DNA from: a virus
Reading direction: 5' to 3' (one strand)
Virus record (IMG/VR): IMGVR_UViG_3300045902_000281
Span: 1 to 32,107 of that record
DNA length: 32,107 bases
This document shows, piece by piece, positions 1-32,107 of this stretch. The position numbers and the translations under genes are program-made. The notes beneath the pieces were generated by a model. The model was not told the origin of the DNA, searched no databases, and saw only the letters and a program-made list of their open reading frames with translations. Position 1 is the stretch's first letter. Every line of letters begins with the position of its first letter.

Positions 1-293
1 AGCAAATACCGCCCTGGGGTCGTCGCGCAGACCCGCACGCGCGAGACGTACCCGGGCAGCCCCGAGAACGAGCCCAGCTTGGGGTACCCAGGCTGACCAG
101 CCACCGGGACGATGCCGTTCGCGGTGTTCCCCGCGGCGAGCGTCGCAGTGGTCTGCGTACGGCCGTCGAGCATGAACGCCTGGTCGAAGTACGAATACCA
201 AGAGCCGGGGTTATTCGAGAGAGCCATCGACTTGAGATAGTCGACGCGCGTGATGGCTGCGGCCCTGAGGTCGGCAATCGTCGTGATCGGCAT
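1..293 (-). CDS. Tandem-paralogue virion protein, copy 1 (3' end beyond window)
   Basis: This gene starts at an ATG at 291-293 and is still open at the left edge, so only 97 residues are visible. It begins MPITTIADLRAA. The segment IVPVAGQPGYPKLGSF is nearly identical to VVPVAGDPGYPRLFSF of the next gene to the right, so the two are clear paralogues. It lies 4 nt beyond the stop of that gene, at the distal end of the late operon after the baseplate and fibre-like genes. That position suggests an exposed tail or capsid surface protein, but no enzymatic or binding motif is visible. The function is inferred from position only. Confidence 0.75.
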   Translation of the reverse strand, partial: MPITTIADLRAAAITRVDYLKSMALSNNPGSWYSYFDQAFMLDGRTQTTATLAAGNTANGIVPVAGQPGYPKLGSFSGLPGYVSRVRVCATTPGRYL

Positions 294-297
294 CGCC

Positions 298-1104
298 TCA
301 CCCCGTCACGATGTCGAGGTCGACGTCCCCGTAGCCGCTCGAGCTGCTGTCGGGCACGAACATGAAGTAGAGTGCCGACGTCTCGTAGATGCGCGTGAGC
401 GGGAGCTGGAGCGCATCGAGTACTCGGGTCGTGTAGGAGCCGCTTCCCCCGAAGAACCCGTCGAAGCGCATCGTGAACAAGCGCCGGAGCAGCATCAGGT
501 TGAAGGTGCCCGCGGTCATGGAGCTTGCCACGACCGAGTTGACTGCACGGACCTCCGTGTCCCCCGCCGCAAGGCCGATGCGCACGCACCGACGCGGGCC
601 GCCGTTCGCCTGCTGCATATTCTGCAGACCCGTCGTCACACTGGCGAGAGCTTGGTTCGTGTACCCGACGTTCAGAACAAGCGTCCCGGTGATCGTCGTG
701 ACGGTCTCGGCCCAGAGCTCGACCTGCCGCCAGTCCGGCACGCGCGCCGCGATGGACGGCATCGCGACAGCCTGATTGGCGTTGAAGGTGTACGCGCCGC
801 CTACCCAGAGGCGGTCGAAGACCATGAGCCGCCCGGTGACCGACCAGAACGCCTCGGCGCGCGCGATGTAGCCCTCTTGCCCTCCGAACGAGAACAGGCG
901 CGGGTACCCAGGGTCTCCGGCGACGGGCACGACGCCGTTCACGTTGCCCGGCGACAGCGACGAGGCTGGTCCAGGCGCCCCCGCAACGTCGAGCAGCGAG
1001 TGTGCCCAATACGGTGACGTCGCGAATGCGGCTTGCTTGAGCATCCGCACGCGGCGAGCGCTCGTCATCGCGGCGAGAAGTTGGTTCGTCGAGGCGATCG
1101 GCAT
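298..1104 (-). CDS. Tandem-paralogue virion protein, copy 2 (268 aa)
   Basis: The gene encodes 268 residues from an ATG reading MPIASTNQLLAAM, the same opening pattern as both neighbours. The middle holds the shared signature PVAGxPGYPxLxSFxGxxGY near residues 60-80, followed by RLMVFDRLWVGGAY. The second half is beta-rich (TGTLVLNVGYTNQ) and ends in a C-terminal block, ALYFMFVPDSSSSGYGDVDLDI, with a counterpart in copy 3. Proteins of this general type occur as uncharacterised structural proteins at the distal end of Mu-like tail operons. No signal peptide or membrane segment is evident. A role as a fibre, cap or surface protein is inference. Confidence 0.8.
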   Translation of the reverse strand: MPIASTNQLLAAMTSARRVRMLKQAAFATSPYWAHSLLDVAGAPGPASSLSPGNVNGVVPVAGDPGYPRLFSFGGQEGYIARAEAFWSVTGRLMVFDRLWVGGAYTFNANQAVAMPSIAARVPDWRQVELWAETVTTITGTLVLNVGYTNQALASVTTGLQNMQQANGGPRRCVRIGLAAGDTEVRAVNSVVASSMTAGTFNLMLLRRLFTMRFDGFFGGSGSYTTRVLDALQLPLTRIYETSALYFMFVPDSSSSGYGDVDLDIVTG

Positions 1105-1107
1105 CGC

Positions 1108-1962
1108 TCAGTAGCTCCCGATCGTGAGGATGATCTCCGAGCCGTAGCCCGCGCCGTAGTTGCCGGCGTCAGGACCAGGGGCGAAGAGAAGCGCGCTCTG
1201 TTGGTGGACTTCGGGCAGGCCGGTCATGAACAGGTCTGCGCGCGAAAGGAACTGGCCTTGCCGCAGGAGCAAAATCCGACGCAGGACGTACACGTTGAAC
1301 TCCAGACCGTTCGTACAGTTGGTGCTGGAGTTGACCGAGGTGATCTGCGACACGCCACGGTCGCCGGCAGCGAGAGGGATGTTCCACAGCCCGCCCGCCG
1401 TCATGGCTGTCGTGTACGGCCACGGCTGCGCGCCGGTGGACTTGGCGACGCCCGACTCGTTCAAGTAGCCCACCGTGATGTCGCACGTGGCAGGGGACCC
1501 GCTGTGCGACGTGAGCCACGGCGCCGCCTGCTCGACCCAGATGCCCGTGTCGAGGTAGTCCCCTCCGGGCAGCCGCGCGGCGAAGGAAGGCTGCACGGGG
1601 TTGAGGTTGTAGAGCGTGTTTTGCGCGAACGTGCCGCAGCGGAAGAGAAGGTCGAAGAGCGCGGCGTGCCCTGCGGCCGCGCTCGCGCTCTCCACGTGCA
1701 GGATGTAGCCCTTCGCTCCCACGGGAAACGCGTCGAGCCGCGGGAAGCCCTGCGTGAGGTGCGTCGGCACCTCGCCGGTGACGCGCAGGGATGACCCATG
1801 CGCGACAACACCGAGCCCGGGATGACCCCACGAGAGCCCGGCTCCGGTCTGCGGGTTGATCGACGACGACAGTATCGCGTTCGGTTTGTTGGCCGCCGTG
1901 CGGAAGATGTTGATGACCTGCTTCTGCGCAGCGAAGAAGTCGTCAACCGACGCGATCGGCAT
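1108..1962 (-). CDS. Tandem-paralogue virion protein, copy 3 (284 aa)
   Basis: The start chosen is the ATG at 1960-1962 (MPIASVDDFFAAQ), not the longer open frame reaching 2109. The MPIAS opening matches the paralogue to the left, and this ATG forms a TGATG junction with the stop of the upstream gene. The C-terminal part (QSALLFAPGPDAGNYGAGYG) parallels the C-terminal block of copy 2, and RLDAFPVGAKGYILHVE matches the shared GY segment. It is the most diverged of the three copies and lacks the PVAGxPGYP signature in clean form. It is probably a structural surface protein. No catalytic motif is seen. Confidence 0.78.
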   Translation of the reverse strand: MPIASVDDFFAAQKQVINIFRTAANKPNAILSSSINPQTGAGLSWGHPGLGVVAHGSSLRVTGEVPTHLTQGFPRLDAFPVGAKGYILHVESASAAAGHAALFDLLFRCGTFAQNTLYNLNPVQPSFAARLPGGDYLDTGIWVEQAAPWLTSHSGSPATCDITVGYLNESGVAKSTGAQPWPYTTAMTAGGLWNIPLAAGDRGVSQITSVNSSTNCTNGLEFNVYVLRRILLLRQGQFLSRADLFMTGLPEVHQQSALLFAPGPDAGNYGAGYGSEIILTIGSY

Positions 1963-2360
1963 CAGTCCTCCGACGCGACGAGAGTCCCCGCCGGGAAGTA
2001 CACGGGGTCGCCAGCGCCGATCGTCTTCTGCACGGTGAGCGCGCCCCACCGGAGCAAGTTCCCACCCGAAGCCTCGTCGAAGATCCCGAAGTGCGTGACC
2101 GTGCCCCACGGCGCCGAGGGCGTCGGGAAGATGATCTGCGTGCCGTTCGACTTCGAGCCGCCGCTCGCCGCCGGCCAGTTGGTCGCGTTGTTGACGACCG
2201 CGGCGCGCGCGTAGCTGCCGCCGGTGACCTCCGTCCCGCCCCCGGCGTCGCTCGGGGCCGCCGTGAACAGGGCGACGTGCACGTTCGCCGGGCGCACGTA
2301 GTCCGGGCCCCCGAGCATGTGGTCGAGGATTGCGTTCTCGAGGAAGTCCGACTTCGACAT
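1962..2360 (-). CDS. Phage tail fibre-like protein, gp80-like (132 aa)
   Basis: The gene starts at the ATG at 2358-2360 (MSKSDFLENAILDHML), which overlaps the upstream stop by one base as TGATG. The longer frame to 2906 is antisense-type noise. The sequence ENAILDHMLGG, then VHVALFTAAPSDAGGGTEV, GSYARAAV and a distal FGIFDEASGGNLLRWG region fits the short family annotated as phage tail fibre protein (mycobacteriophage gp80-like). Members are about 120-150 aa, so the length is normal. It sits between two unknown structural genes and the tandem paralogues. The family assignment comes from memory of the motif pattern. Confidence 0.75.
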   Translation of the reverse strand: MSKSDFLENAILDHMLGGPDYVRPANVHVALFTAAPSDAGGGTEVTGGSYARAAVVNNATNWPAASGGSKSNGTQIIFPTPSAPWGTVTHFGIFDEASGGNLLRWGALTVQKTIGAGDPVYFPAGTLVASED

Positions 2361-3160
2361 CACGCCTCCGTGGTGCGCCAGTGCACGCGGTAGAAGACCG
2401 ACCAGAGCCAGGTTTCGCCGGCGCGCCCCTGCCCGCGCGTGCGGATGTTGTTCGTCTCTGCGACGAGCGCAGCGCTCATGCCCGTGGTGGTCCCCACGGT
2501 GTCCGGAGTGCCCGGGGTGACCGTGCCCAGCGTCATGATCCCGCCGACCTTCGTGAAGCCGCAGCGCAGCCAGTTGGACCAGTGCGCGTCGCCGCCGCCC
2601 TTCGTGGCCACGAACTCCGCCTCGACGCGGCCCGTCGCGCCGTTCGGGATCCCGATGACGGTCGTGAGGCTCGTCATGACGTCCGTCGTCGTGGTGCCGG
2701 CTGCGTACAGCTGCTCGTTGATGAAGGACTTTGCAACGCCGCGGTCGAGCGAGATGCGCGCGGCAAGGGCCTGCGCGATGACGAGCCCGGAGGTCAGCAC
2801 CAGGCTGGCATCTACGGTGAACTCCGAGCCGTTGAGGTTCCCGACGGTCGGCCGAAGCCTCGTCCCGTCGAAAGCCATCTGGCGCATCGCGCCGGGGACA
2901 AGCCACATCCCAGGACCGACCGGGCCACGCACATCCGCGTCGCGGTTGGTGTCGTTGAGGACGAGCCAGTCGTCGCCGACCTGTGCCGCGCCGATGATGG
3001 CCGCGAACTCCTCATCGGGGGCGCCCACGAGGCGCACGAGACGCTTTGCCGAAGCAGCCTCAGGGATCTGCACCGGCGCGCTCATCGTTGCGTCGGCAGG
3101 GACACTGACGTCGGCCGTGCCTCCGAACCGGAACAGCCGCTCGAGCCAGGGGGAGCTCAT
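2360..3160 (-). CDS. Putative virion structural protein (266 aa), unknown
   Basis: The 266-residue product opens MSSPWLERLFRFGG. No family is recognised. The sequence is rich in Thr, Gly and Val with short hydrophobic stretches, as in beta-structured phage virion proteins. It includes MWLVPGAMRQMAF and a distal LWSVFYRVHWRT that suggest a compact beta domain. It is coupled through TGATG to the tail fibre-like gene downstream and starts 2 nt after the stop of the 273-aa gene upstream. The position, after tail protein I and before the fibre-like genes, suggests a fibre, fibre-adaptor or distal tail protein. This is inference from position only. Confidence 0.7.
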   Translation of the reverse strand: MSSPWLERLFRFGGTADVSVPADATMSAPVQIPEAASAKRLVRLVGAPDEEFAAIIGAAQVGDDWLVLNDTNRDADVRGPVGPGMWLVPGAMRQMAFDGTRLRPTVGNLNGSEFTVDASLVLTSGLVIAQALAARISLDRGVAKSFINEQLYAAGTTTTDVMTSLTTVIGIPNGATGRVEAEFVATKGGGDAHWSNWLRCGFTKVGGIMTLGTVTPGTPDTVGTTTGMSAALVAETNNIRTRGQGRAGETWLWSVFYRVHWRTTEA

Positions 3161-3161
3161 C

Positions 3162-3983
3162 TCAGGGCCTCATGTGGACGTACGAGCGCACGAGGCGCCG
3201 GATCTGAATCGCGTTGGCCCCGTCGCCGGCGGCGCGGAGCTGGATCTTCACGGTCGTCCCGACCGGCGGCGTCGCGGGCGCCTGCAGCGTCACCGACGCC
3301 CATGCGGTCGCAGCGACATCGCGCTCGCTGTTTGCGACGGCGAACGGCGCACCGTTCATCTGGACCCACATCTGCAGCTTGCCGGTGGTCGCCGTGGCCA
3401 TCTTGGCCTCGAAGGTCCACGTCGACATGATGTGGTCACCGCCGGCCACGCTCGCGACGAGGATCTCGAGTTCGTTCGCCACGCTTGCGACGTTCGAGAT
3501 GTTGTTGGCCGTGTTCGCGAACAGAACGCCTGCGTCGACGATCTCGATCTGCTCCAGAGCGACGATGCGGTTCGGAACAGCCTGCTCGACCTTGTTTCCG
3601 GCGCCGATCGTCGCGAGGTAGCCGCCGCGGAGCTGCGCGAGCGAGTGGACCCACTGCCCTGGCCCAGCGTTCGGCTTCAGGATCCACGGCACGATGTCCG
3701 CAAGAGGCGTCGTCGATGCGTCGAAGTAGTAGAAGCCGACGCCCGGAACGAGCCGCTGGTCGCCCGTCGACATCCCAGCCACGGCCTTCAGCGCCGTGAT
3801 GTCGGCGACGTTCCGGAAGCGCATCACGCCGCTGACGTCGACGATCGCCTTCAGGTAGGCGCTGCGGTTGACCAGCTTCTGCAGAAAGGTGCCGGACAGC
3901 GAAGCGCTGGTCGCACCCTCGCCATCGTTCGGGACCTGAACGTTCGCGTCGAACGTCACGCTCTCGGGCACGGTGGTAGGCAT
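3162..3983 (-). CDS. Putative tail fibre/receptor-binding protein (273 aa)
   Basis: The gene starts at the ATG at 3981-3983 and encodes 273 residues. The N-terminal third (MPTTVPESVTFDANVQVPND, then GTFLQKLVNRSAYLKA) resembles N-terminal attachment regions of phage fibre proteins that carry repeated short phage segments. The centre holds a segment on display geometry (GVGFYYFDAST, VPWILKPN), and the C-terminal half is beta-rich (KLQMWVQMNGAPFAV, VKIQLRAAGDG), compatible with a jelly-roll or carbohydrate-binding fold. It directly follows tail protein I, where Mu-like phages place fibre genes. Receptor binding is inferred from position and composition, not from a recognised domain. Confidence 0.65.
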   Translation of the reverse strand: MPTTVPESVTFDANVQVPNDGEGATSASLSGTFLQKLVNRSAYLKAIVDVSGVMRFRNVADITALKAVAGMSTGDQRLVPGVGFYYFDASTTPLADIVPWILKPNAGPGQWVHSLAQLRGGYLATIGAGNKVEQAVPNRIVALEQIEIVDAGVLFANTANNISNVASVANELEILVASVAGGDHIMSTWTFEAKMATATTGKLQMWVQMNGAPFAVANSERDVAATAWASVTLQAPATPPVGTTVKIQLRAAGDGANAIQIRRLVRSYVHMRP

Positions 3984-3995
3984 GAGGACCTCAGG

Positions 3996-4673
3996 TTAGG
4001 GCACGAGGTAAGCGACCTTCGACCCGGGCGTCGGGTCGCCGTCGTCGAGACCGCCAGCGACCTTCACGTCGCCCGACAGCACGAGCGCGATCCATTCGCA
4101 GTGCGCGGTGGCAGGCTTCAGGAGACGCACGAGCCGCCGCAGCAACTCGAGCAGTCGAGGGTCGCCGTTCACGCCCCAGAGCTTCCCGCCGCCCCAGACC
4201 GTCCCGTCGCCGAAGGAGAACGAGAAGTCGGCGCCGAACGGGTGCGGCGCGCGCACCACGATCTGGAACCACCGCGCGCGGTTCAGGTCGCCGGAGTGAC
4301 GACCCCAGCCGGGCGTGATGTTCGACTCGAAGACGGAGACGTTCGTGAGGCCGAGGAGCGCGAACGCCGCCTTGATGCCGGTCTCGGTGCCGGCCCACTG
4401 CCAGAGATACCAGGCACGCCGCAGGCGCGCTCGGTACTCGTCCAGCGACTCGCCAGGGGCGCGCGGGAAGCGCCTCGCCTCTCCGTGCAGCGCGAGAGCG
4501 TCCTCGGGAGCCCGCGAGATGAACCGGCAGGCGAGCGACTGGCGTGCCCCCTCGAGCAAGCCGTCGATCAGGACACCGCGCGCCGCGTTCTCCGCGATGC
4601 CGTTCGGCCCCGCGTGCCAGCTCGGGATGATGCCTGGCGCCACGAGCGCCTGGTGGTACGGCAGGAACGCCAT
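3996..4673 (-). CDS. Tail protein I-like baseplate protein (225 aa)
   Basis: The start is the ATG at 4671-4673 (MAFLPYHQALVAPGI), which overlaps the upstream stop as TGATG. The product is 225 aa and resembles the P2 gpI / Mu gp48 group that attaches fibres to the baseplate. It has an N-terminal leader with helix-rich segments (ENAARGVLIDGLLEGARQ), then GESLDEYRARLRRAWYLWQWAGTETGIKAAFALLG, which is typical of these proteins, and a C-terminal beta region with GDGTVWGGGKLWG. It follows the baseplate J gene, which is the expected neighbour. The family call rests on context plus the YRARL..AW..W..GT pattern. Confidence 0.75.
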   Translation of the reverse strand: MAFLPYHQALVAPGIIPSWHAGPNGIAENAARGVLIDGLLEGARQSLACRFISRAPEDALALHGEARRFPRAPGESLDEYRARLRRAWYLWQWAGTETGIKAAFALLGLTNVSVFESNITPGWGRHSGDLNRARWFQIVVRAPHPFGADFSFSFGDGTVWGGGKLWGVNGDPRLLELLRRLVRLLKPATAHCEWIALVLSGDVKVAGGLDDGDPTPGSKVAYLVP

Positions 4674-5845
4674 CAGACGCTCACCCAACTTGCGTCGTCG
4701 AGCAGGTAGACGAGAACGTTCACCGCGTCGGCGGGCGGCAGGCCGGCCCCCATCACCGCACCCGTCGCGAGCGGTGCTCCCAGGCCGTTCGTCAGGGTGA
4801 CGTCGACGACGCCGGGGACGGCCATGAGCAGCTCGACCACCTGCGACACGAGCACTGCCTCGCCGAGCCCGAGGGCCTCGAAAAACGCCTGGAGGTCCGC
4901 GAGCGCCTTGGCTCGCGCCGCAGTGCGGAACGCTGCCTTCACCTTGACCTGGCCGCGCACGTCGATCGGGTTCGCGGTTGCGTTGATGACCGACACGAAC
5001 GACCCGAGCGGCCGACGCAGCTGCACGTTGGCGACGGCCGCCGCGAGCGCGCTCGGCGACGCTGGCCCCGACGAGCTCGCGACGATCACGGTCACGGCCG
5101 GGAAGCCTGCGGTCACGTCGGCGAACGGGTCCTCCTGGACACGCGCTCGAGTGATCTCGTCCGAGGAGTCGAGCGCCCACTTGATGTAGGCCTCGCTGGG
5201 TCCCGTGGTCGTCAGCGTCGACCACTTGGACCGGCAGCGCAGCCTGAGGGACTCGTCGTCCTCCTCGTTGACGCCAGTCTGCGTGACCCATCCGAGCGCC
5301 GTCGCGACGCTGAGCGCCAGACCGGGGACCGGCGTCGCGAGCGCGATGGTGTTGCCGCTGACGTTGTAGGCCGCGCCCGGGGACTCGGCGCCGATGGTCA
5401 CCGCCACGCTACCCGACGGCGGCACGACGACGGCGCCGACGTTCCGGTACACGAGGTCCTCGTCGGCGGACGACGAGAAGATCAGCGCACCATCGGCGAA
5501 GCTGTGCCCGCCGCCGCTGGTGTCGGTCAGCGTGACGGTCCCGCGCGTCTGCACGGCAGGCTTGCGAGCCTCGTCGAAGTCGTCGAGCGCCTTGAGCGTC
5601 AGGGCATCCCCCGTCGCCCCGTCCTCCGCGCTGGTCCCGAGGACGCCCATCCGGGCGTACTGCGCTTGCACCTCCGACGCGTCAGCGATGGCATCGGCGA
5701 TGAACTCGAGCGTCGCCCGCGGCTCGTCGAAGGCGCCCCACGAGTCGACCGGGGAGCCGGCCGCCTGGAAGATGGGGATCGCGAGGGTGAAGACCTGCTC
5801 CCGCGTCATCGGGCGAATCAGGTCGGCGTAGGTAAGGGTCGCCAT
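4673..5845 (-). CDS. Baseplate J-like protein (Mu gp47 / P2 gpJ type, 390 aa)
   Basis: This is a wedge component of the contractile-tail baseplate. The start is the ATG at 5843-5845 (MATLTYADLIRPMTREQVF), coupled as TGATG to the gp25-like gene, and the product is 390 aa, normal for the family. Features seen are a helical N-terminus, an SSADEDLVYRNVGAV beta segment, a PGAAYNVSGNTI segment typical of baseplate J proteins near residue 160, and GVNEEDDESLRLRC followed by SEAYIKWALDSSDEITRARV near 200-240. The C-terminus has a QVKVKAAFRTAARAKALADL helix. It lies between the gp25-like protein and tail protein I, the canonical order. Confidence 0.92.
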   Translation of the reverse strand: MATLTYADLIRPMTREQVFTLAIPIFQAAGSPVDSWGAFDEPRATLEFIADAIADASEVQAQYARMGVLGTSAEDGATGDALTLKALDDFDEARKPAVQTRGTVTLTDTSGGGHSFADGALIFSSSADEDLVYRNVGAVVVPPSGSVAVTIGAESPGAAYNVSGNTIALATPVPGLALSVATALGWVTQTGVNEEDDESLRLRCRSKWSTLTTTGPSEAYIKWALDSSDEITRARVQEDPFADVTAGFPAVTVIVASSSGPASPSALAAAVANVQLRRPLGSFVSVINATANPIDVRGQVKVKAAFRTAARAKALADLQAFFEALGLGEAVLVSQVVELLMAVPGVVDVTLTNGLGAPLATGAVMGAGLPPADAVNVLVYLLDDASWVSV

Positions 5846-6249
5846 CAGGTGATCCGCAGGACTTCGGTGGTGAGCTGGGAGACGGCGAGCACCAGGTCGA
5901 AGGGGCCCTCGCCGGTCTCCCCAGAAATCGCGAGGGTGAGGACGCCGCTGGCCTCGGTGAACGAGGCGCGGATCTGGACGGTCTCGACGCGCTCGTCGCG
6001 TAGGACCTCGGCCCGGACGATCCCGATGAGCGCCTCGAGCGGGCCCGAGCTCGCGAGGCTGAGTGAGTCGTTGACAAGCTCGCGGAGGTCGAAGCCCTCG
6101 CCGGGCGCCCACGACAGCGACCCGCGGGGCGTGGTGAGTCGCCGGGCAACGGCGTGCGCGACCACGGCCGGCCCGGTGATGCGCCGGTGGTACGGGTCGA
6201 CGTCGCCGCCGTCGGAGCTCCAGAGGCTGCGGACCGCGGTGAAGGGCAT
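5845..6249 (-). CDS. gp25-like baseplate wedge protein (Mu gp46 type, 134 aa)
   Basis: The 134-aa product (start MPFTAVRSLWSS) has the size and position of the gp25/GPW family, a small baseplate wedge subunit bound by baseplate J. Segments LRELVNDSLSLA and ALIGIVRAEVLRDERVETVQIRASF match the usual layout: helix, short linker, then an E-x2-R-V-x4-I strand. The conserved core EPR triad of T4 gp25 is not obvious; the equivalent loop reads RDERVETV. It is coupled as TGATG to baseplate J downstream. The family call combines context with the R-V-E-T-V-x-I strand and is moderately strong. Confidence 0.7.
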   Translation of the reverse strand: MPFTAVRSLWSSDGGDVDPYHRRITGPAVVAHAVARRLTTPRGSLSWAPGEGFDLRELVNDSLSLASSGPLEALIGIVRAEVLRDERVETVQIRASFTEASGVLTLAISGETGEGPFDLVLAVSQLTTEVLRIT

Positions 6250-6254
6250 GGGCG

Positions 6255-6794
6255 TCAGCCGGTGAGGAGGACGGTGGACAGTGCCGCGAAGGCTGCGGGG
6301 TCCTCGGTCAGGAGGAGCACGCCGCGGACGCGTGCGGTGGGTACGCCGCCGCCGGGGAGACCGCCGGTGAGAGCTGCGGCGAGTTCGCCGGCGACCGCGG
6401 TGTTCGTGGTGTCGACCGAGAACGCGTGCACCCCGCCGGCGGACACGGCCGCCTTGAGCGTGTTGACCACGTCCTCGAGCGCGATCCGGATGCCGTTCAG
6501 GAGCCCGAGCTCCGCGCCGAGCGAGACCTGCGCGCTTGCGATCGGCCCGGGGATGTTCGTGATGATGTCCGTGATGGTGCCGACGGCCGCGGCGGCGGCC
6601 GCTGCGATCGCGGCGGCGAGTTCCGTGGGGTCGGGCAGCGAGGCCAGGAGCGCGACGTTCGCCGTGAACTGCGCCGTCAGCGCGGCGAGTCGCGCCAGCA
6701 GGTCGGCAAGCGCCGCCGCGAGCGCCGGCAGCGCCAGCGTGACGCCGATGTTGATGGCGCCCACCGTTTTCGAGCCGAGGTGCGTGACCGCCAT
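6255..6794 (-). CDS. Alanine-rich baseplate-region protein (179 aa), unknown
   Basis: The 179-aa product is very alanine- and leucine-rich. A long helical segment near residues 15-75 (ALPALAAALADLLARLAAL, then ELAAAIAAAAAAAVG) looks more like an amphipathic helix or coiled coil than a true transmembrane anchor. A second part around 130-179 (VPTARVRGVLLLTEDPAAF) looks globular. It sits between the spike gene and the gp25-like gene; its stop and start are tightly spaced or overlapping with both. No family is recognised. A chaperone or baseplate accessory role is possible. The composition could also reflect the high GC content. Confidence 0.65.
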   Translation of the reverse strand: MAVTHLGSKTVGAINIGVTLALPALAAALADLLARLAALTAQFTANVALLASLPDPTELAAAIAAAAAAAVGTITDIITNIPGPIASAQVSLGAELGLLNGIRIALEDVVNTLKAAVSAGGVHAFSVDTTNTAVAGELAAALTGGLPGGGVPTARVRGVLLLTEDPAAFAALSTVLLTG

Positions 6795-7279
6795 CAGAAG
6801 CCCCTCACCTTCGACGAGCCCTTGAGGACATAGCCCGTGATGGGCAGGCCCGACGCCACCTTGCCGGTCACGATCGTGGTCGCGTTCCCTGGCGTGAGGA
6901 TCGCCACGATTGGATCACCCTCGCGCACGAGCGGCCGGTCGCCGTCGGCGAGCCGCACCGTGTCTGCGTCGAACGTGACCTCCTCGACCGCCGCGGACTC
7001 CCAGCCGCGCACGATGGGGCGGGTCTGGTCGCCGTCGAGGAACTCCACGACGACGCGAGCTCCGCGACGGAACTTCGCAGAACAGCCCGGGACGCCGTAG
7101 ATGACGCGCACGCGGGTCATCGCCGGGATGCGTGGCGAGTCGGGGACGACGTCCAGCGTCCCGTCGGCGTTCTGCGCTTCGACGCGAGCGCCGTAGGGAG
7201 TCCGCAGGTCGAGGCGCACGCCCACCAGGGCCTCGACCACCGCGGCGATCGATGCCTTCACCCGGTCGAAGTCCACCAT
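6794..7279 (-). CDS. Baseplate spike/assembly protein V-like (Mu gp45 type, 161 aa)
   Basis: The start is the ATG at 7277-7279 (MVDFDRVKASIAAVV); the longer frame to 7492 reads antisense-like Arg/Gly sequence. The 161-aa product has an OB-fold-like core: YGARVEAQNADGTLDVVPD, then RVRVIYGVPG and RRGARVVVEFLDGDQTRPIVRGW. That last strand pattern (G-x-R-V-V-V-x-F-x-x-G-D) is typical of gpV/gp45 spike proteins that tip the tail tube. The C-terminal part carries a short beta region (ATTIVTGKVASGLPIT). It overlaps the hub-like gene upstream by 22 nt and is coupled to the Ala-rich gene downstream. Confidence 0.82.
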   Translation of the reverse strand: MVDFDRVKASIAAVVEALVGVRLDLRTPYGARVEAQNADGTLDVVPDSPRIPAMTRVRVIYGVPGCSAKFRRGARVVVEFLDGDQTRPIVRGWESAAVEEVTFDADTVRLADGDRPLVREGDPIVAILTPGNATTIVTGKVASGLPITGYVLKGSSKVRGF

Positions 7280-7920
7280 GCCTCCACGCGCACCCGGTCG
7301 GGCGCGTACCGGTACGTCACGGCGGACAGCCGCCGGCCCTCGAGGACCTCGCCCGCATCGACCGTGGGATCCTCCGTCGCGAGAACCATCCGATGCGCCG
7401 CGTAGTCCTCGTCGAGCACGACCACGTCGACCAGGGACGTCGGCCAGGTCGGGGCGCCGACCCAGACCGTCCCGTCCGCGAGGACGCGCCACACGGCCCC
7501 AGGGACGGCCGACACGGCCGCGTCGAGCGTCCGCCCCGCCGTCGCCCTGCAGCGGGCCCAGGAGGCGACGGTGCGGGCGAGGACGGTGCCGTCGGAGGCG
7601 GCCGAGAGGCGCTCGCCGACGGCGGTCAGGGTGTCGACCAGGATGCTCCGCAGGGTGATTTGGCGGTACCAGCGAGCGGCGAGCTCCCGGCCGAGGCCTC
7701 CTGCGCCACCGACGACACGGACGTGAAGCCGACCGTCGTCCACCCCGGAGCGCACGACGGTGCCGGCGAGGGTCAGCGCCCCATCCGCGATCGCCAGCGT
7801 GACCGCGCCGGTGGGCGCGACCTCAGCGTCGACCACCAGGTCTGCGTGCCATGCGCCGACCAGCGGCCGATGGACCGTCGCCGCGAGAACTGGCGAGCCG
7901 TCGAGTCGGACGAGGGCCAT
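7258..7920 (-). CDS. Baseplate hub-like protein (Mu gp44 / P2 gpD slot, 220 aa)
   Basis: The 220-aa product (start MALVRLDGSPVLAATV) lies between the tape-measure-proximal gene and the spike gene, the slot held by the hub protein in Mu-like phages. It shows TLRSILVDTLTAVGERLSAAS, a helix typical of the hub insertion domain, then a beta-rich C-terminus with GAVWRVLADGTVWVG and RRLSAVTYRYAPDRVRVE. That layout resembles late-control D proteins, but the length is well short of the usual 330-380 aa, so this would be a compact version. The role is inferred from order and weak pattern similarity. Confidence 0.6.
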   Translation of the reverse strand: MALVRLDGSPVLAATVHRPLVGAWHADLVVDAEVAPTGAVTLAIADGALTLAGTVVRSGVDDGRLHVRVVGGAGGLGRELAARWYRQITLRSILVDTLTAVGERLSAASDGTVLARTVASWARCRATAGRTLDAAVSAVPGAVWRVLADGTVWVGAPTWPTSLVDVVVLDEDYAAHRMVLATEDPTVDAGEVLEGRRLSAVTYRYAPDRVRVEAWWTSTG

Positions 7921-7921
7921 G

Positions 7922-8509
7922 TCACAGCGGTGGCCCGCCCGACTTGCTCGGCAGCGGGACCTTCGGCGGGGGCTTGGGAGGGTTGAAGGCGGTGGGTACG
8001 TCCGCGACCTTGAGGGTCGAGATCTTCGGCTTGGCGGTCTTCTTCGGCGCCGGAGTCCACTGGATGCAGGAGATCGACGCCGTGCAGACGCCTCCCCCCT
8101 GGTCCTCGGGCCCTTCGATGTCGTCGACGTAGACTGCGGAGATCCCGCGCCGAGCGAGGAGCGGATGGGCGATGGTCAGCGCGGGCGCGCGGCCCGGCGC
8201 CTTGGCGATCTCGTCGGGCTGCGAGTGCGCGAGGTCGACGATCTGCTGCAGCAGTTCGAAGCCCTCGGGGTCCCACGACCGCAGCTCGATCGTGAACGTC
8301 GCAGGCTTTCGCCCGTGGTGCGTGATGGTGGCGCCGTCGGCCCCGGCCGCGTCCTTCACGTCGACACGGTTCGAGGTCTTCAGGTTACGCACCTGCATCG
8401 CTAGCTTGCGGAAGCTGACGGTGATGGTGCCGAACTGAGCCTGGTGCGCCTGGGGGTCGACGTACGGGTGCGGCGCTGCACGGGTCGTTGCGGACCGGGT
8501 CGTGGCCAT
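7922..8509 (-). CDS. Tail/baseplate protein after the tape measure (Mu gp43 slot, 195 aa)
   Basis: The start is the ATG at 8507-8509 (MATTRSATTRAAPHPYVD), which overlaps the tape-measure stop as TGATG. The 195-aa product has a beta-rich core (FGTITVSFRKLAMQV, TITHHGRKPATFTIELRSWDPEGF) and a helix with LLQQIVDLAHS. The C-terminal tail, from about residue 155, is rich in Pro and Lys and probably unstructured. It resembles small tail proteins that bridge tape measure and hub in contractile phages, but it lacks a visible LysM or DNA-circularisation domain. The function is inferred from position. Confidence 0.6.
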   Translation of the reverse strand: MATTRSATTRAAPHPYVDPQAHQAQFGTITVSFRKLAMQVRNLKTSNRVDVKDAAGADGATITHHGRKPATFTIELRSWDPEGFELLQQIVDLAHSQPDEIAKAPGRAPALTIAHPLLARRGISAVYVDDIEGPEDQGGGVCTASISCIQWTPAPKKTAKPKISTLKVADVPTAFNPPKPPPKVPLPSKSGGPPL

Positions 8510-10341
8510 CAGGCCGCCGCCCCCATCTCGAGCGCGAGCTGCTCGTGGAACTTCACGAGCTCGGCCCGCACTCGGTCCGCCAGGTCGTCGGCGACCTCGG
8601 GCGAGACGCTGCCCCGGACGGTGATCTCGATGTTGGTGTCGCCGAAGACGATCCCGCCACCTCGGCTCGGCCCCGAGCCTGCCGCCGAAGCGGGCGCCGG
8701 CGGCACAACGAGGTCGGTGAACGCGCCCTGGACGCGCGGCGCGCCCTTCTCGACGCCGAGCGCGAAGCCCTCGGCCGTAAACCCGCCGAGGCCCAGCATG
8801 ACCTTCGAGGGCGAAGCGATCCCGAGGGCGCCCTTGACCGTCTTGGTGATGTCGCTGGCAAGCCCCTTCACGCCGTCCACGACCTTCGTCCAGCCGTTCT
8901 TGATGCCGTCCCAAAGGCCATCGACGATCGCCTTGCCCCACTCGACCGCGGCGAACGGGAGCTCGCCGAGCCACTTGAAGAAGTCGACCACGCCGCTGAC
9001 GAGCCCCTTGAGGAACGCGCTGGTCGCGTTCGCCGCGGCCTTGTAGCCGTCGACGAGTGCCACGAGGGCCTGGACGATCCACGACGCCGCCTGGATGACC
9101 AGGCCGAGGGTGATGCCGACGGCCGCGCCGTGGAACTTGAACGTCGCGGCGAGCGCCTTGACGACGTCCTGCATCTGGATGCCTTCGCCGCCGAACTTCC
9201 CCATCGGCCCGAGGATGGCCTCGAAGCCGGTCTTGAACTCGGCGACGAAGCCCGACACCAGGTCGGACACGACCTCGATGACATCGCCCGCGATCTCGAT
9301 GCCGTCGGCGAGCGTGGTCACCCAGTCCGCGATGTCCTCGCCATCGCCGGTGATCTTGGTGATGACCTTGCCGACTGCGGCCGAGATCCTGGTGAGCGCC
9401 GCGACGAGCTTCTGGCCCGTCGCGCTGTTTGGGTTGAGCGCCGTCGTGAGCGACTCGAGCGCCTTGCGCATGGGCTCGATCGCCCCCGACGCGTCCGCTG
9501 CGTCGTAGAGCCGGGCGGGCACCGACTTCAGGTTGTCGAGCAACCCTCCGATCGTGTGCCCCTGCTCCTCCGCCAGGCCGCCCAGAGCCTTGCCGGTCGT
9601 CTTGGTGATGGTCTGGAGCGCCGCAGCCTGAAGCGCTGCAGCGTCGAGGGTGCCGGCCTTGATCGCTCGCTCGATGTCCTGCTGCAGGTCGCCTGTGTCG
9701 GCGCCGATGGCGTCACCCAGGGTCGCGCGGAACTTCTTCGGGTCGAGCCCCGCACCGAGCAACCGCTCGACGGCCTTCGCCGAGAGCTTGCCCTTCTCGT
9801 CGAGCATCGTGAACGCGTCGACGAGCGCGTTCGCGTCGTTGCCGAGGGCGGCCAGGTCAGCCGAGCCCTGGATGATCTTCATCGCGTCGGCGACGTCGTG
9901 CCCCTTGGACACGAGCTGGATCATCTGCTTCTGGATGTGGTCCGGGTCCGCCCCCCAGAAGTTGGACAGCCCCTGGATCTGCGCGGTGGCGTCGTCGAAC
10001 TTCTTCGCGTCGCCGAGCAGCGTCTTGAGCGCCAGGTCGAGGTTCTCGCCTTCGATGGCCTCGCTCGTGACGAAGGCTGCGAGCCCGACACCCGCGGTGG
10101 CGATGGCGGCAGCGGCGGCCGCACCGAAGCCGAGGGCTGCGGCGCCGGCGTACTTGAACGCCCCACCGATGCCTTTCATGACCTTGTCGCCGACCTTCGC
10201 GACGCGCCCGCCGGCGAGGGTGGAGAGCGACTTGTCCGCGCGGCGGATCGCTCCCTGGAAGCCCCCCAGGGTCTTGGACATCTCCCGCGCCGGCTTCGAC
10301 ACCTTGTCGAGCAGCGCGACGGTCCACTTGAGGTCGGCCAT
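8509..10341 (-). CDS. Tail tape measure protein (Mu gp42 type, 610 aa)
   Basis: This sets tail length and is packed inside the tube. The 610-aa product starts MADLKWTVALLDKVSKPAREM. A hydrophobic Ala/Gly segment near residues 66-95 and further ones around 400-440 are the putative membrane-insertion regions usual in tape measures. The diagnostic motif GIASPSKVMLGLGGFTAEGF lies at about residues 507-526, close to the C-terminus, as in the family. The C-terminal part has a helix with DRVRAELVKFHEQLALEMG. The length suggests a tail of roughly 90 nm by the usual 1.5 Å per residue rule. It directly follows the frameshifted chaperone, as expected. Confidence 0.93.
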   Translation of the reverse strand: MADLKWTVALLDKVSKPAREMSKTLGGFQGAIRRADKSLSTLAGGRVAKVGDKVMKGIGGAFKYAGAAALGFGAAAAAAIATAGVGLAAFVTSEAIEGENLDLALKTLLGDAKKFDDATAQIQGLSNFWGADPDHIQKQMIQLVSKGHDVADAMKIIQGSADLAALGNDANALVDAFTMLDEKGKLSAKAVERLLGAGLDPKKFRATLGDAIGADTGDLQQDIERAIKAGTLDAAALQAAALQTITKTTGKALGGLAEEQGHTIGGLLDNLKSVPARLYDAADASGAIEPMRKALESLTTALNPNSATGQKLVAALTRISAAVGKVITKITGDGEDIADWVTTLADGIEIAGDVIEVVSDLVSGFVAEFKTGFEAILGPMGKFGGEGIQMQDVVKALAATFKFHGAAVGITLGLVIQAASWIVQALVALVDGYKAAANATSAFLKGLVSGVVDFFKWLGELPFAAVEWGKAIVDGLWDGIKNGWTKVVDGVKGLASDITKTVKGALGIASPSKVMLGLGGFTAEGFALGVEKGAPRVQGAFTDLVVPPAPASAAGSGPSRGGGIVFGDTNIEITVRGSVSPEVADDLADRVRAELVKFHEQLALEMGAAA

Positions 10342-10344
10342 GGG

Positions 10345-10832
10345 TCAGCCCTTCGGCTCCAGGAAGCGAGCGGCGCGGATGAGGAAAGTCGAGAGCAGGA
10401 TCGCGAACGGCATCGGGCGGTCGCCGTGCTCCCCGTTGCGGAAGGCCAGCAGCGAACGCGCCATGCGTTCGGGGTCGGCTAGGGCTGCTTCGTATCGCGC
10501 GCGGAGCCTTTTCCCCGGAGGGCGTTCTCCTTCTCGAGCTTCGCGATCAGGGCAGGCCCGAGGTCGCGAAAGAGCGAGTAGAGACGCTGCTTGCGCCGCA
10601 GGTCGTCGAGCTCCTGCGGCGTGTGCGACGCGACAGAGGCCTTCGCCAGGGTCTCGAAGGACTCGACGGCCTGCTTCGCGAAGCCCTTCTCCAGCGCGAG
10701 CGCGCCGGCAATCGCCTCGTCGTAGGCGTCGGGGTCGGGGTAGCGGCAGATGAAGTCGATGCCGCACGCGCGCAGCGTGAAGAACTCCTCACCCTCGAAG
10801 GTGGCCTTGCACTCGTCGAGCGTCCTCGGCAT
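10345..10832 (-). CDS. Tail assembly chaperone, -1 frameshift product (162 aa)
   Basis: Reading begins at the ATG at 10830-10832 and shifts -1 on the heptamer GGGAAAA at 10509-10515, then continues in the second frame to a TGA at 10345-10347. This adds a 54-residue extension (RLRARYEAALADPERMARSL..., ending RAARFLEPKG) to the first 108 residues. Long and short chaperone forms made this way are known for lambda G/GT and Mu gp41, and bind the tape measure during tail assembly. The second frame has no well-placed start of its own except an ATG at 10462-10464, which would give 39 aa. Location just before the tape measure supports the call strongly. Confidence 0.82.
10479..10832 (-). CDS. Tail assembly chaperone, short form (117 aa)
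   Basis: This is the zero-frame product, ending with TAG at 10479-10481. I chose the ATG at 10830-10832 because it makes a TGATG junction with the tube gene; two GTG codons just upstream would add two residues. The protein opens MPRTLDECKATFEGEEFFTL and contains CGIDFICRYPDPDAYDEAIAGALALEKG, an alpha-helical small protein of a type common in the Mu gp41 slot. The short form is expected to be the more abundant product, as in lambda. Confidence 0.82.
   Translation of the reverse strand: MPRTLDECKATFEGEEFFTLRACGIDFICRYPDPDAYDEAIAGALALEKGFAKQAVESFETLAKASVASHTPQELDDLRRKQRLYSLFRDLGPALIAKLEKENALRGKGSARDTKQP
10509..10515 (-). promoter_or_regulatory. -1 ribosomal frameshift heptamer GGGAAAA
   Basis: On the coding strand the zero-frame codons read CGG GGA AAA GGC, so the heptamer is G_GGA_AAA, in the exact X_XXY_YYZ phase for tandem -1 slippage. 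The zero-frame stop follows 28 nt downstream, and the -1 frame is open to 10345. A GC-rich downstream stretch could fold, but I could not confirm a pseudoknot. Confidence 0.8.
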
Positions 10833-11281
10833 CACCACACCGCCCGCTCGATCATGGCCTGGCCGTCTTCCTTGATGCTCAGCGTGGAGAAGGTGACCTT
10901 CACCTCGTGAGCGTCAGGGCCGGCGGAGCTCGAGGCGTCGGACTCGGTCATGCCGGAGAACTTCACCTGCACGCTCTTGGCTGCGAAGCCACGCTCGCCC
11001 GTGGTGAGGACAGCATCGCCCGGGGTGTCGAGCACGCGGTAGCCGCGCGCGCGGCAGTCGGCCTTGAACTTCTCCCACTGCGGCCGGAAGACGGTCATCG
11101 AGAACTCGTACTTCACGTCGCCGATGGTGTGCGCGATGGCCTCGCGCGCGTTCACGCGCACCTCGGAGCGCTCGACCGAGCACTTCCAGGCGGCCTCCTT
11201 CACATCGACGGGGAGCCCGAGAATCTTCACACGCAGGCTGGCGTGCGACGGGTAGTACCCACTGGCGGATGCAATCGGCAT
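10832..11281 (-). CDS. Tail tube protein (Mu gpM type, 149 aa)
   Basis: The 149-aa product (MPIASASGYYPSHASLRVKILG) forms the inner tube of a contractile tail. It follows the sheath gene in the standard order. The sequence has a beta-rich pattern (KYEFSMTVFRPQWEKF, AKSVQVKFSGMTE, HEVKVTFSTLSI) typical of tube proteins of the gpM class, which are about 115-150 aa. The stop overlaps the chaperone start as TGATG. A 73-nt gap with a strong hairpin separates it from the sheath stop, so expression may be adjusted there. Confidence 0.78.
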   Translation of the reverse strand: MPIASASGYYPSHASLRVKILGLPVDVKEAAWKCSVERSEVRVNAREAIAHTIGDVKYEFSMTVFRPQWEKFKADCRARGYRVLDTPGDAVLTTGERGFAAKSVQVKFSGMTESDASSSAGPDAHEVKVTFSTLSIKEDGQAMIERAVW

Positions 11282-11301
11282 GAGCGTGGCTCCACACGCG
11301 A

Positions 11302-11333
11302 ACGCCCTCGACGCCGGAGAGGCGCGAGGGCGT
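11302..11333. terminator. Strong hairpin between sheath and tube genes
   Basis: ACGCCCTCG at 11302-11310 is perfectly complemented by CGAGGGCGT at 11325-11333. The inner CGCC (11312-11315) pairs with GGCG (11321-11324) around a GGAGA loop, leaving one bulged A. On the minus-strand transcript no U tract follows, so it may be an attenuator or RNA-processing site rather than a full terminator. Confidence 0.6.
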
Positions 11334-11354
11334 CACGAGTCATGGGGTGGTCGG

Positions 11355-12815
11355 TCAGGCAGCGGCGGTCGCGGTCGCGCGAGTCATGCCGACCGTGACG
11401 TTGATGCGCTTGAAGTAGCCCTTGGGCTGCACGGCGAGGTCGACGCTCCCGGTCCTGGTGCTGAGGATGGGGTCCGTCCGCGAGATGCGGGCCGACACCG
11501 ACGACGCGTGCTGCGGCGTCGTGTAGATCACCGTGTTCTCGGCCACGCTGGTCAGCTCGCGGTCGATGGCCGCGGCGTCCTCCTCGAGGATACGACCGGT
11601 CGACGGGTTGGCGAGGACGGACTCGTTCACGAAGTCGTAGGCGCGCGCGAGCACCGCAGCCGACGCCGCGTTGATGACGCGGAGGTTCGCCGTGAGCTCG
11701 TAGTCCGAGCCGGGCGCCGCCATCTGGCGCCCCTCCGTGAGGAAGAAGCCCGGCTTCTTCTTTATGGTCCGCATCGTGGTGTACCGAGCGCTGAGACCGC
11801 CGGTGACCGACTGGTCGTGCTCGATGGACGTCCAGCCGTCGATCGCTCCCGACGCAACGCGCCCGAGGTCCTCGGAGATCGGCGCCTGCGACAGCCGCAC
11901 GGCGGCAGCGAAGATGGCCGACGTCCGATAGCTCAGGGAGTCGAGCGCCGCGGTGTGCTGGCCGTGACCGGCGGCGACCATGACCCGCTTGTCGCTCATC
12001 GATGCCTGGGCCGTGTTCAGCGCGGTCCGCCACGAGGTCATGCCGGCGGCGTCGGTCGCCACAGGCTTGGGCGCCTCGAGCGCGATGCCGATGAACGTCT
12101 CCCCGGCCTCGAAGGCCGACGCCGCGGTTGCGACTGCGCTGAAGAGCGAGACCATCGCGTTCGCGCGGTCGGTGTCCGTCGCGCCGCCGTGCGAGCAGAG
12201 GACGACGCCGAAACCGAAGTCACGCCCGGAAGACCTCAGCGCGGTCAGCCCGTCGGTGACGTTCGTGTTCGTGTGGCTCGGCGCGGTCGAGGTCCACGAA
12301 TAGCGGTTGTCGACCGCGTACGGGCCCGTGTTCGCGAAGTTGATGGTAATGCCGCTGTTCGGGATCGCGTAGGTCGCCGCGGTGACGAGCTCCGCCGACC
12401 AGTTCACGCCGGCGTCGAGGGAGTAGCGGAAGGTCGAGGTGCCGCGCACGCCAGCCGAGAGGATCTCGATCCGCCCGTCCCCATCGTCGAACGGGGTGCC
12501 CGTGAGCGTCACCGCCGGCGGCGCCGTGCCGGAGCTCGAGACGGCGCTGTTCGCCCCCACGGTCCCAGGCGTGAGCGGGACCGCGATGATCGGCCCGTGC
12601 CCCTCCGTCTGGACCAGCTGCGCGACCAGGCGCGCGAGTCGGCCTCGCCCGAGCGCGGCCTCGACCTCGTTCGCCGACGCGTTGCTGAAGTCGTAGATTG
12701 CCCCGACCGTGCCGAGCGTGCAGTAGCCGAGGACGGCAAGCACGTTGTCGGTCTGCTCCGGCGGCGTGCCGAGCTGACCTTCCTTGATCGTGATGGTCGC
12801 CTTGGGAGTCGTCAT
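11355..12815 (-). CDS. Tail sheath protein (Mu gpL type, DUF2586-like, 486 aa)
   Basis: The 486-aa product (MTTPKATITIKEGQLG) is the contractile sheath subunit. N-terminal residues 1-110 form an outer-layer domain with EQTDNVLAVLGYCTLG. A middle region near 115-190 (TGTPFDDGDGRIEILSAG, NSGITINFANTGPY) looks like an inserted beta domain that varies between sheaths. The C-terminal half carries the conserved-type core RVMVAAGHGQHTAAL, SGAIDGWTSIEHDQSV and a terminal KGYFKRINVTVGMTRATA strand that could make the sheath handshake. Its size is typical. DUF2586 membership is from memory of the R-x-M-V-A-A-G-H-G pattern. Confidence 0.85.
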   Translation of the reverse strand: MTTPKATITIKEGQLGTPPEQTDNVLAVLGYCTLGTVGAIYDFSNASANEVEAALGRGRLARLVAQLVQTEGHGPIIAVPLTPGTVGANSAVSSSGTAPPAVTLTGTPFDDGDGRIEILSAGVRGTSTFRYSLDAGVNWSAELVTAATYAIPNSGITINFANTGPYAVDNRYSWTSTAPSHTNTNVTDGLTALRSSGRDFGFGVVLCSHGGATDTDRANAMVSLFSAVATAASAFEAGETFIGIALEAPKPVATDAAGMTSWRTALNTAQASMSDKRVMVAAGHGQHTAALDSLSYRTSAIFAAAVRLSQAPISEDLGRVASGAIDGWTSIEHDQSVTGGLSARYTTMRTIKKKPGFFLTEGRQMAAPGSDYELTANLRVINAASAAVLARAYDFVNESVLANPSTGRILEEDAAAIDRELTSVAENTVIYTTPQHASSVSARISRTDPILSTRTGSVDLAVQPKGYFKRINVTVGMTRATATAAA

Positions 12816-12834
12816 GGATCGTTCTCCAGTCGGG

Positions 12835-13347
12835 TCAGGACTTCGGGGCGGTCAGCGTTCCGTCGCCGTCCACGCCCTGGCTGTCGTCGAGGACCACGCT
12901 CTCGATGGTGACGGGCACGTACGTCTGCCCGTCGAGGTCGGACTCGAGCAGCGGGATGCGGAGCGAGATGGGCACAGTGAGCACCCAGCCCCGGAGACTC
13001 GCCTCTGAGGGGAGCGCATCGACGGCGCCGAGCTCGTACCAGGCGCCGCCCCACTTCTGCCCTGGGGCCATGCGCACCGCGGTGACGAGGTTCCGCACGA
13101 GCGCCCACGCGCCGTCGAACGTCGCCGCCCAGCAGTGGACGTCGAACGTCATGAGCACGTCAGTGAGCGCTCGCGGGTAGCCCCCCACCTCACGCGGGCC
13201 GTCGAAGGCGCCGGTCGTCGGCACCCACACGTACCGGGGTGGCGCGCCGTTCGCGGCGAGATGCTTCGCTCCGAAGAAGCTCTTGACCGACGTCGCCGTG
13301 TCGAGGGCTTCGGCGATCGGGTCGAAGATGTCGGCCTGAGGGTTCAT
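12835..13347 (-). CDS. Tail terminator/completion-like protein (Mu gp37 slot, 170 aa)
   Basis: The 170-aa product starts at the ATG at 13345-13347, overlapping the upstream stop as ATGA. It contains PPRYVWVPTTGAFDGPRE, then DVLMTFDVHCWAATFDGAWALVRNLVTAVR, a layout seen in tail terminator proteins: a strand with an RYVWVP-type motif followed by a helix with aromatic residues and an AVR end. It lies between the virion morphogenesis gene and the sheath gene, as expected for Mu gp37. The C-terminal part is acidic and Gly-rich. The assignment is from context and pattern. Confidence 0.7.
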   Translation of the reverse strand: MNPQADIFDPIAEALDTATSVKSFFGAKHLAANGAPPRYVWVPTTGAFDGPREVGGYPRALTDVLMTFDVHCWAATFDGAWALVRNLVTAVRMAPGQKWGGAWYELGAVDALPSEASLRGWVLTVPISLRIPLLESDLDGQTYVPVTIESVVLDDSQGVDGDGTLTAPKS

Positions 13348-13769
13348 CGGTCGAATGCCCGGTACCAGTCGGCGTTCAGACGCTCGACGATGACTTCACG
13401 CCAGGGCTTGGGCATCGCCTTCTTCGGCAGGATGCGTCGCACCGGCAGGCGCCACTTCGTGCCCCGCCGCTTCGCGCCCTTCTGGTGGAAGAAGTCCACC
13501 TCGTTCGTCGAGCGGACCTCGAAGCCCACGCGGTTCTGCAGCTTCAGACGGAGGCGTCCGGCGACCTTCGAGAGCGCGCGGCCCCCGTCCTTCTTCTTCT
13601 TCCACGCACGCCCCTGCGGGTTGCGACCAGCCTCGGCCCCGCTGACGGCGAGGTCGAAGCTGGTGCGCCCCATCGTCCGGATGCTCGCTCGCACGAGCTC
13701 CCCCGAGGCGATGCGCCCAGTCGAGGCGATGAGCTTCTCGAGCGCCTTGAAGTCGCCGCGGATCGGCAC
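13344..13769 (-). CDS. Phage virion morphogenesis / tail completion protein (Mu gpG type, 141 aa)
   Basis: The protein is 141 aa and basic, starting with GTG at 13767-13769 (written MPIRGDFKALEKLI). It contains NPQGRAWKKKKDGGRAL, then VDFFHQKGAKRRGTKWRLPVRRILP, which is the FHQxG...W.LPxRxxL hallmark of the gpS/gpG virion morphogenesis family involved in tail-to-head joining. The length is normal, about 140-160 aa. It follows the gp36-like gene and precedes the tail terminator. Confidence 0.85.
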   Translation of the reverse strand: MPIRGDFKALEKLIASTGRIASGELVRASIRTMGRTSFDLAVSGAEAGRNPQGRAWKKKKDGGRALSKVAGRLRLKLQNRVGFEVRSTNEVDFFHQKGAKRRGTKWRLPVRRILPKKAMPKPWREVIVERLNADWYRAFDR

Positions 13770-13773
13770 GTTG

Positions 13774-14184
13774 TCACCAGCCGCGAGGCGTGCCGGAGTA
13801 CGCCTCCGCGCCAGCGTCGTCGCCCGCGGGCGAGCCGGGCGAGGCGCTGTCGATCAGGCCCGGGTCGACGCGACTGGCCGCGATGTCGCGCAACCACGCG
13901 AGCTCGTCGGCCGCTCGCTTCTCCCAGTTCAGGTTCGCCGGGTCGTCCGGGTTGTACCCGGCCTGGGCGACGAGGATGTCGTACGCGGCGAGGATCGCGT
14001 TGCACCGCGCCAGCGCCTCGAGGTCGCCGCCGATGATGGGCAGCGTGTAGCGCTGGCGCAGGTAGCTATCGATCTTCTTCGACGTCGCGTTCAGCGCCAG
14101 CGTGATGCCAGCCGGCGCGAGCGAGCCGGTGACCTCCGCCGAGACGCCCAGCGCCGCGAGGTCGTTGGTCGTTGCGTAGGCCAC
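13774..14184 (-). CDS. Head-tail connector, Mu gp36-like (DUF1320, 136 aa)
   Basis: The 136-aa product uses a GTG start at 14182-14184 behind a strong purine-rich ribosome site (GAGGAGGGG). It opens AYATTNDLAALG and continues ALNATSKKIDSYLRQRYTLPI, the family hallmark (a helix with IDSYLRxRYxLP), then LARCNAILAAYDILVAQAG. DUF1320 proteins are 130-150 aa connector components of Mu-like phages. The C-terminal 25 residues are Gly/Ser/Asp-rich and probably flexible. Location after the capsid and gp35-like genes agrees with Mu. Confidence 0.88.
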   Translation of the reverse strand: MAYATTNDLAALGVSAEVTGSLAPAGITLALNATSKKIDSYLRQRYTLPIIGGDLEALARCNAILAAYDILVAQAGYNPDDPANLNWEKRAADELAWLRDIAASRVDPGLIDSASPGSPAGDDAGAEAYSGTPRGW

Positions 14185-14197
14185 CGGCGTCCCCTCC

Positions 14198-14632
14198 TCA
14201 ATCCTTCTCGGGCCAATCCTTCTCGGGAGTCTCTTTGACGAGCAGCTCGGGGTCCTCCTCGAGCGCCTTGCGCTGCGACGCGGTCACCCACTTGTCCGTG
14301 TACGGCTTGGCTTCACGGTCGTCCTGTCGCAGCTCCTGCACCGACGGCCAACGAAGCCCCGCTCGGAAATGCGAGCGAGAGGCCTGCACCCGCACGCAGA
14401 TGTTTGCCGGTTCGGGCGCGCGCTTTTCGATCGCGCGCTGCCGCATCGACACGGCGAGCATCTGCTCTTCGGTCATCGAGGCGGCGCCGACCTTGCCGAC
14501 GCTGCCCACGACGTCCTTGAGCCCCTCGAGCGCGTTCGCGAGCTGCTGGACGGAGGCGCCGTCGAGCGCCGGAGCGGCGAAGGGCGCCTGCGGGGCGACC
14601 TTCTCTTCGGTCTCGTTCTTGTCCTTGGCCAT
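14198..14632 (-). CDS. Mu gp35-like small structural protein (HI1506-type, 144 aa)
   Basis: The start is the ATG at 14630-14632 (MAKDKNETEEKVAPQAPF), giving 144 aa. The C-terminal half carries ICVRVQASRSHFRAGLRWP, then KWVTASQRKALEEDPELLVKE. This R-x-x-FRAG-x-x-W ... T-x-x-QxxAL-x-x-DPxLxV pattern is the domain of Mu gp35 and the Haemophilus Mu-like HI1506 protein. The N-terminal half (about 80 residues) is a low-complexity and helical extension containing VQQLANALEGLKDV. It lies between the gpT-like capsid and the gp36-like gene, exactly as in Mu. A tandem 15-bp duplication creates the repeated C-terminus PEKDWPEKD. Confidence 0.8.
   Translation of the reverse strand: MAKDKNETEEKVAPQAPFAAPALDGASVQQLANALEGLKDVVGSVGKVGAASMTEEQMLAVSMRQRAIEKRAPEPANICVRVQASRSHFRAGLRWPSVQELRQDDREAKPYTDKWVTASQRKALEEDPELLVKETPEKDWPEKD
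14200..14228. repeat. 15-bp tandem duplication at the 3' end of the gp35-like gene
   Basis: AATCCTTCTCGGGCC at 14200-14214 is repeated (14 of 15 positions visible) at 14215-14228. It adds five residues to the C-terminus of the gp35-like protein. It keeps the frame. Confidence 0.7.
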
Positions 14633-14646
14633 GGCGTGGCGTCCTC

Positions 14647-15576
14647 TCAGGCCGCGCAGCGCGCGATGGTGAAGGGGAGACCGTAGCCCGCGGCACCGCG
14701 CGCCTTGACCCCCCACTTGTAGGCGTCGAACTCGAAGACGTTCGGGTCGGTCTGACCCATCAGGGTCACGACGTCCGTCGGAGCCTGGCGCTCCTGGAAG
14801 ATCATGGGCCGCGGGCGCGGGCTCGCGTCGACCAGGTACCAGACGGTCCCCTCGTTTCCGAGGCGCGGCCACACGACCGCGCGCGCGGCGCCGCGGTTCA
14901 CGTTGGACGCACCGTTCGCGAGGTACTCGGCCTCGACGATTTGCTTCGCGACCTCGCGCAGCTGTGGGGGCACGAGCAGGATGACGTCGCCGCCGAACAC
15001 GCCGAGCGGACGGCCGTCACGACCGGGAATCCGCTGCAACGTCGCGAGCGTCGTCGAGAAGTTCACCGTGCTCAGGGCGGTTGCGGTGAACAGGTTCGCG
15101 TACACGGCCGAAGCAGCGTTCGCGGGGTCCACCGGATGGTCGGTGTCGAAGAAGAACTGGCCGTCGAAGCAAAGCTGCGACGTGCCGGCCTGCAGCGCGG
15201 CGAGCACCAGGTCCGCCGGCCAGCGCATCGCCTGCCGACCGAACTCGGTGGCGAGGTCCGCATAGCCCTCGTACTGGTCGTCCTCGAAGTCGTTGACCGG
15301 AACCTCGAGGGTCTTCTCGAACGTCCGGTTCTTGAGCTCGTACGCGTAGCGCGCGAGGTCCTCGGCCTGACGCGGACCGATCCACTCACGGAGCCCCGTG
15401 AGCTGCCCCATGATGGGGTACTTCGTCCGCTCGCCGCCGGAGGTCTTCTTGGCGCCGGCGAGGAGCGCCATGACGGTGGCTTCGATGGGGTCCTCGGAAC
15501 GGTAGCCGTCCCGGAACGCCATGTTGAACGTGGTGCGTGCTTCGGTGAGCAGCGTGGAATCGACGAGCTTTCCCAT
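14647..15576 (-). CDS. Major capsid protein, Mu gpT-like (309 aa)
   Basis: The start is the ATG at 15574-15576 (MGKLVDSTLLTEARTTFNMAF), giving 309 aa, the usual length of gpT proteins. It has the gpT-type segments DLARYAYELKNRTFEKTLEVPVNDFEDDQYEGY (about residues 85-118), QLCFDGQFFFDTDHPVDP near 150 and GRPLGVFGGDVILLVPPQL near 205. The C-terminal part has FEFDAYKWGVKARGAAGYG, seen in the family near the end. It builds the HK97-fold icosahedral head. It is flanked by the decoration and gp35-like genes. Confidence 0.92.
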   Translation of the reverse strand: MGKLVDSTLLTEARTTFNMAFRDGYRSEDPIEATVMALLAGAKKTSGGERTKYPIMGQLTGLREWIGPRQAEDLARYAYELKNRTFEKTLEVPVNDFEDDQYEGYADLATEFGRQAMRWPADLVLAALQAGTSQLCFDGQFFFDTDHPVDPANAASAVYANLFTATALSTVNFSTTLATLQRIPGRDGRPLGVFGGDVILLVPPQLREVAKQIVEAEYLANGASNVNRGAARAVVWPRLGNEGTVWYLVDASPRPRPMIFQERQAPTDVVTLMGQTDPNVFEFDAYKWGVKARGAAGYGLPFTIARCAA

Positions 15577-15580
15577 TGGA

Positions 15581-16009
15581 TCAGAACCCCACCGCGATGC
15601 GGACGATCGGCTTGCCGTTCGCCGCGATGCCCACGCACTTGCCAGCACGCGAACGCGTGTTGGTACCGTTCGTCTTGGCGACCGTCTGGTCGTCGACGAT
15701 GAAGACGTCGTTGCCGATGTCGGTCGCAGCGATCAGGTCGCCGGCCGACGAGTTCTCGAACTCGAAAGCGCCGGTGTCGAGCTGGATGGTCTGCGCGCCG
15801 TTCGCGCCCGTGTTGTCGACGGTCTCGCGAGCGACGCCCATGACGAGGAGCCCCGTCGCGGTCGTGCCCTTGACGAGGAAGCCCGACGCGTCGCGCACGA
15901 CGATCGCGCCCTTCCAGATCTTGGAGCTGGCCTTGACGCCCCCGCCGTGGGTCCCGTCGGCCGGGTCCTTGTAGCGGGTCGTGTACCGTTCGCCCGTCAG
16001 CGCTGCCAT
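15581..16009 (-). CDS. Head decoration protein, DUF2190-like (142 aa)
   Basis: The 142-aa product (MAALTGERYTTRYKDPADG) has the beta-strand layout of small capsid decoration or stabilising proteins: SSKIWKGAIVVRDASGFLVKG, then TGLLVMGVARETVDNTG and GDLIAATDIGNDVFIVDDQTVAKT. The K-x-G-A-I-V-V-x-D-A-x-G-F and V-x-G-V-A patterns are common in DUF2190 and related phage proteins. Its position between the protease-scaffold and the major capsid gene is the normal slot for a decoration protein in many phages, though Mu itself lacks one here. Confidence 0.78.
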   Translation of the reverse strand: MAALTGERYTTRYKDPADGTHGGGVKASSKIWKGAIVVRDASGFLVKGTTATGLLVMGVARETVDNTGANGAQTIQLDTGAFEFENSSAGDLIAATDIGNDVFIVDDQTVAKTNGTNTRSRAGKCVGIAANGKPIVRIAVGF

Positions 16010-16010
16010 T

Positions 16011-16562
16011 TCAGCCTCCGATCGGGGCCTTCACGCCCCGGGTGACGCGCGCCTTCTCGGCCGCGTAGTCCTTGGGATCCCACCCGCGCCGCTTGCACGT
16101 CGCGAGCTCGTCCGCCGTCAGCGTGACGGCCTCGGTCGCACCGGGCGGAGCCTCGCCGGCGACCGCCCCGCCGGCGACGTTGACCGCCTTCGGGAGCTCG
16201 CCGACCAGCGCGCGCAGGTAGTCGGGGCCCATCGAGGTTCCGAGCTCGACGAAGCGCGCGCGGCTCGCCGGGGTGATCTTGCCGTCGCGAATGCCGCCGT
16301 CGACGAGCTGCTCGATGGACGCGCGCGTCTGCGCGGCGCGCAGGGAAGCCAGCTCGGCGGCGTCCTCGGCGCCCTTTGCCGCGGCGACCTTCATGCCCTC
16401 GACCGCGCCGAGAGCTTCCTCAAGGGAGCCCTTGCCGGTCAGCAACTGCAGGCGGTCGCTGCCGCCCTTGAGGCGCTGCGCCTCCGAGACGACCTCGGCC
16501 TCCGAGGCGCTGGCGGCGAGACCGAGGGTGGTCGCGACCAGCATGGCGAACGTCATCGACAT
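16011..16562 (-). CDS. Putative capsid scaffold from internal in-frame start (183 aa)
   Basis: An in-frame ATG at 16560-16562 (residue 275 of the protease, MSMTFAMLVATTLGLAAS) is preceded by AAGGAG with a 6-nt spacer, which is an ideal Shine-Dalgarno arrangement. The product would be the separate scaffold, as with lambda Nu3 and Mu gpZ, made from the 3' part of the protease gene. The predicted protein is helical with SEAQRLKGGSDRLQLL and a C-terminal TCKRRGWDPKDYAAEKARV segment of the kind that binds capsid. The dual use is inferred from the ribosome site. Confidence 0.65.
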   Translation of the reverse strand: MSMTFAMLVATTLGLAASASEAEVVSEAQRLKGGSDRLQLLTGKGSLEEALGAVEGMKVAAAKGAEDAAELASLRAAQTRASIEQLVDGGIRDGKITPASRARFVELGTSMGPDYLRALVGELPKAVNVAGGAVAGEAPPGATEAVTLTADELATCKRRGWDPKDYAAEKARVTRGVKAPIGG

Positions 16563-17384
16563 CTTCTGCTCCTTCCGCGCACGCTCCCGCACGCCATCGA
16601 TCGTTTCCTCGAGTGACCCCAGCCGGTCGGCCATCCCAGCCTCGACGGCCGCTTCGCCGACGAGCACGCCGCCCGCCCCGAAGTCGCTCAACACCTTCTC
16701 GACCGTCGTGTCGCGGTACCGCGCGACGGTCTCGACGAAGACCTGCGCCATGGCGTCGACGGTCGACTGCACCACCGCGCGCCCGCTCTCGGTGCGGACG
16801 TCCGGCCGCTTCCGCGGCGACTGCGACGAGACGATCTCGATCTCCCCCGCGCTCTTCGCGTCGGGGTTCGGCAGGGCCATCACGACCCCGATGGATCCCA
16901 CGCGTGCCGTGCGGTCGAGGACGACCTCGTCTGCGGCCGCCGCAATCCAGTAGGCCGCGCTCGCGCCGGTCCCGCCCACGTACGCGACGAGCGGCTTCTG
17001 GCCACGCGCGCTCGCGATCATCTCCGCGAGCTCGTGGATGCCGCTCGCCTCGCCACCAGGTGAGTCGATGTCGAGGACGATGGCCTCGACCGCAGGGTCC
17101 TCGAGGGCGCGCGTCAGGTCGAGGGCGAGCACCTCGGTGCTCGTCGCTCCGCTCACTTCCGAGAAGAGGTTGGCCCGGCGGAAGACGGGACCGACGACGG
17201 GCACGACAGCGACCCCGTCGCGCATGGCGACCTTGCGGGTGTTGTCGAGCGGTCGACCGAGCCGCGCGGCCACGGCCTCCGGGCCATCGCCCTCGCGGTT
17301 CGCGATCTGCAGGATGGCCGTGAGCCACTCCTGCGAGATGGCCCAGGGAATCGACGCGGCGAGCGCCAGCGCACGTCCGGTCAT
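16011..17384 (-). CDS. S49-family prohead protease fused to scaffold (457 aa)
   Basis: This is a head maturation protease with a C-terminal scaffold, comparable in layout to lambda C/Nu3 and Mu I/Z. The start is the ATG at 17382-17384, overlapping the portal stop as ATGA. Residues 1-270 are an S49 (ClpP/crotonase-fold) peptidase: AIVLDIDSPGGEASG at 102-115, then GGTGASAAYWIAAAADEVV where S142 is the predicted nucleophile; K192 in SPRKRPD, 50 residues later, is a plausible general base. Residues 275-457 form a helical, Ala-rich scaffold ending LPKAVNV...KAPIGG. The protease segment has no signal peptide that would suggest a bacterial SppA. An internal start at residue 275 is described separately. 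Confidence 0.9.
   Translation of the reverse strand: MTGRALALAASIPWAISQEWLTAILQIANREGDGPEAVAARLGRPLDNTRKVAMRDGVAVVPVVGPVFRRANLFSEVSGATSTEVLALDLTRALEDPAVEAIVLDIDSPGGEASGIHELAEMIASARGQKPLVAYVGGTGASAAYWIAAAADEVVLDRTARVGSIGVVMALPNPDAKSAGEIEIVSSQSPRKRPDVRTESGRAVVQSTVDAMAQVFVETVARYRDTTVEKVLSDFGAGGVLVGEAAVEAGMADRLGSLEETIDGVRERARKEQKMSMTFAMLVATTLGLAASASEAEVVSEAQRLKGGSDRLQLLTGKGSLEEALGAVEGMKVAAAKGAEDAAELASLRAAQTRASIEQLVDGGIRDGKITPASRARFVELGTSMGPDYLRALVGELPKAVNVAGGAVAGEAPPGATEAVTLTADELATCKRRGWDPKDYAAEKARVTRGVKAPIGG
16569..16574 (-). promoter_or_regulatory. Ribosome binding site for internal scaffold start
   Basis: The coding strand reads AAGGAG, then CAGAAG, then ATG, inside the protease ORF. It is a better ribosome site than those of most gene starts in this operon, which rely on start/stop overlap. 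Confidence 0.65.
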
Positions 17385-18712
17385 GGTGACGGTTCCTCCT
17401 CGCCGACGGGCGGTGCGGGCGGTGCTTGCGGTTCGGCCGGCGCGGGAGCGGGAGCCACCGCGGGCGGCTGCTCGGCGGCGCGCAGCTCGAATCGCTCCAG
17501 GACGGGCCCGACGTCGACGCCGGCCTTGGTGAGATTGGCGATGGCCTGAGAGACCGTGAGCAGCGCCTGCGCCCGCTTCCCGAGGTCCTCTGGCGGCGTC
17601 GTGTCCCAGTGCGGCCAGGGCGCCGCGTCCGGGTCGAAGTCCGGCCGGTTGTAGACACCCCACGGGACGATGACCTGCTCGCGGCAGACCGTGGACAGCA
17701 TCGCCACGTCGGCCTCGAGGCGGTCGAGGAGCACGCGCGCGTGGACTCCTGCCGCGGCGTAGCTGCCGCCCTTCTCGATCTCGGTCGTGAGGTTCTGCCC
17801 CAGGATGGCGAGCGTGATGGCCGTATCGCAGTGGCCGATGAGCCGAGCGAAGCCCTGCGAGGCGTTCGCGTCGGTCACCTCCATCGAGAAGTCGAAGGAC
17901 TCCTGGGGAGTCTGGCCACGCACGAGGCGCAACGTCGTCTCGACGCCGAGCCGCTGGACCTGGCGGAGGAACGCGTCGACGTTCTCCTTCGAGGCCCCCG
18001 ACCGAGGGACGTAGGCCTTCCGGACGCCGACCCCATCGATCTCGGAGCGCCGAGCCCAGTCGCGTCGGCCGAACGTGCGAATCAGCCAGGGGACGGCAAG
18101 GGCCCTGACGGCTCCGTTCATCCAGGGGCGCGACGCGCCCGTGGGCGCCAGGAGAACCCAGCGGCCGTCACCCGGCTCGACGACGATCGCCTCGGCCCCG
18201 CGGGTGACGATGAAGCGGCGCTGCGTGTGGCTGAACCGAACGAACTGCGGGTGCACCACGCGCAGCGTCGGACGGAGCTCGATGGCCTCGCCCTCGCCCG
18301 TCGGGCACCACACGATCTCGGCGATTGCCCATCCCATCAGGATCGCCCACCGCAGCATGTCGGCGAGCGTCGACTCGGGGACCGCCTTCCACCACCACGC
18401 GTCGACGGCCTTGACCAGGCGCTCGGCCAAGCGTCCGTTCGTGGTGTCCTCGCTGACCTCCGTCCGGTAGGGCAGACCGAGGCAACCGAGCACGCGCTGG
18501 TCGAGGGCCGCGAAGACGCGGTCGTCGCGCATCATGTGCTCGGCGAGCATCGACGTCGCGTAAAACTCCCCGAGCTCGTGCTCGACGAGCGCCTGGCGCA
18601 CCATGGCCACGGACCAATCGGTCCAGACCTGCGGCATGCCGAAGGGACCGAAGCGCTCGCGCGCGTCGTCCGCTTCGGTGACGGGCGCTGCGAGCTTCTT
18701 CGTCTTGGCCAT
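17381..18712 (-). CDS. Portal protein, Mu gp29-like (DUF935, 443 aa)
   Basis: This forms the dodecameric portal at the head vertex. The 443-aa product has ARERFGPFGMPQVWTDW near the start, HMMRDDRVFAALDQRVLG near 60-77, LRWAILMGWAIAEIVWCP near 118-135 and HPQFVRFSHTQRRFIV near 150. These RDxxVxAxLxxRxxG and GWAxxEIxW patterns are typical of DUF935 portals. The C-terminal 40 residues are Pro/Ala-rich and probably disordered. It lies directly between terminase and protease; the MuF-type gene expected next in Mu is absent. Confidence 0.9.
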   Translation of the reverse strand: MAKTKKLAAPVTEADDARERFGPFGMPQVWTDWSVAMVRQALVEHELGEFYATSMLAEHMMRDDRVFAALDQRVLGCLGLPYRTEVSEDTTNGRLAERLVKAVDAWWWKAVPESTLADMLRWAILMGWAIAEIVWCPTGEGEAIELRPTLRVVHPQFVRFSHTQRRFIVTRGAEAIVVEPGDGRWVLLAPTGASRPWMNGAVRALAVPWLIRTFGRRDWARRSEIDGVGVRKAYVPRSGASKENVDAFLRQVQRLGVETTLRLVRGQTPQESFDFSMEVTDANASQGFARLIGHCDTAITLAILGQNLTTEIEKGGSYAAAGVHARVLLDRLEADVAMLSTVCREQVIVPWGVYNRPDFDPDAAPWPHWDTTPPEDLGKRAQALLTVSQAIANLTKAGVDVGPVLERFELRAAEQPPAVAPAPAPAEPQAPPAPPVGEEEPSP

Positions 18713-20163
18713 CAGAATCGTGTCCGGCTGCGGTACGCGTCGGAGAACACCTGGTCGAGCACTACGCTCTCGTTGTCGAAGACGGCGAGCGCGAGGGCGT
18801 CAGCGCGGTCGGTCGAGCGGCCGAGCCGCTTGCGCATCGAGCGCTTGTCCTCGACCTTGAATCGAAGCTTGTCGTCGTAGCCGAGGAGCGGCGCGGTCAC
18901 GTCGTCCTCGAGGGCCTGGTCAGGCGGAATGGCGCCCTCGGCGAGCCACTTCCGGAGCCCAATCCACAGGAGGTCACGAAGCCGCGAGCACGTCGGGTCG
19001 GGCGAGCTCGCCGCCGCCTTGAGGTTCAGGACCTCGCAGACGTCTTGGTGGAACTCCTCGAGGAAGTCGACGACGCCGGCGCCCACCGAGGACCCATCGA
19101 CGCGGACGCTCGCGCGCTCGTTCGGGCGGGCGTGATCCTGGATGATGCGCACGACCTCGCGCGCGACGGCCACCGTGCTCCACCCGTCGAGGACGATGGG
19201 CGCGCTCGCCCACGTGCCTCGGCTCCAGACGATCGCGGTGCTGTCGCGTCCCTCGTGCGCCGGGTCGACCCCGATGCGCAGCGAGTCGAGCGTGAGGGGC
19301 CGGTCCGTCCAGCGCTTCTGAGCTTCACGAACCAGCGTGCGGGGAATGCAGCCGTCGGCGTTCGACGGCGGGAACTCCCCGAGGATCTTGGCGTGCCACT
19401 CCGTGGACTCCTCGCCCCACTCCTCGCGCTTCTCGGCGATGAACTCCTTCGTCGCGAGGCCTTCGATCGGGGGCTCGACCTCGGAGGCCTCGATCGAACT
19501 GATGGCGATGCGGTGCCAGTTCGACCGGTCGCCGAAGGCTTGGAAGTACCAGCCCGCCGCGATCACCGGGTTCGAGACCGCGAGGACCCTGCCGCCGCCG
19601 GCGAGGTTGCCGTCGACCGAGGACCAGATGGGGTCCGGGATCGCGGTTGCCTCGTCGATGATGTACAGGTTCCGCGCGCCGGAGATGCCGCGCAGGCGCT
19701 GCGGGTCGTTGGTGACGAAGCCGACGATCCGAGAGCCGTTCGGGAACTCCCACCCGGTCATCGGCGACTTGTGGAAGTCGCCCCCGAGCGGCATCACGGC
19801 CGGCGTCCGCGGCGAGCCGTCGGGGTGCTGGCGCGACCGGTTGCAGCTGTCGGCGCGGAGCCGCGCGAACTCCGGCCAGAGGACCGTTTCGAGGTGGTGC
19901 TGGCCAGGGGCCAGCAGAATGACCAGCGCGCGCGCGCGGGTGAGCGCCCACCAGATGGACAGCAGCGCGATGGAGAACGTCTTCGACGTCTTCTGCCCGC
20001 TGCGCACCGCCACCTTCCGGTGAACGGCGACGGCGCGGAGCAGTTCCTCCTGACGCCACCAGATGTGGGCGACGCCGAGCGCCTCGGTGGCGAAGAGGAC
20101 GGGGTCGTCCTTCCACCGTGCGATCGCGCGGCGGGCCAGCGCCTGGAGCTCCTGGACGGTCAT
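18712..20163 (-). CDS. terL: Terminase large subunit (Mu gp28 slot, 483 aa)
   Basis: This packages DNA into the prohead. The 483-aa product has an ATPase domain with a Walker A-like motif RSGQKTSKT at about 54-62 and Walker B YIIDEAT at about 167-173, the D-E pair being the catalytic acid motif. The nuclease domain (RNase H fold) starts at RIGVDPAHEGRDST, with D300 as the first metal ligand, has VRVDGSSVGAGVVDFL near 350 as the second, and STDRADALALAVF near 455 as the third. The length is normal. It overlaps the portal start as TGATG and the small terminase stop as ATGA. Confidence 0.93.
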   Translation of the reverse strand: MTVQELQALARRAIARWKDDPVLFATEALGVAHIWWRQEELLRAVAVHRKVAVRSGQKTSKTFSIALLSIWWALTRARALVILLAPGQHHLETVLWPEFARLRADSCNRSRQHPDGSPRTPAVMPLGGDFHKSPMTGWEFPNGSRIVGFVTNDPQRLRGISGARNLYIIDEATAIPDPIWSSVDGNLAGGGRVLAVSNPVIAAGWYFQAFGDRSNWHRIAISSIEASEVEPPIEGLATKEFIAEKREEWGEESTEWHAKILGEFPPSNADGCIPRTLVREAQKRWTDRPLTLDSLRIGVDPAHEGRDSTAIVWSRGTWASAPIVLDGWSTVAVAREVVRIIQDHARPNERASVRVDGSSVGAGVVDFLEEFHQDVCEVLNLKAAASSPDPTCSRLRDLLWIGLRKWLAEGAIPPDQALEDDVTAPLLGYDDKLRFKVEDKRSMRKRLGRSTDRADALALAVFDNESVVLDQVFSDAYRSRTRF

Positions 20164-20591
20164 GCCTTCGCGAGCAGGGTCGCCAGGTCCGCGATCACCT
20201 CGTCAGGCTGCTCGAGGCCGAGCGCCCGCTTCTTCTGCTCGTCGGCCTTGAGGTAGGCCCCGGTCAGCTTCGTGACCTTCTCGACGTTCGCGACCGAGAA
20301 GTCCTTGTTTGCTTCGTCCTGCGCGCGCTCGAGGAGCCGAACGTTCCGGGCCTGGATGCGATCGAACTCGGCGAGGTCGGTCGGCAGCGTCTGCTCGATG
20401 TGCGTGCGCGCGATGACCTTCGCGACGTCGGCGCGCTCGGAGCGGTGCTTGCGCACCATCTTCGAGATCGCCTGCTTCGTGATCGTGATGCGGTGCTTCT
20501 TCTTCAGCCACGCGACGATCGAGTCGTACGTGGCGCGCTTCGCGACGCGCGCGAGCACTTCTTCCTGCAGCTCGGGCGACAGCTTGGACAT
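20160..20591 (-). CDS. Terminase small subunit-like, Mu gp27 slot (DUF3486-like, 143 aa)
   Basis: The 143-aa product starts MSKLSPELQEEVLARVAKR and is the first gene of the late block. It has an N-terminal helix-turn-helix region (YDSIVAWLKKKHRITITKQAISKMVRKH, about residues 22-49) that would bind the packaging site, followed by a long helix-rich part typical of oligomerisation domains. The fused pattern LPPE/LSPE-L-x-x-x-x-x-R and a T-x-x-I-x-x-W-L HTH resembles Mu gp27. It is coupled to the large subunit by ATGA, and its upstream region is a non-coding gap with possible regulatory sites. Confidence 0.82.
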   Translation of the reverse strand: MSKLSPELQEEVLARVAKRATYDSIVAWLKKKHRITITKQAISKMVRKHRSERADVAKVIARTHIEQTLPTDLAEFDRIQARNVRLLERAQDEANKDFSVANVEKVTKLTGAYLKADEQKKRALGLEQPDEVIADLATLLAKA

Positions 20592-20973
20592 CGGTCAACC
20601 GTCAACCGCCTGGGGGCGGTCAACTCGGAACTGGAAGGCGGGCGCCGTTCCGGTCATGCCCCCCGGCCGAACAAAAACAGGGGGGGGGTGGGGTCGGTCG
20701 CACGCAGCCCTGGCCCGCTCCATCACGAGCAGGCGGCCAGGGGCCCGAACCGACCGAGTAGGAGGCACCCGACGACACGCGACCGGGCGTCGGGGCTGGC
20801 GGCGTTCCTGGGAGGGGAGCATCGCCGCCGAACCCCATCGCCCAGCGTACGCACATCATGGGTTCCGACCGGGGGGTCGCGCGAGCGGCACGATGCGGCA
20901 GCGCGCGGCGAGGAGCGGCAGCAGGCGTCACCGACGTTCAGTGCTACCGTCTGGCCATGCCTGGGAGGGCGTC
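20592..20973. other. Non-coding divergence region upstream of the late block
   Basis: No convincing gene is seen in these 382 bases. They hold three TTGAC-type -35-like words on the minus strand next to the terminase start (around 20592-20625), a 6-bp hairpin ACCGCC/GGCGGT at 20605-20620 with a TGGG loop, and a run of nine G at 20680-20688 beside GAACAAAAACA. The late promoter for the minus-strand operon, and a packaging (pac/cos) recognition site for the small terminase, could lie here. No full -10 box is clear. Confidence 0.5.
20605..20620. repeat. Inverted repeat next to the terminase small subunit start
   Basis: ACCGCC TGGG GGCGGT forms a 6-bp stem with a 4-nt loop, flanked by GTCAA and CAAC words. 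It sits 14-29 bases upstream of the terminase start and could be an operator or terminator. Confidence 0.45.
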
Positions 20974-21315
20974 ATGCAGCAGGGATCTGGTGACCAGCTG
21001 ACCGACGAATGGGCGGCGAGCGGCCGACGACCGGACTGCGTTGGGTGGAAGGCGATCGCCTCAGCCCTCGACGTGGACGTGCGCACCGCTCAGCGCTGGG
21101 AGCTCGCCGGCATCATCCCCGTGATGCTCTTCGGCCGGACCCGCGTCGCCGCCTACCGAGAGCGGCTGCAAGCGTGCGCGCTGAGGGCTCGCTGCCCGCG
21201 GTCGCCGCCGTCCAGGCCTACCTCGGCCGCATGGCCGACGAGATTGCGAGGTGGGCCGAGCAAGCCGTCATCGTCGACCGCCTGGTTTTCCGCGAGGAGC
21301 TTCGCGAGGGCATGA
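20974..21315 (+). CDS. Small HTH DNA-binding protein; possibly the frameshifted front of the DinD-like gene (113 aa)
   Basis: The start is the ATG at 20974-20976 (MQQGSGDQLTDEWAAS) behind GGGAGG. Residues about 22-52 hold VGWKAIASALDVDVRTAQRWE, a convincing helix-turn-helix (A-I-A-S-A-L-D-V-D-V-R-T-A-Q-R-W), then FGRTRVAAYRERLQ. From about residue 66 the sequence turns Arg/Ser/Pro-rich and looks out of frame, while the DinD-like gene is open in the -1 frame. The real product may therefore be a 291-aa fusion or a shorter HTH protein. It may be a regulator that works with the DinD-like domain. Confidence 0.65.
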   Translation: MQQGSGDQLTDEWAASGRRPDCVGWKAIASALDVDVRTAQRWELAGIIPVMLFGRTRVAAYRERLQACALRARCPRSPPSRPTSAAWPTRLRGGPSKPSSSTAWFSARSFARA

Positions 21316-21848
21316 AGTCGCTCTTCGCGACGGCGCACCGACACGGCGTCGAGTACTACGGCAAGTTCGCGAACGCTGGGTACCGAGGCATGTACAACAT
21401 GAGCCTCAGCCAGCTCGAGGAGCTCAAGGGCCTGCCGTTCGGCGAGACGCTGATGGATCGGATGACCCCGGCCGAGCTCGCTGCGAACCACTTCCGCGTG
21501 ACGCAAACCGAGCAGAAGATCACGCTCGGGAACATCCGAGGACAGGTGAACCTCGAGAAGGCGGCCCACGAAGTTGGCCAGGTCGTGCGCGACGCCATGA
21601 TCCGAACGACCGGACAGCGCCCAGAGGAACTCCCCCTCATGGAGCACGTGAGCGAGTCGAAGAAGAAGCTCAAGTCGGCCCGCAAGAGGCTCGACGAACT
21701 GAGCACGCCCGAGGCAAGCCAGGAGCTGCAGTTTCAGACGGTTCAGGAGCGCTACTTGGTAGACCCGCACTCCGCCGAGCACGGGTTCGTTGCAGACCCC
21801 GAGGACGAGGGGGTCTACGAGTACGACGACGAGGACGACGACGAGTAG
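21174..21848 (+). CDS. DinD-like (BRO/antirepressor C-terminal type) protein (224 aa)
   Basis: The start is uncertain: GTG at 21174-21176 (VRAEGSLPAVAAVQAYLGRM) keeps the conserved region, and an ATG at 21231 is the alternative. The body matches the C-terminal domain of E. coli DinD: VDRLVFREELREGMKSLF, then YRGMYNMSLSQLEELKGLPF, MTPAELAANHFRVTQTEQKI and HEVGQVVRDAMIRTTGQRPEELP (E. coli reads ELAANLFRATQTEEK and TMPEELPTP). DinD inhibits RecA-driven recombination and is induced by DNA damage; phage copies act as antirepressor-like regulators. The BRO-type N-terminus is missing or replaced. The C-terminus is an acidic tail (YEYDDEDDDE). Confidence 0.75.
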   Translation: MRAEGSLPAVAAVQAYLGRMADEIARWAEQAVIVDRLVFREELREGMKSLFATAHRHGVEYYGKFANAGYRGMYNMSLSQLEELKGLPFGETLMDRMTPAELAANHFRVTQTEQKITLGNIRGQVNLEKAAHEVGQVVRDAMIRTTGQRPEELPLMEHVSESKKKLKSARKRLDELSTPEASQELQFQTVQERYLVDPHSAEHGFVADPEDEGVYEYDDEDDDE

Positions 21849-22859
21849 TCAGCGCCCACGGGGCCTCCCGCACACGTCACAGCGAGGCCAGCTCCGGACG
21901 TCGGCGACGACGAGCTCGTGCCCGCAGTGGGGCCGCCGGCCGTCGACGATCGCCCCGACCACGTCGTCCTCGGGCCCGAGCTCGGGGAGGTCGATGGCAC
22001 CGACGCAGACCCGAGCCTCCCGGGGCGCCTCGAGCTCCTTGAGGGCCGGCGGCGGGATGAGCAGCGGGCGACGCTCCCGGGGGATGCCAGACGCGTCCTG
22101 GAGCCGGGACAGGTGCTCGTTCAGGTCGACGGCCCAGAGCCGCTCCCGGAACGCCGTGCGAGCCGCTCGGAGGTCCCGCGCCAGGTCGCCGCACACCCGG
22201 GCCTTCGTGGGCTCGTCCTCGGCGCCCGAGAGCAGCCCGAGGCGGGCCGCGGCGAGCTGGGTCGGGGTGAGCGCCTCGAGGTCGAGGCCTCGGGCCGCCG
22301 CGGGCATGAGCGTCCGCGCGGCGTCGACCTGGCCAGCGCGCACGAGCTCGCGGACCTTGGCGGCGACCGAGCGCGGGCCTCCATCGCCGGGCTCGAGGTC
22401 GCCGAACATCGCGCCGAGGACTCGCCGCTGGAAAGGCTCCAGGGCCATCCAGACCCGCAGAGCCGCCGCGAGGTGCGCCGAGCCGCGCGTGCCCGGGTCG
22501 AAGGACGACCGGCCGCCCGAGACGCCACCCACGCCATCCCGGGCCCGCTCGAGCTGCCGGCCGAGGGCGGAGCCGACGTCGCCGAGCTGCTCCACGCTCT
22601 GCCCCGCGTAGGCGCCTCGAATGTGGTCGGAAAAAGCGACATGGCTCGACGCCACCACGCGCGCCACCTCGGTCTCGTCACGCCAGCGCCAGGTCTCGTC
22701 CTCGGCCCGCCGGGCGCGCGAGAGCTCTCGGGGGCCGTCGGGGTTCGCGGCCGCGACAGCGCGCTGAGCCCGGGTCGCGTCGAGGTCGGACTCGATGCGC
22801 TCGTCCTCCGACGACTTCCACTGCGCCAGCGAGTACTCCAGACCTCGCGACCGGGCCAT
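21849..22859 (-). CDS. Unknown protein with C-terminal zinc motif (336 aa)
   Basis: The start is the ATG at 22857-22859 (MARSRGLEYSLAQWKSSED), sharing one base with the RuvC-like stop (TGATG). The 336 residues are helical and charged. AALRVWMALEPFQRRVLGAMFGD near 140-162 looks like a compact helical domain with a sigma-region-4-like flavour, but this is weak. The C-terminus holds CGHELVVADVRSWPRCDVCG, a plausible C-x-H / C-x2-C zinc ribbon. It is convergent with the DinD-like gene, whose stop is immediately adjacent. As the last gene of the early block it could be a late regulator, which is speculation. Confidence 0.65.
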   Translation of the reverse strand: MARSRGLEYSLAQWKSSEDERIESDLDATRAQRAVAAANPDGPRELSRARRAEDETWRWRDETEVARVVASSHVAFSDHIRGAYAGQSVEQLGDVGSALGRQLERARDGVGGVSGGRSSFDPGTRGSAHLAAALRVWMALEPFQRRVLGAMFGDLEPGDGGPRSVAAKVRELVRAGQVDAARTLMPAAARGLDLEALTPTQLAAARLGLLSGAEDEPTKARVCGDLARDLRAARTAFRERLWAVDLNEHLSRLQDASGIPRERRPLLIPPPALKELEAPREARVCVGAIDLPELGPEDDVVGAIVDGRRPHCGHELVVADVRSWPRCDVCGRPRGR

Positions 22860-23461
22860 CACGCACCTCCCCGAACCCACCACGCGAGCAGCGCGGCGTC
22901 CGCCATGTGGTCGTTGCGGATCGCCGCGCCGAAGCACTCGCGCGCGATCCCGAGCGACGCCGACTTGCCCGCCTCGCGGCGCTGCCGGCCGATGATCTTC
23001 GTCTGCCACTCGCTCGGCTTCACCCGGAGCACCGGCAGCCGGTGACGTCGGGCCGCGAAGAGCACGGCGCCGACGTAGTAGGCGATCCCGGCCATCGTCG
23101 CCGGGTTCGCGCGAGGGCCACGCGCGAGGAACACATCCTCGACGACCACCAGCGCACCAGCATCGAGCGTCGCGCCGTCGACCGAGACGAAGCGCTCGAC
23201 GAGCGCCTCGACCTGAGCGCCCCACGCGTCGTCGCTCGGTCCGCCGGTCTCGCTCTCGAAGCTCCCGAAGCGCGCCACGCGCTGCCCGATCGACGCCCAG
23301 CCGGTGACCTTGCCGCAGTCGAACGCGAGGACGGCCGGCTTGTCGGCTTCCGGCACGTGCCAGGCCCACGCCGCGTCTGCGAGTCGAGACGTGACGTCGC
23401 CGCGGAGCGTGGCGAGCTCCGCGGCGGTCACGATCCGACGCTGGTGCGTCGAGGGGCTCAT
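22859..23461 (-). CDS. RuvC-like Holliday junction resolvase (200 aa)
   Basis: The start is the ATG at 23459-23461 (MSPSTHQRRIVTAAEL), overlapping the upstream stop as ATGA. The 200-aa protein has RuvC motifs: AFDCGKVTGWA (first acidic residue, strand 1) near 50, ALVVVEDVFLARG (second acidic residue, Glu) near 108, and NDHMADAALLAWW (the D-H-x-x-D-A helix) near 185. It also has KPSEWQTKI. Phages use such enzymes to resolve branched DNA before packaging. The N-terminal 45 residues are extra relative to bacterial RuvC. Confidence 0.87.
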   Translation of the reverse strand: MSPSTHQRRIVTAAELATLRGDVTSRLADAAWAWHVPEADKPAVLAFDCGKVTGWASIGQRVARFGSFESETGGPSDDAWGAQVEALVERFVSVDGATLDAGALVVVEDVFLARGPRANPATMAGIAYYVGAVLFAARRHRLPVLRVKPSEWQTKIIGRQRREAGKSASLGIARECFGAAIRNDHMADAALLAWWVRGGA

Positions 23462-24345
23462 GCGCGCTTGGCGCCCTTCTTCGAGCGGCCGCCGCGCCCC
23501 TTCGGCTGCTCGCTGGCCTGGTCTGCCTTCGGTGCCGCAGCATCCGGCACGTCCTCGCCCTCGAGGTGGTCGATCTCGATGCTCTTGCCCTCGCTCTCGA
23601 CGGTGATGCGTTCGCCCTTCGACTTCGCGTAGCGGTAGGCCTTGATCTGCGGAGCCGTCAGCGCGACGCGCTCGCCGCCGATGCCGAGCCCGTAGACCGG
23701 CTCGCCGCGCACCATCACGAGCTCGAGGTCCGTCTTCGCGCCGGGCGGGCACCAGAAGCGCGACAAGCCCTTGCGCAGCTGGTCGCGCACGCTCTGCGCG
23801 ATCTCGCTCGTGGCGTTGTAGGACTTGCCGGTCGCGTCGATGACCTCGACCATCGTGAGCACGCCGCTCTCGCTCGCGGCCTTCGCCGCGTCGGCAGGCT
23901 TCGCGACCGCGGGGATCCCGAGCTGCTTGTCGTGCGTGGTCATCGGGGTCGTGAGGGCGACCTTGCCGTTGTCCTCGCGCACCCACTCGAACACGCCTCG
24001 CTTGAAGTCCGCGCGCCGGAAGCAGGTGATCGGCCGCTTCTCGACCTTCCGCTGCACGACGTCGAAGAGCCGATCGATCTCGGCCTCGATGACAGCGATC
24101 TGCTCCTTCGACTCCTTCGCTTTCGCCTTCGCGGTCGCGATGGCGTTGACGCGGTCGTTCCGCTTGTCCATCAGCGCGCGGAACCGGGCGTCGCGCTCCT
24201 CCTCGGTGAGCGGCACCTCGAGGTGCATCGTCATGGTCTCCGTCGACGGCACGGAGCTCCCGGTCTGCACGTCGTCCGTCGGGGCCTTCTTGCGGCCGCC
24301 TTTGCCCTTCGCCTTCGTCGCCTCGGTGGTCGTCGTGGTGGTCAT
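23458..24345 (-). CDS. Unknown replication-region protein with coiled coil (295 aa)
   Basis: The 295-aa product starts MTTTTTTEATKAKGKGGRKK behind GGGAG. Residues 1-45 and the last 35 are Lys-, Gly- and Asp-rich tails. A coiled-coil stretch near 50-105 (RDARFRALMDKRNDRVNAIA, then KESKEQIAVIEAEIDRLFDV) precedes a C-terminal domain with VEKRPITCFRRADFKRGVFEW and SRFWCPPGAKTDLELVMVRGE. The region may be an accessory to replication or recombination, since it is translated between the nuclease gene and the RuvC-like gene. No family is recognised. Confidence 0.65.
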   Translation of the reverse strand: MTTTTTTEATKAKGKGGRKKAPTDDVQTGSSVPSTETMTMHLEVPLTEEERDARFRALMDKRNDRVNAIATAKAKAKESKEQIAVIEAEIDRLFDVVQRKVEKRPITCFRRADFKRGVFEWVREDNGKVALTTPMTTHDKQLGIPAVAKPADAAKAASESGVLTMVEVIDATGKSYNATSEIAQSVRDQLRKGLSRFWCPPGAKTDLELVMVRGEPVYGLGIGGERVALTAPQIKAYRYAKSKGERITVESEGKSIEIDHLEGEDVPDAAAPKADQASEQPKGRGGRSKKGAKRA

Positions 24346-24365
24346 GTCGCTCCCTTCTGTTCGAG

Positions 24366-25442
24366 TCAGTCGTCGTCAGGCCGGTCACCAGCACGCTCGA
24401 GGAGCCGCGAGCTGCGCTCGATGTGCTCCTCGTTGCCGTTGCGAGTGCACTCGGCGTGCACCGCCATGTCGTCGTCGTGGAAGCTCACCTCCGCGATCCA
24501 GTCCTCGTCGAACCGGATCATGGGCAGGCCGCAGATCCCGCAGGCGTAGTCGTCGATCGTTGCGAGGAACGGCTCGCCGCGCAGCGTGACCCCGCCGGGC
24601 ACCAGGCCCGCCGCCCGCATGAACTCGAGAACGACCTTGAAGGGGTCGATGCGGCACCACCAGCCGGCGACGCGGAACACCTCGTAGCCGGCCGCCTCGA
24701 GAACCTCGTCGCGGCGACGATCTCGATTCGCGTTCGCGGGGTCGAGGTGGTGCTCGCCGTCGATCTCCAGAGCGAGCAGCCGCACCGCCGCGCCCTCGTT
24801 CGCCGCGACGATCCAGAGCTGGTCGACGACGTACGGCACCTTCCCCGGACGCGTCGGGTCAGGAACCACGTGCGAGCCAGTCAGGTGCAAAGCGCCGAGC
24901 CGCCGGCCCAGCATGTCAGGGCCGACCACGCACCCAGGCGCGCCATGCCGCACGAACGCATGCGCCGCGTGCCAGGCAGAGCGCTCCGCGAAGCTCACAC
25001 CACGATCGGCCCGGTCGGCGAGATCCTGTGGCACGCGGTACCCACGCTTTCGAGCCATCTGCAGCGCGAAGGCGAGCGAGGGCGGGTGCCGTGGGTTGTT
25101 GACCGGCGAGTCGTAGCCGCCCCCGATCGGAATCTCCCCTGCACGAACCGCAGCCACGAGCGTTGCGTGGTCGGCACCATCCTCGAAGTCGAACTGCGGC
25201 GATGGCGCTCCGCCGCGTGCAGCCTCGACCGCCGCGGCCAGAGCATCGGCCTCGTCCGCGATCTCCGAGACCCAGCGCAGCCCGCGCGACGGCGCGATGT
25301 GATGTTGGACCCGCAGTCGACAGGCCTCGTTGAGGCGATGCTCGATCCGCCGGCTCGGCCGCCGAAGTACGACGGCGCTGGTGCGAAGGTCTGCGCGGAC
25401 GCTGCGGTGCGCTGCCATCGCCTGCTCGATGTGGTCACTCAT
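24366..25442 (-). CDS. PD-(D/E)XK-like nuclease with zinc motif (358 aa)
   Basis: The start is the ATG at 25440-25442 (MSDHIEQAMAAH) because AAGGAGG lies six bases before it and it overlaps the helicase stop as ATGA; another ATG two codons earlier has poor spacing. The nuclease-like segment LLALEIDGEHHLDPANANRD, then RRDEVLEAAGYEVFRVAGW (about residues 235-275), matches the E-x-D-G-x-x-H...R-x-R-D-x-x-L-x-x-x-G-Y-x-V-x-R pattern of DUF559/Vsr-type PD-(D/E)XK enzymes. A C-x2-C / H-x2-C zinc motif follows (CGICGLPMI ... VHAEC). The N-terminal 230 residues are unknown. A DNA-processing role next to the helicase is inferred. Confidence 0.72.
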   Translation of the reverse strand: MSDHIEQAMAAHRSVRADLRTSAVVLRRPSRRIEHRLNEACRLRVQHHIAPSRGLRWVSEIADEADALAAAVEAARGGAPSPQFDFEDGADHATLVAAVRAGEIPIGGGYDSPVNNPRHPPSLAFALQMARKRGYRVPQDLADRADRGVSFAERSAWHAAHAFVRHGAPGCVVGPDMLGRRLGALHLTGSHVVPDPTRPGKVPYVVDQLWIVAANEGAAVRLLALEIDGEHHLDPANANRDRRRDEVLEAAGYEVFRVAGWWCRIDPFKVVLEFMRAAGLVPGGVTLRGEPFLATIDDYACGICGLPMIRFDEDWIAEVSFHDDDMAVHAECTRNGNEEHIERSSRLLERAGDRPDDD

Positions 25443-26926
25443 GTCCATCCTCCTTCGGAAGCGGCCTTCTCTGCGAAGAGGAACCGCTCCCCGATAAACT
25501 GAGCTTGCACGACGCCCATGGGTCCGTCGCGATGCTTGTCGAGGATGAACTCTGCCTCTTCCCGCCGAGCCCTTGCCGCGGTCGAGGACTTGTCGCTCAT
25601 CCGCAGCCAGGGCCGATAGATGTGCAGGATCTTGTGCGCGATCTGCTCGATCGCAGCAGCGCCGCGGATGTCGTTCTTGACCGGCCGCCCTTCGCGCTTC
25701 TGCGCGTCGCGGTTGTATTGGGCCAAGACCATCAGGTGCAGGTCGAGGTCGACCGCGATGCGGCCGAACTCGCGAACCATCTTCGCGATCGCCGCGGCCT
25801 CCGACTCCGCGTCCGGGAACTCCATGATGTGCATGTGATCGACGACGAGCAGTCGCAGTCGGGCGCCACGGGCACGGAGCCGCGCCTGCGCCTTGCGAGC
25901 GGCCGATCGGACCTTCGTGATGTCCTTGTCGGCGTCGTCGACCTCGAGCAGCAGCGAGCGCCAGGCATCGATGGATGCGTCGACGAGCGCCACTCTCTCG
26001 GGTGCAACCTCGCGAAGCGGACGGTTCTCTTCGTCGCAGCCGGTCATCAGCTCGTGCATCGAGAGACCACGCTCGAAGCCGTGCTCCTCGGCGAGCTTCT
26101 GGGACAGCATCACAATCCCGCGGTGCGCGATGCGCTTGCGGGGCATCTCCAGGGTCAGGTACGCGGCGCCGATCTTCTCGCCGCCGAACTTGCGCCCTGC
26201 GGCGAGGAACTGTGCGACGGATTGCGCGAAGACGCTCTTGCCGCCGCCGGTGTCGGCTGCGACGTAGGTGGTCTGGCCTACGCCGAATCCGTGCATCAGA
26301 GCGTGGAGCTTCGAGAACTGCGCGCGCATCCCCCACGGCTCGCGCTTGCCTTCCCACTGCTCGACGAGCTCCTCGCGCACCTCGCGAGCGATCTCGGGCG
26401 CCGAAGCCATGCGCGACTCGCCTGCGGACTCGGCGATGGACGCGAGCCGTTCGGCAGACTTCGCAAGCCACTGATTCGTCTCGCCGTAGTCTCCGAACCC
26501 CTCGGCGGCGATCATCTGCGCTGTCTCGATCGCCCGACGGACACGCGCCTTGTCTCGAACGATGGTCGCGTGCGCTGCGACGTTCGCCACCGAGGGCGTA
26601 GCGTCCACGAGTTTGACCAGGTAACCGACACCACCGACGGCCTGCAGGCGATCGCGATCGCGCAGCTCCGCGGCGACCGTCTGCACGTCGACGGGACGGC
26701 CAAGAGTCTTCACCGCGAGAATCGCATCGAAGATCCTGCGGTGCGCGTCGCCGTAGAACGCGTCGCTCGTGGGCAGCACCTCGAGCACGGCGTCGAGCGA
26801 CGTGCTGTCGGTCAGGATCGCCGAGAGCACCGCGGCCTCGACGGCTTCGTTGTGCGGCGGCACGCGGCCGGCGACGTCGATCGCGATGACCTGCGGCTTC
26901 CGTGTGCGCGGGTCGAACTTCACCAC
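25439..26926 (-). CDS. dnaB: DnaB-type replicative DNA helicase (495 aa)
   Basis: This unwinds DNA at the replication fork. The 495-aa product uses a GTG start at 26924-26926 (a second GTG is next to it) behind GGGAGG. The N-terminal domain has VPPHNEAVEAAVLSAIL (residues 22-38), the DnaB N-domain signature. The RecA-like domain has Walker A ADTGGGKS at 224-231, YLTLEM at 256-261, Walker B LLVVDHMHIM at 359-368 and LAQYNRD at 401-407, followed by DIRGAAAIEQIAHKILHI. The length is normal. It follows the initiator-like gene, a lambda/P22-like arrangement rather than a Mu-like one. Confidence 0.94.
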   Translation of the reverse strand: MVKFDPRTRKPQVIAIDVAGRVPPHNEAVEAAVLSAILTDSTSLDAVLEVLPTSDAFYGDAHRRIFDAILAVKTLGRPVDVQTVAAELRDRDRLQAVGGVGYLVKLVDATPSVANVAAHATIVRDKARVRRAIETAQMIAAEGFGDYGETNQWLAKSAERLASIAESAGESRMASAPEIAREVREELVEQWEGKREPWGMRAQFSKLHALMHGFGVGQTTYVAADTGGGKSVFAQSVAQFLAAGRKFGGEKIGAAYLTLEMPRKRIAHRGIVMLSQKLAEEHGFERGLSMHELMTGCDEENRPLREVAPERVALVDASIDAWRSLLLEVDDADKDITKVRSAARKAQARLRARGARLRLLVVDHMHIMEFPDAESEAAAIAKMVREFGRIAVDLDLHLMVLAQYNRDAQKREGRPVKNDIRGAAAIEQIAHKILHIYRPWLRMSDKSSTAARARREEAEFILDKHRDGPMGVVQAQFIGERFLFAEKAASEGGWT

Positions 26927-27885
26927 CGCTCGTTCCTCCCCGACTCACGCGCCGCTTGCTGCGGCGGCTTGCGCCTGCCTGCCTGCAGGTCGCCGAGGAT
27001 CCACGCAAGCTTCTGCGTAAGCCTCGCCACGCGCTGCGGGCCGTCGGACAGTGGGTGCTTGGTCGCGAAGCCCTCGACCTCCGCGAGCAGCTCGCGGCCA
27101 AGCTGTCGGCGGTCGAGGCGATCGGCGGCGGGCTCGGCTTCGAGCGTGACCTGGAGCCTCGCCGCTGCGAGCTCGAGGTCTTCGTCGCCGAAGAGCTCGG
27201 GGCGACGACGAAGCTCCTCGGCGATCGTCTTCGCCGCTGCCTGGTCCTTGGGCGTCGGGGGGGGGGGGGGGGGGGGAGGCCCGCTCGCGGGCCCTATTTC
27301 CTTCCCTTCCTTCTCTTCCTTCAAATCCTGAGAACGCGCGCGCGTACGCGATGGCGGCTTCTGGTCGCCTGAGTAATTCCGTGGGGTTAGCTCGCTCACG
27401 TGGTTCGGCGCCGTCCCGCCCGTGGCCTGGCCGTGGCCGAGCGGTGGCTCGCCCGTGGCCTGGCCGTGGCCGAGCGGTGGCTCGCCCGTGGCCTGGCCGT
27501 GGCCGAGCGGTGGCTCGCCCGTGGCCGAGCGGTGGCTCGCCCGTGGCCCGTCGACCCCCCCCTTGCCTGGCCCCCGACGGTGCGCGGCGGCGAGGTTCCG
27601 GATCACGAGATAGGCACCCTCTCGGACGATGAAGTTGTCGCCATCGAGCAGGACATCGAGCTTGCGGCCAATGAGCTTCCGCTCGTCGGGATGCGCCCCC
27701 AGCAGGCGGCAAAGCGTCGCGACCATCTTCGCGTCGTCGATGCCGACGAAAATGCGCCCGTCGTCGTCGGCCAGTCGCAGGAGCTCGTCGCCGAGCCCTC
27801 GCACGAGCACCGGAAGCGCCTGCCACTCCTTCGAGGGCCGCAGGAACAGCTTCCTGTACGGCTCCTTCGACCAATCCCGAGCCAT
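26920..27885 (-). CDS. Putative replication initiator / helicase loader with tandem repeats (321 aa)
   Basis: The start is the ATG at 27883-27885 (MARDWSKEPYRKLFLRPSKEW), overlapping the upstream stop as TGATG. Residues about 1-100 form a winged-helix-like domain (ALPVLVRGLGDELLRLADDD, then DDAKMVATLCRLLGAHPDER and KLDVLLDGDNFIVREGAYLVIRNL) of the kind found in phage initiators such as lambda O and DnaD-like proteins. A low-complexity part follows: three copies of ATGEPPLGHGQ, then a Lys/Glu stretch and eight prolines from a 20-base C run. The C-terminal 110 residues are helical. It sits just upstream of the DnaB gene. Family placement is inferred. Confidence 0.7.
   Translation of the reverse strand: MARDWSKEPYRKLFLRPSKEWQALPVLVRGLGDELLRLADDDGRIFVGIDDAKMVATLCRLLGAHPDERKLIGRKLDVLLDGDNFIVREGAYLVIRNLAAAHRRGPGKGGVDGPRASHRSATGEPPLGHGQATGEPPLGHGQATGEPPLGHGQATGGTAPNHVSELTPRNYSGDQKPPSRTRARSQDLKEEKEGKEIGPASGPPPPPPPPTPKDQAAAKTIAEELRRRPELFGDEDLELAAARLQVTLEAEPAADRLDRRQLGRELLAEVEGFATKHPLSDGPQRVARLTQKLAWILGDLQAGRRKPPQQAARESGRNERW
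27257..27276. repeat. 20-base homopolymer (C run on the coding strand)
   Basis: A run of 20 G on the plus strand codes for prolines in the initiator-like protein (GPPPPPPPPTP). Runs this long are prone to slippage in vivo and in sequencing. The reading frame is intact at the length given. One alternative frame stays open to 26945, so a slip would replace rather than cut the C-terminus. Confidence 0.95.
27292..27328. other. Pyrimidine-rich strand-asymmetric tract
   Basis: The plus strand is almost pure pyrimidine over about 37 bases (CCCTATTTCCTTCCCTTCC and on), with only a few A, and is richer in A+T than its surroundings. It lies between the repeat array and the 20-base homopolymer. In lambda ori such a tract lies beside the iterons. 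Confidence 0.7.
27421..27541. repeat. 11 tandem 11-bp units (33-bp higher-order repeat) inside the initiator gene
   Basis: Three identical 33-bp units run 27421-27453, 27454-27486 and 27487-27519, followed by a 22-bp unit to 27541. Each 33-mer is itself three related 11-mers (CGTGGCCTGGC, CGTGGCCGAGC, GGTGGCTCGCC), and the short unit lacks exactly one 11-mer, so the array is 11 units of 11 bp. A twelfth degenerate unit (CGTGGCCCGTC) follows at 27542-27552. An 11-bp period is close to one helical turn. It encodes the repeated ATGEPPLGHGQ. Confidence 0.9.
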
Positions 27886-28313
27886 CAGCGCGTTGCTCCT
27901 GCGGCCGCTGCGGGCCGTGCGGGGGATGTCGAGACGAACGCGAGGCCGAAGACCGCGAGCACCTGGTCGAGCGTGCGGGCCTCGTCGTCGTTCCAGTCGG
28001 GGATCACGAACCAGGGGTTGTGGTTGCCCTTCCAGGTCCAGACGCTCTTGAGCGCCTCGAGGAAGGCATCGAGGCAGGCCGCCACCTGCGCCTCGCGGTC
28101 GTTCGCGCACGCGAACCGGGTCGGCGTCGTGCTCATGCGCCAGAGCGCGCCCACGGGGCTCCAGGCGGCCGCGCGTGCATCCTCGGGAGCACACGGGCTG
28201 CCCTTCTGGTCGCGTGCGAGGGCGCGCTGGCACCACGCGCCAGGCAGCAGGAGCTCGCGCGCGCCGAGGAGCATGTCGCGCACGCGAGAGAGCGGGACGT
28301 GCGTGCGGCTCAC
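27885..28313 (-). CDS. DUF6197-like small protein (142 aa)
   Basis: The start is GTG at 28311-28313, overlapping the upstream stop as GTGA. The 142-aa protein contains LLLPGAWCQRALARDQKGSP, then AAAWSPVGALWRMS and, near the end, FVIPDWNDDEARTLDQVLAVF. The pattern G-x-W-x-Q-x-A-x-A-R-D-x-x-G ... A-x-x-x-x-x-G-A-L-x-R ... W-N-D-x-x-x-R-T-x-x-x-V is that of the DUF6197 proteins found in actinobacterial and phage genomes, function unknown. The family name is recalled from pattern and not verified. Confidence 0.6.
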   Translation of the reverse strand: MSRTHVPLSRVRDMLLGARELLLPGAWCQRALARDQKGSPCAPEDARAAAWSPVGALWRMSTTPTRFACANDREAQVAACLDAFLEALKSVWTWKGNHNPWFVIPDWNDDEARTLDQVLAVFGLAFVSTSPARPAAAAGATR

Positions 28314-28780
28314 GGGAGGCCTCCGGGGAGTGCCTCGTCGAGGTCCTCGTCGAGCTCGAGGGCGACGCTGCTGCCCGAGTCCTCGACGCGCTGCTCGTCG
28401 TCGGCCTGGTCGTCCTCGAGGACGCCGGGCTTCGCGCGCTCGAGCGTCGAGAGCACGTCGCAGAGGTCCTCGACGCCGCCCGTGGCTTCCTCGGCCTGGG
28501 CAGCTGCGCGGCGGGCGAGGTAGATGCGGTGCCGCGCCTTGATGAGGGCGAGGCGCGCAGCCTTGTCGAAGGCCTTCGCGGCCTCCGGCTCGCGCGCGTC
28601 GTCGCCCAGAAGCTCCGCGAGCTCGGCGTCCGAGATCGGGGCGTCGTAGAAGTCTGGGCGCGCGGGGGATGCAGGCGCCGGCGGAGACGCGCCGGCGGCC
28701 TCACACAACGCGTCTTCCCCTGCGAGCGTCTCCTCGCAGGCGTCGTCTACGTCGACGGGTTCAGGCTGCGCGCTCGGCAT
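28310..28780 (-). CDS. Acidic hypothetical protein (156 aa)
   Basis: The 156-aa protein (ATG at 28778-28780) is strongly acidic at both ends (VDVDDACEETLAGEDAL; ALELDEDLDEALPGG) and has a central helix KAFDKAARLALIKARHRIYLARRAA (about residues 68-92). No family is recognised. Acidity plus a basic helix is typical of small phage early proteins, sometimes DNA mimics, but there is no direct sign of that here. It overlaps the next upstream small gene by 20 nt. Confidence 0.6.
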   Translation of the reverse strand: MPSAQPEPVDVDDACEETLAGEDALCEAAGASPPAPASPARPDFYDAPISDAELAELLGDDAREPEAAKAFDKAARLALIKARHRIYLARRAAAQAEEATGGVEDLCDVLSTLERAKPGVLEDDQADDEQRVEDSGSSVALELDEDLDEALPGGLP

Positions 28781-28952
28781 GGGGCATCCCCTCCTCGGGG
28801 TTGGTTACTGGCGTCTCATGACGCCGGCGCGAAGTGCTCGTGCGCGCGGGCCGCTTCTTCGCGGGCGCGGGCTTGGGGCGGGAGGCCTTCGGGGCCTGGT
28901 CCTCGGCGCCGAACGCCGAGCGGAACACGTCGCGCAGCCATCCGGTCGACAT
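28761..28952 (-). CDS. Small basic protein (63 aa)
   Basis: The start is the ATG at 28950-28952 (MSTGWLRDVFRSAFGAED), joined to the upstream stop as TGATG. After a short helical N-terminus the sequence is basic and Pro/Ala-rich (KPAPAKKRPARTSTSRRRH), which suggests nucleic-acid binding or simple disorder. No family is recognised. Confidence 0.55.
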   Translation of the reverse strand: MSTGWLRDVFRSAFGAEDQAPKASRPKPAPAKKRPARTSTSRRRHETPVTNPEEGMPHAERAA

Positions 28953-29323
28953 CAGGCGACCTTCCGCGCGCAGACGAAGGCCTCGACCTCCGCGTCGCTC
29001 CAGGTGTCGACGGAGCGGATCGCGCGCGCCGCCTCCGGGTCCTCGAGGGACAGCCGGTCGAGGTGCGCGCGCGTCAGGCGGTCGGGCTCCGAGAGCGAGA
29101 GCACGCGCTGCGCCTGCGACTTGCCGATGCCCAGCTTGAGGGCGACGACGTCGACCTTGCCGGCCGGGTCGCCGCATCCGTACCTGAGCGCCTCGCGAGC
29201 AACGATCTTCCGAGCGAGGCGACGCAGCCTCTCCACTCGTTCAGGGTTGAACGTCCAAACGGGGACCGGGGTGGTGCGGCAGAGACCCGGACCACGACGC
29301 ATCGTCTCGTCATGAGCGCTCAC
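28952..29323 (-). CDS. HTH DNA-binding protein, ParB/KorB-like helix (123 aa)
   Basis: The start is GTG at 29321-29323, which makes a GTGA junction with the upstream stop; an ATG at 29300-29302 is the alternative. Residues about 55-85 have VVALKLGIGKSQAQRVLSLS, a helix-turn-helix resembling the ParB/KorB type (A-x-x-L-G-I-G-K-S-x-A-x-R-V-L). The N-terminus is rich in Arg (RVERLRRLARKIVAREALR) and the C-terminus ends VDTWSDAEVEAFVCARK. A role as an early regulator is likely by context. The family call is tentative. Confidence 0.65.
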   Translation of the reverse strand: MSAHDETMRRGPGLCRTTPVPVWTFNPERVERLRRLARKIVAREALRYGCGDPAGKVDVVALKLGIGKSQAQRVLSLSEPDRLTRAHLDRLSLEDPEAARAIRSVDTWSDAEVEAFVCARKVA

Positions 29324-29511
29324 GACGACACGACTCCGCGCAGCTGCTCGAGGACCTCGAGCTGCGTCGCCCGCGCGACCACGTGCGCCTCGGACATGGC
29401 GAGGTCGCGCCGGAGCGTCGGCGGGATCACGGGCTTCGAGGCGCGGTCGAAGACCGCGACGACGACCTTGCCGGCGAGGAGCTCCAGACCGAAGACGAGG
29501 CAGTTGCGCAT
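29320..29511 (-). CDS. Small hypothetical phage protein (63 aa)
   Basis: The start is the ATG at 29509-29511 (MRNCLVFGLELLAGKVVVAVF) behind GGGAGG with a 5-nt spacer. The N-terminal 20 residues are hydrophobic but broken by a glycine and a lysine, so one short membrane or buried helix is possible. The rest (ASKPVIPPTLRRDLAMSEAH) is a short helical region. It is the first gene after the repressor terminator and starts the leftward early run. Confidence 0.6.
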   Translation of the reverse strand: MRNCLVFGLELLAGKVVVAVFDRASKPVIPPTLRRDLAMSEAHVVARATQLEVLEQLRGVVSS

Positions 29512-29558
29512 GAAGACCTCCCACAACCGAACGCGACAGCGGATCGAGGCGCGAAGAA

Positions 29559-29585
29559 GCCCGCCGCGCTGGGGAGCGGGCGGGC
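29559..29585 (-). terminator. Hairpin after the repressor gene
   Basis: On the minus strand GCCCGC pairs with GCGGGC, with GCT/AGC above an internal loop, and the following bases are TTCTTC. It lies just past the repressor stop and is a plausible, though imperfect, rho-independent terminator or attenuator between the repressor and the early genes. Confidence 0.5.
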
Positions 29586-29590
29586 AGCGG

Positions 29591-29830
29591 TCAGGCAGCG
29601 TCGGAGTCCGAGCGCTCGGCGTCGCCGGCCGGCGACGGCAGCTCGGGGAAGAGCTCGCGAAGCTTGCGAACGAAGCGCGCCTGCGGGCGGACCTTGCCGG
29701 CCTCCCAGCGGTACACGGCGGCCGGAGCCGCGTCGGTGGCCTTGCAGATGTCCATCTGCGTGAGGCCCTTGGCCACGCGCAGAGCACGAAGCTGCTTCCC
29801 CCACGCCCGGAGTTCCGAGGACTGGTTCAT
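29591..29830 (-). CDS. XRE-family repressor (79 aa)
   Basis: The start is the ATG at 29828-29830 (MNQSSELRAWGKQLRALR). The 79-aa protein is a single Cro/CI-type HTH: LRALRVAKGLTQMDICKATDAAPAAVYRWEAGKVRPQARFVRKL (about residues 14-57), with the usual K-G-L-T-Q-x-x-x-x-x-x-x-x-x-x-x-x-Y-R-W-E-x-G-K-x-x-P spacing. No dimerisation or autocleavage domain follows, so it resembles Cro or a short CI. It is next to a HExxH peptidase gene, the pairing seen in ImmR/ImmA-type switches, where the peptidase cleaves the repressor. Confidence 0.85.
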   Translation of the reverse strand: MNQSSELRAWGKQLRALRVAKGLTQMDICKATDAAPAAVYRWEAGKVRPQARFVRKLRELFPELPSPAGDAERSDSDAA

Positions 29831-29837
29831 GTCTAAT

Positions 29838-29866
29838 CTCGTACCTAGCGCAACAAGACTGGTCAA
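29838..29866 (-). promoter_or_regulatory. Candidate promoter of the repressor gene
   Basis: TTGACC at 29861-29866 (minus strand) is a near-consensus -35 box. A 17-bp spacer ends at TACGAG (29838-29843), which is a weak -10. The 10-base word GACCAGTCTT in this region recurs in the rightward promoter at 30817-30826. Confidence 0.45.
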
Positions 29867-30048
29867 GGACCACCTGCGGGCCTTGCTTGCAGCTCCGCCT
29901 CTTTGCGCGCCTCCTCGTCTGTCGGCTCGCCGAAGGCATGGGCGAACGACGAACGCTGCGACTCCTTCGTGACGGGCGACGACCGCATGTGCGCTGACGT
30001 CGACCCGGTGAAGATCGACGGCGACTGGGACGCGATCGCGAAGTACAA
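29863..30048. other. Unresolved small ORF region
   Basis: Two antisense readings compete here. On the minus strand a TTG-initiated 61-aa ORF (SSFAHAFGEPTDEEARKEAE) fits between the peptidase and repressor genes. On the plus strand an open frame from 29849 to 30055 ends DPVKIDGDWDAIAKYKP. Their third codon positions coincide, so the codon bias cannot decide. Neither has a strong ribosome site. Confidence 0.35.
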
Positions 30049-30051
30049 GCC

Positions 30052-30703
30052 CTAGGCCATCTCCGCGAGCTCGACGACCACCGCCGCTCGCCGTGCCACG
30101 TCGGCGAGGCGCCACGCCTTGGCGACACCTGGTCGAACGACGCGGCCGACGCGCGCAGCCTCGCGCCCAAGCTCGACGAGCTCGCGGGTGGGGGCGGTCT
30201 CAGACCGCACGTACCTGACCGCGGCGCCCTGCACGACGACGGCGTCGGCGAGCCGCGCCTCCCCGACCCGCAGGGCCAGGCACGTCGGAGCGACGTTCGG
30301 GTACCGCTCGATCAGGTCCTGCAGGTCGTGGCCGATCTGCCAGGCGGCGCGCAGCGCGGCGTCCGGTACCAGCAGCGCGCCTGCGAAGGCGTTGGACCAG
30401 CTCTCCACGTCCATGCCTTCGACGCCGCGGCGCGTGAGTACCAGGACGCGGTGCCCGAGCTCGTGCGCGATCGCGAAGCCATCGAGCCACGGCGGCAGGC
30501 CTCGGCGCCGGATGATCTTGTCGCCCACCTCGGAGTAGCGGGCGGGCGGCGTGCGCGCCCCGGAGCACGAACGGGGGCACCAGCTCGAGGCGTATCCCCA
30601 AGCGGCGACAGAGCAGCCTGACGTCGGGCGCGTCGATGCCGTCCATCCGGCCGATCCGGAGGAGGTAGGCCGCGCTCGCGGCGGCGTCTTCGTAGTCGGT
30701 CAT
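30052..30703 (-). pseudogene. ImmA/IrrE-like metallopeptidase with apparent frameshift
   Basis: The first frame starts at 30703 (MTDYEDAAASAAYLLRIG, then DAPDVRLLCRRLGIRLELVPP), the usual N-terminus of ImmA/IrrE peptidases. The remainder, GDKIIRRRGLPPWLDGFAIAHELGH (HExxH zinc site), is in another frame. Removing one base from the G4 run at 30558-30561 joins them as RTPPARYSEVGDKII, a typical linker, giving about 216 aa. A GTG at 30526-30528 would start only the second part. Such peptidases inactivate the XRE repressor. It may be a true mutation, a sequencing error, or a regulated slip. Confidence 0.72.
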
Positions 30704-30804
30704 CGCCGTCCATGAGACGCACGCGGCGGGCTCGTTTCCAGGGTCCGCCGAAGCCGGGCGGACAGACGCGGTCCGCGCTGGGGCGGCGTCGCGGCGGGTA
30801 GTTC

Positions 30805-30833
30805 TTGCGTTGGTCTAAGACTGGTCCTATAAC
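30805..30833 (+). promoter_or_regulatory. Rightward sigma70-like promoter
   Basis: TTGCGT (-35, 30805-30810), a 17-bp spacer and TATAAC (-10, 30828-30833) form a convincing promoter pointing to the plus-strand operon that starts at 30954. The spacer contains GTCTAAGAC, a short palindrome. Confidence 0.65.
30813..30826. promoter_or_regulatory. Candidate repressor operator
   Basis: GTCTAAGAC (30813-30821) is a 9-bp palindrome inside the promoter spacer. The overlapping words GTCTAA and AAGACTGGTC both recur in the repressor's own upstream region (29831-29836 and 29855-29864). A binding site for the XRE protein is inferred. Confidence 0.45.
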
Positions 30834-30848
30834 GATCCTCACCAGCCG

Positions 30849-30866
30849 CCGCGGGGGTTCCCGCGG
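30849..30866. repeat. Inverted repeat (7-bp stem) downstream of the rightward promoter
   Basis: CCGCGGG, a GGTT loop and CCCGCGG make a perfect 7-bp stem about 15 bases after the -10 box. It may be an attenuator, a leader-RNA hairpin or a binding site. Confidence 0.45.
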
Positions 30867-30953
30867 ACCGCCTGACCCGCGAGCCCCAGGGCGTCGAGCG
30901 GGTCGCACGCGGAGCCCTCACGGGCACGGCGACCACCACCACCCGGAGGCCCG

Positions 30954-31205
30954 ATGCACGCCAGCACGCCCCCCTCGTCCTCGAGGGGTCAGGACACGTC
31001 CGTCTCGATCCACCAGCTCGCCGACACCATCCCGGCGCCGCCGCCGGTGCACTCCCGCTACGTCGCGATCTGCGGCTGCGAGCGAACCTTCAGCCTCTGG
31101 CAGTGGGAGGAGCTCCACTTCGTAGGCTTCCAGGCCAACGACGAGGGCGTCGAGCTCCGCAACTGCGTCTGCGGGTCGACGATCGGGCGCGGGGTGGCGT
31201 CGTGA
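30954..31205 (+). CDS. Small zinc-motif protein, first gene of rightward operon (83 aa)
   Basis: The ATG at 30954-30956 follows GGAGG with a 5-nt spacer. The 83-aa protein has an N-terminal flexible part (STPPSSSRGQDT), then a C-x-C ... C-x-C pair (ICGCERTF near 40 and RNCVCGSTI near 70), which suggests a small zinc-binding fold. The middle includes FSLWQWEELHFVGF. It is coupled to the next gene by GTGA. Function unknown. Confidence 0.65.
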   Translation: MHASTPPSSSRGQDTSVSIHQLADTIPAPPPVHSRYVAICGCERTFSLWQWEELHFVGFQANDEGVELRNCVCGSTIGRGVAS

Positions 31206-31435
31206 GCGCCAACACTCGCCACATCCATGCCGTCGTCTACGCGAGCCTCGATGGCGTGGTCGCTCTGATCCAGAAGTTTCCGCAGGACCGCGCAGACATC
31301 GCCGTCATCCTGCTCGGCGGCGCGATCGCGATCGCCGACACGATGGGCGTCGACGTCGAGGGCTTTCTCACGGAGCTGCGCCGCACCACGACGAAGCCCG
31401 ACGTCCTCGTGCCGCCGACGGAGGCTGCGTCGTGA
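31202..31435 (+). CDS. Unknown small protein of rightward operon (77 aa)
   Basis: The GTG at 31202-31204 overlaps the upstream stop as GTGA. The 77-aa protein reads SANTRHIHAVVYASLDGVVALI, then KFPQDRADIAVILLGGAIAIADTMGVDVEGFLTELR, a hydrophobic stretch followed by a helix. One weak membrane helix is possible. No family is recognised. Its end overlaps the next gene as GTGA. Confidence 0.6.
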   Translation: MSANTRHIHAVVYASLDGVVALIQKFPQDRADIAVILLGGAIAIADTMGVDVEGFLTELRRTTTKPDVLVPPTEAAS

Positions 31436-31599
31436 TCGCCGGCTCGGTGCACCGTGGCCTCTTCGCCGTGTCCTGGATGGGGCACGAGGGCTACGGGCTG
31501 ACGTTCGAGCAGGCGCAGCTCGCAGCGCTTCTCTCCATCCTGTCGTGCCGCACGCGCAGCCGTCGGCGCTGCCTGCAGCGGCAGAGGGGGCGCGCGTGA
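31432..31599 (+). CDS. Very small protein of rightward operon (55 aa)
   Basis: It uses GTG at 31432-31434, overlapping the upstream stop, and ends at TGA 31597-31599, giving 55 aa. The N-terminus is IAGSVHRGLFAVSWMGHEGYG, then TFEQAQLAALLSILSC, and the C-terminus is Arg/Cys-rich (RTRSRRRCLQRQRGRA). Its support is the conserved GTGA coupling on both sides; the sequence itself says little. It could be a basic nucleic-acid-binding peptide. Confidence 0.55.
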   Translation: MIAGSVHRGLFAVSWMGHEGYGLTFEQAQLAALLSILSCRTRSRRRCLQRQRGRA

Positions 31600-32063
31600 G
31601 CCGCGCGAAGGCCTTCACCGTCGACCAGGTCGCCGAGGACCTGGCCGACAACATCGACCGTCCGGCGTTCTGGCCTGACGTGGCGTTCGAGGTTCGCCGG
31701 TGTCGGTCGCTGCGATCGCGCGGTGATCTCCCGGTCGCACTCGACGCTCTCGCCGACGCGGAGGCGGAGGCCCGCCGCATCGTCGACGACGCGCCCCGCG
31801 CGGTCGTCGAGGCCGCGCTCAAGCAGGAGCGCGATCGAGTTGCTGCGTGGATCGTCCGCTCGTGGGTCGAGCGCGTCCTGTGGCACGTCGAGGAGCTGCT
31901 CGTCTTCGCCGGCGTTCGCACGTGGGACGAGGTCCAGCGCGACCACGAGGCCTCCGATGGGCCCGAGGCGCGCGTCGCCATCGCTGGCCTCGACGAAGCC
32001 TGGCAGGCCTACGTCGCGTCCTGCGCGGCGTGGCAGTTCAGCGACGCCGGAGGCGCGCCGTGA
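31596..32063 (+). CDS. Unknown protein of rightward operon (155 aa)
   Basis: The start is GTG at 31596-31598 (SRAKAFTVDQVAEDLADN) through a GTGA junction; an earlier ATG at 31545 lies inside the previous gene and is less likely. The 155-aa product is highly helical and charged, with AFEVRRCRSLRSRGDLPVA, then EAEARRIVDDAPRAVVEAAL and RSWVERVLWHVEELLVFAG. No family or catalytic motif is recognised. Its end overlaps the next gene as GTGA. Confidence 0.65.
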   Translation: MSRAKAFTVDQVAEDLADNIDRPAFWPDVAFEVRRCRSLRSRGDLPVALDALADAEAEARRIVDDAPRAVVEAALKQERDRVAAWIVRSWVERVLWHVEELLVFAGVRTWDEVQRDHEASDGPEARVAIAGLDEAWQAYVASCAAWQFSDAGGAP

Positions 32064-32107
32064 CGCTCTCCGAGGCGGACCTCGCCATCCGCGCGACGGG
32101 CATCGGG
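32060..32107 (+). CDS. Partial gene at the right edge of the rightward operon
   Basis: GTG at 32060-32062 overlaps the previous stop as GTGA; only 16 codons are visible (TLSEADLAIRATGIG). It continues beyond the window, so nothing can be said about function. It shows the operon has at least five genes. Confidence 0.5.
   Translation, partial: MTLSEADLAIRATGIG

Follow-up and report, generated by a model that had tools for sequence, protein, structure and literature searches.

A candidate replication origin of single-turn 11-bp iterons within the initiator-like gene of a GC-rich phage

Both the placement of an origin within the gene of its own initiator and the binding of an initiator to 11-bp repeats are known already. 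In phage lambda and its relatives, ori-lambda is embedded in the O gene (PMC7466680), and the gene of pSK41 Rep, a RepA_N protein of 319 aa, holds the origin in its central part (PMC5703833). Tandem 11-bp direct repeats are bound by the initiator at the bind locus of pMV158-type rolling-circle plasmids (PMC3387028). The window analysed here is a single metagenomic record of 32,107 bases (IMG/VR virus record IMGVR_UViG_3300045902_000281). Its genes lie mostly on the minus strand and include those for terminase, portal, head protease, major head protein, tail sheath, tape measure and baseplate, a set that identifies a contractile-tailed phage. By analogy with the plan of lambda O/ori and of pSK41 rep, we consider it highly probable that this phage carries a theta origin inside its own initiator gene.

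In lambda, which served as a control, the four annotated iterons occupy nt 349-433 of the O gene, and the least stable and most asymmetric stretch follows at nt 437-476. In the window, the array occupies nt 337-468 of the initiator gene and the low-stability tract nt 552-591. The likeness to lambda ori that the first-pass annotation had drawn is thus borne out by iterons inside the initiator gene, followed 3’ by an asymmetric tract of low stability at nearly matching gene positions, and it extends to the helicase-recruitment gene immediately downstream. There are, however, clear differences. Lambda has four 18-bp iterons spaced 20-24 bp apart, whereas the window has twelve GC-rich units of 11 bp; the lambda tract is AT-rich and adjoins the iterons, whereas that of the window lies across an 83-bp gap and has 40% GC in a genome of 70% GC; and lambda encodes the helicase loader P next, where the window encodes DnaB itself. 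Furthermore, the initiator has no detectable sequence homology to that of lambda, and with a unit of 11 rather than 18 bp and no Pfam or PHROG match it falls outside the lambda O family proper.

The architecture of pSK41 Rep is close to that predicted for the window protein, both being of similar length (319 and 321 aa) and having a winged-helix N-domain (about 105-120 aa), a helical C-domain and a central linker in which the origin is encoded (residues 121-199 in pSK41, 106-208 in the window). The pSK41 origin, however, consists of four Rep boxes with A+T-rich tracts, as opposed to twelve GC-rich single-turn units in a phage. The pMV158-type plasmids differ more, as their initiator is a rolling-circle nicking enzyme, their repeats lie outside the rep gene and they have no DnaB neighbour. 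What is new here is the single-turn, GC-rich 11-bp unit, a tract that is asymmetric in purines and pyrimidines rather than AT-rich, and an unrecognised protein family. In the literature that we searched, neither the family nor the layout is described; an earlier mention may exist, for instance in a review from 2006 on the replication modules of phages (cited in PMC6669507).

The initiator-like gene and its neighbours

The putative initiator gene (26920-27885, minus strand, as are all features below) was recognised from its translation and from relatives in viral contigs and in genomes of Myxococcota, and its product is replisome-organiser-like. An AlphaFold2 model built with 30 homologues divides the protein into three parts: an N-terminal winged-helix DNA-binding domain (residues 1-105, 27571-27885; mean pLDDT 84.5, confident over residues about 10-103), a linker predicted to be disordered (residues 106-208, 27262-27570; most of 110-200 has a pLDDT below 50), and a C-terminal domain of four helices modelled with moderate confidence (residues 209-301, 26983-27261), which presumably contacts helicase or primase. 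Array and tract both lie wholly within the DNA encoding the linker, and as this linker is flexible, the coding constraint on them would be light.

The winged-helix character that had been read into the N-terminus is therefore predicted by the model, and structural matches point the same way. Among the best of these were the N-domains of RepA_N plasmid initiators (5kbj, 4pql, 4pt7 and 4pta; Z 6.3-6.6 over 86 residues) and, beside them, CRP-type winged helices over about 64 residues, with which 5kbj_C (Z 6.6, 86 residues) ties. As the initiators (Z about 6.5) match no better than CRP-type proteins, these comparisons support a winged-helix fold rather than membership of a family. The window protein matched no Pfam or PHROG family; RepA_N (PF06970) was unmatched both by this protein in Pfam and by any of 30 N-domains. 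Foldseek gave no significant match for the full-length model, and only generic winged-helix matches, none significant, for the N-domain alone. Direct searches for the initiator gene among annotated phages and plasmids yielded no match. A likeness to the Phage_rep_org_N replisome organisers (PF09681), which the window protein itself does not match, may exist through one homologue, L061, whose weak match (3.6e-4, 21.0 bits) falls just under the cut-off of 23.3 bits. Of the remaining homologues, some have matches among PHROG families for replication initiation and for DnaD-like proteins.

The gene had been placed just upstream of a DnaB helicase, and this is indeed the next gene downstream (25439-26926), overlapping the initiator stop by 7 bp and carrying both the N and C domains of a replicative DnaB (Pfam DnaB 2.9e-27, DnaB_C 4e-32; phrog_19 6.5e-64). 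The helicase shares 37% identity with a cellular DnaB from a deltaproteobacterium (L010), encoded next to ribosomal-protein-like genes, which hints at a host origin of the phage DnaB by capture. A homologue of the initiator gene lies in a 10.3-Mb genome whose phylum is also that of a deltaproteobacterial MAG (L010, L015), and this suggests that the host may belong to the Myxococcota.

The iteron array and the adjoining tract

The array (27418-27549) consists of twelve tandem 11-bp units with the core GCCAC, as established by TRF, register layout, synonymous shuffles and motif counts; register layout places two degenerate units, a 13th and 14th, at 27396-27417. While the tandem, related 11-mers reported in the first-pass annotation are real, their number in register is thus twelve and not eleven. 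The 33-bp copies that it described were recovered by TRF as a period of 33 at 27417-27526 (3.3 copies, 100% match, score 220), which is by far the top tandem repeat in the window, with sub-periods of 11 and 22 bp that reach 27550. Read from 27549 to 27418, the twelve units give the minus-strand consensus NRGCCACSGSY. RGCCACSGSY has 18 matches in the window, twelve of them within the array and in one orientation, where 3.0 would be expected in the window and 100 shuffles reached at most 7.

The identical 33-bp copies reflect a recent duplication, and slippage alone could yield them. Since the linker is also predicted to be disordered, one might read the array as a minisatellite, born of slippage or serving the protein, without any function in DNA. 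It is the 11-bp sub-structure, and not the 33-bp identity, that calls for an explanation at the level of DNA. As 11 is not divisible by three, the unit runs through all reading frames. Moreover, the self-match of the gene at lag 11 is 0.69 against 0.53±0.04, a value reached by none of 1000 synonymous-codon shuffles that preserve both protein and codon usage, and none of 1000 reached the observed value at lag 22. The 11-bp period is therefore not set by the encoded protein.

Beyond the gap lies the candidate DNA-unwinding element (27295-27334), which is strand-asymmetric, with purines on the coding strand. By nearest-neighbour energy it ranks first of the 32,107 bp for low stability at both 30 and 40 bp, and at 60 bp it is among the top 0.2% of positions. 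No 30-mer of the record is more asymmetric than the one from 27293, in which 29 of 30 bases are pyrimidines. The pyrimidine tract noted beside the array is thereby upheld, and proves to coincide with the least stable 40-mer. An alternating CG run directly precedes the tract, both in the window (27335-27345) and in L002, its closest viral relative (5556-5567). Abutting the tract on its other side is a GC inverted repeat, GGCCCGC-GA-GCGGGCC (27278-27293), and one also occurs soon after the tract of L002 (5613-5627); in both, it is possible that this forms a priming or blocking hairpin. The C20 homopolymer to which a part in the origin had been given is present on the coding strand (27257-27276), in frame and read as prolines, with a length that is unreliable in assembly. 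No homopolymer as long was found among the homologues whose sequences were inspected, and the run is probably incidental, outside the mechanism.

Cumulative GC skew had been named as a further check. Its minimum at 27.0-27.9 kb does fall near the array; its amplitude, however, lies within that of block shuffles (p 0.25), so that skew is uninformative here, speaking neither for nor against an origin.

By analogy with lambda (PMC7466680) and pSK41 (PMC5703833), from which we infer binding, melting, helicase loading and origin use, these elements could work together as follows. The winged-helix domain of the 321-aa protein would bind the twelve GCCAC units, which face about one side of the helix because their spacing is near one turn. 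The resulting nucleoprotein array would strain the DNA and melt the low-stability purine/pyrimidine tract, whereupon the helical C-domain would recruit the phage’s own DnaB, the product of the next gene.

Helical spacing in homologues and cultured phages

Profile searches led to relatives in Myxococcota genomes, and from those to 32 viral contigs; in the first Myxococcota scan, weak matches (L016-L028, E above 1e-4) were left out as homologues. One genome scan with the DnaB alignment yielded only cellular DnaB genes (L010, L011), and the window DnaB alone as query found no match in viral contigs. Of 34 non-redundant homologues, the window included, 18 are followed downstream by a DnaB relative; in the remainder, the downstream gene is unmatched by this DnaB query or the contig ends too soon.

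The closest viral relative, L002, is 34% identical and shares the gene order, with DnaB next. It carries about twelve degenerate 11-bp units of a different sequence (RCATYGGYSGA), then a purine tract, at a matching position. Its self-match at lags 11 and 22 was reached in none of 1000 synonymous shuffles, whereas lag 33, the protein period, was reached in 70 of 1000 and is not significant, so here too the periodicity is a property of the DNA rather than of the protein.

Across 30 non-redundant homologue genes, the cores GTCAC/GTGAC cluster mostly at gene nt 340-500. They number 242, compared with 153±7 in synonymous shuffles, and form 232 helically spaced pairs where shuffles give 40±7 (maximum 68). 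Same-strand spacings peak at 10, 20-21, 30-31 and 40-42 bp, with all reading frames in use; such distances correspond to helical turns, and most of them are not multiples of a codon. Helically spaced sites occur in both orientations. A phased 5-mer statistic was significant in 20 of 40 initiators, the window scoring highest, against one of 57 other ORFs from the same loci. Half of the homologues thus fail this strict test taken alone, many of these carrying other repeats, and two (L005, L015) have iteron-like words with no clean 11-bp phase. In 18 of 33 genes, against an expectation of 6.7, the lowest-stability 40-mer lies no more than 190 bp to the 3’ side of the midpoint of the array. Compared in this way among relatives, iterons and low-stability tract are kept in place; homologues lacking repeats, which had been named beforehand as contrary to an embedded origin, did not emerge as a pattern. 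As homologues with other sequences retain the helical spacing at the matching place, and phased enrichment is absent from 56 of the 57 control ORFs, we regard a minisatellite lacking DNA function as very unlikely.

In two homologues (L035:496-1749, minus strand, and L067:3501-4844) the linker is interrupted by a T5orf172/MUG113 (GIY-YIG-like) domain that separates winged helix from iterons, and in both the sites lie beyond this insert. The strongly diverged initiators of L015 (gene nt 655-690) and L042 (gene nt 503-540) have in common, directly after the purine tract, AGAGATCAGATCCCCCC and then a C/G hairpin, in different reading frames. A scan of all viral contigs found the exact 17-mer of these two only in the contig of L042, and it is therefore no general component.

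The C-domain of one homologue matches 46 phage records. In six genes of cultured phages (L075-L080, with L075 from Marinomonas phage P12026 and L077 from Cobetia phage Carin1, two that are similar in layout) the N-termini look unrelated to that homologue, and most of the six have short repeats or an iteron-like array together with a purine-rich or low-complexity tract at a matching gene position. Ab9 has 22-bp units, Carin1 has TCCGCA spaced 11 and 22 bp apart, and PBR31 has an 11-bp repeat; among the cultured-phage genes, only PBR31, Carin1 and VvAW1 pass the phased 5-mer test. The comparison of sequences is suggestive of a layout shared by cultured phages with a related C-domain, and it suggests that N-domains may have been swapped as modules together with their own binding sites. 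In the deposited record of Vibrio phage 1.183.O (L080:1842-1871), a CRISPR spacer is annotated within a DUF1376 gene, over the repeat region; this is probably a misread repeat array.

Other functions for the array, and what an embedded origin would mean

Iterons often double as control elements, and a winged-helix protein that binds repeats in its own gene would also be compatible with autorepression. The array might then be an operator through which the initiator regulates itself or copy control, instead of a start of replication. Such an operator would, however, lie 340 bp inside the gene and not at its start, and behind the array comes the record’s least stable tract, an order that matches lambda ori, all of which makes this explanation highly improbable to us. 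Clustered repeats are employed by partition systems and packaging sites as well, yet it is extremely improbable that the repeats act in the RNA or serve segregation, packaging or recombination, given that the terminase gene is 7 kb off, that the scan of the genes turned up none for partition, and that what is conserved is the helical spacing of sites in double-stranded DNA, in either orientation.

The first-pass interpretation of an origin inside its initiator gene is thus supported, at the level of sequence, by the outcome of those computational predictions that could be tested with power. It is conceivable, and we offer it tentatively as the doubtful extension of this interpretation, that the locus represents an undescribed, widespread class of origin in GC-rich phages, defined by five-base iterons, mostly GTCAC/GCCAC, repeated at a single turn (10-11 bp). 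In its full form, a winged-helix initiator would stack once per turn into a continuous filament on iterons that lie where its own gene encodes the disordered linker, and the place of the AT-rich element would be taken by a purine/pyrimidine tract, in some cases accompanied by a GC hairpin.

An origin embedded in this initiator gene would extend the plan of lambda and pSK41 to phages without recognisable homology to either, in which the iterons alter their sequence yet retain helical phase. It would also provide a sequence rule for finding the origins of GC-rich phages that are uncultivated, for which neither AT-rich elements nor GC skew are of much help: in a winged-helix gene before DnaB, the linker is to be inspected for helically spaced short words, and then for a purine/pyrimidine tract. 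As the layout seems to recur in cultured phages whose C-domain is related, this rule may be tested at the bench.
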